A stretch of 64,000 nucleotides of DNA from Bacteroidetes bacterium UKL13-3 (GTDB lineage Bacteria; Bacteroidota; Bacteroidia; UKL13-3), in NCBI GenBank assembly GCA_001602415.1, contig CP012155.1:1844718-1908717 (forward strand), given 5' to 3'. Made by a program: the position numbers and the translations under genes. Below the pieces are notes generated by a model. That model made no database searches. It was not told the origin of the DNA and was given only the letters and a program-made list of their open reading frames with translations. This document shows, piece by piece, positions 1 to 64,000 of the stretch. How positions within the stretch are numbered: position 1 is the stretch's first letter; every line of letters begins with the position of its first letter.

Positions 1-131
1 GAAATAGGAGAACTGTTGCAGGTAAATACAACTGCCAAAGCATACTTATCTGCATACTCATAATTTGAATGCATCTTATCATCAAATCCAATGAGATTAA
101 ATTCCGGTAATCTGTCGCCAATTTGTAACAT
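1..131 (-). CDS. Thioredoxin-fold (redoxin) protein, N-terminal part only
   Basis: The first 43 codons of a gene that runs off the left edge. The start ATG is at 131. The peptide begins MLQIGDRLPEFNLIGFDD and then reads LAVVFTCNSSPI, which matches the start of the AhpC/TSA-TlpA type thioredoxin fold, where a beta strand is followed by the redox site. Relatives usually carry CNHCP here; in this copy the second cysteine position is Ser, so only one Cys remains. It could be a one-cysteine peroxiredoxin-like protein. Family call is from the N-terminal motif only. Confidence 0.5.
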   Translation of the reverse strand, partial: MLQIGDRLPEFNLIGFDDKMHSNYEYADKYALAVVFTCNSSPI

Positions 132-254
132 ATCAGTGTTGTATTAAGAAGTGGTTGAAATTATTTATTTTTAGGACTCGCAAAATAGTATTTTATTGCA
201 GCAAATAGAAACCATACCCCTGGAATCTTATAAAACTTTCAACACCAGCATTAC

Positions 255-1376
255 ATGAGGATTATTGAGGTAGTTTCGCCACAAGATATTAAGTCGTTTT
301 TACGCTTACCACATAAACTATATGCCAATGACCCTGAATGGGTTTGTCCGCTTGATGACGATATTGAATTGGTATTCGATCGTTCACAAAATCCATATTT
401 TAAAAACGGTGATGCCAAACGTTGGCTGCTCCTCAACAATCAACAAAAAGCCATAGGACGTGTAGCCGCATTTTACAATGAAAAACATTTCACACAATTA
501 GGTCGCAAAATTGGTGGAATGGGCTTTTTTGAGTGTATTGAAGATGAAGGAGCTGCTCAACTGTTACTAAACACCTGCAAAAATTGGTTGAAAGAAAAAG
601 GAATTGAAGGAATGGACGGCCCCATCAATTTTGGGGAACGCGATCGTTTTTGGGGATTGATGGTAAAAGGATTCAAACATCCATCCTACTTGGAAAATTA
701 CAATCCTCCATACTACGAAACCTATTTTACCAACTTCGGCTTTAAAACCATTATTGAACAATCAACCTCCGAAATTACCATGGAGGATTTTAGCTTTGAG
801 CGATTCAACCGTATTTCGCAGCGCGTAATCAATAACCCAAATTACCGTTTCGAACACTTTAAAATGAATGAACTGGATCGGTTCGCAACCGACTTTATGA
901 CCATCTACAACAAAGCGTGGGCGCATCGTGCTGATTTTTCACCCATGACCCAAGAGCGTGTTGAAATTGTTTTGAGATCTATTAAACCTATATTAGTTGA
1001 AGATATAATTTGGTTTGCTTACGCCAATAATGAGCCGGCCGGTTTTTACATTAATGTGATTGATGTAAACCAAATATTTAAACACATGAAAGGCAAAATG
1101 GACCTACTCGCAAAATTGAAATTTGTGTGGTATAAAACTTTTGGTAAAATTGACCGTGTTCGCGGAATTGTTTTTGGAGTAGTTCCTCAATATCAAAACC
1201 TCGGATTGGAAACAGGAATGATTATAAAGTTTTATGATGCCGTTCGCAAATACCCAAACATACGAGCGTCCGAACTTGCATGGATTGGCGATTTTAATCC
1301 AAAAATGCATTCTTTATTTGATGCCCTTGGAGCCAAAACCACCAAAGTACATCATACCATGCGTGTTGAGTTTTAG
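255..1376 (+). CDS. YghO-like GNAT-fold acyltransferase
   Basis: A 373-residue soluble protein with no signal peptide or membrane segment. The N-terminal 80 residues (PHKLYANDPEWVCPL followed by a basic stretch) and the later FAYANNEPAGFYI and VVPQYQNLGLETGMI segments resemble the large YghO-type members of the N-acetyltransferase superfamily; the last two look like the acetyl-CoA-binding strand and helix of a GNAT fold. Substrate is unknown. It stands alone, with the divergent redoxin gene upstream and 420 bp of repeat-bearing DNA downstream. The family assignment is moderate and the reaction is not predicted. Confidence 0.6.
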   Translation: MRIIEVVSPQDIKSFLRLPHKLYANDPEWVCPLDDDIELVFDRSQNPYFKNGDAKRWLLLNNQQKAIGRVAAFYNEKHFTQLGRKIGGMGFFECIEDEGAAQLLLNTCKNWLKEKGIEGMDGPINFGERDRFWGLMVKGFKHPSYLENYNPPYYETYFTNFGFKTIIEQSTSEITMEDFSFERFNRISQRVINNPNYRFEHFKMNELDRFATDFMTIYNKAWAHRADFSPMTQERVEIVLRSIKPILVEDIIWFAYANNEPAGFYINVIDVNQIFKHMKGKMDLLAKLKFVWYKTFGKIDRVRGIVFGVVPQYQNLGLETGMIIKFYDAVRKYPNIRASELAWIGDFNPKMHSLFDALGAKTTKVHHTMRVEF

Positions 1377-1798
1377 TTCAGACAAATAGTATATTGTTTC
1401 CCGTAGATTGCGCTGATGATTGCAGTTTTTTTTTAGTTAGCATAATCTGTGGCGATAATTGTTTCCCGCAGATTGCGCTGATGATCGCAGATTCAATCTT
1501 AATTAGTGCAATTACCAGCTACTAAAATACTTTCAACAACTCAAAAATTATCCATTCCAATCAATAGCTACAAGTAAACTATGATCCTAAAGTAAAGGCG
1601 TCATGACGCAAGGCAATGAGTCTTTGCGCATCTCAGTCTTTGCGGCTATAAAAATCATCTGTGATAATCAGTGACGATTTTTGGCACAGATTTATTTTAA
1701 ATAAAAAATTAGCGGAATTAGCGGCTAACAAATTCCTCTCGACAGCTCAAAATTATCTGTGATAATCATTGGCGATCAATTGGTAGATGTCAATATAA
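1377..1798. repeat. Intergenic region with two small dispersed repeat types
   Basis: No gene is visible. Two 30-bp copies of a repeat beginning GTTTCCCG and ending GCAG lie at 1396-1425 and 1461-1490 with two mismatches. Two 22-bp copies of a second repeat (ATCTGTGATAATCA followed by the variable end) lie at 1657-1678 and 1755-1776, also with two mismatches. The second type recurs in the exbD intergenic gap near 8.9 kb. The sequence looks like decayed non-coding repeat DNA; no promoter or terminator stands out. Confidence 0.55.
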
Positions 1799-3145
1799 CT
1801 AATATACTCCTGTGTAATTATGCGGAGTAATTTTATTCAATTCAGCTTTTACCTTGACGCTAACTTTGAGGGTGCCAATAAATTTCTTGATATCCTTCTC
1901 CCCTATTTTTTTGTTGGTGCGGGTGAGTGTTTTGAGTGCTTCATAAGGTTTAGGATACCCTTCTCTGCGCAAAACTGTTTGAATGGCCTCGGCAACAACA
2001 GCCCAATTTTCCTCCAAATGATTATGCAGTGCGGCTTCATTCAATAACAATTTATTCAACCCCTTAAGTAACGAGTTGTAACCAATTAAGGTATGCCCCA
2101 TAGGAACACCAATATTGCGCAACACGGTTGAATCGGTTAAATCGCGCTGCAAACGCGAAATAGGAAGTTTAGCCGAGAGGTGCTCAAAAATGGCATTTGC
2201 CATACCGAAGTTTCCTTCAGCATTTTCGAAGTCGATTGGATTTACTTTATGTGGCATGGCCGATGAACCAACCTCGCCAGCCTTTAACTGTTGCTTAAAA
2301 TATTCCATAGAAATATATTGCCACATGTCTCTGCTCAAATCCATTAAAATAGTATTGATGCGCTTATAACAATCAAACATTGCGGCAAGATTGTCGTAAT
2401 GCTCAATTTGCGTAGTGTATTGCGAACGTTCCAACCCTATTGATGACAGAAAATTATTAGCAAAATTTACCCAATTAGTTTTAGGGTAAGCAATATGGTG
2501 AGCATTAAAATTACCTGTAGCACCACCAAATTTTGCCGAGTAAGGAATTTCGGAAAGTTGGAACATTTGTACTTGAAGGCGTTCAACAAAAACCAATATT
2601 TCTTTACCCAATTTAGTTGGAGATGCAGGTTGTCCGTGAGTGTGTGCCAACATCGGAATATTCTTCCAATCTTTAGCCAACTTTGTTAAACGCTTGAGTA
2701 ATTCATTTAACTGTGGCAACATCACTTCTTCATTAGCCGCCTTAATAGTGAGTGGAATAGATGTGTTATTAATATCTTGAGAAGTCAAGCCAAAGTGAAC
2801 AAACTCCGACACTTTATCCAACCCCAACACTGTTAATTTTTCTTTGATAAAATACTCAACAGCCTTTACGTCATGATTGGTTGTTCTCTCAATATCTTTT
2901 ATTTGCTGCGCATTTTCTGGCGTAAAGTTAATATAGATTTCTCGAAGCTCTTTTTTCAAACCAGCACTTAGCATACCTTTCATTTGTGGAATGGGTAATT
3001 CGGCCAAAGCAATAAAATACTCAATCTCTACCAATACACGGTACTGAATAAGCGCATACTCCGAGTAAAATGAGGATAAAGGTTCGGTTTGCTTGCGGTA
3101 GCGACCATCAATGGGTGAGATAGCTGTAAGTGCGGTAATTTCCAT
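1799..3145 (-). CDS. purB: Adenylosuccinate lyase PurB
   Basis: A 448-residue cytoplasmic enzyme of the fumarase/aspartase superfamily. It splits SAICAR and adenylosuccinate, releasing fumarate, in two steps of purine synthesis. The protein opens MEITALTAISPIDGRYR, contains HFGLTSQDINNT in the middle and the family signature SSAMPHKVNPIDFENAEGN, whose serine loop closes over the active site. Length equals the E. coli type (456). An in-frame ATG eight codons upstream (3169) exists, but the start at 3145 matches the family N-terminus and lies just downstream of a promoter-like box. The gene is single, with no partner in the same direction. Confidence 0.96.
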   Translation of the reverse strand: MEITALTAISPIDGRYRKQTEPLSSFYSEYALIQYRVLVEIEYFIALAELPIPQMKGMLSAGLKKELREIYINFTPENAQQIKDIERTTNHDVKAVEYFIKEKLTVLGLDKVSEFVHFGLTSQDINNTSIPLTIKAANEEVMLPQLNELLKRLTKLAKDWKNIPMLAHTHGQPASPTKLGKEILVFVERLQVQMFQLSEIPYSAKFGGATGNFNAHHIAYPKTNWVNFANNFLSSIGLERSQYTTQIEHYDNLAAMFDCYKRINTILMDLSRDMWQYISMEYFKQQLKAGEVGSSAMPHKVNPIDFENAEGNFGMANAIFEHLSAKLPISRLQRDLTDSTVLRNIGVPMGHTLIGYNSLLKGLNKLLLNEAALHNHLEENWAVVAEAIQTVLRREGYPKPYEALKTLTRTNKKIGEKDIKKFIGTLKVSVKVKAELNKITPHNYTGVY

Positions 3146-3166
3146 GGTTTTGTGATAAAAGAGGTG

Positions 3167-3174
3167 CAAAAGTA
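3167..3174 (-). promoter_or_regulatory. Putative -7 box (TAnnTTTG type) for purB
   Basis: On the minus strand this reads TACTTTTG, matching the Bacteroidota -7 consensus TAnnTTTG, and lies about 20 bp upstream of the purB ATG at 3145. No convincing TTTG -33 box is seen. It overlaps the alternative upstream start, which favours the shorter protein. Confidence 0.35.
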
Positions 3175-3399
3175 AGCAGGTATAACCTAAATTAGTAACT
3201 TATAACCATATAATTTATGACGATTCAGTTGCAACTATTTAAGTTTTCAATGAATTACTACATTTTACCTTTCAGCATATTAGATGTCCACCAAACCTTT
3301 ATTTATGCAACTCATCAAATTGTATCAGGCATTTTGATTGCGGTAATGTAATTTGCAAAACGCAAACCAACCATACACCGCATTAAACAATAACAAAAT

Positions 3400-5166
3400 A
3401 TGAAACAGTTTTTTAAATTTTTATTTGCCAGCATGCTAGGCACAGTTTTATCTATCGTAGTTTTATTTTTCATTTTAGCTGCAGCAATAGCTGCAATAGC
3501 TGGTAGCGATAAAGATGATAAGGCTGAACTCAAAGAACACTCGGTACTTCGCTTATCGCTCGATTACAGCATTGCGGAGCGCACCTCAGATAACCCATTT
3601 CACAACTTTGATTTTGCTTCAATGGAAGGTTCCAATGATCCTGGATTGAATGACATTTTAAAGTGTATACGCCACGCGGCAACTGATAATAAAATTGAAG
3701 GTATATATATTGACCTTTCCATTAGGCCCAATGATTACGCAACATTGAAAGAAATACGTGATGAGTTGATTGCTTTTAAGAAGTCGAAAAAATTCATTAT
3801 TGCCTACGGTGAAATTATTGAAGAGCACGGTTATTATATCGCCTCGGTTGCCGATAAAGTATACATTAATCCAACAGGAACCATGTTATTAGATGGATTT
3901 GCCTACACATCTACTTACGTAAAAGGAATGTTAGATAAAATTGGTGTACAGGCCGAACTTATCCGTCACGGAAAATTTAAAGCTGCCGGAGAACCGTTTA
4001 TTGCCAATAAAATGAGTGATGAAAATCGTAGACAAATTGAATCATTTATGGGTGGTGTGTATGATGATTTTATTACTAGTATTGCTAACTCGCGCAAGCT
4101 GAAAGCTGATGAATTTAAAAATATTTGTAATAACCTATTGGTTCAATCGCCTGAGGATGCCAAACGTTTAGGTTTAATTGATGGACTTAAATACCAAGAT
4201 GAAATTGATACCGAACTTCATGAGAAATTAAAAAAAGAAGCCAAAGATAAAATTGATTTCATAGACATCAGTAAATACAAATCGCAAGTAAAAGATGGGA
4301 ACATAACAGCAAAAGATAAAATAGCCGTTATTTATGCTGTTGGCGAAATTGTAGATGGCGAAGGAGAAGAAAACCAAGTTGGATCGGCACCTACTGCAGA
4401 AGCTATGTCAAAAGCACGTAAAGATTCGACCATAAAAGCCGTGGTATTGCGCATTAATTCTCCGGGAGGAAGTGCATTGGCTAGCGATGTTATTTGGAGA
4501 GAAGTTGTGCTAACCCAAAAAGTAAAACCGGTAATTGTATCAATGGGAGCAGTTGCCGCTTCGGGTGGATATTATATTGCAGCGCCTGCTGACGTAATTG
4601 TGGCCGAACCTAATACCATTACGGGTTCAATTGGTGTATTCGGAATAATTATCAATGCCGAAAAATTATTGAAAGATAAACTTGGGTTGAAATTTGAAAA
4701 GGTAAAATTTGGGGAGTATTCCGATTTAGGTACCCCTGATAGAGCAATGACAGCTGCCGAAAAAGCCATCATGCAAAAAATAATTGATCGTATTTATACC
4801 GATTTTATTACAAAAGTTGCACAAGGACGTAAGCTCACTATTGAGCAGGTTGATTCCATAGCACAAGGACGTGTTTGGGCAGGAGTTGATGCCAAAAAAA
4901 TAGGGTTAATAGATGCGTTTGGCGGATTAAAAGATGCCATTACCATTGCCGCTAAAAAAGCTAACTTAACCGAATACAAAATCACCAATTTACCTCAACA
5001 AAAAGATCCATTCGAAAAAATCTTAAAATCGTTTAGCGCAAGCGCATCAACCTATTTTGTTAAAGAACAATTGGGTGATGATTATAAATATTACGCGCAA
5101 ATGAAAAAAATACAACACATGCATGGTGTAAAAGCTCGTATGCTTTGGGATGGCGAGATTCAATAA
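3400..5166 (+). CDS. sppA: Signal peptide peptidase SppA, long (67K) type
   Basis: A 588-residue membrane-anchored serine protease that degrades cleaved signal peptides and other membrane-embedded peptides. One hydrophobic segment at about residues 5-35 anchors it, and two tandem ClpP-like domains follow. The catalytic pair of the long form is present: Lys194 in RHGKFKAAGEPFI of the first domain and Ser388 in VAASGGYYIAAPAD of the second. Length is close to the 618-residue E. coli enzyme. It is monocistronic: an intrinsic terminator follows at 5280-5313. Confidence 0.95.
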   Translation: MKQFFKFLFASMLGTVLSIVVLFFILAAAIAAIAGSDKDDKAELKEHSVLRLSLDYSIAERTSDNPFHNFDFASMEGSNDPGLNDILKCIRHAATDNKIEGIYIDLSIRPNDYATLKEIRDELIAFKKSKKFIIAYGEIIEEHGYYIASVADKVYINPTGTMLLDGFAYTSTYVKGMLDKIGVQAELIRHGKFKAAGEPFIANKMSDENRRQIESFMGGVYDDFITSIANSRKLKADEFKNICNNLLVQSPEDAKRLGLIDGLKYQDEIDTELHEKLKKEAKDKIDFIDISKYKSQVKDGNITAKDKIAVIYAVGEIVDGEGEENQVGSAPTAEAMSKARKDSTIKAVVLRINSPGGSALASDVIWREVVLTQKVKPVIVSMGAVAASGGYYIAAPADVIVAEPNTITGSIGVFGIIINAEKLLKDKLGLKFEKVKFGEYSDLGTPDRAMTAAEKAIMQKIIDRIYTDFITKVAQGRKLTIEQVDSIAQGRVWAGVDAKKIGLIDAFGGLKDAITIAAKKANLTEYKITNLPQQKDPFEKILKSFSASASTYFVKEQLGDDYKYYAQMKKIQHMHGVKARMLWDGEIQ

Positions 5167-5279
5167 CAAGAAGATATGTTATAAATCGAATTGTAAAATT
5201 CGAAAGTAGACAATTGTAATTAGGTGGTTGAACAAAGTCGAAATCACCAAGTAATTAACTACAAAAAGCTACTTAACAG

Positions 5280-5313
5280 AAAGGGTAAACTTGATTCGTC
5301 ATGTTTACCCTTT
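5280..5313 (+). terminator. Intrinsic terminator
   Basis: An 11-bp perfect stem AAAGGGTAAAC / GTTTACCCTTT with a 12-nt loop and a T-rich tail, about 115 bp after the sppA stop codon. Confidence 0.75.
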
Positions 5314-5428
5314 TTATTTACAGAATCTCATCTGCTCATAAACGCATTTGAATATCTTAACATACACTTAAACTCATCTGCACATTTTAAATTTCGTTAT
5401 TCAAATTTTTAGCACGTGCTTTGCCCCG

Positions 5429-5932
5429 ATGCCAAAAATTATTATTTTTCCCTTTAGAAGTTACATCCAATCGCCAATAGGTATTCTCGAAATACAAGCA
5501 ACACAGCATCATATTCATTCCGTTCGTTTTCTCGATAAAACCCAATCATTCAAACAATCAGTTGATAATCCACTCAGCAAACTATGTGTGGCGCAATTGC
5601 AAGAGTATTTTGCTGGCAAGCGGAAAGATTTTTCCATTCCAACCCAACAGGATGGAACAGATTTTATGCAAGAAGTTTGGGAAAATGTAAGTGATATTCC
5701 TTTTGGGAAAACGGCTTCCTACCTCGACTTAGCAAAGCTTGCAGGTGATGAAAAACTCACTCGTGCAGTAGGAACTGCAAATGGTAAAAATCAATTGGCT
5801 ATTTTAGTACCTTGCCATCGGGTTATTGGTTCAAGCGGTAAGCTTACCGGTTATGCTTGGGGACTTTCACGCAAACAATGGCTGCTCGATCACGAAGCCA
5901 AAGTGAACAATACCTATGCAAAACTGTTTTAA
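5429..5932 (+). CDS. ogt: Methylated-DNA-[protein]-cysteine S-methyltransferase
   Basis: A 167-residue suicide DNA-repair protein that removes the methyl group from O6-methylguanine (and O4-methylthymine) onto its own cysteine. The C-terminal domain has the acceptor motif PCHRVIGSSGKLTGYAWG with Cys129 as the alkyl acceptor, preceded by PFGKTASY and the helix-turn-helix AVGTANGKN. The short N-terminal domain fits Ogt rather than the AraC-fused Ada. The gene precedes an aldo/keto reductase by 53 bp on the same strand; a shared transcript is possible but no functional link is evident. Confidence 0.93.
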   Translation: MPKIIIFPFRSYIQSPIGILEIQATQHHIHSVRFLDKTQSFKQSVDNPLSKLCVAQLQEYFAGKRKDFSIPTQQDGTDFMQEVWENVSDIPFGKTASYLDLAKLAGDEKLTRAVGTANGKNQLAILVPCHRVIGSSGKLTGYAWGLSRKQWLLDHEAKVNNTYAKLF

Positions 5933-5985
5933 AAATGGATATTCAACTTTATAAACACTCACAAGAATAAAATCTAAACACAACC

Positions 5986-7002
5986 ATGAAATATACATTA
6001 TTAGGAAAATCAGGATTAAAAGTATCAGAATTATGTTTAGGTACCATGGGATTTGGAACCGAATTTGGTTGGGGTGCCAACAAAGAAACCAGCTTTAAAA
6101 TTATGGAAGCTTATGCCAATGCAGGTGGTAATTTTTTAGATACCGCCAACCGCTATACCGATGGCACAAGCGAGCGTTTTATTGGTGAATACATGCAATC
6201 CAACCGCGACCATTTTGTGGTAGCAACAAAATATAGTTTGCATGACAATCTTACCAATGTAAATGCAAGTGGGAACAACCGTAAAAACATGATGCGAAGT
6301 GTTGAGGAAAGTTTAAAACGACTCAACACCGATTTTATTGATTTATTGTATTTACATATATGGGACAACCTCACTCCAATTGAAGAAGTGATGCGTGGAT
6401 TGGATGATTTAATTCGACAAGGTAAGGTAAACTATATTGGCATTAGCGACACTCCAGCATGGATTATCAGCAAAGGACAAACACTTTCCGAACTTATGGG
6501 ATGGAGTCAATTTGTTTCGTTACAGGTTGAATACAGTTTGTTGCAACGCACGCCTGAGCGCGATTTGATTCCAATGGCCAATCATTTTAATATGACGGTA
6601 ACTCCATGGGCTCCATTAGCAGGTGGTGCACTCACAGGAAAGTACTTAAGAGGAGACAAAGGGCGTTTACCCGAAAACAGCAAACGGTTAAACGAAAACA
6701 GTACTCGTATTGCAAAAGAAGTTGTTGCCATTGCCAACGAACTCAATTTAAGCGCTGCACATGTGGCGTTGCGTTGGACCATGCAACAAGGCTTTAAATG
6801 CATCCCAATTGTTGGCGCTACAAAAGTGGATCAGGTATCCGAAAATATTGAATGTTTAAATCTTACTTTGAACGAAGAATACTTAAGCCGATTAAACCAA
6901 GCAAGTAACATTGATTTAGGGTTCCCTGGAGAGTTTTTTAAAGAAGATGGCGTAAAACTGGTTACTTACGGAGGATTTTATGATCAGATCATTAAGCGAT
7001 AG
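5986..7002 (+). CDS. Aldo/keto reductase
   Basis: A 338-residue NADPH-dependent oxidoreductase of the aldo/keto reductase superfamily, a (beta/alpha)8 barrel. The catalytic tetrad can be seen: Asp in FLDTANRY, Tyr in RYTDGTSE, Lys in VVATKYSL and His in LYLHIWDN. The C-terminal IPIVGATKVDQVSENI segment is the usual coenzyme-binding region. It resembles the YajO/YghZ-type branch; the substrate cannot be read from sequence. It lies directly after ogt. Confidence 0.9.
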   Translation: MKYTLLGKSGLKVSELCLGTMGFGTEFGWGANKETSFKIMEAYANAGGNFLDTANRYTDGTSERFIGEYMQSNRDHFVVATKYSLHDNLTNVNASGNNRKNMMRSVEESLKRLNTDFIDLLYLHIWDNLTPIEEVMRGLDDLIRQGKVNYIGISDTPAWIISKGQTLSELMGWSQFVSLQVEYSLLQRTPERDLIPMANHFNMTVTPWAPLAGGALTGKYLRGDKGRLPENSKRLNENSTRIAKEVVAIANELNLSAAHVALRWTMQQGFKCIPIVGATKVDQVSENIECLNLTLNEEYLSRLNQASNIDLGFPGEFFKEDGVKLVTYGGFYDQIIKR

Positions 7003-7374
7003 TTAAGCATATTGAATTAAACCGAAAAAAATGGAATACTAAAACGTTCTTTGTTGTGTTGATAAATGACTTACTTTCCAGCTCAATCACCCTGATTGCC
7101 GCAAACAGACTACTCATTTTAAGCCAATGATTATCAATTGTAAACAATAGTATTGTGCGGTTAATCAACCACCCATACAACTGTTTCTTTGCTCTCATAC
7201 TCTCAAATATTTTACGGTTAACAGACAAATGTATTGTATGATTTACACTAAGAAAGTCGTTCGAGAAGGAAAAGGTAGAAAGTAAGTTATTCACAAATTA
7301 TCCATCTCAATATAAAATTTACGTTAATCGCTTTATAAATTGATTTTTTATCCTTTTTTTGCTCCACTTTAAAA
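7003..7374. other. Gene-free intergenic stretch
   Basis: About 370 bp between the aldo/keto reductase and exbB. A minus-strand open frame of 100 codons crosses it but has no recognisable domain, and it overlaps the reductase end. The last 60 bp are T-rich and probably hold the exbB promoter, although no clear TAnnTTTG box was found. Confidence 0.4.
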
Positions 7375-8211
7375 ATGCATAATAACATGAACAAGGTTCA
7401 AACTCAAAAACAAGAAAGCAAATTCAAAAGTTTATTTGCTTCATTCGCTATCCCGGTATTAGTAGCCGTTGGTATTTGTATTTACATGTTTGTAATGGGT
7501 AATCCTTCAAACTTTGAAGGTGGCGATCCAAATAACCACCCAGTGCAAGAAGGTGTTGGTCACGTTTTGGGCCTTATTTACAAAGGTGGATTTATTGTAC
7601 CTATCCTACTTTCGTTGGTTTTAATGAGTATTACATTCTCTATCGAGCGTTTTCTTACCTTAGCTAAAGCATCAGGAAAAGGTTCAGCAGAGTCTTTCGT
7701 TCACAAGGTAAAAGTTCAATTGGCCGCTGGCAATATCGAAGCTGCCTTGAAAGAGTGTGACGCTCAACAAGGTTCGGTAGCTAACGTAGTAAAATCGGCT
7801 TTGAGCAAATACAGGGAAATGGAAAATGCTTCTGGAATGGACAAAGACCAAAAAGTATTGGCTATCCAAAAAGAAATTGAAGAGTCTGTTTCATTGGAAT
7901 TACCAATGTTGGAAAAAAACTTGGTTATTATAGCAACAATGGCTTCAGTATCAACACTCGTAGCGTTATTAGGAACGGTAATCGGGATGATCAAGGCGTT
8001 CTCAGCGTTGGCAAGTGCAGGTTCACCGGATTCAGTTGCTTTGGCAAATGGTATCTCTGAAGCTCTTATCAACACTGCATTGGGTATTGGTAACTCGGCT
8101 TTAGCTACGATTATGTACAACGTATTTACTACTAAAATTGATAAAGTAACTTATACAATTGATGAGGCCGGTTTTACCATTACTCAACAATTTGCTGCTA
8201 CACATAAATAG
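7375..8211 (+). CDS. exbB: MotA/TolQ/ExbB proton channel subunit
   Basis: A 278-residue inner-membrane protein forming the pentameric channel that uses proton flow to drive TonB. Hydrophobic helices lie at about residues 22-42, 72-92, 180-208 and 220-250; the ExbB fold has three conserved helices, so the first is an extra N-terminal segment seen in Bacteroidota. The conserved region VSTLVALLGTVIGMIKAF is clear. A second ATG four codons in (7387) is an equally plausible start. It heads a collinear exbB-exbD-exbD-tonB cluster, so its main task is probably outer-membrane transport energisation. Confidence 0.92.
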   Translation: MHNNMNKVQTQKQESKFKSLFASFAIPVLVAVGICIYMFVMGNPSNFEGGDPNNHPVQEGVGHVLGLIYKGGFIVPILLSLVLMSITFSIERFLTLAKASGKGSAESFVHKVKVQLAAGNIEAALKECDAQQGSVANVVKSALSKYREMENASGMDKDQKVLAIQKEIEESVSLELPMLEKNLVIIATMASVSTLVALLGTVIGMIKAFSALASAGSPDSVALANGISEALINTALGIGNSALATIMYNVFTTKIDKVTYTIDEAGFTITQQFAATHK

Positions 8212-8293
8212 TACTTTTAGGAGGAAGGTTTAACGTTGTTCTATTCAACCTTAAAATCTTTTAATTTTTGTAATCTTTTAATTAAACAACAAA

Positions 8294-8890
8294 ATGCCTA
8301 AAGTAAAAGTACCTCGTAAAAGCACCAGCGTGGATATGACGGCAATGACGGACGTTGCGTTTCTCTTGCTTACATTTTTCATGCTTGCCACGAAGTTTAA
8401 ACCCGATGAGCCGGTGGTAGTAGATACCCCCTCTTCGGTATCGCAAATATTATTGCCCGAGTCAGACGTTATATTGTTAACGATTGATAAGGATGGACGT
8501 GTGTTTTTTGGCGTTGATGGCCAGCAAATGAAAGAGCAACTTATTCAAAAAATGGGCGAACGCTATAAAGTTCAATTCACGCCAGAGCAAATAAAGGAGT
8601 TTTCATTATTGTCAACCTTCGGAACATCTGTGGCACAATTGCCAGCTTTGCTTGATATGAAGAGTGAGGATCGTTTAAAAGCGCCTCAACCGGGTATTCC
8701 ATGTGATTCGTTAGTGAATGAATTGGGCGATTGGATTTGGCAAACACGTTTGCTTAACAATAATGTCCGTGTTGCGGTAAAAGGAGATGGTCAACTCGCC
8801 TACCCTAAGGTTAAGCAGGTAATTGCTACCCTTCAGGAAAAGAAAGTGAACCGTTTCAACTTTATTACCAATATGGAAAAAGCTGAGTAG
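8294..8890 (+). CDS. exbD: ExbD/TolR family protein, first copy
   Basis: A 198-residue single-pass inner-membrane protein that partners ExbB. The membrane helix around residues 15-35 reads MTDVAFLLLTFFML, with the conserved Asp that carries protons. A periplasmic domain of about 160 residues follows, longer than the classical 140-residue ExbD. It sits 82 bp after exbB and is followed by a second, diverged exbD, as is common in Bacteroidota TonB clusters. Confidence 0.92.
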   Translation: MPKVKVPRKSTSVDMTAMTDVAFLLLTFFMLATKFKPDEPVVVDTPSSVSQILLPESDVILLTIDKDGRVFFGVDGQQMKEQLIQKMGERYKVQFTPEQIKEFSLLSTFGTSVAQLPALLDMKSEDRLKAPQPGIPCDSLVNELGDWIWQTRLLNNNVRVAVKGDGQLAYPKVKQVIATLQEKKVNRFNFITNMEKAE

Positions 8891-8899
8891 TAAAAATGC

Positions 8900-8980
8900 C
8901 ACAGATTAACACTGATTATATTTTGAATATGTTCTGTGAGAATTTAGTTCTAATAAATCTGTGAAATCAGTGGCGAAATC
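8900..8980. repeat. Inverted copy pair of a dispersed repeat
   Basis: Between the two exbD genes CACAGATT (8900-8907) pairs with AATCTGTG (8956-8963), and CACTGATT (8910-8917) pairs with AATCAGTG (8965-8972). The right half matches the ATCTGTGATAATCA repeat of the 1.6-1.8 kb intergenic region. It may form a hairpin within the operon transcript. Confidence 0.5.
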
Positions 8981-9010
8981 ATTTTAAACAACCATTAAAA
9001 GAAAATATAA

Positions 9011-9640
9011 ATGGCAGAAATAGCAGCAGATGGTGGTGGTGGTAAACACAAAGGCGGGAAGAAAAGAGGCAAGAAGATGTCGACCCGCGTTGACTTTACA
9101 CCAATGGTGGATTTAGGTTTCCTCCTCATCACCTTTTTCATGCTCACTACGAGTATGAACAAGCCGAAAACAATGGAGTTAAATATGCCTGTAAAGCCTG
9201 AAGATGCCGAAAACAAGGTAAAAGCATCACAAGCTGTTACTTTACTCTTAACCAAAGATGATAAGGTTGTATTTTACTTTATCAATTCGAAAACAGGTGA
9301 CCCAGAAACTCCTCAAATTACCGACTACAGTAAAGGAGGAATTAGATCAACCTTGTTAAGAGAAAACAAATCGCGCAATCCCTATGTAGATTCTATTGCT
9401 ATTTACAAAGAGCAGTTGAATATGGGTAGTATCAATGAAGCAACCTACCGTGCAAATGCAAATCGCATTAAGGGTTGGAAAGACGGGTTAATTGTGGTGA
9501 TTAAAGCAACAGATAAGTCGAATTACAAAAACATGATTGATATTTTAGACGAGATGTTGATTTGCAATATTGGTCGTTACGCAATTGTAGACATCACTCC
9601 TCCTGAAATAGACATGCTCAAAACAGTAAACCTAGAATAA
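9011..9640 (+). CDS. exbD: ExbD/TolR family protein, second copy
   Basis: A 209-residue paralogue of the preceding ExbD. A lysine- and glycine-rich cytoplasmic tail of about 28 residues precedes the single membrane helix FTPMVDLGFLLITFFML with the conserved Asp. The periplasmic part ends in KNMIDILDEMLICNIGRY, the beta-rich ExbD domain. It lies 120 bp after the first exbD and 4 bp before tonB. Two ExbD types in one complex suggest a heteromeric stator. Confidence 0.92.
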   Translation: MAEIAADGGGGKHKGGKKRGKKMSTRVDFTPMVDLGFLLITFFMLTTSMNKPKTMELNMPVKPEDAENKVKASQAVTLLLTKDDKVVFYFINSKTGDPETPQITDYSKGGIRSTLLRENKSRNPYVDSIAIYKEQLNMGSINEATYRANANRIKGWKDGLIVVIKATDKSNYKNMIDILDEMLICNIGRYAIVDITPPEIDMLKTVNLE

Positions 9641-9644
9641 TATT

Positions 9645-10454
9645 ATGGCATTAGGAAAAATTAACATATTCGCTAATAACTGGGTTGATATGGTGTTTAG
9701 TGGACGTAACCAAGCTTATGGAGCTTATGTGTTGCGCAAAGAAAGTGATAAGAACACCAACAAAGGAATTTTGTACGCTATCATATTTTTTACATTAGCG
9801 GTTTCTTCACCGGTTATTGTCAGCTACATCGAGGGATTGGTTCCCAAGGATGCAGAAGAAGTAAAAGTTACAGAGGTAAACACGCTCGAAGAGCCACCTC
9901 CGGTAGACAAAGATCAACCGCCTCCCCCACCGGCTGAACCACCACCGCCATTAAAATCAACGGTAAAGTTTACACCACCAGAAATTAAACCTGATGAGGA
10001 AGTTCCGGATGAACCACCACCAACTCAGGAAGAGATGAAAGATAAAGATGCTGGCGTAAAAACTGAAGAAGGTGATGCCAACGGAGTTGACCAAAGCTTA
10101 CTAGAAAGTGGCGATGGAGTTACAGGTGATACCGGACCAGAAATCGTAACATTTGCTGAGCAAATGCCTGAGTTTGAAGGTGGACAAGAGGAAATGATGA
10201 GGTACTTCTCTAAAAACATTAACTATCCTCCTGTTGCTCGCGAAAATGGTATTGAAGGACGCGTAATTCTTCAATTTGTTGTTGGTACTGATGGTAAAAT
10301 TTCACAAATTGAAGTATTGAAAAAACTAGGATGGGGTCTAGAGGAAGAGGCTGTTCGTGTTGTTAAATCGATGCCACCTTGGCGCCCGGGTAAACAAAAT
10401 GGTAAACCTGTATTCGTTAAATTTACCCTTCCTGTAGTATTTAAGTTGAACTAG
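9645..10454 (+). CDS. tonB: Energy transducer TonB
   Basis: A 269-residue periplasm-spanning protein that passes ExbB/ExbD energy to TonB-dependent outer-membrane receptors. The N-terminal cytoplasmic segment FSGRNQAYGAYVLRKES is typical of Bacteroidota TonB, followed by one membrane helix (about 40-62), a proline- and glutamate-rich spacer (about 85-135) and a C-terminal TonB domain (about 185-268) with NYPPVARENGIEGRV. The start lies 4 bp after exbD, so translation is probably coupled. Confidence 0.94.
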   Translation: MALGKINIFANNWVDMVFSGRNQAYGAYVLRKESDKNTNKGILYAIIFFTLAVSSPVIVSYIEGLVPKDAEEVKVTEVNTLEEPPPVDKDQPPPPPAEPPPPLKSTVKFTPPEIKPDEEVPDEPPPTQEEMKDKDAGVKTEEGDANGVDQSLLESGDGVTGDTGPEIVTFAEQMPEFEGGQEEMMRYFSKNINYPPVARENGIEGRVILQFVVGTDGKISQIEVLKKLGWGLEEEAVRVVKSMPPWRPGKQNGKPVFVKFTLPVVFKLN

Positions 10455-10472
10455 TATTTAATAGAAACGATT

Positions 10473-10682
10473 TTGGACAAAACACCCCAAGACCGTGAAT
10501 CAAAAGTAGCCATGATCCTGAAGTATTTCGGAGTTATCATGGCTATTTTTTATTTCACCATGGGAGCCGCAGTGCTCTTTTTACCCATGTTTGCAAGTAT
10601 TGATAACACAATTAGGTATATATTTGCGGCAATGCTCCTCGTTTATGGAGCCTTTCGTATTTACAGAATTTTTAAATCGTAA
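10473..10682 (+). CDS. Small two-helix membrane protein, TTG start
   Basis: A 69-residue protein with two hydrophobic helices (about 18-40 and 45-66) and a charged N-terminus. It has no recognised family. The only in-frame start that keeps the charged N-terminus is TTG at 10473; the next ATG (10512) would cut into the first helix region. It is tucked between tonB (18 bp) and the PstS-like gene (7 bp), so it is almost certainly part of the operon. A small accessory subunit of the Ton machinery is possible but only inferred from position. Confidence 0.65.
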   Translation: MDKTPQDRESKVAMILKYFGVIMAIFYFTMGAAVLFLPMFASIDNTIRYIFAAMLLVYGAFRIYRIFKS

Positions 10683-10689
10683 GCATAAC

Positions 10690-11628
10690 ATGAAATCAAT
10701 CGGTTATATTTTATATGCGTTGGCGTTTATTCAGTTTGGTTGCGGTAATGGTGAAAAAAACGCAAACAAATTAGATACAGCTACGAGTGGGACCATTACT
10801 GTTGCAGCCGATGAAAGTTTGCGTCCAATCGTTGAAGCTGAAATTGAAGTTTTTGAATCCATTTATCCCGATGCGCATTTAAACGTGGTATACACCAACG
10901 AATACGATGCCATGCAACTATTGGTTAATGATTCTGCTCGCATTGCTATCACATCTAGAGAGCTATTGCCCGAAGAGAAAGCAGTATTGGATAAAGCAAC
11001 AATTACTCCGCGTTATGCTCCATTTTGCAAAGATGCCATTGCCATTATAATGAACAAGGCTTCCAACGATACCGTTTTAACCATGGAACAAGTAAAAGCT
11101 GTTATGGATGGTAGTTACCAAACATGGCAGGACATCAACAAGAAAAATACAAACTCTCCCATTCAAGTGGTGTTTGATAGTCCAAAATCAGGGGCCATTC
11201 GCCATTTAACAGACAGTGTGTTGAAAGGTGCTACTTTAGCCAAACATTGTTTTGCAGTTAACGATAACAAAGCCGTGATTGATTATGTTGAAAAAAACAA
11301 AAACAGCATTGGACTTATTGGCGTGAGTTGGATAAGCGACAGAGACGACTCTACAAGTAATAGTTTTGTCAATCGCGTGCGTGTGGTAAACCTTGTTCCA
11401 GCTAACCCCGAAACAGCGGAAGCACGCACAATGAAGCCTTATCAGGCATATATCGCCCTCAAACAATATCCATTGTGGAGATCCGTTCAAATAACTTTGC
11501 GGGAACCACGCACCGGTTTAGGCACGGGCTTTGCAAGCTTTGTTGCCAGCGATACCGGACAACGTATAGTCTTAAAAAGCGGACTGGTTCCGGCTACCGC
11601 ACCCATTAGAATTATAGAACTAAAATAA
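10690..11628 (+). CDS. PstS-like substrate-binding lipoprotein
   Basis: A 312-residue periplasmic-binding-protein fold of the phosphate/PstS class. The start at 10690 gives a lipoprotein signal ending FIQFGCGN, while an earlier in-frame ATG (10591) would run through the preceding gene. Motifs include GTITVAADESLRPIVEAE and TLTMEQVKAVMDG-like sequence followed by FDSPKSGAIRHL, typical of the PBP_like_2 domain. No ABC permease lies nearby, so it is probably not a transporter subunit; it accompanies exbB-exbD-exbD-tonB and a TPR gene, a grouping I recall from other Bacteroidota. Confidence 0.8.
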   Translation: MKSIGYILYALAFIQFGCGNGEKNANKLDTATSGTITVAADESLRPIVEAEIEVFESIYPDAHLNVVYTNEYDAMQLLVNDSARIAITSRELLPEEKAVLDKATITPRYAPFCKDAIAIIMNKASNDTVLTMEQVKAVMDGSYQTWQDINKKNTNSPIQVVFDSPKSGAIRHLTDSVLKGATLAKHCFAVNDNKAVIDYVEKNKNSIGLIGVSWISDRDDSTSNSFVNRVRVVNLVPANPETAEARTMKPYQAYIALKQYPLWRSVQITLREPRTGLGTGFASFVASDTGQRIVLKSGLVPATAPIRIIELK

Positions 11629-11644
11629 ACAGAGAAATATACAG

Positions 11645-13261
11645 ATGATGAACATGAAAAAGTTAAGTGTAGTTGTGTTAATGACCATAAGTTCAATAGC
11701 GGTATTTGCACAAACAATAGCAGATGGATTACAGGCATTAGATTTTGAGCAATTTGAAAAGGCCAGAGGCATTTTTACTGCCCTCAGCCAACAAGAACCA
11801 ACCAAAGGTGCCAACTTTTACTATTTAGGTCAGGCACAATGGAGCTTATACAATGAAACAGAAGCACGTGCTGCATATACAGCCGGAATTGCTGCCGAAC
11901 CAACCAATCCTATGAATTATGCCGGATTAGGAGCATTAGCCCTTGAAAACGAAAAGGTAGATGAAGCGAAAACCTATTTCGACAAAGCGTTATCATTTAG
12001 CCGCACCAAAGATGGAAGATACAAAGATATCAATGCATTAATTGTTGTAGCAGGAGGAATGATTTCGGCAGAAACCAAATTAACAGATGATGCTGTTAAA
12101 TTAGTTGAAGCGGCATTAGAGCTAGATAAGAAAAACTACAATGCCTTGCTTGTTGCTGGTGATGTGTATTTGGAAAAAAACGAAGGTGGAAAAGCAGCTA
12201 CAATGTATGAGAATGCTATTTCGTTGCAAAAAAATAATCCTAAAGCGTACACAAAAGTATCTAGCATTTGGTTGCGTGTAAAAAATGCTGAAGCTACCAA
12301 AAATGAACTCGATCGTGCGTTGGCAATCGACCCAAATTATGCACCTGCTTTGAAAAATTTAGCGGAGTTTTATTCCTTATCTAAACAGTATGTAAAAGCG
12401 AAAGAAACATTCCAAAAATACCTTCAAAACTCTGAGCCGAGTAATGCTAACAAAGCTCGTTTTGCGCGTATTCTCTTCCGCAACAAGGAATACAACGAAG
12501 CATTAACGGTTATTTTGGACTTACAACAATCCGATAAGTCAGATTTGTATTTATTCCGTTTGGCTGGATACAGTTATTATGAAGTAGGAAATGAAACAAA
12601 AGATACAACCAAGTTTCAACCTGGAGTGGATGCATTGGAGTATTTTATGGTTAAAATTGACCCTAAAAAAATTCTATCAAACGACTACGAATACTTGGGT
12701 AAATTATATGCACGTATCAAAGGAAAGGATAGTTTGGCCATAATGAATATTGGCAGAGCATTGGCTTTGGATCCGAACAAAACCGAATTATTAAAAGAAG
12801 CTGGAATGATTTATAATAAGTTAAAACGTTTTGATCAATCTATCATGTATTTTGAAAAATATATTGGCTCAACTCAAAAAGTTCTACTTGTAGATTATCA
12901 ATTGCTTGGTTTGGCTTCCTACTATGGCAAATATTTTTCGAAATCAGATTCAGCTTTCGCTAAAATTTTAGAGTTGAAACCAGATTACGCTGATGGTTAC
13001 TATTGGAGAGGGGCCGCAGCCGCAGGTAACGATCCTGAATTTAAAACAACCGCAGCCAAAGACTTTTGGGAAAAATACTTGAGCCTTACTGAAGCAACTC
13101 CTGAAAAGTTTAAGAAAAACTTGGTTAATACTTACAACAACCTTGGTGTATATTATATCAAAACAGATAACAACGCCAAGGCTAAAGAATATTACAATAA
13201 GACATTGGCTATAGACCCTGAAAACAAAGAAGCTAAAGAGCGCATTAAACAACTCAAATAA
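11645..13261 (+). CDS. Secreted TPR-repeat protein
   Basis: A 538-residue protein with a signal peptide ending at AVFAQ and then tetratricopeptide repeats along nearly its whole length; clear units include ANFYYLGQAQWSLYNETEAR, AYTKVSSIWLRVKNAEAT and the last one, NLGVYYIKTDNNAKAKEYY. TPR arrays act as protein-binding scaffolds, here in the periplasm. Three ATG codons (11645, 11648, 11654) are possible; the third gives the most typical signal peptide, MKKLSVVV. It lies 16 bp after the PstS-like gene and ends the cluster, with an intrinsic terminator behind it. Confidence 0.85.
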   Translation: MMNMKKLSVVVLMTISSIAVFAQTIADGLQALDFEQFEKARGIFTALSQQEPTKGANFYYLGQAQWSLYNETEARAAYTAGIAAEPTNPMNYAGLGALALENEKVDEAKTYFDKALSFSRTKDGRYKDINALIVVAGGMISAETKLTDDAVKLVEAALELDKKNYNALLVAGDVYLEKNEGGKAATMYENAISLQKNNPKAYTKVSSIWLRVKNAEATKNELDRALAIDPNYAPALKNLAEFYSLSKQYVKAKETFQKYLQNSEPSNANKARFARILFRNKEYNEALTVILDLQQSDKSDLYLFRLAGYSYYEVGNETKDTTKFQPGVDALEYFMVKIDPKKILSNDYEYLGKLYARIKGKDSLAIMNIGRALALDPNKTELLKEAGMIYNKLKRFDQSIMYFEKYIGSTQKVLLVDYQLLGLASYYGKYFSKSDSAFAKILELKPDYADGYYWRGAAAAGNDPEFKTTAAKDFWEKYLSLTEATPEKFKKNLVNTYNNLGVYYIKTDNNAKAKEYYNKTLAIDPENKEAKERIKQLK

Positions 13262-13275
13262 TAATTCAGACATTA

Positions 13276-13317
13276 AATGGTCGGGAGATGGTTGGAAGAA
13301 ATTCCGGCCATTTTTTT
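13276..13317 (+). terminator. Intrinsic terminator of the tonB cluster
   Basis: Stem AATGGTCGG / CCGGCCATT (one G-T pair) with a 19-nt loop followed by seven T. It sits just after the TPR gene and overlaps the end of the convergent Hpt gene. Confidence 0.7.
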
Positions 13318-13657
13318 ATGCTTTTAGGATAGCATTGATTTGGTTTTCGAGTTCTTTTAGATAACCTTCAAGAAGTTCTATTTTTTGAGGAAGAGAATCT
13401 GCGCCAACGTGGAATTTACCAATAGTTTCGATTTCAAGCACTAAATCAGAAACAACTGGAACGCCCAATATTTGAATAGGAGCTTTCATTTTATGAGCAG
13501 TAGATCCTAACATATCCAATGATTGACTTGCTGCATGTTGTTTCAGCTCAGTTAATTCTGGGAATGTTGTTGTTAAAAACATGGTTAACATTTCCTTAAT
13601 AAACGTTTGATCACCTCTGGATATGGTTTGTAAATACGAAAGATCCAATTGAATCAT
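13316..13657 (-). CDS. Hpt-domain phosphotransfer protein
   Basis: A 113-residue all-helical protein consisting of a single histidine phosphotransfer domain. The phospho-accepting residue is His55 in STAHKMKAPIQILG, the Hpt core motif. Such proteins shuttle phosphate between hybrid histidine kinases and response regulators. No kinase or regulator is adjacent, so the partner is elsewhere; the PhoR/PhoB pair 12 kb away is a direct-transfer type and unlikely to need it. Confidence 0.85.
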   Translation of the reverse strand: MIQLDLSYLQTISRGDQTFIKEMLTMFLTTTFPELTELKQHAASQSLDMLGSTAHKMKAPIQILGVPVVSDLVLEIETIGKFHVGADSLPQKIELLEGYLKELENQINAILKA

Positions 13658-13714
13658 ATTTGAGAATTAATAGGTTCAATTATACATAAATGTTACTACT
13701 TTTGAAGTTAATTT

Positions 13715-14464
13715 ATGACAAAAGGCATTTGTAGTTTAAGTAATATTCCTCTTCGCAAAGAAAGTGATAGCCGCAGTGAAATCGTTTCAACCCTATTATT
13801 TGGCGAAACTTATACTGTTTTGCAGAGTGGGGAAGATTGGACATTCATCAAAACCCATTTGGATGAATATGAAGGCTGGATTAGCTCTAAACAAGTAACT
13901 ATACTTTATCAAGAACCAAAGACACACACACCGGTTACCGATTTCCCTTTTGCCATTATTCAAACACCACGCGCTTTTATAATGGCTCCATACGGAAGTT
14001 TGTTGCCTGATTATGATGGATCGGATTGTTATATAAATGGCGAAAACATGAAGGTAACCAATACACAACAAACGCAATCGGCAAGCAATATTAATTATAT
14101 TACCCGTCAATTTTTAAATGTGCCTTATTTATGGGGAGGTAAAACCCCTTTTGGCATTGATTGCTCGGGATTTAGCCAAATTGTGTTCCGTTGTATTGGA
14201 ATTAATCTTCATCGAGACGCATACCAACAAGCCGAACAAGGAAAGGTTGTTTCGTTTTTAGAAGAGGTACAAACGGGTGACCTTGCTTTTTTTGATAATG
14301 AAGAAGGACGCATTACCCATGTTGGCATCATGCTCAATTCACACTCTATTATTCATGCTTCGGGCAAAGTGCGTTTAGATAATATCGACTCATACGGCAT
14401 CTTAGATGCTGAAAACAGAAACTACTCTCATAAGTTGCGCATTATAAAAAGATTACTTTCGTAG
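13715..14464 (+). CDS. SH3/NlpC-P60 peptidoglycan endopeptidase
   Basis: A 249-residue cell-wall hydrolase that cuts gamma-D-Glu-meso-DAP stem-peptide bonds. An SH3-like segment (about 10-60, GEDWTFIKTHLDEYEGWIS) and a second SH3-like region precede the NlpC/P60 domain. The catalytic triad positions are visible: Cys150 in GIDCSGF, His202 in THVGIML and His214 in IHASG. No signal peptide is seen, as in related Bacteroidota and Bacillus YkfC-like enzymes, so it may process recycled peptides in the cytoplasm. Confidence 0.9.
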   Translation: MTKGICSLSNIPLRKESDSRSEIVSTLLFGETYTVLQSGEDWTFIKTHLDEYEGWISSKQVTILYQEPKTHTPVTDFPFAIIQTPRAFIMAPYGSLLPDYDGSDCYINGENMKVTNTQQTQSASNINYITRQFLNVPYLWGGKTPFGIDCSGFSQIVFRCIGINLHRDAYQQAEQGKVVSFLEEVQTGDLAFFDNEEGRITHVGIMLNSHSIIHASGKVRLDNIDSYGILDAENRNYSHKLRIIKRLLS

Positions 14465-14523
14465 AAACTTTTAAACTCACCAATTGTTCGACATCCATAA
14501 GAACACAAACAATCAAACTATAT

Positions 14524-15003
14524 ATGGCACTACAAAAAGGAGATAAAGCTCCATCTTTCAAACTATTTAACAGCGATAAAAAGGAAGTTTCATTAAGCGA
14601 TTTTAATGGCAAAAACCTTATCGTACATTTCTTCCCGCAAGCTTTCACAGGTGTTTGCACCACCCAATTATGCACGGTACGCGATGCAATTTCTATGTAC
14701 AAAAATGATAAAGCAGATGTAGTTGCCATTTCGGTTGACTCTGTTTTTACATTGGGTAAATTTAAAGAAGAACAAAAATTGCAATTCGATTTGTTATCGG
14801 ATTTTAACAAAGACGTTTCAGCAACATACGGAGCTATTCACGAAGTTTTTCCTGCTTTTGGAATGAAAGGTGTATCGAAACGTGCTGCTTTTGTTATTGA
14901 TGGTCACGGAACCATTCAGTATGCTGAAGTATTGGACAGTCCGGGCGATTTACCAAACTTTGCAGCCATCAACGAAACACTAACTTCATTGGCAACAGCT
15001 TAA
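14524..15003 (+). CDS. Peroxiredoxin (AhpE/BCP-like)
   Basis: A 159-residue cytoplasmic thiol peroxidase reducing hydroperoxides. The peroxidatic Cys45 lies in FTGVCTTQLC, with the PxxxT/S-C environment of the family and a second Cys50 five residues on, an arrangement seen in BCP-type enzymes. The C-terminal part AFVIDGHGTIQYAEV is the conserved thioredoxin-fold strand. It is followed by its own terminator. Confidence 0.9.
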   Translation: MALQKGDKAPSFKLFNSDKKEVSLSDFNGKNLIVHFFPQAFTGVCTTQLCTVRDAISMYKNDKADVVAISVDSVFTLGKFKEEQKLQFDLLSDFNKDVSATYGAIHEVFPAFGMKGVSKRAAFVIDGHGTIQYAEVLDSPGDLPNFAAINETLTSLATA

Positions 15004-15027
15004 TTAGTAATAGTAAGCAAACATTCT

Positions 15028-15065
15028 AAATCCCGATAGTGCTAATCATTGTCGGGATTTTTTAT
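15028..15065 (+). terminator. Intrinsic terminator
   Basis: Stem AAATCCCGA / TCGGGATTT with an internal loop and a T run, 25 bp after the peroxiredoxin and just before the end of the convergent peptidase gene. Confidence 0.75.
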
Positions 15066-15067
15066 GT

Positions 15068-16252
15068 TTACTGGTTTTGTTTGATAAATGACTTTTGAAC
15101 AATGGCATCGCCCGATTTAACTTCCAACACATAATAGCCTGCGGGAAGCTCCTCAAGGTTGAGCACATTGTTGGTAATATCTATACTGTGTTTAAAAATC
15201 TCTTTTCCCATGACATTGTAAATCCTTACAGTTCCATTTATCGCAGCGTTTAATTGTAGTGTTAACGCATTAAAAGCAGGGTTTGGATAGATAGAGAAGT
15301 CAAGTGTAGGAAAATCCTTTAATCCTGTTAATCTTCCTGTTTGGGTAATATCACAAATAGCTGCAATAGCAAGTTTGCTCATTTTTGTAAAATAAGGAAG
15401 GTGCATATTCTCGATGCTATCACCCCACAAGTGCCAATTAGGGTTAAAATCTTTGTCGTAATCTTCGGTAAGTCCGATAGCTGTCGCGCCTACATTCCAA
15501 AAGGAATTGTGATCAGTTGATTTATTGCCTGGATTTTTGATTGTCGTTTGCAAATCCGTTTGGTATCTGGTATTTACTTCCATAATTTTTTGAGCTAACG
15601 AAACTGAATTTCCCACAGGAAATGTGTGAATCATAGCAAGTGAATCAACGTTACCATCATAACCAATCATATCTAAATTAATTGTTGCTTTCACATCCCA
15701 AAACCCAACGGGACCATCAGGAGCAAACGCTTTACTACCTAATAAACCCACCTCTTCTTCATCCCAAAAAGCAAGAATAAGTGTGTATGGAAAATCCACT
15801 GATTGCAACACCCTGGCTGCTTCAAGCAAAGCCGCAGCTCCACTTGCATTATCATCCGCTCCTTGAAATTTCATGGTAGCATTACCCACACAATCGTAAT
15901 GAGCGCATAAAATATAAGCTTGTTTAGTATTTACTTTTCCATTCTTAAAGGCAACTATATTTCGGCCAGAGTTGCTAAATGGAATATCCTCAACCAAAAA
16001 TCCATATTGCGTGAGGGTTTGTTTAAGATAATCTGCCGCCACAATATTTCCAAGATGTGTTGCAAAACGTGATTCGATTATGTGTGATTGTCCATTAATA
16101 ACAACAGCCTCTCTCCCACTTAATGCCTTTACGAAATAAACCAAACTGTCCTGGCTCACTTTGTTTATAGCCATAAGGCAATCCAATTGTTGTGCTTCAA
16201 CCGAAAATAATTGAAAAATCAGAGCAAGGGAAATGAAGAATCGATAAATCAT
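15068..16252 (-). CDS. Secreted M28-family zinc peptidase with T9SS sorting domain
   Basis: A 394-residue exported aminopeptidase-like protein. From the start at 16252 it has a signal peptide ending VEAQQ, then an M28 peptidase domain with the two-zinc ligand pattern: His/Asp in AHYDCVG, Asp in GADDNASGAAAL, Glu-Glu in WDEEEVGLLGS, Asp in INLDMIGYD and His in STDHNSF. The last 80 residues (DFSIYPNPAFNALTLQL to the C-terminus) form a type IX secretion sorting domain, so the enzyme is exported through the outer membrane. An upstream ATG (16294) would overlap a promoter-like box and spoil the signal peptide. Confidence 0.92.
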   Translation of the reverse strand: MIYRFFISLALIFQLFSVEAQQLDCLMAINKVSQDSLVYFVKALSGREAVVINGQSHIIESRFATHLGNIVAADYLKQTLTQYGFLVEDIPFSNSGRNIVAFKNGKVNTKQAYILCAHYDCVGNATMKFQGADDNASGAAALLEAARVLQSVDFPYTLILAFWDEEEVGLLGSKAFAPDGPVGFWDVKATINLDMIGYDGNVDSLAMIHTFPVGNSVSLAQKIMEVNTRYQTDLQTTIKNPGNKSTDHNSFWNVGATAIGLTEDYDKDFNPNWHLWGDSIENMHLPYFTKMSKLAIAAICDITQTGRLTGLKDFPTLDFSIYPNPAFNALTLQLNAAINGTVRIYNVMGKEIFKHSIDITNNVLNLEELPAGYYVLEVKSGDAIVQKSFIKQNQ

Positions 16253-16291
16253 ATAACGATAAGAGTTGAATGGATGAATATTCGTTGCAGG

Positions 16292-16299
16292 CAAAGTTA
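16292..16299 (-). promoter_or_regulatory. Putative -7 box for the M28 peptidase gene
   Basis: Minus-strand TAACTTTG matches TAnnTTTG, about 40 bp upstream of the ATG at 16252. No -33 box seen. Confidence 0.35.
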
Positions 16300-16474
16300 A
16301 ATGTAAAAAATCAATTCGTACATGTAAGAATACTCCACACCCAACTCATAAATTATTGAATAAAAGGAACTCAACCAAAAAATACTAATATACATACTCA
16401 AAAATCGTCACTTGAATTGTCATTTCTGGTTATCAACATATTAAATAATTATTTTTTTAGGTTCAAGATTCTAT

Positions 16475-16482
16475 TAAATTTG
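16475..16482 (+). promoter_or_regulatory. Putative -7 box for pckA
   Basis: TAAATTTG matches TAnnTTTG, 31 bp before the pckA ATG. The -33 region is T-rich but lacks a clear TTTG. Confidence 0.35.
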
Positions 16483-16513
16483 TCACCCTATCAATTAACG
16501 TAAATCACTGATT

Positions 16514-18109
16514 ATGACAACTCATGCGATTGCAGACAAGCTACTTAGCAAAGCTTCTCAAGCGTTCACTAATTTAACACCTGAAGAACTGGTAAAACAC
16601 GCCCTTGAAAACAAGGAAGGCGTTTTAAATGATACAGGTGCCTTAATGGCTGATACCGGAGAATTTACAGGCCGCTCACCTAAAGATAAGTTTTGTGTTG
16701 TAGATACCAAAACAGAAAACACGGTTTGGTGGGGTGAAGTGAACCAAAAGTTCGACTCTGATAAATTTGAGAAACTTTTAAACAAAGTAATCGACAACTT
16801 TGAAGGTAAAAAAATGTATGTACGCGATGCGTATGCTTGCGCAGACCCTCGCTACCGTTTAAACCTTCGTGTGTTCAACGAAACAGCTTACCACAATTTG
16901 TTTTGTAATAACCTGTTTTTACGCCCTACAGCCGAAGAATTAAAGAACTTTGAGCCAGAATGGTTAATCATTAACGCGCCAAGTTTTAAAGCTGTGGCTG
17001 CTGAAGATGGAACCCGCCAGCACAATTTCACCATGATTGATTTCACTCGCAAAATTATCTTGATTGGAGGAAGCGCTTACACAGGTGAAATGAAGAAAGG
17101 TATCTTTACTGTGTTGAATTATATTTTACCACAAGAACGCAACACGTTATCAATGCATTGCTCGGCAAACATTGGTAAAAATGGTGATACTGCTATTTTC
17201 TTCGGACTTTCGGGAACAGGTAAAACTACTTTATCTGCAGATCCGGATCGTAAACTAATTGGTGACGATGAACACGGCTGGGCTGAGGATAGCGTATTTA
17301 ACTTTGAAGGTGGGTGCTACGCAAAATGCGTTGACTTAACCGAAGAAAAAGAGCCACAAATTTTCCATGCCATTAAAGCAGGTGCTTTGTTGGAAAATAC
17401 TCGTTTCTTCCCGGGCACAACTACTGTTGATTACAGTAACATTAGTGTTACAGAAAACACTCGAGCAGCATATCCATTGCATCATATTGATAATATCGCC
17501 ATTCCTTCAGTAGGAAAAGCTCCTGAAAATATTTTCTTCTTAACAGCTGATGCCTTTGGTGTGTTACCTCCAATCTCTAAATTGAGTGTTGGTCAGGCAA
17601 TGTACAGTTTCATAAGTGGTTATACGGCAAAAGTTGCCGGAACTGAAGCAGGAGTTACTGAGCCACAAGCTACCTTCTCAGCATGTTTCGGACGTGTGTT
17701 CTTGCCTTTACATCCGGGTAAATACGCTGAGATGTTAGGTGAAAAATTAAAAGCGAATCCGAACATCAATGTATGGTTAATCAATACAGGTTGGACCGGT
17801 GGTGCTTATGGTACAGGTTCTCGAATGAAGTTGAGTTACACTCGTGCCATGATTACTGCAGCTTTAAATGGTGAATTAAACAACGTTGCATACGAAGCAC
17901 ATCCTGTGTTTGGTTATATGATGCCAACCAGTTGCCCGAATGCTCCTGCTGAATTATTAAACCCACGTAACACTTGGGCTGATAAATCAGCATATGATGC
18001 ACAAGCAAATAAATTGGCTAATATGTTTGTGAAAAACTTTGAACAATATGCAGCAGGCGTTTCTAAAGAAATTTTAGACGCAGCACCTAAAGCAACTCAG
18101 AACGCTTAA
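16514..18109 (+). CDS. pckA: Phosphoenolpyruvate carboxykinase (ATP)
   Basis: A 531-residue cytoplasmic enzyme converting oxaloacetate and ATP to phosphoenolpyruvate, CO2 and ADP, the first committed step of gluconeogenesis. The P-loop GLSGTGKTTLSADP lies near residues 232-245, followed by LIGDDEHGW with the metal-binding Asp, and by ENTRFFPGT and the later WTGGAYGTGSRMKL. Length and motifs match the ATP-dependent family rather than the GTP type. It is monocistronic and bounded by a strong terminator. Confidence 0.97.
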   Translation: MTTHAIADKLLSKASQAFTNLTPEELVKHALENKEGVLNDTGALMADTGEFTGRSPKDKFCVVDTKTENTVWWGEVNQKFDSDKFEKLLNKVIDNFEGKKMYVRDAYACADPRYRLNLRVFNETAYHNLFCNNLFLRPTAEELKNFEPEWLIINAPSFKAVAAEDGTRQHNFTMIDFTRKIILIGGSAYTGEMKKGIFTVLNYILPQERNTLSMHCSANIGKNGDTAIFFGLSGTGKTTLSADPDRKLIGDDEHGWAEDSVFNFEGGCYAKCVDLTEEKEPQIFHAIKAGALLENTRFFPGTTTVDYSNISVTENTRAAYPLHHIDNIAIPSVGKAPENIFFLTADAFGVLPPISKLSVGQAMYSFISGYTAKVAGTEAGVTEPQATFSACFGRVFLPLHPGKYAEMLGEKLKANPNINVWLINTGWTGGAYGTGSRMKLSYTRAMITAALNGELNNVAYEAHPVFGYMMPTSCPNAPAELLNPRNTWADKSAYDAQANKLANMFVKNFEQYAAGVSKEILDAAPKATQNA

Positions 18110-18131
18110 TCAGCTAGACTGAATATTTATC

Positions 18132-18167
18132 AAAACGGTCATCTGTGAAAACGGATGACCGTTTTTT
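18132..18167 (+). terminator. Intrinsic terminator of pckA
   Basis: An 11-bp or longer perfect stem AAACGGTCATC / GATGACCGTTT with a short loop and six T, 22 bp after the stop codon. Confidence 0.88.
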
Positions 18168-18342
18168 GTTGTTGTGAAAACATATATAATAGCAATTACT
18201 TGGCAAAAGGAGTTGTTCACTATTAAGTCAATTTATTGCTAGGATATTATGCCCACTGCCTACTTTACTCTTTGCTTAAGGCTTCTTCATTTACTCTAAA
18301 TCCTGCCTTCAAAATTTACAGTGATTTGTTTAGTTTTGTTAC

Positions 18343-19059
18343 ATGCATCTATTTTACCAACCCGACCTTTCTGTTGATGAACTTTTTTTGAACGAAGAAG
18401 AATCGAAACATTGCATAAGGGTTCTCCGCATGAAAAAAGGCGATGAAGTTCATTTGGCTGATGGAAAAGGAATACATGCCATTGCCAACATTAAGGATGA
18501 TCATCCTAAGAAATGTTTATTGAAACTGCAATCTCGCACACAGCATGCGCTGTCGCGGAATTATTATTTACATATCATTGTTGCTCCAACCAAAAATATA
18601 GATCGTATGGAGTGGTTTATTGAGAAAGCAACTGAAGCAGGAATTGATGAAATTTCGTTTATTGAGACAGAAAATAGTGAACGAGCAAAAGTGAATATGG
18701 ACCGTTGTGAAAAAATTACGATAAGTGCCATGAAACAGAGTAAACAATGGTTTTTACCAAAAATAAATCCGTTGCAAAAATTATCTTCTGCATTGCAAAA
18801 TCATCAATCAGGTAATGCTTACATAGCCTGGTGCGAAACGGCAGCAACGTCTTTGTTATCTCAAAAACTCCTCACAACAACCTCAGCCATTCAGCGTATT
18901 ACTATACTTATTGGTCCCGAAGGCGACTTTACCCCAACCGAAGTTACACAGGCCACCCAAGCAGGATTTCAGCCTGTATCGTTAGGCAACAGCATTTTAC
19001 GCACTGAGACCGCTGCTATCTTTGCTTGCATGTCGGTAAAAGCCATTCGTTCATCGTAA
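18343..19059 (+). CDS. rsmE: 16S rRNA m3U1498 methyltransferase RsmE
   Basis: A 238-residue SPOUT-class enzyme methylating N3 of U1498 in 16S rRNA with S-adenosylmethionine. The N-terminal PUA-like part includes HCIRVLRMKKGDEV; the C-terminal trefoil-knot cofactor site is IGPEGDFTPTEVTQA and SLGNSILRTETAAI. Length is usual. The next gene starts at the base following this stop codon, so the two are probably co-translated. Confidence 0.95.
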   Translation: MHLFYQPDLSVDELFLNEEESKHCIRVLRMKKGDEVHLADGKGIHAIANIKDDHPKKCLLKLQSRTQHALSRNYYLHIIVAPTKNIDRMEWFIEKATEAGIDEISFIETENSERAKVNMDRCEKITISAMKQSKQWFLPKINPLQKLSSALQNHQSGNAYIAWCETAATSLLSQKLLTTTSAIQRITILIGPEGDFTPTEVTQATQAGFQPVSLGNSILRTETAAIFACMSVKAIRSS

Positions 19060-19776
19060 ATGAAAAACATCTTTATTTATCAGTTGATTATTGGTTGCTT
19101 AATCTTTACTCAAAAAACCTACAGCCAGGACTCATCACGATTTCGAGTTGTTGAATATATGGCACCAGCAGTGCTAATCTCTTATGGATTGTGGTGTACA
19201 AATGATAATGGTTTTCCGAGCAGCAAATACGTTCAAAACTTTAGAAACGACCACATCCCAAATTTCAATACTTCCATCGATGATTATTTGGTATTTGCAC
19301 CCGCTGTTGCAGTCTATGCGCTCGATTTGTTTAACGTAGAAAGCAAAAATGATCCCTTAAACCAAACCATCTTATTTGCTAAAACTTCGGCCATTACATT
19401 GGCAACTGTATACGGATTAAAATACCTCACTAACGAAGCTCGCCCTGATCAATCCAACAACTTTTCGTTCCCTTCCTCACACACTGCTTTTGCGTTCGCT
19501 TACGCCACCGTTCTACATCAAGAATTTAAACACCAAAACATTTGGATAAGTATTGCAGGATATGCGGCTGCATCAGCTGTTGGCGCCATTCGAATTGCCA
19601 ATAATGCACATTGGTTTAACGATGTATTGGTAGGTGCAGGCATCGGAATATTGAGCACAAAATTGGTATACCTCACCCATCAACAAACATACAAAAGTAA
19701 CTGGCCTAAAAAGAGCGCACTTTTGCCTAATATTGGAAACCAATACTATGGTTTAATGTGGCAACACACTTTTTAA
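19060..19776 (+). CDS. PAP2-family membrane phosphatase
   Basis: A 238-residue membrane protein with a signal-like first helix and several further hydrophobic helices. It carries the three-part acid phosphatase signature: KYLTNEARPD (K-x6-RP type), FPSSHTAFAF (PSxH) and RIANNAHWFNDVLVG (R-x5-H-x3-D). Members dephosphorylate lipid phosphates such as undecaprenyl pyrophosphate or phosphatidylglycerophosphate. It abuts rsmE with no gap. Confidence 0.9.
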   Translation: MKNIFIYQLIIGCLIFTQKTYSQDSSRFRVVEYMAPAVLISYGLWCTNDNGFPSSKYVQNFRNDHIPNFNTSIDDYLVFAPAVAVYALDLFNVESKNDPLNQTILFAKTSAITLATVYGLKYLTNEARPDQSNNFSFPSSHTAFAFAYATVLHQEFKHQNIWISIAGYAAASAVGAIRIANNAHWFNDVLVGAGIGILSTKLVYLTHQQTYKSNWPKKSALLPNIGNQYYGLMWQHTF

Positions 19777-19803
19777 AAATTGATTTTGAAGACAACACAA
19801 CGC

Positions 19804-20463
19804 ATGAAACGGATTCGCTTTATAATATTCTCAATACTCTTCCTACTGGTAAATATAAACTTTGCTCCTCCAACGCTAAAAATTGCTAAACTTAAATACA
19901 ATGGTGGTGGTGATTGGTATGCCAATAAAACATCATTACCCAACCTCATCAAATTTTGCAACCAGAAAATAGGAACCAATATTGCTCCCGATGAAGATAT
20001 TGTTGAAGCTGGAAGTCCTGATCTTTTCAATTACCCATTTATTCATCTTACCGGACATGGAAACATCGTGCTGAACAATCAGGAAGTAGAAAATATGCGT
20101 AAATATTTAATTGCAGGAGGATTTTTGCATGCTGATGATAATTATGGTTTGGATAAATTTTTAAGGCGAGAAATGAAAAAAGTATTTCCCGAATTAGAAT
20201 TTGTGGAGCTGCCTTTTTCACATCCAATCTACCATCAAACATTCAATTTTGACAAAGGTCTTCCAAAGGTGCATGAACACAATGGAAAACCTGCACAGGG
20301 CTTCGGACTTATTTACAAAGGACGACTCGTTTGTTTTTATACCTACGAATGTGATTTAGGGAACGGTTGGGAAGATCAAGACATTTATAACGACCCTGAA
20401 CCATTAAGGCAAAAAGCATTGCAGATGGGTGCGAATTTGATTGAATATGCGTTTACGCGTTAA
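19804..20463 (+). CDS. DUF4159 domain protein
   Basis: A 219-residue exported protein with a signal peptide (MKRIRFIIFSILFLLVNINFA) and one DUF4159 domain: NGGGDWYANKTSLPNL, HLTGHGNIVLNNQE, LRKYLxxGGF-like sequence and HADDNYGLDKFLRREM. The fold is related to class-I glutamine-amidotransferase-like domains. Function is unknown. The ATG at 19804 is preferred over an in-frame TTG at 19780. Its stop codon overlaps the stop of the convergent outer-membrane protein by 4 bp. Confidence 0.85.
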   Translation: MKRIRFIIFSILFLLVNINFAPPTLKIAKLKYNGGGDWYANKTSLPNLIKFCNQKIGTNIAPDEDIVEAGSPDLFNYPFIHLTGHGNIVLNNQEVENMRKYLIAGGFLHADDNYGLDKFLRREMKKVFPELEFVELPFSHPIYHQTFNFDKGLPKVHEHNGKPAQGFGLIYKGRLVCFYTYECDLGNGWEDQDIYNDPEPLRQKALQMGANLIEYAFTR

Positions 20464-21128
20464 TCTTGATTGGATTTCTTGTCAGATTTTGTCCCTTTTC
20501 CAAGATGAATTTGAAAACCAATACCCGTTAAGAAAGAATGGGTGCGAATATCCATAGACTCTTGTTTCTGCATATAGTAAGCCACTAATAATTCCATACT
20601 AACTGTTGGATGTATGAACAAAACAGGACCTGCTGCTATCATAAAATTGTGTGTGCGATTTGTTGAGGTAGATTCTCTGTTAGTGATTGTAACATTGCCG
20701 GAATATGGCGAATAGTAAAAGTAACGACTTGATAGGTTATTTTTTATAACTCCATATTGATATGCACCATGAAACATAAAATTGATTTTGGATTGTTTGG
20801 AGAGCAAATAGGTGCGAACAAAAGGACCTGCCAATCCTCCGGTTGATGAAGTCAATCCACCACCCGTTAAACCATATCCGTAAACAGGATCACTATTTTT
20901 TACATACGAAAAATTCAGATTCACACCAAAGGCAACATTATTCAGAATAAAATAGCCTGAATTAATGGCCGTTTGTACATTTTTTTGATTGGTATACTGA
21001 CCCGAATTCGCTGTTTCGCTGTAGCTAAACACTCCACCTCCTCCGGCTAACCATTGTCCTTTATTAATTTGTGAAAATGATTGGAATGATGTTAGAGTAA
21101 TGAGGATAAAAAGGAGTTTACATTTCAT
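20460..21128 (-). CDS. Outer-membrane beta-barrel protein
   Basis: A 222-residue exported protein with a signal peptide ending QSFSQ and alternating beta-strand sequence to an aromatic-containing strand near the C-terminus (HSFLTGIGFQIHLGKG), followed by a short lysine-rich tail. It fits the small OmpW/OmpA-like porin-fold (outer membrane protein beta-barrel) families. Function not known. The start at 21128 gives a clean signal peptide. Confidence 0.75.
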   Translation of the reverse strand: MKCKLLFILITLTSFQSFSQINKGQWLAGGGGVFSYSETANSGQYTNQKNVQTAINSGYFILNNVAFGVNLNFSYVKNSDPVYGYGLTGGGLTSSTGGLAGPFVRTYLLSKQSKINFMFHGAYQYGVIKNNLSSRYFYYSPYSGNVTITNRESTSTNRTHNFMIAAGPVLFIHPTVSMELLVAYYMQKQESMDIRTHSFLTGIGFQIHLGKGTKSDKKSNQD

Positions 21129-21173
21129 AATGACTAAATATTTCTCCCGCAAAATACTAAATCCAGTAACAAA

Positions 21174-21731
21174 TCAAAATCCATTCCTCTGTTGATCCTC
21201 ACAAGCCGAACGAATCAAAAATCTTACAACACCTTCACTCCTGCCTGCATCTCTTCTGTAATCATCAAAATAAAAAATGTCTTCATAGTTGGTCCATTTT
21301 CGTTTTAATGGTTTACGCTGAACTAAATCACATTGCATTAAAATGGCTCTAACTGTTCGATTAAATTTATAGGCATTAGGAGCCTTCACAACACTATCGG
21401 TATATATGGCAATTTTTGTTTGCTGGTTATACAAAGCGGTATTAAACGAATCAATGGCTAATTGTAAAACTAAAAAATAATCAGGCGAATCTTTAGGTGT
21501 TTCATAATATCCAAATTTTTTCAACTCCTTTAGTGCGCCCTTTTTTAATATCGTTTCAAAATCTTGCGACAACAATTTGGGGGTGTGATTGACGACATCA
21601 ACTTTAATAGTGTATCTTTTTATGGAAGATCCGTCCAATTTTAAACGATACCAATAGCGCTGTCCACACCCAATGAGCATAAACACAACAAGAAGCACTC
21701 CGCATATTTTAAAATGATAATTGAATGGCAT
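21174..21731 (-). CDS. Lipoprotein of unknown function
   Basis: A 185-residue protein with a lipoprotein signal ending VFMLIGCGQ. The mature part is mixed alpha/beta and has no motif I recognise. It lies 46 bp upstream of the beta-barrel gene on the same strand and could be co-transcribed with it. Confidence 0.7.
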   Translation of the reverse strand: MPFNYHFKICGVLLVVFMLIGCGQRYWYRLKLDGSSIKRYTIKVDVVNHTPKLLSQDFETILKKGALKELKKFGYYETPKDSPDYFLVLQLAIDSFNTALYNQQTKIAIYTDSVVKAPNAYKFNRTVRAILMQCDLVQRKPLKRKWTNYEDIFYFDDYRRDAGRSEGVVRFLIRSACEDQQRNGF

Positions 21732-21926
21732 AACTGAAAGTCAAAAATATACATCCATTGGTTCCCACAAAATAATTAATATAATCTCCACCGCTTACAA
21801 CCAAATAAACCTTTACCAATATCTCAATAACCTAAGTACTCAATAACTTAATTACTTAATCACCCAATTACACAATCATCCAACAACCAAATTTCTTAAT
21901 TCCCTATTTTTCTGCTTCTTTGCAAG

Positions 21927-22418
21927 ATGATTATTTCACTGATAGTTGCAGCTGATGAAAACAATGCAATCGGAAATCAAAACCAGTTGCTTTGCCATCT
22001 TCCGGCCGATTTAAAATATTTTAGATTAACCACCACCGGCCACCATATTGTAATGGGCCGCAAAACGTACGAGAGTGTTGGTAGGCCGCTGCCAAATAGG
22101 GTAAATATGGTAATTAGCAGAACACCTAATTTGATTATTGAAGGGTGTATTGTTAAACCCTCATTAGAAGCTGCGGTTGCATTTGCAAAAGCTGCCGGAG
22201 AAACAGAATTGTTTATTACAGGAGGAGGAACCATTTACGAACATTCCCTCTCAATGGCCAACAGGGTTTATTTAACGCGCATTCACAACAGTTTTTCTGC
22301 CGATACTTTTTTTCCAGATTTAGGCGAAGAATGGAAACTTAAACAAGACGAAATGCATGAGGCTGATGAGAAAAATACCTTTGCATACTCCTTTCAGGTA
22401 TACGAGAAAATAGCATAG
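21927..22418 (+). CDS. folA: Dihydrofolate reductase
   Basis: A 163-residue enzyme reducing dihydrofolate to tetrahydrofolate with NADPH. Motifs: SLIVAADENNAIGNQNQLLCHLPADLKYF-type N-terminus (shown in part), HHIVMGRKTYESVG, the ITGGGTIYEHSL glycine loop and VYLTRIHNSF. The acidic catalytic residue is Asp in LPADLKYF. Standard length. It stands alone upstream of gyrB. Confidence 0.96.
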   Translation: MIISLIVAADENNAIGNQNQLLCHLPADLKYFRLTTTGHHIVMGRKTYESVGRPLPNRVNMVISRTPNLIIEGCIVKPSLEAAVAFAKAAGETELFITGGGTIYEHSLSMANRVYLTRIHNSFSADTFFPDLGEEWKLKQDEMHEADEKNTFAYSFQVYEKIA

Positions 22419-22455
22419 TAATGCTTAAAACGTTATTCAAGGTTATTCGGAAGGA

Positions 22456-22463
22456 TAACTTTG
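22456..22463 (+). promoter_or_regulatory. Putative -7 box upstream of gyrB
   Basis: TAACTTTG matches TAnnTTTG, 157 bp before the gyrB start; it implies a leader of about 150 nt. No good -33 box. Confidence 0.3.
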
Positions 22464-22571
22464 CGTATTATTACTTTTCATGTTAACTAAAATCAGTCCT
22501 TTTTCACTCCTTAATCATGGGCAAAACTTGTGGAAAAGTATGAGTTAATTCACCTGTTAAATTTAGGTTAA

Positions 22572-24575
<2,004 letters not shown>

Positions 24576-24706
24576 TGGAATTTGAGAATTGTGAATTGTG
24601 ATTTACATCTCAAATCGTAAATCTCAAATTTTTTATTCTGTGCCGGTTTTCCCTCCCGTGTATTATGAGGGCTTAGTATTGGCTTTGAGTCAATGCTACT
24701 ATATAC

Positions 24707-24742
24707 AAAAAATCCTCTACTCAAAAGGCAGGGGATTTTTTT
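24707..24742 (+). terminator. Intrinsic terminator
   Basis: AAAAATCCTCT pairs with AGGGGATTTTT over a short loop, followed by further T, about 130 bp after gyrB. Confidence 0.7.
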
Positions 24743-24817
24743 AATGTGTTAATTCATTGCTCTTGTAAAAAGTTCACTCAACCCTTTGTGAGGCATTTGT
24801 GGTTTACAGCGTTCGCT

Positions 24818-25252
24818 TTAGTTACCTACAAAATAATACGTGTACGTATCACTCCCACTGTTTTCCTTTAACCATAACTCTTTTGAGGCCAAACGTTGAA
24901 TAGCATAAATAGTAGTACTACTTCCAAAGGTAATTTGAACATCTTCGTCATCATTAAGGAAAGTCCAAGTACCATTCGAAATGTTCCGAATTGGATAACC
25001 AAATATTGACCCTTCAACCGTGCGTGTTAAGGTTTGATTATTCGAAACAGCATACACGTATGTTGAACCGGAAACATCTTGGCTGGTGCCATTTTTCTCG
25101 TATTTTACCAATGTCCAGGTGTTGGTAAATCTATCTTTTCGTGTTTTGAGGGAGATAACCGGGTCATCAGATCCTTTTTTACATGCTGAGAAAGCCATTG
25201 TGATTAACATGAATGCGACCATTGCAACGGAAAACTTTTTTGCTATTTTCAT
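24818..25252 (-). CDS. Small lipoprotein, lipocalin-like
   Basis: A 144-residue lipoprotein (lipobox MAFSACKKG) with a beta-rich mature part: NTWTLVKYEKNGT, a TLTRTVEG strand and GTWTFLNDDEDVQITFG. This pattern is that of the lipocalin-like domain often found in Bacteroidota lipoproteins. It probably lies in the periplasm or outer membrane. Ligand unknown. Confidence 0.75.
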   Translation of the reverse strand: MKIAKKFSVAMVAFMLITMAFSACKKGSDDPVISLKTRKDRFTNTWTLVKYEKNGTSQDVSGSTYVYAVSNNQTLTRTVEGSIFGYPIRNISNGTWTFLNDDEDVQITFGSSTTIYAIQRLASKELWLKENSGSDTYTYYFVGN

Positions 25253-25391
25253 ATTTGATTTGTGTGAGAGTTCAGAAGATTCTAAACATCAACAAATCTC
25301 CACATAACAATAGTTAATTGTGTTGCAGAATTATGTTATTCTATTGCAATATTATTCACCCCGTTTAGGTATTCAGACAAGAGGGATGAGA

Positions 25392-26444
25392 TTAGTTTCC
25401 ACTTGCCTTTTTTAGCGTAAAACCAAAGGTTGTTCCTTGCCCAAGTTGGCTCCGCACATTAATTGATTGGTTATGCGCTTCTATGATATGTTTCACAATA
25501 GCCAAGCCTAATCCTGTTCCACCGGGTCCACTCTCGCGTGCACGACTTTTATCAACACGATAAAAACGTTCGAAAATTCGTGGCAAATGTTCTTGATCTA
25601 TTCCATCACCATTGTCGCCAATTTCAATGAGGATATTTTCATCCATATCATAATAAGAGGCAGTAGTTATGCCGTTTTCATTTCCGTATTTAATGGCGTT
25701 TAACACCAAATTAACCAGTACTTGGCGAATTCTGTATCTATCAGCCATAACATAAAACGGTTTATTGCAACCTTCTTTCACAATAAGTGAAATCCCTCTA
25801 TCCTTTGCGCGCACCTCAAATTGCTCATAAATATCTTTTACCAGAGCATTTATATCAAATCGCTCGGGTTCCATTATTAACTCGCCCGATTCGAGTTGTG
25901 AAATAGCCAACAAATCGGCAACCAAATCAGAAAGTCGATCGGCACTTTTGGCGGCCTTTCTCAAGAAACGAATATTTACATCCGGATCATCAATAGCACC
26001 ATCAATCAGTGTGTGAATGTATCCCTGAATATTAAAAATCGGTGTTTTGAGTTCGTGCGAAACATTTCCTAAAAACTCTTTTCTAAATTCGGCCAATTTT
26101 TTCAACTCATCCATTTGCTCCTTTTGATCGCGAGCCCAATTGATAACCTCCTTGTTCATATTCATGATAGGATCTGTTTTCCAATCAAAATTACTCAGCT
26201 TGGCATCATACTTTTGGGTTTTTAAACTGTGTATGGTTTTGTAAATGAGTTTGATTTTTTTATAGATAAAATACTCAAGGGCATAAAAAAATAAACCAAA
26301 CGAAAAAACAAGTGTCAATAAGCCTGCATAAAAGGCCTGTTGCATGTCATATCCATCAAAAAACCACGTTAATCCAATCACAAAAAGCGAAAGTAAACCA
26401 GCAATAATGAATGCGATGGTAGCAGGTTTAGGGTTTCTTATCAT
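25392..26444 (-). CDS. PhoR-like sensor histidine kinase
   Basis: A 350-residue membrane kinase. Two N-terminal helices (about 8-28 and 34-56) flank only a few residues, so there is no periplasmic sensor domain. The HisKA motif NVSHELKTPIFNIQG carries the phosphorylated His; the N box NLVLNAIKYG, G1 EIGDNGDGID and G2 GGTGLGLAIVKHI of the HATPase domain follow. It overlaps the upstream regulator gene by 4 bp, so they form one transcript. Signal sensed is unknown; phosphate limitation is only suggested by the PhoR-like kinase core. Confidence 0.92.
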   Translation of the reverse strand: MIRNPKPATIAFIIAGLLSLFVIGLTWFFDGYDMQQAFYAGLLTLVFSFGLFFYALEYFIYKKIKLIYKTIHSLKTQKYDAKLSNFDWKTDPIMNMNKEVINWARDQKEQMDELKKLAEFRKEFLGNVSHELKTPIFNIQGYIHTLIDGAIDDPDVNIRFLRKAAKSADRLSDLVADLLAISQLESGELIMEPERFDINALVKDIYEQFEVRAKDRGISLIVKEGCNKPFYVMADRYRIRQVLVNLVLNAIKYGNENGITTASYYDMDENILIEIGDNGDGIDQEHLPRIFERFYRVDKSRARESGPGGTGLGLAIVKHIIEAHNQSINVRSQLGQGTTFGFTLKKASGN

Positions 26445-27118
26445 ATTTCAAATTTGTACCCAACTCCTTTAACTGTACCAATATAAGCATCACCTAATTT
26501 TTCGCGTAACTTACGTATATGAACATCAATCGTTCTGTCAACCACAAGCACTTCGTCTCCCCATACTTTCTCTAAAATATATTCGCGTGTAAATACTTTT
26601 CCCGGTTTACCTGCTAGTAAAAAAAGTAACTCAAACTCTTTACGGGCCAACTGTATTTTTTGTTCGCCTCGGTAAACTAAAAATGTTTCTCTATCGATAA
26701 TTAAATCACCAACGGTGAGTTTAGCCTCAACCACCTCACGATTTTTTCTACGAAGAATGGCACTGATGCGGCTTATCAATACTCTTGGTTTTATAGGTTT
26801 GGCGATATAATCATCAGCACCTGCATTAAATCCTGCAATTTCGGAATACTCCTCTGCACGTGCAGTTAAAAATACAACAAACGTGTTATCGAAGTGACTA
26901 TCCAACTTCATGATTTTACATGCTTCAATTCCATCCATCACAGGCATCATCACATCAAGCAAAATCAAATCGGGCTTTATCTTTTTTCCAATATCAATGG
27001 CCTCTTGTCCGTTGTGTGCCAAATGTACTTCGTATCCTTCTTTTTTGAGGTTGTACTGAATGAATTCTAAAATATCATTTTCATCATCAACCACCAGAAC
27101 TTTAAAGGGATTTTCCAT
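26441..27118 (-). CDS. OmpR/PhoB-family response regulator
   Basis: A 225-residue regulator with a receiver domain (about 1-120; phosphoacceptor Asp in DLILLDVMMPVMDG, Lys in DDYIAKPIKP) and a winged-helix DNA-binding domain ending VDVHIRKLREKLG-like and TVKGVGYKFEI. It is the partner of the downstream kinase, with which it overlaps by 4 bp. The ATG at 27118 gives the usual N-terminus (ENPFKVLVVDDE); another ATG at 27139 would add seven residues. Confidence 0.93.
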   Translation of the reverse strand: MENPFKVLVVDDENDILEFIQYNLKKEGYEVHLAHNGQEAIDIGKKIKPDLILLDVMMPVMDGIEACKIMKLDSHFDNTFVVFLTARAEEYSEIAGFNAGADDYIAKPIKPRVLISRISAILRRKNREVVEAKLTVGDLIIDRETFLVYRGEQKIQLARKEFELLFLLAGKPGKVFTREYILEKVWGDEVLVVDRTIDVHIRKLREKLGDAYIGTVKGVGYKFEI

Positions 27119-27221
27119 GTCTTCTTTTTTATGTAACATTCGTTTAATGCTATCATTTCAATATTAACGAATGTTTAACAAATTGTTAAGTACTTACTTG
27201 ATTAAATTCGACAATAACCAT

Positions 27222-27260
27222 AAAAAAAAACCTCCATACTCAATTGAAATATGGAGGTTT
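27222..27260 (-). terminator. Intrinsic terminator of the TlpA-like gene
   Basis: On the minus strand AAACCTCCATA pairs with TATGGAGGTTT and is followed by a run of nine or more T. It lies 20 bp after the stop codon at 27281. Confidence 0.85.
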
Positions 27261-27280
27261 AGAAATTTGATGAATAATAA

Positions 27281-28405
27281 CTAAGGCATCAATTCTGTTA
27301 GTTTCTTTTCCAATTCGGCACCTCTGAGGTTTTTGGCAATAATTTTTCCTTCTTTATCTAACAATACCGTGAAAGGTATCGATTCAATATTGTATGAAGA
27401 AACGACTGAGGCATTCCATTTTTTAAGGTCGCTCACATGTGTCCACAACAATTTATCATCATTAATAGCTTTCATCCAAGCATCTTTATTGTCATCCAAA
27501 GAAACACTAAACACATCAAATCCTTTTGTTTTAAACCGATTGTACATGCGCACCACATTTGGATTTTCCATGCGACAAGGTTTGCACCAGCTAGCCCAAA
27601 AATCAACCAATACATATTTACCACGTAGTGATGAAAGGGCAATGGATTTACCAAACGGATCGGTCAATACAATATCCGGAGCAGTTTCGCCAATGGCAGT
27701 TTTGCGAAGTGTTTCAACCCGTTGGTGATGCTCGCGTGCATATTTTGAGTTGCTAAACAACGAATAAAACTGTTTATCTACCTTATCAAAGAAAGAGAAA
27801 TCAGCTTCGGCCGTTAAAAAATTAGTTGCGAAATAAGCCGCAATATTGGGTTTACCAGAAAATACAAAACTTTGAATTTCATTTTTACGACCACTCATAA
27901 TTGAATCATATTCAACCCGTATTTGTTGCTGTGTAGCTGCATCGGGAACAGTTGTATTGTATTGTGCATATTTAGCTTCCAACGTTCGCAAGCCTTGCAT
28001 GTATTTATTATTAACCTCGAGAAGTTTGCGGAGTTGCTCGGTATCATCTGAACCTTTTAGACCAAACTGGTCGGGGGTGTTGGCGTCAATGCTTAAAACC
28101 ATATCGGTTAGCGAATCAACCACCATCAATACTGCGCCTTTAGGGAAATTAATCATCGCAAATGTTTTCTCACCCACTTTTCCACTTAGTTCAAACGAAC
28201 CATCCTTTTCAATGGTTGCAGTATCTAATAAAACTAACCCTTTGGGAGTAAGTTCATTTAGGGTTATTGTTTTTTCAATACTGTTTGAAATCTTCCCTTT
28301 AACTACAAATCCACCTTTGGTAGCTGCATCACTGCCGCAAGAAATAAATACAAGGGTAACCACTATGGCTACTAAGGAGGTTGTTAACTGTTTTAATTTA
28401 TTCAT
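27281..28405 (-). CDS. TlpA-like thiol-disulfide oxidoreductase lipoprotein (DUF4369 type)
   Basis: A 374-residue lipoprotein (lipobox TLVFISCGS). The first half, residues 30-230, resembles the DUF4369 domain that precedes thioredoxin domains in Bacteroidota; the second half is a TlpA/ResA-like thioredoxin domain with LVDFWASWCKPCRMENPN, so the redox pair is C-K-P-C. It probably reduces or exchanges disulfides of periplasmic proteins. Its start codon follows a 16-copy heptamer tract with a single base between, and a short open frame through the tract ends in an ATGA overlap with this start, so expression could vary with repeat number. Confidence 0.92.
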   Translation of the reverse strand: MNKLKQLTTSLVAIVVTLVFISCGSDAATKGGFVVKGKISNSIEKTITLNELTPKGLVLLDTATIEKDGSFELSGKVGEKTFAMINFPKGAVLMVVDSLTDMVLSIDANTPDQFGLKGSDDTEQLRKLLEVNNKYMQGLRTLEAKYAQYNTTVPDAATQQQIRVEYDSIMSGRKNEIQSFVFSGKPNIAAYFATNFLTAEADFSFFDKVDKQFYSLFSNSKYAREHHQRVETLRKTAIGETAPDIVLTDPFGKSIALSSLRGKYVLVDFWASWCKPCRMENPNVVRMYNRFKTKGFDVFSVSLDDNKDAWMKAINDDKLLWTHVSDLKKWNASVVSSYNIESIPFTVLLDKEGKIIAKNLRGAELEKKLTELMP

Positions 28406-28406
28406 A

Positions 28407-28521
28407 TGCTGTTTGCTGTTTGCTGTTTGCTGTTTGCTGTTTGCTGTTTGCTGTTTGCTGTTTGCTGTTTGCTGTTTGCTGTTTGCTGTTTGCTGTTTGC
28501 TGTTTGCTGTTTGCTGTTTGC
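28407..28521. repeat. Heptamer tandem repeat (TGCTGTT)n, about 16.4 copies
   Basis: 115 bp of perfect 7-bp repeats; the minus-strand unit is AACAGCA. The tract ends one base before the start codon of the TlpA-like gene. The unit has no stop codon in any of the six frames. On the minus strand an open frame from ATG 28593 passes through it and stops in TGA at 28404-28402, overlapping the ATG at 28405-28403. No spacers are present, so this is not a CRISPR array. Heptamers cause frame changes when copies are gained or lost by slippage. Confidence 0.95.
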
Positions 28522-28649
28522 CTCGGCACAGGTGTCTTCGGCCGTTCTGCTGCGCAGAAGCTCAGTCACCCTTATTCTTTTTAAATCAATCATCTAATCC
28601 TCATCAAATCTGCACATTTGCACATCTTCTAATTTGCACATTTCCCCTA

Positions 28650-30107
28650 TCAATTTCTATCCAACGTTTCCATTACCATTTTATTGGCAATTTTAGGATC
28701 CGCTTTCCCTTTACTAAGTTTCATTACTTCGCCCATAAACAAACCTACTAAGGATGTTTTTCCCGCCTTGTACTCAATTACTTTTTCAGGGAATTTTGAG
28801 ATAGCCTCATCAATCCATTTTTGCAATTCGCCACTGTCACTTTGTTGCATGAGGTTCAAGGATTCGGCAATAGCTAAAACCGATTGTTGTGGTGTATTTA
28901 TCATTGCCGGAAATACTTTTTGAGAAGCAGCCGAGTTGGATATTTTCCCCTCGTCTACCATGGCGATCACTTCGGCAATTTTTTCAGGCCCCAATACAAA
29001 ATTTACAATATCAACTGCTTGGTCGTTAAGGTAACCGCGAATATGCACCATTACCCAATTTGCAGCGGCTTTGTAGTTTTTGGTATGAGCCAAAATTGAT
29101 TCAAAATATTGGGCGGTTTCTTTATTATCAGTCAGTACACTTGAATCATACTCATTCAAACCATATACACTGGTAAATTTTGCATGCAATTCCTTAGGCA
29201 ATTCGGGCATTTGAGACTTTACCTCGTTTATAAATGCATCAGTGATGTGTAAGGGAGGCAAATCAGGTTCGGGGAAATAACGATAATCGCTTGCTCCTTC
29301 TTTGGAACGCATCACCATTGTATCACCTTTTAAGGCATTGAAGGTTCGTGTTTCTTGGTAAATTTTTTCACCTTTTTCAATCGCCTCTATCTGACGTTTA
29401 ATTTCAAAATCGATGGCACGTTGCACATTGCTGATGGAGTTCATGTTTTTCACCTCCACCTTTACACCAAATGCTTGAGCGCCTTTTAAACGAACGGAAA
29501 CATTGGCATCACAGCGCATTGAGCCCTCTTCCATATTGCCATCGCAAATACCTAAGTAACGCACTAATTTTCTAATTTCGGTTAGGTATTGATAAGCCTC
29601 TTCTCCACTTCGAATATCAGGTTCTGAAACCATCTCAACCAAAGGAACTCCCGCACGATTGTAATCAATTAAGGTATCATATAAATCCTGATCGTGCATG
29701 CTTTTTCCGGTATCCTCTTCCATGTGAATACGCGTTAAGCCTATGCGTTTTTCAGTGCCGTCTTTCAGTTTAATATCAATATGTCCACCCTTACAGATGG
29801 GTGTTGAATCCTGAGATATTTGATATCCCTTGGGCAAATCGGCATAAAAGTAATTTTTACGGGCATAATAATTAAACTCAGCAATCTGGCAATTGCAAGC
29901 AACACCAAGCTTAACAGCATATTTTACAGCTTCTTTATTGTGAACAGGCAATGTTCCAGGGTGTCCTAAACTTACAGGTCCAACCAAGGTATTGGGTAAT
30001 GCTCCATACTCGTTTCCATCGCTACAATAAGCTTTACTTTTGGTAAGCATTTGCGCATGAACTTCTAACCCAATAACGGGTTCGTATTTAGTGTAATCTA
30101 TCTCCAT
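28650..30107 (-). CDS. gatB: Aspartyl/glutamyl-tRNA amidotransferase subunit B
   Basis: A 485-residue subunit of GatCAB, which converts misacylated Glu-tRNA(Gln) or Asp-tRNA(Asn) to the amide form. Motifs: YEPVIGLEVHAQMLTKSKAYC-like start (shown in part), SLGHPGTLPVHN, YFYADLPKGYQIS, GLTRIHMEEDTGK and DYNRAGVPLVEMVSEPD; a GatB/Yqey tail domain occupies about 330-485. gatA and gatC are not in the window. Its end lies 130 bp before the heptamer tract. Confidence 0.97.
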   Translation of the reverse strand: MEIDYTKYEPVIGLEVHAQMLTKSKAYCSDGNEYGALPNTLVGPVSLGHPGTLPVHNKEAVKYAVKLGVACNCQIAEFNYYARKNYFYADLPKGYQISQDSTPICKGGHIDIKLKDGTEKRIGLTRIHMEEDTGKSMHDQDLYDTLIDYNRAGVPLVEMVSEPDIRSGEEAYQYLTEIRKLVRYLGICDGNMEEGSMRCDANVSVRLKGAQAFGVKVEVKNMNSISNVQRAIDFEIKRQIEAIEKGEKIYQETRTFNALKGDTMVMRSKEGASDYRYFPEPDLPPLHITDAFINEVKSQMPELPKELHAKFTSVYGLNEYDSSVLTDNKETAQYFESILAHTKNYKAAANWVMVHIRGYLNDQAVDIVNFVLGPEKIAEVIAMVDEGKISNSAASQKVFPAMINTPQQSVLAIAESLNLMQQSDSGELQKWIDEAISKFPEKVIEYKAGKTSLVGLFMGEVMKLSKGKADPKIANKMVMETLDRN

Positions 30108-30141
30108 AAATAAGGAGGCGAATTTACAAGAAATATTGAGT

Positions 30142-30149
30142 TATATTTG
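30142..30149 (+). promoter_or_regulatory. Putative -7 box for the Mpo1-like gene
   Basis: TATATTTG matches TAnnTTTG, 20 bp before the ATG at 30170. Confidence 0.35.
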
Positions 30150-30169
30150 GTAAAAGTAAATCACTATTT

Positions 30170-30634
30170 ATGGCAGAACGCACTCTCAAACAATGGTTTA
30201 ATGAATATGGAGAAAGTCACCAAAATAAAACCAACAAACTCATACATTGGATTTGTGTGCCAAGTATCTTTTTTAGCATTGTTTGCTTACTGTATTTAGT
30301 GCCTGTTGCCGGAAACCTTAACTTGGCTAGCATATCCATGATGTTTGCTACCTTTTTTCACATCCGTTTATCCTCGAAACTAGCCGCGGGATTATTGTTT
30401 TTTTACTTGCTGTGTTATGTCGGAGCCTATCTGCTCAGTAATTTGTCCGTACCGCTTTGGCAGATTGCCATCATCATTTTTGTGGTTGCATGGATTGGGC
30501 AATATTGGGGGCATAAAATTGAAGGGAAAAAACCTTCGTTTATCAAAGATATACAATTTTTGTTGATTGGTCCGGCTTGGCTCTTGGGTTTTGTTTACAA
30601 AAAATTGGGAATCTCACTACAAGCAGATGCTTAA
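30170..30634 (+). CDS. Mpo1-like (DUF962) membrane protein
   Basis: A 154-residue protein with about four membrane helices. The DUF962/Mpo1 signature is visible: ESHQNKTNKLIHWICVP near the N-terminus and WGHKIEGKKPSFIKD further on, with His residues that in yeast Mpo1 belong to an iron-dependent 2-hydroxy fatty acid dioxygenase. A role in fatty acid alpha-oxidation is possible but unproven in bacteria. It ends 2 bp before the convergent patatin gene. Confidence 0.88.
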   Translation: MAERTLKQWFNEYGESHQNKTNKLIHWICVPSIFFSIVCLLYLVPVAGNLNLASISMMFATFFHIRLSSKLAAGLLFFYLLCYVGAYLLSNLSVPLWQIAIIIFVVAWIGQYWGHKIEGKKPSFIKDIQFLLIGPAWLLGFVYKKLGISLQADA

Positions 30635-30636
30635 AT

Positions 30637-32820
30637 TTAGAACCAACATCCGAGATTTAAGTAAAAGTTAAACGTATTATTAAGCGTTGATCGGCTTACA
30701 TTAAATTGAATGGGCCCAACAGGACTGCGGTATTCGTATGATGCTCCATAAGCAAACTTCAAAGCCTTAAAATCCAATAATTGTTCAACATAGGTATCGG
30801 CATTGAGCACCTCACCCAAGGCACTTATATAGTTATTTTTGATGAGTCGGTAGGATGTTTTGAATCGATAATGAGCAACATTTGGCGTTATCAATTGTGC
30901 AAAATCAATTCCTGCAAAAGTAATATAATTTCGCAAACGCATATCCAACAAGCCACCCACAGCATAGGCAAATTGGGTATTTCCAAGCTGGAAATTAGCA
31001 TCGTTGAGTCCAACATTAAAATAATTACCAATATACACCCGTGAGCTAATTTTGTTGTGTCGCTCCAATCGGATTAATGCACTAAACCAAGCTCGTTTAA
31101 TATCCATATTATTGTTTACCCAATAAACATCAATTAATGCTCGTCTTCCCGAAGTTGGGATATAGGAATCATCCCTATTATCTTGGCGGTAGAATGCCAT
31201 CAATGAATTTGCCTGCTGATTATTGGTTAATGAGGCAATTTGATCAACAGAAATAAATGCATCGGTACGATTGTTAGCGTTTTCAAATCCAATCCCTAAA
31301 CCGATATTTCGCTGGTTGCTGATATTAATTTTTGTTTTAAGATAAAAAGATGAATAAACATTGTAAGAAGTAGATACTTTCAATCCATTTTGATAGAAGC
31401 CTTGGCGTATATTGTTTATAGATGCTTCAATACCCATTATTGGCCTAAACCGCGATTGATAATAGTAACTTAAATCCAATCGAGGCATTGATGATAGGCG
31501 CACATCCGATTTGAATGCTCCACCTTTAAATACAAATCGTTTATACGAAATACCCAATAATAAACTCGCCTCAAGATAGGTATTATAATTGATTCCAATA
31601 TCAAAATCGCCCCTAGCTTTTTCGGTGACATTAACGATTAAAAGACCTTCGTTTTGAGCGTTTTCAAACCGATATAAAATACACTCGAACAGGTTGGTAT
31701 TTTGGAGTTGAAGAATAATGTCTTCCAACTGTGCCGATGTGAGTTCCTTATCCAAAGCCTTTACCAGAATGGATTTTAATTGCAAACGACTAACATTTTT
31801 TAATCCTTCAATTTCAACTTTTTTAATTTTATATTTTTGGTTGAATTGTTTAGTATTGGTTTCTATTAAAGCGGAAGCCTCAGGTTTACCATAAATTTTT
31901 ACATACAGTTCTTTTAATTGAGGCAACATATTGCGCGCTGCGGCTTCTCCAATTTTGATAATCGTATCGCCTTCTTCAAAATCAAGTGGACTAAATGCTC
32001 CCAAATCAGGTTTGATGTTAATGTTAAGATGTTTTTGTTCGCTTCTGTAGTTCTGGTATCCGTGCAAAAACATCGATTCCATCATCACATTTACAAAAGA
32101 ATTGAGTTCATCTTTGGTTGATTTGGTGCCAACATCTATTCCAATAATATAATCAGCACCTAAATCCTTGGCCTCAATAATTGGATAATTTTGGGTTAGT
32201 CCACCATCTACCAAAATATGATTATCAATTTCAATGCTGGTAAACAATGAAGGAATAGCCATACTTGCGCGAATAGAACGAGGAAGATTTCCTCGATTCA
32301 AAATCACCTTTTCACCTGTTTGAATATCGGTGGCAACACACGCAAAAGGAATAGGAAATTTATTAAAGTCTGTAATACCTGCAACGGGCAAACAAAGCCC
32401 GGTGAGCATGTTTTGTACTCTTGATCCTTTTACAAAACCACTATATGAAATAAACTTTGTACCCTCAAAATTAAATTTCACAAAATAACGATCAAATCGT
32501 TCACGTTCAATAGCATTTAAGGTATTGCGGGAAACACGATCATACACCACATCATCCCAATCGGTTTGTAATACAATTTTTTTGAGTGTATCGCTGCGGT
32601 AACCAATGGCGTACAAACCACCTACTACACTTCCCATACTTGTTCCTGTTATAATATCAGGTTTAAACCCCGCTTCTTCCAACACTTTTAATGCACCAAT
32701 ATGAGCAAATCCACGTGCACCTCCACCGCTGAGTACAAAAGCAACTTTTGGTCGCTGTGCCAACGAAAAATGAGTAAACAAACAACAAATTCCAAAAAGA
32801 AGCAAACGTATGTTATGCAT
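30637..32820 (-). CDS. Patatin-like phospholipase fused to an outer-membrane barrel
   Basis: A 727-residue exported protein. After a signal peptide ending HFSLAQ, the patatin domain (about 25-215) has the oxyanion glycine loop FVLSGGGARGFAHIGAL, the nucleophile elbow ITGTSMGSVVGGLY and the catalytic Asp in DGGLTQNYP. A POTRA-like region (about 325-400) and a C-terminal BamA-type 16-stranded barrel (about 400-727) follow. The arrangement is that of PlpD-type type Vd autotransporter-like proteins, so it is an outer-membrane lipase. Confidence 0.92.
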   Translation of the reverse strand: MHNIRLLLFGICCLFTHFSLAQRPKVAFVLSGGGARGFAHIGALKVLEEAGFKPDIITGTSMGSVVGGLYAIGYRSDTLKKIVLQTDWDDVVYDRVSRNTLNAIERERFDRYFVKFNFEGTKFISYSGFVKGSRVQNMLTGLCLPVAGITDFNKFPIPFACVATDIQTGEKVILNRGNLPRSIRASMAIPSLFTSIEIDNHILVDGGLTQNYPIIEAKDLGADYIIGIDVGTKSTKDELNSFVNVMMESMFLHGYQNYRSEQKHLNINIKPDLGAFSPLDFEEGDTIIKIGEAAARNMLPQLKELYVKIYGKPEASALIETNTKQFNQKYKIKKVEIEGLKNVSRLQLKSILVKALDKELTSAQLEDIILQLQNTNLFECILYRFENAQNEGLLIVNVTEKARGDFDIGINYNTYLEASLLLGISYKRFVFKGGAFKSDVRLSSMPRLDLSYYYQSRFRPIMGIEASINNIRQGFYQNGLKVSTSYNVYSSFYLKTKINISNQRNIGLGIGFENANNRTDAFISVDQIASLTNNQQANSLMAFYRQDNRDDSYIPTSGRRALIDVYWVNNNMDIKRAWFSALIRLERHNKISSRVYIGNYFNVGLNDANFQLGNTQFAYAVGGLLDMRLRNYITFAGIDFAQLITPNVAHYRFKTSYRLIKNNYISALGEVLNADTYVEQLLDFKALKFAYGASYEYRSPVGPIQFNVSRSTLNNTFNFYLNLGCWF

Positions 32821-32923
32821 AGATGAGACCCCTCACAAGTCTAACTAAAAAAATTGAGCTTTAAAACAGCTTATCGCCTCAAGGTGATGGTGCCGTGATA
32901 ATCTATATTGAGATGATTCAATA

Positions 32924-32969
32924 TGAAAAACTAAATTACTCTGCACTTTCAGTGCAGAGTAATTTAGTT
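32924..32969 (-). terminator. Intrinsic terminator of alaS, 19-bp perfect stem
   Basis: On the minus strand a perfect 19-bp inverted repeat (32929-32947 with 32951-32969) with a 3-nt loop, followed by TTTTTC. The stem starts inside the alaS stop codon. Confidence 0.88.
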
Positions 32970-35607
32970 AAACCAAAATCTTTGCTTTATCGAGGGCTGC
33001 CTGCAACCCATTTACATTATTGCCACCTGCTGTTGCATAAAATGGTTGTCCGCCTCCACCACCTTGAATTTCTTTGGCCAGATCTTTCACAATATTTCCG
33101 GCATGAAGTTTTTTATCAGCAACAAGATTATCAGAGATGATAACGCTTAACATTGGCTTTCCATTCAACACACAACCCAATACGCAGAAGATGTTTTCAA
33201 TTTCGCCTTTAAGCTGGAAAGAAAGATTTTTCAATTGTTCGGCAGATGATATTTCAACTTTGGCAATAAGACTATTGATGCCATTCGAATTTCGAATTTC
33301 GGATTTGAGTGTGCCTTTGAGTTGAACTGTTTTTTCGTTTTCGAACACTTCGAGTTTTTTTAGCAACTCAGCTTTATCCTCCATTAGTTGATTCACAGAT
33401 TTTACCAAATCAGTTGTGCTCAACAAGTTTTTGATTCCGGTAACAGTATGCTGCAAATCAAATACGTATGCTTCTGCTCCATCAGCTGTGATGGCTTCAA
33501 TCCTGCGCACACCAGCAGCTACAGCACTCTCGGCAGTAATTTTGAAATATCCTATTTGCCCAGTAGCTTTTACGTGTGTTCCCCCGCACAACTCGCGCGA
33601 GTATTTGTCGTCAAACGTAATAACACGAACACTCTCGCCATATTTTTCGCCAAACAACATCATGGCTCCCATGGTTTGTGCTTCGGCAATAGGCACATTT
33701 CTGCGTTCGTCTAGCGATATATTTTCGCGTACTTTTTGGTTTACGATATGTTCTACTTGTGCAATTTCATCAGCAGTCATGGCTGCAAAATGCGAAAAGT
33801 CGAAACGCAGATATTCGTTGTTAACCAGACTTCCTTTCTGTTGTACGTGGGTACCCAAAACTGAGCGCAAAGCTGCGTGTAACAAGTGCGTTGCCGAGTG
33901 GTTGGCTTCAGTGAGTCTGCGTTTGGTTACATCTACAACCGCTTTAAAGGTTCCCTCCATTTCACTTGGTAACGAATCGGAAAAATGAATAATTAAATTG
34001 TTTTCTTTCTTCGTATCTACAATTCTTAATTCTTCATTATTCATTATTAATTTTCCAATATCTCCTACCTGTCCACCACCCTCCGGATAAAAAGGTGTTT
34101 GGTTAAATACCAATTGATAACTTTCTTTTCCTTTGGCTTTTACCTTGCGGTATTTAATAATGGAAACTTCGGCTTCGACTTGGTCGTACCCTAAAAAAAC
34201 TGTTGGATTTTCTTCTCCAATTACTACCCAATCATCCGTAGTTAATTCAGTTGCTTTGCGCGAGCGGGCTTTTTGTTTTTGGAGTTCTTCTTCGAAACCA
34301 TTCTCATCAATAGTAAATCCATTTTCAGATGCTATTAATTTGGTCAAATCAATAGGAAAGCCATAAGTATCGAACAACTCGAAAGATGCCTCTCCAGAAA
34401 TCTTTTTATCAGAAGATTCGTATAATTCAACATGAGATTCATCCAAATGAAAATAAGTTTGAAGCCTGCTGATTCCTCTTTCCAACGTCTTCAAAAAGCT
34501 CACCTCCTCTTCACGAATTACCTTCACCACAAACTCTTTTTGCGCATACAATTCCGGAAAAACATTCTTGAAGCTATCGGCAATAATCTCAGCCAACTTA
34601 CACATAAACGGTTCTTTCACATTCAAGAACTGATATTGATAACGCACCGCTCTGCGTAAAATCCTGCGAATTACGTAGCCTGCTCCATTATTACTTGGTA
34701 ACTGTCCATCGGCAATAGCAAACGAAATAGCACGAATATGATCGGCCATTACACGCATGGCGATATCCTGTTTGCTATCGCTGAATGCATATTTTACACC
34801 CGAATGTTTTTCAATAAACTGAATAGTTGGAACAAACACATCCGTGTCGTAATTCGAAGTTTTGCCTTCAATAGCGCGCACAAGGCGTTCGAAACCCATT
34901 CCAGTATCAACATGTTGAGCAGGCAATTTTTCCAACGAACCATCGGCTTTGCGGTTAAACTCCATAAACACGTTGTTCCAAATTTCAATCACCTGCGGGT
35001 GGTCATTGTTCACCAATATTTTTCCATCAACGGTTTTGCGCTCAGCATCGGGACGTAAATCAATGTGAATTTCGGTGCACGGTCCACAAGGTCCGGTATC
35101 GCCCATCTCCCAGAAATTATCTTTTTTATTACCGTTTAAAATGCGGCTTTCGTCAATCCACAATTTCCAGTTATCAAACGCTTCTTGGTCAAATGCCAAT
35201 CCTTCTTTGGCATCACCTTCAAACACGGTTACATACAACCTGTCCTTTGGTAATTTGTATACTTCGGTCAATAATTCCCAAGCCCATTCAATGGCTTCTT
35301 TTTTAAAATAATCACCAAAGCTCCAGTTTCCCAGCATTTCAAACATGGTATGGTGATAGGTATCCACCCCAACTTCTTCCAAGTCGTTGTGTTTTCCGCT
35401 TACGCGCAAACATTTTTGGGTATCAACCACACGTTTGTATTTGGCAGGTTCATTTCCCAAAAACCAATCTTTAAATTGGTTCATACCGGCATTGGTAAAC
35501 ATCAATGTGGGATCATTTTTTACCACAATAGGTGCTGATGGAACGATGCTATGTCCTTTACTTTCAAAGAATTTAAGAAATGTATTGCGTACTTCTGCTG
35601 CTGTCAT
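32968..35607 (-). CDS. alaS: Alanyl-tRNA synthetase
   Basis: An 879-residue class II synthetase charging tRNA(Ala). The catalytic domain opens MTAAEVRNTFLKFFESKGH and includes LMFTNAGMNQFKDWFLG; the editing domain has HSATHLLHAALR and CGGTHV, the zinc ligands that clear Ser/Gly mischarged tRNA; the C-Ala domain ends GGGGGQPFYATAGG. An open frame reaches 44 codons upstream, but the ATG at 35607 matches the family start. It is divergent from the M23 peptidase gene. Confidence 0.97.
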   Translation of the reverse strand: MTAAEVRNTFLKFFESKGHSIVPSAPIVVKNDPTLMFTNAGMNQFKDWFLGNEPAKYKRVVDTQKCLRVSGKHNDLEEVGVDTYHHTMFEMLGNWSFGDYFKKEAIEWAWELLTEVYKLPKDRLYVTVFEGDAKEGLAFDQEAFDNWKLWIDESRILNGNKKDNFWEMGDTGPCGPCTEIHIDLRPDAERKTVDGKILVNNDHPQVIEIWNNVFMEFNRKADGSLEKLPAQHVDTGMGFERLVRAIEGKTSNYDTDVFVPTIQFIEKHSGVKYAFSDSKQDIAMRVMADHIRAISFAIADGQLPSNNGAGYVIRRILRRAVRYQYQFLNVKEPFMCKLAEIIADSFKNVFPELYAQKEFVVKVIREEEVSFLKTLERGISRLQTYFHLDESHVELYESSDKKISGEASFELFDTYGFPIDLTKLIASENGFTIDENGFEEELQKQKARSRKATELTTDDWVVIGEENPTVFLGYDQVEAEVSIIKYRKVKAKGKESYQLVFNQTPFYPEGGGQVGDIGKLIMNNEELRIVDTKKENNLIIHFSDSLPSEMEGTFKAVVDVTKRRLTEANHSATHLLHAALRSVLGTHVQQKGSLVNNEYLRFDFSHFAAMTADEIAQVEHIVNQKVRENISLDERRNVPIAEAQTMGAMMLFGEKYGESVRVITFDDKYSRELCGGTHVKATGQIGYFKITAESAVAAGVRRIEAITADGAEAYVFDLQHTVTGIKNLLSTTDLVKSVNQLMEDKAELLKKLEVFENEKTVQLKGTLKSEIRNSNGINSLIAKVEISSAEQLKNLSFQLKGEIENIFCVLGCVLNGKPMLSVIISDNLVADKKLHAGNIVKDLAKEIQGGGGGQPFYATAGGNNVNGLQAALDKAKILV

Positions 35608-35708
35608 GTATCTGTGCTGTTGCTTTAAACTGTTTATAATTCTATATTCGCTTCTTAAGCTTTGGCGAAAAATACACTTTTTCAACCAACGTTGATCCCT
35701 GAAAACGG

Positions 35709-36680
35709 ATGGCAAAAATAAAATACTTTTATAATCCACATAGCCTCGAACTCGAGAAAGTTACCACCAATGTGCGGAGTGTAGCATTGAGAGTGTTTGG
35801 ATTTTTGTCGGCATCCATTGTAGCAGGCATTATTCTGATGTTGATTGCCTACAACTACATCGACTCGCCTAAGGAACGTATTTTAAAACGTGAAATAGAG
35901 GCCTACAAGCTGCAAACTCAGCTATTAAGCAAAAAAATGAACAGTGTAAACAAGGCTTTGGCCGATTTACAAGATAAAGACGCTAATATTTACCGTGCAG
36001 TTTTTGAAGCCGAGCCCATGCCATTGGATTCGGAGCAGTTCAAAACATTTAATGTGGAAAAGTACCAGCAATTAATGGGTTATTCCAACTCCGCCATACT
36101 TATCGACTTAAACCAAAAGATGGAAACGATCCTTGCTAAGGTTGCTATGCAAAACAAATCATTTGATGAATTGGCACGATTGGCTTCGCGAAAAAAGGAG
36201 TTTTTGGCTGCTATTCCAGCCATTCAACCTGTTGCCAATCGTAGTTTACGCAAGATGGCTTCCGGTTTTGGGTATCGACTGCATCCTATCTACAAAACAT
36301 ATAAAATGCACGAGGGCATTGATTTTACAGCACCCACGGGAACGCCTATTTATGCCACTGGAAATGGAAGGGTTATGAATGTAGATAAAGAACACCGTGG
36401 TTATGGAAATTGTATTGTTATTAACCACGGATTTGGCTACCAAACACTATACGGACATATGTACAGAATGAAAGCTCGTCCGGGACAAACAGTAAAACGT
36501 GGGGAGTTGATTGGCTATGTTGGGAATACCGGATTATCATCTGGTCCGCATTTGCACTATGAAGTGATTAAAAATGGAAAGAAAATCAATCCTATCAACT
36601 ACTTCTTTAATGATTTAACAGAGGCTGAGTATACCAACATGCGTGAACTTGCTCAACGTCCAACACAGTCGTTTGACTAA
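35709..36680 (+). CDS. LytM/M23 peptidoglycan endopeptidase
   Basis: A 323-residue membrane-anchored protein: a short cytoplasmic tail, one membrane helix (about 25-47), a coiled-coil region (about 55-85) and a C-terminal M23 domain (about 195-305). The zinc site is complete: His and Asp in MHEGIDFTAP and HLHYEV near the end. Such proteins cut cross-bridges or, with an intact site as here, remodel the wall during growth and division. It sits divergent to alaS. Confidence 0.93.
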   Translation: MAKIKYFYNPHSLELEKVTTNVRSVALRVFGFLSASIVAGIILMLIAYNYIDSPKERILKREIEAYKLQTQLLSKKMNSVNKALADLQDKDANIYRAVFEAEPMPLDSEQFKTFNVEKYQQLMGYSNSAILIDLNQKMETILAKVAMQNKSFDELARLASRKKEFLAAIPAIQPVANRSLRKMASGFGYRLHPIYKTYKMHEGIDFTAPTGTPIYATGNGRVMNVDKEHRGYGNCIVINHGFGYQTLYGHMYRMKARPGQTVKRGELIGYVGNTGLSSGPHLHYEVIKNGKKINPINYFFNDLTEAEYTNMRELAQRPTQSFD

Positions 36681-37027
36681 TTTTCATACTCCTAATATTC
36701 ACGCTGAGGCCCAATGGCGGAGCGTTATTGTGGCGCGGAGGATTGTTAAACATGTTTGTTTTTTCGGTTTGTTGTTTGTTAATCTGAATCATTCAAATAA
36801 TTATCTACCTGTAAATTTTCTCAAAGGCACGGAGGCAGCCACTAAAAGTAGCTTACGCTGGATTTGCTTTGCGCATATCGAGTGGATACTGATAACAACA
36901 AAGTACTCAATAATGAATCTTATATTCCGGAACCGTTCTCGATACAACTCTATTCAAAGCCTCCCAATGTTTACTCGAACTCAGGTTAATACCAAATCAA
37001 CAAAGGCTATGAACTATAAACCATGAT
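36681..37027. other. Gene-free intergenic stretch
   Basis: About 350 bp. A 127-codon open frame crosses it but begins inside the M23 peptidase gene in another frame and shows no domain. I see no repeat or strong hairpin. Confidence 0.4.
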
Positions 37028-37690
37028 CTATGAACTTTTCCCAAGCGAAGCAATCTCATCACTCTGAAAAACTCTTTTTTCTTTTTTTGCCTGCAATGCT
37101 GCTTTAACCATTGCCTTGGCTACTGTTTCGGCTTCAATGGCTTTATATTTTTTGATTGGACCGATAAATAAAAATCCAAGACCTTTCATCACTACTTTTC
37201 CAATCAACTCTCCCACTCTTACCTCTTTACGATTGCCAAGCAATAACGATGGTTGGAAAATTTGTAAACTTGAGTAATTCAATTTATCAATTGCGTTTTC
37301 AATTTCCCCTTTTACTTTGTTATAAAAAATTGAAGACGCAGCATTGGCGCCCATAGCACTCACCAACAAAAACTGTTGAGCACCATTTTTTAGGCATATC
37401 TCGGCAACTTGTAAGGGATAATCAAAATCTACTTTTCGGAAATTTTCTTGCGAACCCGCAACACCAATGGTAGTTCCTAAACAACAAAACACATCATCGG
37501 CCGTCATTTTATCCTTGTAATGTTGTAGTTGATCAAAATCTACAATTACTTGTTCGAGTTGATGATGTTTGATAGCAAGCGGCTTACGCACCAATGCAAT
37601 AACCCGTGAGTATTCTTTTGTTTCGAGTAATTGATATAGGCAATTTTTACCTACAAGGCCGGTAGCGCCAACGATTAATGCTGTTTTCAT
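37028..37690 (-). CDS. NAD(P)H-binding SDR-like protein
   Basis: A 220-residue Rossmann-fold protein of the atypical short-chain dehydrogenase group. The dinucleotide-binding motif is MKTALIVGATGLVGKN; a YNKVKGE (Y-x3-K) motif follows ANAASSIF. It resembles HTATIP2/TIP30-type oxidoreductases. The true start at 37690 overlaps the stop codon of the upstream lipoprotein gene by 4 bp (ATGA), so the two are translationally coupled. Substrate unknown. Confidence 0.88.
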   Translation of the reverse strand: MKTALIVGATGLVGKNCLYQLLETKEYSRVIALVRKPLAIKHHQLEQVIVDFDQLQHYKDKMTADDVFCCLGTTIGVAGSQENFRKVDFDYPLQVAEICLKNGAQQFLLVSAMGANAASSIFYNKVKGEIENAIDKLNYSSLQIFQPSLLLGNRKEVRVGELIGKVVMKGLGFLFIGPIKKYKAIEAETVAKAMVKAALQAKKEKRVFQSDEIASLGKSS

Positions 37691-38229
37691 TGTTCTAAGA
37701 TGGTATATGGCAAATCGGCAATAATTCCTCCAGTAACTCGGAGTGTATCGCCAGCCGACTTGAATAGGGTGCACGAAAATGTTCCAGTAATTTTTTTGTT
37801 GGCAGCATCACTTTTAGTTATGGTTACTAATCCATAAGCCCCTGTGTATAAATTGCTACCGTTAACGGAGTATGAAAACGAAACGTCTGAAGTTCCGCCT
37901 TTGACCAAATTATACGTTTTTACCGCAATTCCATCGCCTGCAATACCGGTTGAGGCATCAGCCAACTTGATGCTTAACTGCTTACCATCGCTTGAATTAG
38001 CCAGAATACGCATTTCTTTACTTGGGCTCGATGAACTGTTTTTTACCAATAAACTAACATTTTGAGTAGCAACCCATGCTGTTCCATTAATGCTGGCTTT
38101 ATAAGTAAATGCATAAGGTTGCGGAAGATTATCTTCATTAAAAACATCCGAATCATCTTCTTGGCAAGATGCAAAGCCCAGCAGAAAAACTCCTGCTACT
38201 ACAAGTAAAATTTTTCGGTAATAATTCAT
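37687..38229 (-). CDS. Lipoprotein with beta-sandwich-like domain (DUF6252-like)
   Basis: A 180-residue lipoprotein (lipobox LLGFASCQE). The mature part (YKASINGTAWVATQ, later YGLVTITKSDAANKKITGTFSC) looks like the small beta-rich domain of DUF6252-type Bacteroidota lipoproteins; this is recall and not a search result. The start at 38229 is needed for the signal peptide. Co-translated with the SDR gene downstream. Confidence 0.7.
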   Translation of the reverse strand: MNYYRKILLVVAGVFLLGFASCQEDDSDVFNEDNLPQPYAFTYKASINGTAWVATQNVSLLVKNSSSSPSKEMRILANSSDGKQLSIKLADASTGIAGDGIAVKTYNLVKGGTSDVSFSYSVNGSNLYTGAYGLVTITKSDAANKKITGTFSCTLFKSAGDTLRVTGGIIADLPYTILEQ

Positions 38230-38344
38230 GTTCAATATTACGATGAGGTGTTTGATTTTAAAATACATCGTGTTTAATTGTTTATAAAATAATGCTGAGC
38301 TAAAACCGAACCACAATTACATTGCGTGAAATTTATATTTATCA

Positions 38345-39679
38345 ATGCGTGTTCATTTTATATCAATAGGCGGAGCTGTGATGCATAATCTTGCATTGGC
38401 GCTGCATCACAAAGGTTTTACAGTAACGGGTTCGGATGATGAAATATACGAACCTGCCAAATCGCGTTTGGAAAAGGCAGGTATTCTGCCAACATCTTTT
38501 GGTTGGAATAGTAACAATATCACACCCGATTTAGACGCGATAGTTTTGGGAATGCATGCCCGCAAAGACAATCCGGAACTTATCAGAGCGCAGGAACTTG
38601 GCCTCAAAATATACTCCTTCCCAGAATATATGTATGAGCAAACCAAAGATAAAAAACGCATTGTGATTGGTGGTAGTCATGGAAAAACTAGTACCACTGC
38701 CATGATTTTGTTTGTGTTGAAGTATTTCCATATTGATTTCGACTATCTGGTAGGTTCAATCATTGATGGGTTTGACACAATGGTAGGCATTAGCAACACA
38801 AGTAAAATTGCCGTTTTTGAAGGTGATGAATATTTGAACTCTGCTTTGGATCCCCGTCCAAAATTTCATTTCTACCATACCGAAGTAGGCATCATCACAG
38901 GAATTGCATGGGATCATGTTAATGTATTTCCAACCTACGAAAACTATGTTGAGCAGTTTGAAATTTTTATTAAAGGACTACCCAAAGAAGGCGCATTAAT
39001 TTATTGTGCAGATGATGCAGAAGTGAAACGCGTAAGCGAGAACACACCATGTGCGGCACGACTTATTCCATACACAACACCAGAAAATGAGGTAAGAGAT
39101 GGAATAACTTATGTTAACATAAATAAAAAACTCATCCCGCTTAAGTTTTTTGGCAAACACAATATGCAAAATATGATGGCGGCCAAATATGCTTGCTTGG
39201 AGGCTGGTATTACCGAAGAACAATTTTACGAAGCAATACAACAATTTAAGGGTACAGCAAAACGATTAGAAACCATTAAAGAAACGCCTACATCTATTAT
39301 TTATCGCGATTTTGCCCATGCGCCATCAAAGTTAAAAGCCACGGTTAACGCTGTTAAAAATTTATATCCCAACCGAAAGTTAATAGCTGCTTATGAACTA
39401 CATACATTTAGCAGTTTGAATAAAGATTTTTTACCGCAATACCATAATACAATGGAAGAGGCTGATGTGAAGGCTGTATTGTATAGTAAGCATGCGTTGG
39501 AAATGAAAAAAATGCCCATGCTGAACACTGTGGAAGTAGCAAAACATTTTGGAGAAGGTGTAGCAGTGTTTACTGATAAAAATGAGTTAAGAGATTATAT
39601 TTTAAACCATTACAAAGGAAACGAAAATCTATTACTTATGAGCAGTGGAACTTTCGATGGAATGAATGTTGAGTTTTAA
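38345..39679 (+). CDS. mpl: Mpl-like murein peptide ligase
   Basis: A 444-residue Mur ligase that joins UDP-MurNAc to recycled tripeptide L-Ala-D-Glu-meso-DAP. The N-terminal Rossmann domain begins HFISIGGAVMHNLALAL; the ATP loop GGSHGKTSTTAM and the IAWDHVNVFPTYE-type Mur ligase segment follow. Compared with MurC, the start GGAVMHNLA and the FPEYMYEQTKDKKRI linker are of Mpl type. It points to peptidoglycan recycling, in keeping with the nearby cell-wall hydrolases. Confidence 0.9.
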   Translation: MRVHFISIGGAVMHNLALALHHKGFTVTGSDDEIYEPAKSRLEKAGILPTSFGWNSNNITPDLDAIVLGMHARKDNPELIRAQELGLKIYSFPEYMYEQTKDKKRIVIGGSHGKTSTTAMILFVLKYFHIDFDYLVGSIIDGFDTMVGISNTSKIAVFEGDEYLNSALDPRPKFHFYHTEVGIITGIAWDHVNVFPTYENYVEQFEIFIKGLPKEGALIYCADDAEVKRVSENTPCAARLIPYTTPENEVRDGITYVNINKKLIPLKFFGKHNMQNMMAAKYACLEAGITEEQFYEAIQQFKGTAKRLETIKETPTSIIYRDFAHAPSKLKATVNAVKNLYPNRKLIAAYELHTFSSLNKDFLPQYHNTMEEADVKAVLYSKHALEMKKMPMLNTVEVAKHFGEGVAVFTDKNELRDYILNHYKGNENLLLMSSGTFDGMNVEF

Positions 39680-39775
39680 ATTCGAATGATTAAATCACAA
39701 ATTAGAAAGAATATTCAATCTTTAATTTCGAAAGAATGCTCAAAATCGAAATGTAGAAAAGTTCAAAAAAAATAA

Positions 39776-40660
39776 ATGACTCAAAAAACACTTTTATGCA
39801 TTTTAGGGCCTACGGCCGTTGGGAAAACTGCTGCTGCAATTGAATTAGCCAAGCGATTACAAACTGAAATTATTTCAGCCGATTCTAGGCAGTTTTATAA
39901 AGAAGTTTCAATTGGTACTGCTAAACCTTCACAACACGAACTTGCTCAGGTACCGCATCATTTTATTGGTCATTTAAGCATCGAACAAACATACAATGCA
40001 GGCGATTTTGAACGAGAAGCACTACAAAAACTAGATGAACTTTTTCAACAACATGATTTAGTAGTTGCGGTTGGTGGTTCGGGATTGTATGTGAAAGCCC
40101 TCATTGATGGATTGGATGTATTGCCTCCATCCAATGAGCCATTGCGAAAAGAACTGCATGAATTGTTTACCAACAAAGGAATTGAACAATTGCAACTGCG
40201 TTTAAAGGAATTAAGCCAAAGTGTTTACGAAAAAACAGAAATACTCAATCCGCAGCGTATCATGCGTGCAATAGAGATAGAAACGGCTGTCCAAAGCGGA
40301 TTTGTGAATACATCAACCAGACAAAATCGACCATTCAAAACCATTAAAGTGGTGCTGGATTTACCCCGCAAAACACTATACCAGCATATTAACCAACGCG
40401 TTGATGTAATGATGCAACATGGATTATTGAAAGAGGTGGAGTCTGTAATCCAATGCAAACAAACCTATGCGCTTCAAACTGTTGGTTACACCGAGTTGTT
40501 CGAATACTTGGAAGGAAAACATTCATTGGAGATAGCTGTATCCTTAATCAAACAACATACCCGAAATTTTGCCAAACGGCAGCTCACTTGGTTTAGGAAA
40601 GAATCGCCCGAAAACTGGTTTGCACCAACCGATATTGAACAGATACTTTCTTTGTTGTAA
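39776..40660 (+). CDS. miaA: tRNA dimethylallyltransferase MiaA
   Basis: A 294-residue enzyme that adds a dimethylallyl group to A37 of tRNAs reading UNN codons. The P-loop ILGPTAVGKTAAAIELAK, SADSRQFYKEVSIGTAKPS, VPHHFIGHL and VGGSGLYVKALIDG are all clear, as is LNPQRIMRAIEI. Size is standard. No partner miaB is near. Confidence 0.96.
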   Translation: MTQKTLLCILGPTAVGKTAAAIELAKRLQTEIISADSRQFYKEVSIGTAKPSQHELAQVPHHFIGHLSIEQTYNAGDFEREALQKLDELFQQHDLVVAVGGSGLYVKALIDGLDVLPPSNEPLRKELHELFTNKGIEQLQLRLKELSQSVYEKTEILNPQRIMRAIEIETAVQSGFVNTSTRQNRPFKTIKVVLDLPRKTLYQHINQRVDVMMQHGLLKEVESVIQCKQTYALQTVGYTELFEYLEGKHSLEIAVSLIKQHTRNFAKRQLTWFRKESPENWFAPTDIEQILSLL

Positions 40661-40729
40661 GTGCTGTTGTTCTTCTATAAATTTTGTTTTCAAACCTTTA
40701 AGTAAAACCAATTTTTAGTTCTGAAACAT

Positions 40730-40737
40730 TATATTTG
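40730..40737 (+). promoter_or_regulatory. Putative -7 box upstream of the TerC gene
   Basis: TATATTTG matches TAnnTTTG, 20 bp before the ATG at 40758. Confidence 0.35.
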
Positions 40738-40757
40738 CACTCAATTTACTTTCTTTC

Positions 40758-41504
40758 ATGCTAGAAATATTTTCAACACCTGAGGCTTGGTTATCGCTCA
40801 TTACACTTACCATCATGGAAATTGTATTGGGTATAGATAATGTAATTTTCATTTCTTTGGTTACATCCAAATTAGATAAAAGCAGGCAAAACAAAGCCCG
40901 TCAGTTAGGTTTATTTATGGCACTATTCATACGTGTAGTTCTATTAGCTTTTATCAGCCATATTGTGCACGATATGGTAGATCCAATTTTTACATTGTTT
41001 GATCACGGAGTGAGTTGGAGAGATATTATTTTAATGTCCGGTGGATTGTTTTTAATATACAAAAGCACGCTTGAAATTTTTGAATTATTGGAGGCCGACA
41101 CTCATGAACAAAGCTCTAAAATAAAACCTACTTTTTGGAACATTGTAATGCAAGTTGTGATTATTGATATTGTATTCTCATTCGATTCTATCATTACAGC
41201 TGTAGGTCTAGCAAAAAACCTTCCAATCATGATTTTAGCTGTTGTTATCTCAATGATTATCATGTTGTTTTTCTCTCAATCCATCAGTAAATTCATTGAC
41301 AAACACCCAAGTGTTAAACTTCTTGCCCTTGCATTTTTGTTAATGATAGGTATGCTTTTGGGTGCTGAAGCCATTGGGTATCATGTGCCAAAAGGATATG
41401 TATACTTCGCCATGGCCTTCTCTATTGGAACCGAACTTTTGAACATGAAAATGAAAAAGAAAAGTGGTACCAAACCTGTTGAACTTAAAGATATTTATAA
41501 ATAA
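40758..41504 (+). CDS. TerC-family integral membrane protein
   Basis: A 248-residue protein with about seven membrane helices. TerC hallmarks are present: [15 protein letters not shown] in the first helix with conserved acidic and Asn residues, and [15 protein letters not shown] in the middle. The family includes manganese exporters (MeeF/MeeY, Alx) and proteins that load metal onto exported enzymes. Cargo here is not known. It precedes a sugar-nucleotide gene by 26 bp. Confidence 0.92.
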
Positions 41505-41530
41505 CAACCTTTTTCAATTATAACCAACCA

Positions 41531-42499
41531 ATGCCAAGAATATTAATAACAGGAGCTGCCGGATTTTTAGGTTCACACTTATGCGATCGTTTTATCAAAG
41601 AAGGATTTGATGTAATTGGAATGGATAATTTGATAACAGGCGATTTGCGCAATATTGAGCATTTGTTCAAGCTAAAATCTTTCGAATTCTATCACCACGA
41701 TGTGAGTAAATTCATTCATGTACCGGGTAAATTAGATTACATCTTGCATTTTGCGTCTCCTGCAAGCCCAATTGATTACTTAAAAATACCTATTCAAACA
41801 TTAAAAGTAGGTTCACTTGGTACACATAATTGTCTAGGATTAGCTAAAGAAAAAAAGGCACGTATTCTCGTTGCTTCCACTTCTGAAGTTTATGGCGACC
41901 CTACCGTTCATCCACAACCTGAAGAATATTGGGGAAATGTTAATCCCGTAGGTCCGCGTGGTGTATATGATGAAGCTAAACGTTTCCAAGAGGCCATTAC
42001 AATGGCCTATCATACCTATCACAAAGTTGAAACCCGTATCATTCGTATTTTTAATACTTATGGTCCGCGTATGCGACTAAACGATGGTCGCGTTTTGCCA
42101 GCTTTTATTGGTCAGGCCTTACGTGGTGAAGATTTAACAATGTTTGGAGATGGTAGTCAAACCCGCTCGTTTTGCTATGTGGATGATTTAGTTGAGGGTA
42201 TTTATCGCTTGTTGATGAGTGATTATGCGTATCCTGTAAACATTGGAAACCCAGATGAAATAAGCATTCGTGAGTTTGGTGAAGAGATCATTAAATTAAC
42301 AGGTACTTCGCAAAAGTTAATTTCAAAACCGTTACCTCAAGATGATCCTAAACAACGCAGACCAGATATTACGAAAGCTAAGTCTATACTGGGTTGGGAA
42401 CCTAAAGTTAGTCGCGCAGAGGGTTTGAAAATCACTTACGAATACTTCAAAAATTTACCTAAGGAAGAGTTGAATAAAACAGCACATAGATTTGATTGA
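41531..42499 (+). CDS. UDP-glucuronate decarboxylase-like SDR
   Basis: A 322-residue extended SDR. The NAD loop is [17 protein letters not shown]; the catalytic Y-x3-K is [11 protein letters not shown], preceded by STSEVYGDP. The sequence [15 protein letters not shown] and the [10 protein letters not shown] region fit UDP-xylose synthase (UXS), which makes UDP-xylose from UDP-glucuronate for surface polysaccharides. dTDP-glucose dehydratase is less likely because of [11 protein letters not shown]. Confidence 0.88.
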
Positions 42500-42677
42500 T
42501 TAGACTAAAACATTTTGAGGAAGTGGAGCACTGTCTCGTCCTTAATTTAGTTTACACACTTTTTGGGATGGTGTCACCTCTTATTAATATGGAGGGGGTG
42601 AATGAAAACTTTGTTTAACTCGAAGTACCTCATTGAAATTCCTGAGATATCTCTTTTATGTGTGAGCTTTTAGTCCC
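42500..42677. other. Intergenic segment, possible insertion-sequence end remnant
   Basis: The stretch around 42523-42590 (GGAGCACTGTCTCG, then TTTAGTTTACACACTTTTTG and a GTGTC motif) resembles the terminal repeats of IS256-type elements as I remember them. No transposase or matching second end is nearby. Confidence 0.25.
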
Positions 42678-45287
42678 CTATTTAGCCAACAATAGCTTAG
42701 ATTGAAATGCTGTGGCGCCACTTGTTAGTTTTACAAAATATAAACCGTTTTCAAAACTACTCATGTCAATTGAAATATGTTGAAGAGCATCCGTATATAC
42801 CAATTCATTCAACACTGTTTTTCCAGTAATATCTGAAACTACAAGCTGAGCTTTAGATATTTGATCGGGAAGAACGAGGGTTGCAATTCCATTGGTTGGG
42901 TTTGGGGTTAGTTGTATATATGAACCCAAATTAGCCGACTCCAACATACCAGTTACATCCGAAGGTAAATCAAATCCTACTGTACCATCTGATGCTGATG
43001 TTGCCAATCCTTGTTTAGCCGAGAAACCTAGACCTCTGCGGGCAAATGTTTTCCATATCAAATCTTTGTTAGCACCACCATTATTAATACTGTCGGCTTT
43101 TAAAATAGCATTACGAGCATCTACAAATCCGGGACTACAAGGTTGAAGCTTTAATCCATCAATAACTAGTTGGATTGCTTTATTGTTTCCGCCTGTTCCG
43201 TTATAGATATCTTCATCAAATCCATACTTATCAACCAAATTCCAATACATATCCCAAAGCATGGAGCACCAAACCGTACCAATATAATGCACCGCTGTAG
43301 GTTGATTTTTAATAAATGCGTATGTCATTGGATTTACTTTCATGTCGCGTGTATATTTGAATTCTCGTATACCCAAACCATTTATAGATTGATTAAACAC
43401 AAAGGTTCCCATACCGCGGGCAGTATTGGCATTATCCGTAGGTTTTGCTGTGAGTGCGAGTGCAAAGAAATCACTCCATCCTTCTCCTCCTTGCTCTTCG
43501 TTATTTAAACAATTAGAATTTGCTGGACCACCAGTTAAACGAATGGAGATTCCATGACCAAATTCATGCACAATGACACCGTTATCAAAACCACTATCGT
43601 AGGCTTTTACAATTGGCAATCCTTTAATTGTTGCCATCACCGTATCGCCATTGAGCATACCATTGCGAATTTTGGCTCCATCTGTTGAGCTAATAATTAT
43701 CGATGGAATAACAATGCTTAGATTTGAACCTGACATCGCATTTGCACTCGTTGTGTTGCTAATAACAATTACAGCTACTGCACCAGCATTTTGAGCATTT
43801 AAAACCTTTTGGGTGCTGCTACATGCACCACGATAAATTAAGGCTATATTTCCAGCAAGTTCGGCAGCATTCATTAATGTATTGCAGCCCAAAGAGTCTG
43901 CAATACTTCCATCGTCCACTAGCACTAATTTTGCAGTTATATCCTCAAATCTTTTTGTACCAAAAGAAGATAGATTTGCAGTATAACTGCCATTTGCTTT
44001 GATGGAGTTTGTAACTACCATTTGGGGTGTCACTAAAGTAGTTGTAGGCCATAAATACATTTGCATCCGTCCGATTTGGCCATCAGCAGGAGCACTAAAA
44101 TTAGCATTCCCTGTTCCACTTCCATCCTGAGTCTCCGCCATAACCTGGTCGTTTGCAGCACCACCTTTACCATAATTATTTTTTTGATAGTTACCAGATA
44201 TTTCATTAAACCCATAGTTGTAAAACACATCATGAATAACATTATTTTGGTAAAACAAATTGGTAATGGCCGCATTGAGGAATGTTTGTGAACTCATCCA
44301 TGTTGAATCCATCGGAAAATCAAATATCATGCTATCTCCCCCATCTGGGCTATAGCCGTTTACTGAATTTGCAGATAGTGTATCTTCTTTGGCAAAAACA
44401 TTATTACCTCTTGTGGTGGTGTATTCTGAACCTGCTACGCCATCAGTGTCGTGCCAGCCAAAAGGTGATGCGTTAACATGTTCCATTCCATTTATTCGCT
44501 TCCGCAAGCCATGATTAGGACTTTCAATAGGTAATGGAAACACATTGTATATTGGCTTGTTAGCCTTTTTAGCTTGCGCTAGATGTTGAGATAATATTGT
44601 AGAAATTGGAGATTCGTTTGATGAAAAAATTGAAGCATCATGATTAAAAGTATGGGTTGAAACATTGCAATGAGTTGTCCAGTTATTTTTTTCTATCACT
44701 TCGCCATTCAAAGCATTTACGCGCACATTCCACCAATCGTTTGTTAAATTATTAAATACCTCAACGTTGTAAGATAATTTAAGCCCTTCAGCAGTATTTA
44801 CGTAATATAACTTTACTTTAATTGGCTCCTGTGAAACTTGAAGATCCATGATTACAACTTGATTGTTTTGCATTGGTATGTCCGCCTTACTCATTGGAGT
44901 TTGAAGATTCATCTCCACTTCATTTCCTGCTGAAATCATTGCAGCCGATATACCTATTGAAGGCGTTACAGCATTTGTTTTTATCAATGCATTGCTTACA
45001 AAAGCATTCTCCAAACTAATCAGTTGTCCGTTTTTTGAGATGTGTAGTGATGAGTTTGCATTGAAAATTTCGATACCATTAACAACTTGACGAAGATAAA
45101 TATGAGTAACACCATTATGTTGATCGGTGTATTGATCGGTAATTACAAAGTTTTGCAAATCGGCTGGCGACAAGCTGAACTCCTGCATTTTACTTGAATA
45201 TAATCCTTTTATGGAGGTTTCGGTATACTGAGCAAAAGCTGCTGTAACCGTTAAAAACACTATTATAAATAATGTTACTCTCTTCAT
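42678..45287 (-). CDS. Secreted M36 fungalysin-type metallopeptidase, T9SS substrate
   Basis: An 869-residue exported protease. Signal peptide (ends AAFAQ), FTP/PepSY propeptide region (about 40-200), fungalysin catalytic domain with HEFGHGISIRLTGG (zinc HExxH) and the third ligand Glu in GGEGWSDFFA, a PA domain inserted at about 440-555, and a C-terminal type IX sorting domain (about 790-869; QLTPNPTNGIATLVLP). It is therefore a broad-specificity extracellular or surface protease. Confidence 0.93.
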   Translation of the reverse strand: MKRVTLFIIVFLTVTAAFAQYTETSIKGLYSSKMQEFSLSPADLQNFVITDQYTDQHNGVTHIYLRQVVNGIEIFNANSSLHISKNGQLISLENAFVSNALIKTNAVTPSIGISAAMISAGNEVEMNLQTPMSKADIPMQNNQVVIMDLQVSQEPIKVKLYYVNTAEGLKLSYNVEVFNNLTNDWWNVRVNALNGEVIEKNNWTTHCNVSTHTFNHDASIFSSNESPISTILSQHLAQAKKANKPIYNVFPLPIESPNHGLRKRINGMEHVNASPFGWHDTDGVAGSEYTTTRGNNVFAKEDTLSANSVNGYSPDGGDSMIFDFPMDSTWMSSQTFLNAAITNLFYQNNVIHDVFYNYGFNEISGNYQKNNYGKGGAANDQVMAETQDGSGTGNANFSAPADGQIGRMQMYLWPTTTLVTPQMVVTNSIKANGSYTANLSSFGTKRFEDITAKLVLVDDGSIADSLGCNTLMNAAELAGNIALIYRGACSSTQKVLNAQNAGAVAVIVISNTTSANAMSGSNLSIVIPSIIISSTDGAKIRNGMLNGDTVMATIKGLPIVKAYDSGFDNGVIVHEFGHGISIRLTGGPANSNCLNNEEQGGEGWSDFFALALTAKPTDNANTARGMGTFVFNQSINGLGIREFKYTRDMKVNPMTYAFIKNQPTAVHYIGTVWCSMLWDMYWNLVDKYGFDEDIYNGTGGNNKAIQLVIDGLKLQPCSPGFVDARNAILKADSINNGGANKDLIWKTFARRGLGFSAKQGLATSASDGTVGFDLPSDVTGMLESANLGSYIQLTPNPTNGIATLVLPDQISKAQLVVSDITGKTVLNELVYTDALQHISIDMSSFENGLYFVKLTSGATAFQSKLLLAK

Positions 45288-45308
45288 TTCTTAATAATTA
45301 GTTAAAAT

Positions 45309-45338
45309 CAAAGTTAACTTTATAAAGCAACTTGCAAA
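45309..45338 (-). promoter_or_regulatory. Bacteroidota-type promoter for the fungalysin gene
   Basis: On the minus strand TTTG (45338-45335) lies 18 bp before TAACTTTG (45316-45309), close to the TTTG-N19-21-TAnnTTTG consensus; the -7 box is 21 bp before the ATG. Confidence 0.45.
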
Positions 45339-45424
45339 GTTATCCATCCACAAAAAGGTTCCGATAATACTGAAATAGTTGTATTTACTTGGGTGTACGC
45401 GTTTGTAAAAAAATTGACTAACGC

Positions 45425-45461
45425 ACAAAAAAGCCCGATTAGCTGAATACCTACTCGGGCT
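45425..45461 (-). terminator. Intrinsic terminator downstream of pyrC
   Basis: Minus-strand stem AGCCCGA / TCGGGCT, extended by an outer partial pairing, followed by six T. It lies about 190 bp after the pyrC stop codon. Confidence 0.7.
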
Positions 45462-45647
45462 CAATCAAAATAAATCATTTAAATTGAAAATTCCTGTAGA
45501 AGGGATTAAATGAACACCTTAAAACAGATAAAATTAGTTTGAAATTATGAATACTAAAAATCTTATTATCATAGACTAACGCAGATATATGGACTTTTGG
45601 GTATTAATAAAAAAGTAATTGGGATCATAAACTACCCATTTCTAACA

Positions 45648-46985
45648 TTAGCGATTAAACAACAATCGTTTACCTGTAACCGATTCATTAAAGACTCCAT
45701 TTTCGAATACAATATTCCCATTTACCAAAGTATGAGTGATAATCGAATGAAACGTTTGGCCTTCAAACGGACTCCATTTGCACTTGTACAGAATGTTATT
45801 TTTTGAAACAGTGTATTCTTTGCTGAGGTCTACCAAAACCAAATCAGCATAAAAGCCCTCTCTGATAAAACCTCTCCTATCTATTTCAAACATTTCGGCA
45901 ACATTGTGACACATCTTCTGCACAATCATCTCCAACAAAATGTTCCCTCTTTTATAAAATTCCAACATTGCATTGAGTGAATGCTGAACCAGCGGTCCGC
46001 CAGAGGGAGCCTTTGAATATGTTTGTTCTTTTTCTTCAATGGTGTGTGGAGCATGATCGGTTGCTATCACATCAATTCTTCCATCCAACACTGCTTTGAA
46101 AATAGCATCTCTATCACTTGGTAATTTTACTGCAGGATTCCATTTAATGAAATTTCCTTTTGAAGTATAATCTTCGTTACTAAACCACAAATGATGTACA
46201 CAAGCTTCGGCTGTAATTCGTTTTTGCGAAAGCGGAATATCATTGCGAAATAAACTCAACTCTTCGGCCGTACTGATGTGTAAAATATGTAACCGTGTAT
46301 TATGTTTATTAGCCAAATCAACAGCAAAAGATGATGATTTGTAACAAGCCTCTCTGCTTCTTATGAGATGATGATAAGTGGCATCCATATCTTCACCAAA
46401 TTCTTGTTTGAATTTTTTAGTATTTCCCTTAATCATTGGATCATCTTCGCAATGAGTAGCAATAAGTGTTTTTACTTCGCTGAATATTTTCTCTAAAGCA
46501 ACAGGATTATCTACCAACATATCTCCTGTTGATGAACCCATGAAAATTTTAACCCCGCATACTTTACGCTCATCAACTTTTAGCAATTCATCTAAGTTGG
46601 TATTGGTTGTTCCCATAAAAAATGAATAGTTGGCCAACGAACATTGCGCTGCGCGATCATATTTTTGCTCCAACAAATCAATAGTTACTGCCAAAGGTGA
46701 AGTATTGGGCATTTCCATATAGCTGGTAACGCCACCTGCAACTGCAGCTTTTGCTTCGGTATAAATTTCGCCTTTATGCGTTAAACCTGGTTCTCTAAAA
46801 TGCACCTGATCATCAATTACACCAGGCATTAAATACAAACCGGTTGCATCAATAGTTCGATCAGCAAGCATGGCAATTCCGTTTGTATCTATCTTTTCAA
46901 TAATTCCATTTTTAATAAGCACATCAGCATGAAAAATCTTTCCTTCGTTTACAAGTTTCGCATTGCGTATTAGTATGGTCGACAT
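45648..46985 (-). CDS. pyrC: Dihydroorotase (class I type)
   Basis: A 445-residue amidohydrolase cyclising carbamoyl-aspartate to dihydroorotate in pyrimidine synthesis. Metal and substrate motifs are DDQVHFREPGLTHKGEI, GVTSYMEMPNT, VKIFMGSST, THCEDD, LHILHIST and IATDHAPH. Allantoinase and hydantoinase relatives share the fold, but DQVHFREPG with the later GPLVQHSLNAML fits dihydroorotase. The gene is 11 bp downstream of the M1 peptidase. Confidence 0.93.
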   Translation of the reverse strand: MSTILIRNAKLVNEGKIFHADVLIKNGIIEKIDTNGIAMLADRTIDATGLYLMPGVIDDQVHFREPGLTHKGEIYTEAKAAVAGGVTSYMEMPNTSPLAVTIDLLEQKYDRAAQCSLANYSFFMGTTNTNLDELLKVDERKVCGVKIFMGSSTGDMLVDNPVALEKIFSEVKTLIATHCEDDPMIKGNTKKFKQEFGEDMDATYHHLIRSREACYKSSSFAVDLANKHNTRLHILHISTAEELSLFRNDIPLSQKRITAEACVHHLWFSNEDYTSKGNFIKWNPAVKLPSDRDAIFKAVLDGRIDVIATDHAPHTIEEKEQTYSKAPSGGPLVQHSLNAMLEFYKRGNILLEMIVQKMCHNVAEMFEIDRRGFIREGFYADLVLVDLSKEYTVSKNNILYKCKWSPFEGQTFHSIITHTLVNGNIVFENGVFNESVTGKRLLFNR

Positions 46986-46996
46986 AATATTATCCG

Positions 46997-48706
46997 TTAA
47001 AATTGTTGTTGTTTAAGCTCTTTAGTTGTTAATTTTTTAATATCAATCAAATACTTATCTGGTTGTATTTTAAAATCTTTCTCATCAAAATAATTCAAAT
47101 CAATTAATTGCCATGATTTTCTTGGTGTTACTGTTTCAAACGTTCCTTTGGTAGCAGTTAGTTGTACTGGCATATCAAAACCGTTTACCATTTTATTCCA
47201 CCTGTAACTCATGGTTAAATTACGATCACCTCGATCTTCAATTTTATATTCAAATACAGGCAAATTGGCCTTGTACAAGTATTGTGCGAAAAAACGACTC
47301 AGGTTTTTCCCAGTGCGTTTATTCATAAAATTAACCAGTTCAACCGTTGTAATATTTCTCTTTTTAAACGTTACACACAAATCTTTAATGGTATTGAACC
47401 ACAACGTATCATTATCAATAACACCCCGCAAAGTATGCAGCATCCAACTTCCTTTGTAATACATGTCATTGTCTTTACGAGCATGGTAATTCACATTATA
47501 GATACCTATAATAGGTTCAGTATTTTTGATGTTACGTTTTTGCTCGTGTAGATATTTTAGTGCAGTTTCATATCCATTATGGTATTCAACATAAAGTGCC
47601 TCGGAGTATGTTGTAAACGATTCGTGTATCCACATTTCGGCAGGATCTGTTGCAGTTAAGCTATTTCCAAACCACTCGTGTCCGCTTTCGTGAACAATGA
47701 TAAAATCGAAGTTGTAGCGATTGTTAGAATAATCATTTCCATAAGCCACACAACTCTGATGCTCCATTCCCCAATAAGGTGTTTCTACCAACTTGTAACC
47801 ATCTTCCCAAAACGGATACGTACCAAAATATTTCTCGAATGCTTCTAGCATTTTATGAACTTGCTTAAAATGAAGTTTAGCTTTTTGAACATTATCAAAC
47901 AACACATAATAATCTAAGGATAATGGAGCCTGCATGTTGTTAAACTTAGCCGTGTAATTGTCATGAATCCGTTTATAGTCGCCAACATTTACGGATATGT
48001 TATAGGTATTGATAGTATTTACCACCTTCCAATCAAACTGAACATAATCACTCGATATTTCTTTTTGCCCCATCAATCTTCCATTTGAAACACCGACTAA
48101 ATGATGCGGCACTTGCAAATGCATATCCATGCTATCAGCTTCATCACTCCAATGATCTTTGCAGGGCAACCAACAGCTTGCCCCTATACCTTCGCAGGCC
48201 AATCCAACCCAATCTTTTCCCGAACTATCTTTGGCCCACACAAAACCTCCATCCCATGGTGCTTTTTTTGCGACAGGAGGATTACCCGAAAAATAAACCT
48301 TGAGTTTGCCCGCACTTCCCTTTCTTAGTTTAACACCTAAATCAACATAAGCTGCGTTACTATCTCGCACAAACGTTACCTTTTTGCCAAGAAAAAAAAT
48401 ACTATCTAGATGCATTACCGAAAATAAGTCGAGTTGCAATTTTTGGAAATCCTTTTCCACACTAAATGTAATAATATTAGAACCCGAAATACGCCTCAAT
48501 TCCGGCACTACTTTTAATGTGATGTCATAATGTTTAATATCAAAACAGGTGCGCAATGGTGTGAGTTTACCTTGCAAATAATCGTAGCGTGTAAATTTAG
48601 TTTGAGCGGTCAGATTAAACGCAAAAAGCATCCAGCAAAAAAAGTATACGTATTGTTTTACAACAACATACTGACAAGAAAGGAGCCTATGGCAAATGGT
48701 TTTCAT
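46997..48706 (-). CDS. M1-family metallo-aminopeptidase
   Basis: A 569-residue exported zinc peptidase. The N-terminal beta-sandwich (about 40-230) is followed by the catalytic domain with GMEHQSCVAYG and the zinc motif VHESGHEWFGNS plus the third ligand Glu in WIHESFTTY. It lacks the C-terminal ERAP-like domain, matching short bacterial M1 proteins. An upstream ATG (48829) lies within the start of divergent fabI; the start at 48706 gives a hydrophobic signal ending FNLTAQ. Confidence 0.9.
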   Translation of the reverse strand: MKTICHRLLSCQYVVVKQYVYFFCWMLFAFNLTAQTKFTRYDYLQGKLTPLRTCFDIKHYDITLKVVPELRRISGSNIITFSVEKDFQKLQLDLFSVMHLDSIFFLGKKVTFVRDSNAAYVDLGVKLRKGSAGKLKVYFSGNPPVAKKAPWDGGFVWAKDSSGKDWVGLACEGIGASCWLPCKDHWSDEADSMDMHLQVPHHLVGVSNGRLMGQKEISSDYVQFDWKVVNTINTYNISVNVGDYKRIHDNYTAKFNNMQAPLSLDYYVLFDNVQKAKLHFKQVHKMLEAFEKYFGTYPFWEDGYKLVETPYWGMEHQSCVAYGNDYSNNRYNFDFIIVHESGHEWFGNSLTATDPAEMWIHESFTTYSEALYVEYHNGYETALKYLHEQKRNIKNTEPIIGIYNVNYHARKDNDMYYKGSWMLHTLRGVIDNDTLWFNTIKDLCVTFKKRNITTVELVNFMNKRTGKNLSRFFAQYLYKANLPVFEYKIEDRGDRNLTMSYRWNKMVNGFDMPVQLTATKGTFETVTPRKSWQLIDLNYFDEKDFKIQPDKYLIDIKKLTTKELKQQQF

Positions 48707-48791
48707 AAGATTTTGCCAAATGTAAAAGGAAAAATCATAAACTTGCACGAAGAACAACAACTTTAAACAGTAAATTAAAAAATAAATTGTT

Positions 48792-49604
48792 ATGGCAAAC
48801 GGAATTTTAAAAGGTAAAAAAGGAATCATATTTGGAGCACTTAATGATAAATCAATTGCTTGGCAGGTATCCTTAAAGGCTCATGCCGAAGGTGCAGAAT
48901 TTGTATTAACCAACGCACCAATTGCCATGCGTATGGGTGAGATTAACAACTTAGCTGCAACATGCGGAAACGCGCAAATCATTCCTTGTGATGTGAGTAA
49001 AGATGAGGATATGCAGAACTTGGTAACTAAATCGATGGAAATATTAGGCGGTAAAATTGATTTTGTGTTGCATTCGGTAGGTATGAGTATGAATATTCGT
49101 AAAGGAAAAAGTTATACTGAACTGGATTACAAATTCATGCACGACACATTGGATATTTCAGCTATCTCGTTTCACCGATTGATGAAAACCCTTTACAACG
49201 ATGATGCAATGAAAAACGAAGGATCCATTCTTGCATTAACATACATTGCTGCTCAACGCGTATTCCCTGATTACAGTGAAATGGCTGATGCAAAATCGTT
49301 GTTAGAAAGTATTACCCGCAGCTTTGGATATCACTTTGGCAAACGCAACAAGGTTAGGGTAAATACTATTTCACAAAGTCCAACAGTAACTACTGCCGGA
49401 AGTGGTGTAAAAGGATTTGGAACGTTTGTAGATTATGCAGAAGCATTATCACCACTGGGTAACGCAAACGCAGAAGAATGTGCTGATTATGTGATTAGCA
49501 TGTTTAGTGATTATACAAAGAAAGTAACCATGCAAAATCTCTTCCACGATGGAGGATTCAGCTTCACCGGATTTAGTGAAGATGTGTTTAATGTAGGAAA
49601 ATAA
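48792..49604 (+). CDS. fabI: Enoyl-[acyl-carrier-protein] reductase FabI
   Basis: A 270-residue SDR enzyme reducing trans-2-enoyl-ACP with NAD(P)H, the last step of the fatty acid elongation cycle. N-terminal GIIFGALNDKSIAWQVSLK; catalytic Y-x6-K in DYSEMADAKSLLES; later RVNTISQSPTVTTAGSG. The substitution of Ser for the more usual glycine-rich region around ISQSP is seen in Bacteroidota FabI. Divergent from the M1 peptidase. A terminator follows 18 bp later. Confidence 0.93.
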   Translation: MANGILKGKKGIIFGALNDKSIAWQVSLKAHAEGAEFVLTNAPIAMRMGEINNLAATCGNAQIIPCDVSKDEDMQNLVTKSMEILGGKIDFVLHSVGMSMNIRKGKSYTELDYKFMHDTLDISAISFHRLMKTLYNDDAMKNEGSILALTYIAAQRVFPDYSEMADAKSLLESITRSFGYHFGKRNKVRVNTISQSPTVTTAGSGVKGFGTFVDYAEALSPLGNANAEECADYVISMFSDYTKKVTMQNLFHDGGFSFTGFSEDVFNVGK

Positions 49605-49622
49605 CTCCCCTAAAAATAATAA

Positions 49623-49660
49623 AAGAGCCGACTGAAATTATTTTAGTCGGCTCTTATTTT
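49623..49660. terminator. Bidirectional intrinsic terminator
   Basis: Perfect 11-bp stem AAGAGCCGACT / AGTCGGCTCTT with T-rich sequence on both sides; it lies between the convergent fabI and the membrane-protein gene at 49661. Confidence 0.8.
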
Positions 49661-50077
49661 TTAATTACTTTTCCGCAAAACCAACTTAGCTGCCAAATAA
49701 CTCATGGGTAAATAGGCAACGACCAAATCCAATGCATTAAACCAAAATGGGGAAGGTACTGTTACAACCATTAAAGCACCTCCAAGTAAAAATACTGCAC
49801 CTATTACAATGGCCAATTTCATTTGATGTGTAACTGCAATACGAGCAGCTAACAATGCACCAACAAATGTTCCTAATGCATGCGCCAAAAATGGCATCAA
49901 AAAATGAATAGGCGTAAACAAATGCATTGATGCCTTCAAACCCGCTTCCGTTGTCACGTCAGCACCTTCGGGAAGGGGAATAATGGAACCGCTGAGATTG
50001 ATTATTAGTCCGTTTACCACACTTCCAATAGAAAGTCCAACAACAACGGCTAAAATATTTCGGAGAGTTGTATTCAT
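49661..50077 (-). CDS. Small four-helix membrane protein of unknown function
   Basis: A 138-residue protein with four predicted membrane helices (about 6-28, 55-80, 88-105, 110-130). No family recognised with confidence. It is followed on the same strand 42 bp upstream by another short gene at 50120-50530. No functional clue beyond membrane location. Confidence 0.65.
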   Translation of the reverse strand: MNTTLRNILAVVVGLSIGSVVNGLIINLSGSIIPLPEGADVTTEAGLKASMHLFTPIHFLMPFLAHALGTFVGALLAARIAVTHQMKLAIVIGAVFLLGGALMVVTVPSPFWFNALDLVVAYLPMSYLAAKLVLRKSN

Positions 50078-50119
50078 AATTTACAGATAAAAACTGTTTT
50101 AGCTGAAATAAATAATTGA

Positions 50120-50530
50120 TTACTTGGCTTTACGGAATAAGTAACGCGTAATAAAAATACCTCCATTTGTATTCCCATTACTTTGGTTTGTACTTGACCC
50201 TGTAGTTACTTGATACAATTCCCAACCACCAATACTGTACTCGTTTATTTTATCTACAATGAGTTTGTCATTAGTTGAAATATTTCCAAAATTGATACCA
50301 ACCATACTGTAAAAATTTAATAAATCTTTTTCAACCAATGTTCCAGATTGATCAGTTGATATGATTCGGGATCGCCCCATTCCTCCCGGTATAATCGACT
50401 CAATTGTTGAAAATTGCTTGTACTCATAAGAACTTGTTTCTTTGGTTCCCTCTGGTTTAAATGCCCAAATGCTTAAAAGACCGAGTGTAAATAGTGCACC
50501 TAATACTAAATGATTAAAATTATTTTTCAT
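50120..50530 (-). CDS. Short exported protein of unknown function
   Basis: A 136-residue protein with an N-terminal hydrophobic helix (about 8-26) and a mature part containing YEYKQFSTIESIIPGGMGRSR, then GGWELYQVTTG and a C-terminal RYLFRKAK. The IPGGMGRSR segment is distinctive, and I recall similar Bacteroidota hypothetical proteins, but no function. Confidence 0.65.
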   Translation of the reverse strand: MKNNFNHLVLGALFTLGLLSIWAFKPEGTKETSSYEYKQFSTIESIIPGGMGRSRIISTDQSGTLVEKDLLNFYSMVGINFGNISTNDKLIVDKINEYSIGGWELYQVTTGSSTNQSNGNTNGGIFITRYLFRKAK

Positions 50531-50572
50531 GTTTAAATGGTTTAAGTAAACCGAATGTACTATTTTAGATAA

Positions 50573-51013
50573 ATGAAAACAATTTTTTTAAGCCTGTTTC
50601 TGCTACCAATTTTTGCAGTTGCTCAAGTTCATTTCACTAATTTACAACTAAGTGATATTGTTCTTACCGATAAAAAAGGCAATTCTACTAATGGTCATCC
50701 GATGACTATTTTGTTAGAAGATGGAAAATCTAACCCTGATAATATTTTAATTAGTACCAGTGGTGTAACCATCATTGCAAAGTTTAAGGTATCATCCATT
50801 CATTCTCGAAGAAGTTCAACCAAAAGTGGATCAATAAGATTAGAGGTGAAGTATCAATCAATATTGGGTGATAAAAAAGATAATCGAACCGCGGAATACA
50901 TATATTATATTGATGATGAAAGACAGTTAGAAGCCAAGGAAATGTTTGTGTTTAACAACGGATTAAGTCCTATACAATATACTCTCACATTCAAAGGTAA
51001 ATTCTCTAACTAA
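50573..51013 (+). CDS. Short secreted protein of unknown function
   Basis: A 146-residue protein with a signal peptide ending FAVAQ. The mature part is beta-rich and shows no motif known to me. It is convergent with pntB and divergent from the gene at 50120. Confidence 0.6.
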   Translation: MKTIFLSLFLLPIFAVAQVHFTNLQLSDIVLTDKKGNSTNGHPMTILLEDGKSNPDNILISTSGVTIIAKFKVSSIHSRRSSTKSGSIRLEVKYQSILGDKKDNRTAEYIYYIDDERQLEAKEMFVFNNGLSPIQYTLTFKGKFSN

Positions 51014-51046
51014 AAATACTTTCGTTGTTCATTTTAGGAATTTACC

Positions 51047-52483
51047 TTATCCCAAACTCTTAATCTCACTCACCAGTTGTGTAAGTGCTTTTTTCGCATC
51101 ACCAAACAACATACTTGTTTTAGGTTTGAAGAATAATTCGTTTTCGATACCGGCATAACCGGCTTTCATTGAGCGCTTGTTTACAATTACATTGGTGGCA
51201 TTCTCAACCTCCAAAATAGGCATTCCATAAATAGGAGAATTAGGATCGGTTTTAGCCGCAGGGTTCACCACATCATTTGCTCCCACAACCAATACCACAT
51301 CAGTTGTGTTAAACTCCGGATTTATTTCTTCCATCTCCACTAACTTATCATAGCTCACATTACTTTCGGCAAGTAATACATTCATATGCCCTGGCATACG
51401 ACCGGCAACAGGGTGAATAGCATACTTCACTTCTACTCCTTCTTTCTCCAACAATTCTTCCAATTCGTGTACCACGTGTTGAGCCTGCGCAACGGCTAAT
51501 CCATATCCAGGAACAATCACAACCTTCTTAGCATATTTCATCAAAATAGCGGCATCACTTGCCGTAATTTCTTTTGTTGACCCTTGGAAAGATGATGAGG
51601 TCGCGGCCTCACCTTTTGCTCCACCGAAATTACCAATCAATACATTTAACAAAGAACGGTTCATCGCCTTACACATCACCATCGTTAGTAAGGTTCCAGC
51701 ACTACCCACCAAAATACCTCCTACCAACATCACTTTGTTATCGTATAAAAATCCACCACAAGCCGCTGCTACTCCTGTAAACGAGTTAAGCAATGAAATT
51801 ACCACCGGCATATCGGCTCCTCCAATTGGCAATACAAATAAAATTCCATAAACGAGTGACAAGGCCAATACCGCGTAGAACATATTTGCATCAACATTCA
51901 CCACGGCCAATACTGCTAGTACAATAATCACCAACATCAAACCAATATTGATAAACTGCTGCGCGTTAAAGGATTTATCTTTTACCTTACCACTTAGTTT
52001 TCCATATGCAATAATACTTCCAGCAAACGAAACCGAACCAATAATCATTCCGATTAAAATTGTAGTTAACTCACCTTTGGGAATAAGTGTCGCGCTATTT
52101 ACAACAGCGTTATAAAAATCATTGTGAGAAGCATCAGTTAAATGTTGAAACTCAATTACGGAAATTAACATGGCACAAGCACCACCCATACCATTAAATA
52201 AACTCACCATCTCGGGCATAGCAGTCATTTGAACACGCTTGGCGGCAATCCATCCCACAACAGTACCCAACATCAATCCTCCAAAAATAAGCGGTAAATT
52301 TTTAAGGTGATTGCCAGATGCATCTGTGTACAAAAAGATGGTACCAAAAATGGCAATCACCATTCCAAATGCTGCAATTAAGTTTCCTTTGCGCGCGCTG
52401 GCCGGATTACCAAGCATTTTCAAACCTAGAATAAATGTGGTTGATGCAATGAGGTAAATGATTTCTAAAATATATTTTGTCAT
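51047..52483 (-). CDS. pntB: NAD(P) transhydrogenase subunit beta
   Basis: A 478-residue membrane protein with about nine helices (domain II) and a C-terminal NADP-binding domain III. Motifs of dIII: VVIVPGYGLAVAQAQ, VAGRMPGHMNVLLAE and LVVGANDVVNPAAK. With PntA1 and PntA2 it couples proton entry to NADPH formation from NADH. It is the last gene of the operon on the minus strand, 80 bp after a broken four-helix-bundle gene. Confidence 0.96.
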   Translation of the reverse strand: MTKYILEIIYLIASTTFILGLKMLGNPASARKGNLIAAFGMVIAIFGTIFLYTDASGNHLKNLPLIFGGLMLGTVVGWIAAKRVQMTAMPEMVSLFNGMGGACAMLISVIEFQHLTDASHNDFYNAVVNSATLIPKGELTTILIGMIIGSVSFAGSIIAYGKLSGKVKDKSFNAQQFINIGLMLVIIVLAVLAVVNVDANMFYAVLALSLVYGILFVLPIGGADMPVVISLLNSFTGVAAACGGFLYDNKVMLVGGILVGSAGTLLTMVMCKAMNRSLLNVLIGNFGGAKGEAATSSSFQGSTKEITASDAAILMKYAKKVVIVPGYGLAVAQAQHVVHELEELLEKEGVEVKYAIHPVAGRMPGHMNVLLAESNVSYDKLVEMEEINPEFNTTDVVLVVGANDVVNPAAKTDPNSPIYGMPILEVENATNVIVNKRSMKAGYAGIENELFFKPKTSMLFGDAKKALTQLVSEIKSLG

Positions 52484-52563
52484 AGTTTGAATTTTAGGTT
52501 CATTTCAATTTATCCAAATTCGAATACTGAAATCCGAAATTCGAAAGAAAGAGAAAATAATTT

Positions 52564-52928
52564 TTATTTTGTTTGTTTCAATTTTTTAAGAATAGACCCC
52601 AAAATTAATATTAGCTCATTTGCTTCCGTTATTAGGTTAGTTCTTTCTGTTTCCAACTCCAATTTAGATTCTGTGTCTAGTAATCTCAACCAAAATTTAC
52701 TTTCTTTCGACTCCTTTCTACAGATTCTTATCTTCATTAACTTATCCTTCTCTCCTAAGCTATCATTTGCTTCTATATAATTTGCTCCAACAGAACCAGA
52801 AGATCGAATTACTTGTTTACCATCCTCCATATTAGCAATAGTTTTAGTTAAACTCTTCACGAATATCCTTACCTGCTGGGCAAAATCAAATGTTCTCTCT
52901 TTAAATTATACGTTTTGGGGCTTATCAT
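52564..52928 (-). pseudogene. Four-helix-bundle (23S rRNA IVS-type) protein, frameshifted
   Basis: The 98 residues from GTG 52860 carry the family core (TIANMEDGKQVIRSSGSVGA, NYIEANDSLGEKDKL, FWLRLLDTES). The expected N-terminus lies upstream in another frame: ATG at 52928 gives MISPKTYNLK, and after one frame shift the sequence continues ERTFDFAQQVRIFV into the body. The shift is at the T run 52900-52902 (plus strand); one more T there would restore a 121-residue protein of normal length. No ATG exists in the body frame. It lies inside the pnt operon. Confidence 0.85.
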
Positions 52929-53002
52929 AAAATAGGACTTTTATTTCATTCTCTTTTCCTTCATTACATTTTTTCGAATTTTATTATTCGAATTTCCCTC
53001 CT

Positions 53003-53305
53003 CTATGATTTTTTCTTTTTAAACATTTCCAACATACGGTCGGTAACCACAAAACCACCTACCACGTTTAACGTTCCCAATACAACTGCAAAAAAGCCTA
53101 GAATTAAGGATGCCATGTGCTCTGCTTGCCCCATAACAATGATGGATCCAATGATTACCACACCATGAATGGCATTGGCACCGCTCATGAGTGGAGTATG
53201 CAATACAGAAGGAACATGTCCGATAAGTTCAATACCCACAAAAATCATTAAGATAATGAGGTATAACATTTCCTTATTGTCAGAAATAAATGCTAGTATG
53301 TTCAT
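53003..53305 (-). CDS. pntA2: NAD(P) transhydrogenase subunit alpha, part 2 (membrane)
   Basis: A 100-residue protein with three hydrophobic helices, matching the separate membrane subunit of three-gene bacterial transhydrogenases (the C-terminal part of E. coli PntA). The segment VPSVLHTPLMSGANAIHGVV is the family mark. It begins 2 nt after the hepT stop codon. Confidence 0.95.
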   Translation of the reverse strand: MNILAFISDNKEMLYLIILMIFVGIELIGHVPSVLHTPLMSGANAIHGVVIIGSIIVMGQAEHMASLILGFFAVVLGTLNVVGGFVVTDRMLEMFKKKKS

Positions 53306-53307
53306 AA

Positions 53308-53646
53308 TTATATATTAATTGTTAAAAGTTGTTGTTTTAATACTGGCAAATAATTTTTATACGTATCGTATACTGTTTCATAGCTGACCCCAAAGTATTC
53401 ATGAACCAAAATATTACGCATTCCTTTTATTTCATTCCATTGGATTGTGTTATGTTGTTCCTTTAGCGTATCAGAAATATGCATTGATGCTTCACCTATA
53501 ATTTCAAATAATTTCACACTAGCAAAACGCTCTGCCACAGTTGAAATAAATTCATCATAGTTTTTATCCCCGATAACAATCTCTAAATCTCTGATTGCAT
53601 CTAACATGTGACCTATTCTCTCGTTATCACCAAGCTTATCTTTCAT
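53308..53646 (-). CDS. hepT: HepT-like toxin (HEPN, DUF86)
   Basis: A 112-residue helical protein of the HEPN RNase superfamily. The catalytic R-x4-H-x-Y motif is intact in GMRNILVHEYFGVSYE. In the MntA/HepT systems HepT is an mRNA or tRNA nuclease, silenced by AMP transfer to its Tyr from the MntA partner. It overlaps the end of mntA by 11 bp and ends 2 nt before pntA2, so it is read as part of the pnt transcript. Confidence 0.92.
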   Translation of the reverse strand: MKDKLGDNERIGHMLDAIRDLEIVIGDKNYDEFISTVAERFASVKLFEIIGEASMHISDTLKEQHNTIQWNEIKGMRNILVHEYFGVSYETVYDTYKNYLPVLKQQLLTINI

Positions 53647-53920
53647 GTATCAATATTTTTTCCGCGTCAACATATGGCTTAATCCGACTAGACAACCCGC
53701 TATGAGGCACAATATCAACCTTTTCTCCAATTAACTCCGCCAAATCATTAATAAATTTAGCATGATCAATAAGGGTTATGCCTCGCTCGAAATCAACCAA
53801 CACATCTACATCATTATAATATTTTTCACCTCTTGCGAATGAGCCAAACAAGTAAACACTTTTTACAGGTTTATCTGTAAAATAGTCTTTGATGATTGAG
53901 ATTATTTCATCCCTTTTCAT
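53636..53920 (-). CDS. mntA: MntA-like nucleotidyltransferase antitoxin
   Basis: A 94-residue minimal nucleotidyltransferase. The active site is YLFGSFARGEKYYNDVDVLVDF, a GS-x9-D-x-D motif (nine by my count; ten is typical), with a later Asp in EKVDIVPHSG. In described systems this enzyme adds AMP to HepT and blocks its RNase. The ATG at 53920 shares one base with the pntA1 stop codon (TAATG), which fixes the start and makes translation coupled. Confidence 0.92.
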   Translation of the reverse strand: MKRDEIISIIKDYFTDKPVKSVYLFGSFARGEKYYNDVDVLVDFERGITLIDHAKFINDLAELIGEKVDIVPHSGLSSRIKPYVDAEKILIHER

Positions 53921-55044
53921 TATGCTGTTGCTGTTTGTAAATTTGGGTGAACTATTTTTTGCTGATGAGTGATTAATGTGCCTTTGGTAATTTCCTCTTC
54001 CAATTCCCATTTCATGCCATCTTTGTTAGATAGATGTGTTAGAAAGTTATATATATTCTTGGCATACAACTCACTTGCATTTTGAGCAAGGGTACTCGGT
54101 AAATTGCTTTGGCCCACAATGGTTACTCCATTTTTAACAACGGTTTTATCCAATTCACTTAATGCACAATTACCACCCTGTTCTACAGCCATATCAACAA
54201 TAACACTACCCAATTTCATCAACTTTACCTGATCTTCTGTAATTAAAACAGGAGCTTTTTTACCGGCAACCAAAGCGGTAGTAATTACCAAATCGGCTTG
54301 TGCTAAACTTTTATTTACCGCCTCTTTTTGTTTGGCTAAATATTCTTCCGAAACTTCTTTAGCATAACCGCCTTCCACTTTCACACCCTCTCCTTTTACT
54401 TCAATAAACTTTCCGCCAAGCGATTCCACTTGCTCTTTTGTTTCGGGACGAACATCAGTAACTTCAACAATAGCACCTAACCGTTTGGCTGTAGCAACGG
54501 CCTGCAATCCGGCAACTCCGGCACCAAAAATTAATACCCGCGAAGGGGTAATCGTTCCGGCTGCTGTCATCATTAACGGAAATATTTTCCCCATCACATC
54601 AGCTCCCATAATCACTGCTTTATAACCTGCCAAATTATTCTGAGAACTCAATGCATCCATACTTTGTGCACGTGAAATGCGTGGCATGGCATCCATTGAA
54701 AAAGCACTGATTCCTTTTTGTGATAGCTCTCTAACTAACTCCGGATTAAACGAATGATAGATATACGAAATCAATATAGTACCCGATTTCATCATTGCAA
54801 TTTCACCAGTTGATGGTGCATTTACCATAATCACAACATCGGCTTGTGCAAGCAATTCGGACTTTGATGAGATCAAAGTACAACCTGCTTGTTGGTAGGC
54901 ATTATCGGAGAAGTTTGAAGTATATCCTGCCTGATTTTCAACCAAACAAACATAACCTTGTTTGATAAATTGTTGCGCAACAGCAGGAGTTAATGCAACA
55001 CGTTTTTCGCCCGACTTTGTTTCTTTTACAACAGCTATTTTCAT
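53920..55044 (-). CDS. pntA1: NAD(P) transhydrogenase subunit alpha, part 1
   Basis: A 374-residue soluble NAD(H)-binding subunit (domain I) related to alanine dehydrogenase. It begins MKIAVVKETKSGEKRVALTP; the dinucleotide loop is VLIFGAGVAGLQAVATAK, followed by VEVTDVRPETKEQVESLGG. It is the first gene of the pnt operon, and the left end of the first IS30 element lies 181 bp before its start codon. Confidence 0.96.
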   Translation of the reverse strand: MKIAVVKETKSGEKRVALTPAVAQQFIKQGYVCLVENQAGYTSNFSDNAYQQAGCTLISSKSELLAQADVVIMVNAPSTGEIAMMKSGTILISYIYHSFNPELVRELSQKGISAFSMDAMPRISRAQSMDALSSQNNLAGYKAVIMGADVMGKIFPLMMTAAGTITPSRVLIFGAGVAGLQAVATAKRLGAIVEVTDVRPETKEQVESLGGKFIEVKGEGVKVEGGYAKEVSEEYLAKQKEAVNKSLAQADLVITTALVAGKKAPVLITEDQVKLMKLGSVIVDMAVEQGGNCALSELDKTVVKNGVTIVGQSNLPSTLAQNASELYAKNIYNFLTHLSNKDGMKWELEEEITKGTLITHQQKIVHPNLQTATA

Positions 55045-55224
55045 GTATAAAATAGTATTAATTGTGTATCGTGAACTAAAGGCTTTTACCTGACATTTCC
55101 AACTTTCGATGCTAATTGCATTGGTAGTTGGTTTTGTTGAGAGAAAATTGGGGTTAAGTGTTGTTTAATTTTAATACTTAGGTGTGTAATAGTTATTATA
55201 TTCCAATTAACTATTCTTAAAATT
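55045..55224. other. pnt upstream region up to the first IS30
   Basis: 180 bp of AT-rich DNA with no gene. It must hold the pnt promoter, but no box matches TAnnTTTG convincingly. Confidence 0.35.
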
Positions 55225-55262
55225 GCTGAGTTCAACAAATAAGTGCAATTTTTAAAAAAAAA

Positions 55263-55298
55263 CAAAAGAAAAAAGCTTTTGAGGGCTTTTTTCTTTTG
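55263..55298 (+). terminator. IS30 leader hairpin
   Basis: A perfect 14-bp stem CAAAAGAAAAAAGC / GCTTTTTTCTTTTG with an 8-nt loop, in the leader of the transposase gene. It lies outside the coding region and would stop transcripts entering from flanking DNA. The equivalent hairpin is present in copy 2. Confidence 0.6.
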
Positions 55299-55326
55299 AC
55301 CAAGTAGTGCAATCTTTGGATTGTCT

Positions 55327-56313
55327 ATGTCAAAAAATTACAAACAGCTCAGTTTAGAGCAAAGATATCAGATTGAATGTTTAATAAAAGCAGGGTTCAG
55401 TCAAAAAAAGATCGCAGAGCAATTAAACGTTCATGCATCAACTATAAGTAGAGAGCTAAAACGTAATATCGCAAAGCGAGGAAAAACGGCAGGAGAGTAT
55501 ATGGCTCTAAATGCACAGCGTAAAACAAATATTAGACATTTAGAAAAGCCTAAATATGAAGTATTTATAAGTAAAATGAAGCTTACCATTAGTAGCTATA
55601 TTAAAAATGAAAGATGGAGTCCTGAATTGATAAGTAACTCCATTAACGATATGGTGAGCCACGAGCGAATCTATCAATGGATATGGGAGTGTAAGCATAC
55701 TAATACGAAAGAAACTAAGCCATATAAGAAGCTGTATCAATATTTAAAGCATGGTAAAAGAAGGCGAAAACGAGGCAATAGAAAAGATAGTAGAGGCGTT
55801 ATTTTAGATAGAACCCCAATAGCTAAACGCCCAGCAATTGTAGCTCAAAGAAAGCGAATAGGAGATATTGAAGTGGATTTAATGATGGGAAGAAATCATA
55901 AAGGAGCATTATTAGTTATGACAGACAGAGCTACTTTACATACCAGACTCAAAAAACTAACGGCAAAGGATAGCAATCAAGTTTATCAAGCCATTATAAG
56001 TAACCTAATGAGGAATAAATACAAGCCTAAAACGTTGACTTTTGATAACGATAAAGCTTTTAGTTGTCACACTAAGGTTGCTAATCGAATGGATGTAAAA
56101 ACTTTTTTCACTAGACCATATACAAGCCAAGACAAGGGAACAGTTGAAAATAGAATTGGGGTGATAAGACGGTTTTTTCCTAAGAAAACAGACCTTACAT
56201 TTGTATCAAATAAACAAGTGCTTGAAGTTGAGCGTAAAATCAATAACAGGCCAATAAGAAAATTTAATTATTTAACCGCTAATCAAGTGCTACTAAAAAA
56301 ATTGCACTTATGA
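55327..56313 (+). CDS. IS30-family transposase, copy 1
   Basis: A 328-residue DDE transposase. The N-terminal helix-turn-helix is LSLEQRYQIECLIKAGFSQK plus the KIAEQLNVHASTISREL helix pair. The catalytic core has Asp in IGDIEVDLMMG, Asp in LTFDNDKAF and Glu in GTVENRIGVIRRFFPK, the IS30 DDE triad. The ATG at 55327 is preferred over a TTG two codons upstream. Complete and probably active. It differs from copy 2 at six residues, among them GFSQ versus GLSQ and KGTVE versus KGIVE. Confidence 0.93.
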   Translation: MSKNYKQLSLEQRYQIECLIKAGFSQKKIAEQLNVHASTISRELKRNIAKRGKTAGEYMALNAQRKTNIRHLEKPKYEVFISKMKLTISSYIKNERWSPELISNSINDMVSHERIYQWIWECKHTNTKETKPYKKLYQYLKHGKRRRKRGNRKDSRGVILDRTPIAKRPAIVAQRKRIGDIEVDLMMGRNHKGALLVMTDRATLHTRLKKLTAKDSNQVYQAIISNLMRNKYKPKTLTFDNDKAFSCHTKVANRMDVKTFFTRPYTSQDKGTVENRIGVIRRFFPKKTDLTFVSNKQVLEVERKINNRPIRKFNYLTANQVLLKKLHL

Positions 56314-56324
56314 CTTGAACTTAC

Positions 56325-56506
56325 ATAATCTAAAAGTATCAAAGAATTATTTCAGCTAAAAGTAAAATATAACTAAGGTTCAACTTGAATACCTTGGTTT
56401 CAAAAATTGTTTTTAGTGCCCACCAAACTCATAATTGGTAATGTTTTTTATGAGATAAACAAGATGATTCTCTAATTTTAAATGAGGTTTTTCATTAAAT
56501 CAAATT
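56325..56506. other. 182-bp segment between the two IS30 copies
   Basis: AT-rich sequence without an open frame of note or a recognised signal. Its origin, core chromosome or Rhs locus, cannot be told from the window. Confidence 0.4.
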
Positions 56507-57601
56507 GTAAGTTCAAGTCATAAGTGCAATTTTTTTAGTAGCACTTGATTAGCGGTTAAATAATTAAATTTTCTTATTGGCCTGTTATTGATTTTACGCT
56601 CAACTTCAAGCACTTGTTTATTTGATACAAATGTAAGGTCTGTTTTCTTAGGAAAAAACCGTCTTATCACCCCAATTCTATTTTCAACTATTCCCTTGTC
56701 TTGGCTTGTATATGGTCTAGTGAAAAAAGTTTTTACATCCATTCGATTAGCAACCTTAGTGTGACAACTAAAAGCTTTATCGTTATCAAAAGTCAACGTT
56801 TTAGGCTTGTATTTATTCATCATTAGGTTACTTATAATGGCTTGATAAACTTGATTGCTATCCTTTGCCGTTAGTTTTTTGAGTCTGGTATGTAAAGTAG
56901 CTCTGTCTGTCATAACTAATAATGCTCCTTTATGATTTCTTCCCATCATTAAATCCACTTCAATATCTCCTATTCGCTTTCTTTGAGCTACAATTGCTGG
57001 GCGTTTAGCTATTGGGGTTCTATCTAAAATAACGCCTCTACTATCTTTTCTATTGCATCGTTTTCGCCTTCTTTTACCATGCTTTAAATATTGATACAGC
57101 TTCTTATATGGCTTAGTTTCTTTCGTATTAGTATGCTTACATTCCCATATCCATTGATAGATTCGCTCGTGGCTCACCATATCGTTAATGGAGTTACTTA
57201 TCAATTCAGGACTCCATCTTTCATTTTTAATATAGCTACTAATGGTAAGCTTCATTTCACTTGTAAATACTTCATATTTAGGCTTTTCTAAATGTCTAAT
57301 ATTTGTTTTACGCTGTGCATTTAGAGCCATATACTCTCCTGCCGTTTTTCCTCGCTTTGCGATATTACGTTTTAGCTCTCTACTTATAGTTGATGCATGA
57401 ACGTTTAATTGCTCTGCGATCTTTTTTTGACTGAGCCCTGCTTTTATTAAACATTCAATCTGATATCTTTGCTCTAAACTGAGCTGTTTGTAATTTTTTG
57501 ACATAGACAATCCAAAGATTGCACTACTTGGTCAAAAGAAAAAAGCCCTCAAAAGCTTTTTTCTTTTGTTTCAAAAATTGCACTTATTTGTTGAACTCAG
57601 C
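56507..57601 (-). mobile_element. IS30-family insertion sequence, copy 2 (inverted)
   Basis: The same element in the opposite orientation, 1095 bp; its A/T run near the outer end is 5 bp shorter than in copy 1. Terminal repeats as in copy 1. ATT stands on both sides (56504-56506 and 57602-57604), which fits a 3-bp target duplication; ATT also stands to the left of copy 1, so the pair as a whole is flanked by ATT as well. Confidence 0.88.
56518..57504 (-). CDS. IS30-family transposase, copy 2
   Basis: A 328-residue copy of the transposase described for copy 1, with all three catalytic acidic residues retained. Six substitutions separate the proteins: Phe/Leu, Ile/Thr, Lys/Glu, Gly/Cys, Arg/Met and Thr/Ile. 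The two genes converge. Confidence 0.93.
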   Translation of the reverse strand: MSKNYKQLSLEQRYQIECLIKAGLSQKKIAEQLNVHASTISRELKRNIAKRGKTAGEYMALNAQRKTNIRHLEKPKYEVFTSEMKLTISSYIKNERWSPELISNSINDMVSHERIYQWIWECKHTNTKETKPYKKLYQYLKHGKRRRKRCNRKDSRGVILDRTPIAKRPAIVAQRKRIGDIEVDLMMGRNHKGALLVMTDRATLHTRLKKLTAKDSNQVYQAIISNLMMNKYKPKTLTFDNDKAFSCHTKVANRMDVKTFFTRPYTSQDKGIVENRIGVIRRFFPKKTDLTFVSNKQVLEVERKINNRPIRKFNYLTANQVLLKKLHL

Positions 57602-57639
57602 ATTAGCTAACATTTCTTTACTACAATTAATTATTTGCT

Positions 57640-58965
57640 ATGCACCGCACCATCGATAACAAAATTTACTACTTGCATGTAGATTATCAGAATAACTTAT
57701 TGGCAATTAGTAATGAAGCCGAGCAGTTATTAGAGCGTATAAGTGGAGTTTACATTGAGCAAGGTCGAAGTGATGCATGGGGCAGGCCAAGAAAAAATAT
57801 TGATTTAGAATACAACTTACCCAATCCATTTGGAGGCAGTAGCAGTTCGTTTACTATGAGAGGCTACACGTTTCACGAACATTTGGAAATGGTAGGATTG
57901 ATAAATATGAATGGCCGTGTATATGACCCAATATTAGGGAGGATGCTAAGCCCGGATAATTTAGTTCCAGACGCAGCCAATACCCAAGGTTATAATAGGT
58001 ATTCGTATTGTTATAATAACCCACTCAAGTACACCGATCCTGATGGAAATGAGCCTATCACTATAAGTGCAATAGTAATTGGAATGGCTTACGGAGCTAT
58101 CATTGGAGCAGGTACTTCAGCAGCAGTATATACTTCATCAAGTTTAGCAATGGGAAACTTCAATGTAAATGATCTTGGAAAAGCCTCACTTATGGGAGCT
58201 ATTGGTGGAGCCGTTGGAGGAGGTTTAGGAGCAGGTTTTGCAGGAAGTGCGTTTGGGCAGTCAATAGGGTTTGGCGTATTGAAAACCACAACGGCCAATG
58301 TTGCAGGAAATTTGGCTTTAGGGAATAAGATGACTGTAGGGTCTTTGGTTGGTAGTATTGCAGGAGGGATTTTGTATGGCTCTATTCCTGGCTTTACGGG
58401 AGTTGCGGGAGGTAGCTTAAAGAATGGAATGATGGAAATGATACATAATACATCAATTAGTGGGGTTACTGGTGGAGTGAGTGGAATCATTGGTGCAGGT
58501 ATTGATGGTAAAGATATGGCTGCCGCCTATGACGCTGGGATTGTGGCTGGTGCGCTTGGAGGGGCTGTTTCATCAGGATTGATGGTTTCTATATTCGGAA
58601 GCGCAGTAATTCCATCAGATAATGTTCGTGATGTTGTTAAAAAATATAATTCTCAGTCCAATAACAATTCGATTTATGCGCCTGTATTCAGACGAGGCGG
58701 ATTATATGGGTTATTTAGCAGCAGAGGAGTTACATGGGGACGCAACTTAGTTGTACCCCAAAATGATCAAGATACATATACTCATGAATATATTCATTAC
58801 TTACAAGCGATTAAGCAAGGTTTTGGTAATATGCAAATGAAAGGTATCTATGAGCAAACAAAATACATAATTAATGGAGAGAATTGGAATCCATATTACA
58901 CAAAAGGAACAAATGAATATTATGCAGAACATCCAAAAGAGTTTTTCAGATTATACAAGCATTAG
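57640..58965 (+). CDS. Orphan Rhs module 1: core fragment plus putative metallopeptidase toxin
   Basis: A 441-residue protein without an upstream Rhs barrel or signal sequence. Residues 1-135 are the end of an Rhs core: YLHVDYQNNLLAI, then the RHS-associated signature GLINMNGRVYDPILGRMLSPD and NPLKYTDPDGNEP, where toxin domains begin. Residues 140-340 are Gly/Ala-rich and hydrophobic, typical of toxin translocation linkers. The last 90 residues contain TYTHEYIHYLQAIKQG, an HExxH zinc-peptidase motif, with later acidic residues in EYYAEHPKEF. Compared with module 2 the core carries an extra 24 bp before DAWGRP. In-frame homology to an Rhs core starts at Phe-Ala-Met, so it is a displaced C-terminal module. 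Confidence 0.8.
   Translation: MHRTIDNKIYYLHVDYQNNLLAISNEAEQLLERISGVYIEQGRSDAWGRPRKNIDLEYNLPNPFGGSSSSFTMRGYTFHEHLEMVGLINMNGRVYDPILGRMLSPDNLVPDAANTQGYNRYSYCYNNPLKYTDPDGNEPITISAIVIGMAYGAIIGAGTSAAVYTSSSLAMGNFNVNDLGKASLMGAIGGAVGGGLGAGFAGSAFGQSIGFGVLKTTTANVAGNLALGNKMTVGSLVGSIAGGILYGSIPGFTGVAGGSLKNGMMEMIHNTSISGVTGGVSGIIGAGIDGKDMAAAYDAGIVAGALGGAVSSGLMVSIFGSAVIPSDNVRDVVKKYNSQSNNNSIYAPVFRRGGLYGLFSSRGVTWGRNLVVPQNDQDTYTHEYIHYLQAIKQGFGNMQMKGIYEQTKYIINGENWNPYYTKGTNEYYAEHPKEFFRLYKH
57781..58055 (+). repeat. Rhs core DNA repeat, copy 1
   Basis: First of three direct copies of the Rhs core end; 275 bp, 11 mismatches to copy 3 by eye, with its last 135 bp almost identical to copy 3. The others are at 61669-61935 and 63680-63954. 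Confidence 0.9.
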
Positions 58966-59467
58966 ATTACTTATGCTTGTACTTTTATTACAATCTACAA
59001 CATGCAGCCCTCTTTATATTCATTGTCGTCTTTATGATAAAGGGCAGAAGGTTAATGAGAATATACCTGTTGGAGGAAAAAATGTCTTACTAAAGGTTAA
59101 TAATTTGATTTACAGACATTATAAGTATGGAGGAAATGCTCTCTCGTTTTCAATGACACTATTTAATCATTCCGATAGTAGTATTTATTTGAATAGAGAT
59201 AGTGTAGTTAAATTAATTACGGATCCTATGGTGGAATATAAAGTAAAGTTATCAAAGGATGAAAATTCAACCGATTCTGAGTTGATTGTAAATAAAATGG
59301 ACTCTGTAAATGTTGACGTATATATTATTTCTGATGCAAGAATTTCCATAGGTGAATTACAAGAAAAAATTAAAAGCAAAAAGATTTCTGTAAGTTTTGG
59401 AGGGGTTTATATTGATGGGAAACAATGGCATTCAGGTTTGTTTCAGGTTGTAATGGACAATGAGTGA
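58922..59467 (+). CDS. Candidate immunity lipoprotein for module 1
   Basis: A 181-residue protein whose start (ATG 58922) lies inside the toxin gene, 44 bp before its end. It has a hydrophobic signal RLLMLVLLLQSTTCSPL with a possible lipobox Cys, and a beta-rich mature part. No family recognised. A downstream ATG at 58973 is possible but gives a poor signal. Its position right behind a toxin domain, with overlap, is the usual place of an immunity gene; a lipid-anchored periplasmic immunity would suit a peptidase acting in the periplasm. Function is inference from context. Confidence 0.6.
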   Translation: MQNIQKSFSDYTSIRLLMLVLLLQSTTCSPLYIHCRLYDKGQKVNENIPVGGKNVLLKVNNLIYRHYKYGGNALSFSMTLFNHSDSSIYLNRDSVVKLITDPMVEYKVKLSKDENSTDSELIVNKMDSVNVDVYIISDARISIGELQEKIKSKKISVSFGGVYIDGKQWHSGLFQVVMDNE

Positions 59468-59531
59468 CAGTTTCTAAAATCATAAATATTGATCAATACC
59501 TATTACTAATTTTAAACAACAAAATGTAAAA

Positions 59532-60038
59532 ATGCGCATATTAATTACGACTATCTGCACAATCATCTTATTTATATTATCTTCTACTATCTCAACAGTG
59601 TATGCACAAGATACCCTTATAACAAAGAATAAATTAGAAGTTCGAGCTACTAATCGTACTGGTACATTACTGAAATTTAAAGATCTTATTGGCGCTGCAC
59701 AAGCCGAAGAGTTACCAGAAGCAGTTAAACATTTCAGAAAAGCAAAAATGTATGATATAGCAGGTAATGTGATTGGTTTACCTGGTGCTTTTTTACTGGG
59801 CTATTCGCTTGGATATGGACTTACTTCACCAGATGGAATTAATGGCAGTATGTTATTGGTTGGAACCGGTTTAGTAGGCCTTCAATACACAATGGTTGCT
59901 ACCCTTCGCGATCCCAATATTCGAAAAGGGATTAACATATCTGCAGGTGGAGCAAATTATCCACTTTCTCACTATGAAAAATATTTAACACCCCAACCTC
60001 GTTCGCATTTTATCTATAAAGTCCCAAGAAAATGGTGA
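59532..60038 (+). CDS. Exported protein of unknown function in the Rhs array
   Basis: A 168-residue protein with a signal peptide ending TVYAQ, a charged segment and then two glycine-rich hydrophobic helices (about 80-95 and 105-125). No family recognised. It ends inside the next lipoprotein gene (7-bp overlap), so the two are coupled. Confidence 0.6.
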   Translation: MRILITTICTIILFILSSTISTVYAQDTLITKNKLEVRATNRTGTLLKFKDLIGAAQAEELPEAVKHFRKAKMYDIAGNVIGLPGAFLLGYSLGYGLTSPDGINGSMLLVGTGLVGLQYTMVATLRDPNIRKGINISAGGANYPLSHYEKYLTPQPRSHFIYKVPRKW

Positions 60039-60553
60039 AATATTTAATAATAATTATTGTTTCGTTTCAACTAATTAGTTGTCGATCTAATTTGAAAGCT
60101 CCAAATGTTATTGAAGCCCCGTTTAGCATGAATGTCATACTTTCAAGAGACTCGACATTTACAAATGATACAGTTAGTATTTGGGTAGAATTTGAGAATT
60201 TTTCCGATACCTTTATTCCGTATATTCCAGAGTCCAATCTTAGTTTAAGTATTCTCAACCCAGATTTGTTCATACCTTTTGGCTATCTGAAAAAGTATAA
60301 CCACATAATCTCAAATGTGCTAGAGAGTGATACCAATGGTTTCATTTTCAGACCCCGCGAAAGAATAAGAAAGCAATTTATTATTCAAATAGATACATCC
60401 TTGTTCAACGTTGGTATCAATAAAATACACACTCGATATAATTCAACAATAAATGTAAACAAAAAGAAATCGAAAAGGGGTAAAACATACTATAATATCA
60501 AAGCCCCCGATGTTTATTTATACGTTGCTAGCGAAGCACCAAATTCTCGCTAG
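60032..60553 (+). CDS. Candidate lipoprotein (immunity-like) in the Rhs array
   Basis: A 173-residue lipoprotein with lipobox FQLISCRSN. The mature part is beta-rich, with VSIWVEFENFSDTFIPYIP resembling the strand pattern SFSMTLFNHSDSSIYLN of the gene at 58922, so they may share a fold. It overlaps the gene before it by 7 bp. Its last codons and stop lie within a 28-bp perfect palindrome. Confidence 0.6.
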   Translation: MVKYLIIIIVSFQLISCRSNLKAPNVIEAPFSMNVILSRDSTFTNDTVSIWVEFENFSDTFIPYIPESNLSLSILNPDLFIPFGYLKKYNHIISNVLESDTNGFIFRPRERIRKQFIIQIDTSLFNVGINKIHTRYNSTINVNKKKSKRGKTYYNIKAPDVYLYVASEAPNSR

Positions 60554-60565
60554 CGAGAATTTGGT
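60538..60565. repeat. 28-bp perfect palindrome
   Basis: A self-complementary sequence centred on GCTAGC with arms ACCAAATTCTC; no T run follows. It covers the stop codon of the lipoprotein gene (60551-60553). It could be a terminator-like hairpin, a protein-binding site or a recombination site. Confidence 0.85.
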
Positions 60566-60616
60566 CAAACCAACCAATAACTATTTAACTTACCCTGCAT
60601 AATATTAATTCATAAA

Positions 60617-61459
60617 ATGAAAAAGGTCTTAGTCTTAGTTGTATTTCTTTCTGTAAATTTATTATTACGTGGTCAAGCTTTTATTGATCAGCGAATAGAA
60701 TTTGTAACTTCTTATGAAGAGTCGTTACGTACAAAAGTATTTAATAAGTCTTATACAGAATTAAGAGTCATAAATGAAAATAATGTATATCTCATCGATT
60801 CGTCAGTATTTTTATTAATTGATGCTAATTATGTCAATGATTCAATAGAATTATTTTATCAAACCTCTTTGAATAAAGTAGTAGTAAAAAAAGTATTATC
60901 CCCGATTCCAATTCCTAAGAGGTATAAACAAGATTTCTCATATAAGTATCTTAGAATAAATTATGTTAGCAGCGAGGGTTGGGAACTATCAGACACTTTT
61001 ATTTCAAGTTCTTATACGCAGGAACTTGTTAAAGTGTATGATTTCTATGGTGTTCAAATAACGGTTAATATTGGTGGCTATATGAGGGCATTAAAGGATA
61101 GCAGAGTAAAGTGGGATGTGCCTCATTTTAGAAGTTCAATGCTTGATGTAGTGATGGATTTCGATAAAAAGGATATTATAGATTATCAAGACGGAAAAAT
61201 TCTATATAACTATGTAGAAAAAGGAGGGACGTTTGGGAAGCCTAAAACACACTTATTAGAAATTGACTTAAATAGTGGCAAGGTAACTTTTAAGTCCCCT
61301 TTTAATCAAAATGTAAGTGCATTTTATCTTGAAAATGGGAATATCGTTTTTGTTGCCAAAACAGATGGAATTGTGAATCGCCTATACGTGTTTGATAAGA
61401 AGAAGAAAAAGGTAATATCTGATTATTTTGGATTTATAACGAACGCAATTTGTTTGTGA
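60617..61459 (+). CDS. Exported protein of unknown function preceding module 2
   Basis: A 280-residue protein with a signal peptide ending LLLRGQA, then a beta-rich region with repeated strands (YLRINYVSSEGWELS, LLEIDLNSGKVTFKSP, FYLENGNIVFVAKTDG) like a small beta-propeller or sandwich. No family recognised. It ends 6 bp before the Rhs core sequence of module 2, so it belongs to the array as a possible immunity or cargo protein. Confidence 0.6.
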   Translation: MKKVLVLVVFLSVNLLLRGQAFIDQRIEFVTSYEESLRTKVFNKSYTELRVINENNVYLIDSSVFLLIDANYVNDSIELFYQTSLNKVVVKKVLSPIPIPKRYKQDFSYKYLRINYVSSEGWELSDTFISSSYTQELVKVYDFYGVQITVNIGGYMRALKDSRVKWDVPHFRSSMLDVVMDFDKKDIIDYQDGKILYNYVEKGGTFGKPKTHLLEIDLNSGKVTFKSPFNQNVSAFYLENGNIVFVAKTDGIVNRLYVFDKKKKKVISDYFGFITNAICL

Positions 61460-61464
61460 CTTAG

Positions 61465-62831
61465 CTATGTGCTAAAACAGAGAGATGCAACCAATTAACA
61501 GTAAATGAAGATGAAGTTACCTACCTTTATGCCGAAGGAAAACCGTTTGCCATGCACCGCAAAAGCGATAATAACATATATTACTTGCATGTAGATTACC
61601 AAAATAGCTTATTAGCTATTAGCAATGAAGTTGGACAAGTTTTGGAACGCAGAAGCTATGATGCATGGGGCAGGCCAAGAAAAAATATTGATTTAGAATA
61701 CAACTTACCCAATCCATTTGGAGGCAGTAGCAGTTCGTTTACTATGAGAGGCTATACGTTTCACGAACACTTGGAGATGGTTGGATTGATTAACATGAAT
61801 GGGCGCGTGTATGATCCGATATTGGGGAGGATGCTAAGCCCAGATAATTACGTGCAAGCACCTGATAATACACAAAGTTTTAACAGGTACAGTTATTGTT
61901 GGAATAATCCGTTAAAGTACACCGACCCGAGTGGTGATATAATTTTTACGGCTGCTGTACTAATTGCGGCACCATTTACCGGAGGAGCTTCATTGGCTCT
62001 TTTACCTTATGCCGTGGGCGCAGATGTGGGTATGTGGCAAGGTGGTTCCATGGCAAATGGCACAGCTAATCCGTTTAAATGGGATTATAGTAGTGGTAAA
62101 ACTTGGGGGTATATGGGTGCTGGAGCAGTTATTGGAGGAGCTTCCGCATTTGCTGGAGCTGGCACAGGAGCTATATTAACACAACTACTTTAACGGCTAA
62201 TCATGTGCTGTATGGAGCTATAACGGGGTCTGTAAGCGGTCCAATAGGTGGATTTGGAATGGGCGGTTTAAGCGGAGTTCACAAAAATGGCAAATGGGAC
62301 TGGAGTAGCGCTTGGAGTGGAATGGGAGCTGGAGCTGCCGGAGGGTTTATTTTGGGTGGGGCTTCTACCGCTGCCGGAAATTGGATAATGGGCAGGAATA
62401 TTTGGAATGGACATGGCAAGTATAAAGTAGACCCGGGCTTACTAAGTGACGCGGCTAAAAAGCACAATCCGGATTTGAGTGATTTGGTAGAGTCTGAACC
62501 TAAACCTGGAACACAGAATGGTAAAGTTGAAATTGGTGAATTAAGTATAGATGAATTTAATGGGCATCAATTAGGAAATAGAACTGATATTACTTCTAGT
62601 AACAGTGTTTCTAATAAACTTATGTTATCTGACTCAAAGGACTATATGAGGATTCTTCAACATAAAACTGGAAAACAATTTACTTGGAGCAAGGATGGGA
62701 ATGCTAAATATCTGATAGATGGAGACATTAAGTATAGTTTTAGAGGAAACGCAAAAGGTTGGAATTATGGACCAACAATTGATGTATTCAGAAATAATAA
62801 ACCAATTGAGAAAATGAGATTTTTATGGTAG
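61465..62831 (+). pseudogene. Orphan Rhs module 2: core fragment and toxin domain, frameshifted
   Basis: In-frame Rhs core sequence begins at about 61465 (NEDEVTYLYAEGKPFAMHRKS) but has no start codon before the ATG at 61552. The frame reads through GLINMNGRVYDPILGRMLSPD and NPLKYTDPSGD and then a Gly/Ala-rich linker, but stops at 62191-62193. The linker goes on in the next frame from about 62103 to the stop at 62831, so one base is missing between 62103 and 62190; the numbers (1280 bp from 61552) fit a 1-bp loss. The C-terminal 130 residues (KVEIGELSIDEFNGHQL to NKPIEKMRFLW) are an unknown toxin-type domain. Confidence 0.75.
61669..61935 (+). repeat. Rhs core DNA repeat, copy 2
   Basis: Second of the three copies. 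Its middle section is closest to copy 3 and its start closest to copy 1; its end is the most diverged. Confidence 0.9.
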
Positions 62832-63523
62832 TTGCAAATAATAAAGAATATAGCTGGTTAAAGACGTACACTAATAGTCAGTTTTCAATCGGCAAACTCA
62901 AATCGCCATCAGTACTCACAGTAAAAGAGTACTTTCCACCGAATACATTTAAGCATTATCTTAAACTGTTTGTTCCCTATTTTATTGCTGATGAAATCTT
63001 GGTACATAAAAAGAATCCTGATGTCCTATTAAATGAATGCATACAGAAACTAAAACGAACAAAAGCGAAAGATTTGGCGTTCAAACTAGATTTGCGATTT
63101 GATGTTGAATTTGGGTTCTCAAAGATATTAGGGAAATATTCATATTTGCCAGATGGAATTCATTTATGTAAAGACGCAACCTATTTGTGTTTAAACAGGT
63201 TAATTCAGGAAATCGGCACAAACGATATTTGTTATTTTGTTGGTGACACCGATCATGGAAAGTATGATATAAATGATGAGGGATACGAAAGTTGGTTTGA
63301 AACAGGTGAAATCCATAATATACTGAAGTATTATGAGTTATTACCGTATTATTTTCCAAGCTATATGTGGAATGCGAATAAAGATTGGTGCATTTGCTCT
63401 CCTGAAGGAATTGATGATTATTTAATTATTGGATGCAATCAATTTGTACACGATAAGATAATAAGCATAGAAACTCTTGATGCAATATCTTTGAATTATA
63501 CTGATAAATTCTATTCAATGTAA
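62825..63523 (+). CDS. Candidate cytoplasmic immunity protein of module 2
   Basis: A 232-residue soluble protein without signal peptide or membrane helix, rich in Tyr, Asp and Glu. It starts 7 bp before the end of the toxin frame (ATGGTAG), the tight overlap usual for toxin-immunity pairs. No family recognised. A cytoplasmic immunity implies that the module 2 toxin acts in the cytoplasm. It is intact although its toxin is frameshifted. Confidence 0.65.
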   Translation: MVVANNKEYSWLKTYTNSQFSIGKLKSPSVLTVKEYFPPNTFKHYLKLFVPYFIADEILVHKKNPDVLLNECIQKLKRTKAKDLAFKLDLRFDVEFGFSKILGKYSYLPDGIHLCKDATYLCLNRLIQEIGTNDICYFVGDTDHGKYDINDEGYESWFETGEIHNILKYYELLPYYFPSYMWNANKDWCICSPEGIDDYLIIGCNQFVHDKIISIETLDAISLNYTDKFYSM

Positions 63524-63679
63524 ATGTTTTCTTTATTTTTAGTTTTGAATCATGTTAGTGCACTTTAAAACACGCTATGTTTTACTCTTTGTTACAGCCA
63601 ACATTCATGATGCTTTAGCAATATGTTGTTAGTGTTCAAAAGGTGCTATGTTTATCCCGCTAGGAGTTGAAAAACCTCA

Positions 63680-63954
63680 GGCAGGCCAAGAAAAAATATT
63701 GATTTAGAATACAACTTACCCAATCCATTTGGTGGTAGCAGCAGTTCGTTTACCATAAGAGGCTATACGTTTCAAGAACACTTGGAGATGGTTGGATTGA
63801 TAAATATGAATGGCCGTGTATATGACCCAATATTAGGGAGGATGCTAAGCCCGGATAATTTAGTTCCAGACGCAGCCAATACCCAAGGTTATAATAGGTA
63901 TTCGTATTGTTATAATAACCCACTCAAGTACACCGATCCAGATGGAAATGAGCC
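63680..63954 (+). repeat. Rhs core DNA repeat, copy 3
   Basis: Third direct copy, 275 bp; matches copy 2 in the middle and copy 1 in the end part. The preceding 150 bp hold no recognisable feature. Confidence 0.9.
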
Positions 63955-64000
63955 GATAACATTAACGATACTTGCTGTTGTTGCTTTAGGTACATATCTA
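63680..64000 (+). CDS. Orphan Rhs module 3: core fragment, no start codon, cut by the window end
   Basis: Rhs core sequence appears abruptly at GRPRKNIDLEYNLPNPFGG and continues through GLINMNGRVYDPILGRMLSPD and NPLKYTDPDGNEPI into the start of a hydrophobic C-terminal region (TLTILAVVALGTYL). A stop codon lies four codons upstream (63668-63670) and there is no ATG before the core, so as it stands it cannot be translated from its own start. It is probably a silent donor module. Confidence 0.8.

Follow-up and report, generated by a model that had tools for sequence, protein, structure and literature searches.

A HEPN/MNT toxin-antitoxin pair within the transhydrogenase (pnt) operon of Bacteroidetes bacterium UKL13-3 and repeated insertion of small helical-bundle genes into the gaps of this operon

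The stretch of DNA analysed here (the window; 64,000 nt from Bacteroidetes bacterium UKL13-3, genome G000 of our set) carries on its minus strand an operon for the proton-translocating transhydrogenase with the gene order pntA1, mntA, hepT, pntA2, a four-helix-bundle gene, and pntB. The first gene, pntA1 (53920..55044), codes for the NAD(H)-binding alpha subunit (Pfam AlaDh_PNT_N, E 2e-43, and AlaDh_PNT_C, E 9e-67; NCBIfam NF006942 above its cut-off). The membrane part of the alpha subunit is encoded by pntA2 (53003..53305; Pfam PNTB_4TM, E 6.5e-32) and the beta subunit by the last gene, pntB (51047..52483; Pfam PNTB, E 3e-182). The gap between pntA1 and pntA2 is filled by mntA (53636..53920), which codes for a 94-aa minimal nucleotidyltransferase antitoxin with a GSX9DXD motif (Pfam NTP_transf_2, E 4e-12), and by hepT (53308..53646), which codes for a 112-aa HEPN RNase toxin with an RX4HXY motif (Pfam HepT-like, E 5e-24). 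Directly upstream of the operon lie two near-identical genes for 330-aa transposases, which we take to be IS30-like, in opposite orientation (55321-56313, plus strand; 56518-57510, minus strand).

The junctions are tight. The stop codon of pntA1 (TAA, 53922-53920) shares base 53920 with the start codon of mntA, giving TAATG and a 1-nt overlap. The reading frames of mntA (53920-53636) and hepT (53646-53308) overlap by 11 nt, and hepT ends at 53308, 2 nt before the start of pntA2 at 53305. These three distances had been given in the initial annotation and proved to be exact, and its description of a toxin-antitoxin (TA)-type pair built into the pnt operon by overlapping or abutting reading frames is supported. 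In the whole single-contig genome (3,236,529 bases), the hepT of the pnt operon is the only HepT-like gene.

The pair shows the defining features of the HEPN/MNT superfamily (PF01934 + PF01909): a HEPN-domain protein is encoded beside a minimal nucleotidyltransferase by adjacent, overlapping reading frames, and the antitoxin gene comes first. Pfam scores are 84.8 bits for HepT-like (cut-off 23.5) and 46.7 bits for NTP_transf_2 (cut-off 21). The published motifs are GSX10DXD for MntA and RX4HXY for HepT (PMC7641770). The latter is present as RNILVHEY (R77, H82, Y84). The catalytic residues of MntA are all kept (G26, S27, D37, D39, plus D69), but in its motif region, GSFARGEKYYNDVD, GS and DXD are spaced by only 9 residues. 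The earlier statement that the active-site motifs are intact therefore holds for the catalytic residues of both proteins but not for the MntA spacing, which is 9 as compared to 10 in the published motif. By the strict motif, the pair is, as read from its sequence, a short-loop variant. The same short loop is found in the pnt-located pairs of G011 and G438 and in a pair of G027. When the NCBIfam equivalog models for HepT/MntA (NF047751/NF047752, cut-off 60 bits) were applied, both proteins scored below the cut-off (MntA_antitoxin: 34.4 bits, E 1.6e-8; HepT_toxin: 35.5 bits, E 7e-9).

A sequence-based search for solved relatives of HepT gave none. The AlphaFold model of HepT (pLDDT 91) has 7ae2_A as its best PDB match in Foldseek (E 2.8e-3, prob 1.00), and its top 15 PDB matches are all HEPN/MNT TA entries with prob 1.00. 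The best fold matches are from the Aphanizomenon flos-aquae HEPN/MNT system (PDB 7AE2, 7AE6, 7AE8, 7AE9; prob 1.00, TM 0.6-0.7), the toxin chains of which have about 137-152 residues as compared to 112 in the pnt-located HepT. For the AlphaFold model of MntA (pLDDT 95), the best match is 7bxo_A from the Shewanella oneidensis complex (E 4e-6). In the predicted models, toxin and antitoxin thus have the folds of solved HEPN/MNT complexes.

Among predicted prokaryotic TA systems, HEPN/MNT has been described as the most abundant, and in the S. oneidensis pair SO_3166/SO_3165 the antitoxin MntA neutralises HepT by transferring AMP from ATP to the tyrosine of the RX4HXY motif (PMC7641770). The pnt-located pair resembles this system in its antitoxin-toxin order, overlapping reading frames, RX4HXY toxin, nucleotidyltransferase antitoxin with GS...DXD and a third Asp, and in predicted folds that match the solved complexes. 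It differs in the shorter MntA loop and in that both of its proteins stay below the equivalog cut-offs, and because of these two differences its activity is not certain. By superfamily, the pair is HEPN/MNT (type VII-like), and to judge from sequence and models it should work like type VII systems.

A further difference concerns the sequence upstream of the antitoxin gene. In S. oneidensis, the pair is served by a promoter of its own, located 30 nt upstream of the antitoxin gene and bound by the antitoxin (PMC4621449). Upstream of the pnt-located mntA is the coding sequence of pntA1, and mechanical scans for sigma-70 and Bacteroidota -33/-7 promoters found no promoter-like sequence above shuffles in its last 600 nt; a pntA1-internal promoter of a kind that such scans cannot recognise is possible. 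Since nothing promoter-like rises above shuffles in pntA1, co-expression with pnt is the simplest inference: the pair would be transcribed by read-through from the pnt promoter. Translation of mntA may then occur by re-initiation at TAATG, followed by that of hepT via the 11-nt overlap, so that under this proposal the antitoxin would always be made together with the toxin. By analogy to S. oneidensis, MntA would move AMP from ATP onto Y84 of HepT and thereby block the RNase site, and the toxin would be set free upon failure of the antitoxin or of the AMP transfer. If any metabolic coupling exists, ATP as the AMP donor would be a likelier signal than NADPH or the proton gradient; nothing indicates that the pair senses either of the latter.

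TA modules that share an operon with host genes have precedents in mazEF, which lies beside relA in Escherichia coli and beside sigB in Staphylococcus aureus; for such operon-borne pairs, an additional promoter of their own is reported. The pnt pair is like the mazEF cases in sharing one operon with a host gene and unlike them in sitting amid the subunit genes of a single enzyme. A search of the literature library for descriptions of a pnt-located TA pair gave none.

The same arrangement occurs in relatives. The family was covered by a search of 58 relatives and then of all 64 family genomes. Within it, the pntA1-pntA2 gap holds mntA-hepT in G000, in G005 and G026 (both of genus g5), and in G011. 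Two more pnt-located pairs are found in other families of the class (G438 and G422). The pair is thus present at this site in five other genomes, and in three families in all, which rules out a one-off insertion in this strain, an outcome for which the initial annotation had allowed. From the pntA1 stop to mntA, the distance is -1 nt in G000, 2 nt in G005 and G026, 5 nt in G011 and G422, and 3 nt in G438; from hepT to pntA2, it is 2 nt in G000, 3 nt in G005, G026, and G422, 6 nt in G011, and 63 nt in G438. This 63-nt gap in G438 (L278) contains a perfect 16-nt inverted repeat, CCCGATAGCTATCGGG. Where the pair is absent, the empty pntA1-pntA2 gap measures 13 nt in G001, from the same genus as G000, and 41 nt in G017, a relative from g5. 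The arrangement is thus real, precise, and recurrent, and the pair is a TA pair of a known kind. In G027 (contig 12; L198, L225), the short-loop MntA-HepT pair is located about 6.5 kb upstream of the pnt operon, and it stands apart from the pnt pairs in the tree.

In the tree of joined MntA and HepT sequences, G000 groups with G011 (97/82) and these two with G438 (95/86), while the position of G005/G026 is not resolved. The pair of G422 is far off and groups with those of G043 and G068 (100/99). A single origin of all six pnt pairs is rejected by the AU test (p 1e-31); a clade of the five pairs without G422 is not rejected (p 0.43). The rejection of the clade of six means that the gap has been filled at least twice; the trees point to at least two independent insertions in the pntA1-pntA2 gap, perhaps three. 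G000, G011, and G438 form a supported pnt-located lineage, and the MntA nearest to that of G000 within the class sample is the pnt-located copy from G438. The pairs of this lineage could be old and vertically inherited with many losses, or they could have moved between lineages. There is no sign that pnt flanks were carried along with the pair, as in BLASTn comparison of G000 with G001, G002, and G024 the sequences to either side of the gap diverge to an ordinary degree (74-77%). For G422, comparison with its sister species G385 (flanks 89 and 85% identical) reveals 642 nt in place of a 12-nt empty gap, which marks this pair as a separate, clean insertion on sequence grounds. In genus g5, mntA and hepT show the signature of purifying selection: for G005 versus G026, the dN/dS values are 0.022/0.32 for hepT, 0.032/0.78 for mntA, and 0.026/0.63 for pntA2, which corresponds to ratios of about 0.07, about 0.04, and 0.04, respectively.

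The recurrence raises the question of whether the location has a meaning. The initial annotation had suggested that it may tie RNase activity to redox state or simply keep the operon from being lost. A functional tie to the transhydrogenase would mean that HepT follows pnt expression or the redox or energy state; cleavage of RNA upon failure of the NADPH supply or the proton gradient would be one example. Such a tie could account for a gap that has been filled in three families and at least twice independently, for the pnt-located lineage of G000, G011, and G438 with its nearest class-sample MntA again at pnt, and for the excess over chance: in the class sample of 395 genomes, with about 331 HepT matches and 238 PNTB_4TM-positive genomes, the pntA1-pntA2 gap holds at least four HepT genes (G000, G005, G422, G438), as compared to about 0.07 pairs expected, the latter being our own rough estimate from the number of HepT matches, the genomes with pnt, and about 3000 gene junctions per genome. 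However, the enrichment is only suggestive, because G422 is the sole surely independent insertion once the discovery lineage is left out, which makes for weak statistics. In addition, most relatives with pnt are devoid of the pair, a Pfam search found no sensing domain in the pair, there are no cysteines in either MntA or HepT, and the pnt gaps are also used by several types of an unrelated gene (see below). We thus consider a functional tie to be decidedly unlikely.

Placement inside operons is also found elsewhere. Of the 71 HEPN/MNT pairs that could be examined, 14 have co-directional genes flush against both ends, and these comprise 5 of the 6 pnt pairs as compared to 9 of the 65 non-pnt pairs (14%). 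Neighbours of the tightly placed pairs include NuoF in G024, thymidine kinase and a Mur ligase in G039, and, in G026, genes presumably for restriction-modification. The G024 pair (contig 12, L284; hepT at G024:C12:55381-55653) follows 5 nt after a gene with a NuoF C-terminal domain, so such a pair is present in another respiratory operon, too. Given the nine flush non-pnt pairs and their unrelated neighbours, residence within operons is a regular feature of such TA pairs. As equally tight placement is seen for pairs of this type in operons without a redox role (for example thymidine kinase-Mur ligase), location alone is no argument for such a role; together with the lack of cysteines, this leaves the proposed link of RNase activity to redox state unsupported, and we regard it as speculation. 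The idea that the pair protects pnt from loss fares no better: 62 of the 64 genomes in the family have pnt, most of them lack the pair, and addiction is thus not required for retention of the operon. G001, from the same genus as G000, likewise has pnt and no pair at that site.

We consider it rather likely that the pair is a complete HEPN/MNT cassette without a recognisable promoter, which resides in the pntA1-pntA2 gap and is carried as a passenger by an operon with steady expression. Points against this reading, which is drawn from sequence comparison, are that the repeated presence at pnt could mean a pnt-linked function, that the S. oneidensis pair has its own antitoxin-bound promoter (PMC4621449), and that the short MntA loop and the low equivalog scores set the pair apart. 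A promoterless-looking lineage that is kept by selection within an NADPH-making operon provides a natural test of selfish passengers against host service.

The pnt operon of the window contains a second insert, which was not part of the initial annotation. The pntA2-pntB gap carries a four-helix-bundle gene (52564..52902, minus strand) of the S23/IVS type (TIGR02436, 64.5 bits, cut-off 24; Pfam 23S_rRNA_IVP, E 3e-10). The gene is probably decaying, because it does not have a usual start: a stop codon immediately precedes FKERTFDFAQQ, and the earliest start is a GTG inside the gene, at 52860. The 519-nt gap (52484-53002, minus strand) folds into a panhandle (z = -2.4), with predicted arms at 52972..52995 (5') and 52516..52539 (3') according to the RNA fold and the flank duplex. 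The duplex of the two flanks has -33.4 kcal/mol, and none of 200 shuffles is as low.

By our count, four-helix-bundle genes occur in the two pnt gaps as 26 copies in 21 of 62 genomes and belong to five sequence types. These are 26 of the 259 four-helix-bundle matches in the family, with 7 copies between pntA1 and pntA2 and 19 between pntA2 and pntB. Inserts of this kind were recorded at loci L063, L070, L071, L173, L175, L179, and L188, and also at L190-L192, L194, L195, L198, L200, L202, and L203; named relatives that carry them include Agriterribacter humi and Niabella aurantiaca (L133, L138). Flank pairing beats nearly all shuffles in each of the 21 family inserts tested (at most 5 of 200 as low), the exact counts being rough because the shuffles preserve base composition only. 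For three four-helix-bundle inserts outside the family, flank pairing is not above shuffles. A single operon has thus repeatedly received small helical-bundle genes of two unrelated sorts, which is the more surprising regularity.

This regularity suggests that the pnt site itself is favoured, since several types of four-helix-bundle genes occupy the same gaps. The pnt gaps might be tolerant of insertions or attract them, being short and steadily transcribed and suffering little harm from an insert, with the TA nature of the pair almost incidental. The five sequence types among the 26 family copies and the G422 cassette, which cleanly replaces 12 nt, agree with this. The two sorts of insert differ at their ends, however: the seamless junctions of the TA cassette leave no room for terminal repeats; the flanks of the G438 cassette pair no better than shuffles; and the TA cassettes have neither panhandle ends, unlike the four-helix-bundle inserts, nor a target duplication, which leaves a common mechanism of insertion unsupported. 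As the primary explanation, we consider a site effect unlikely; it is compatible with the passenger reading that we prefer and differs from it mainly in emphasis.

Two further possibilities assign the inserts a role in the pnt message. The pair might have ceased to be a TA system and become a domesticated module for RNA processing, cutting or tuning the pnt mRNA in the pntA1-pntA2 interval, as HepT-type HEPN proteins are RNases and the same mRNA holds a second insert with predicted RNA panhandle ends; with catalytic residues of HepT and MntA as in ordinary TA pairs, nothing pointing to a target site in pnt, and most relatives having pnt without the pair, we judge this highly improbable. More broadly, small helical-bundle genes that act on RNA (HepT plus MntA and the S23/IVS type) might dock preferentially in pnt and serve it by setting message cutting and enzyme amount with the energy state, which we deem very unlikely. 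The passenger reading remains our preferred one for the TA pair.

The four-helix-bundle inserts resemble intervening sequences of rRNA genes. The ends of the latter pair and are cut by RNase III, and an S23 ORF is found in the 23S rRNA of Coxiella (PMC4990558). Common to both is a four-helix-bundle ORF between complementary ends with a long predicted stem. The 23S rRNA intervening sequences reside in rRNA genes and are removed by RNase III, whereas the pnt inserts reside in the gaps of a protein-coding operon. S23-type elements with this architecture in pnt gaps would extend such elements from rRNA genes to mRNA. G000 has other four-helix-bundle genes between co-directional genes (L083, L084, L085, L088), most of them with pairing flanks. 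At L088, the neighbours of which we take to be folD and queE, flank pairing reaches -65 kcal/mol as compared to -19 for shuffles.
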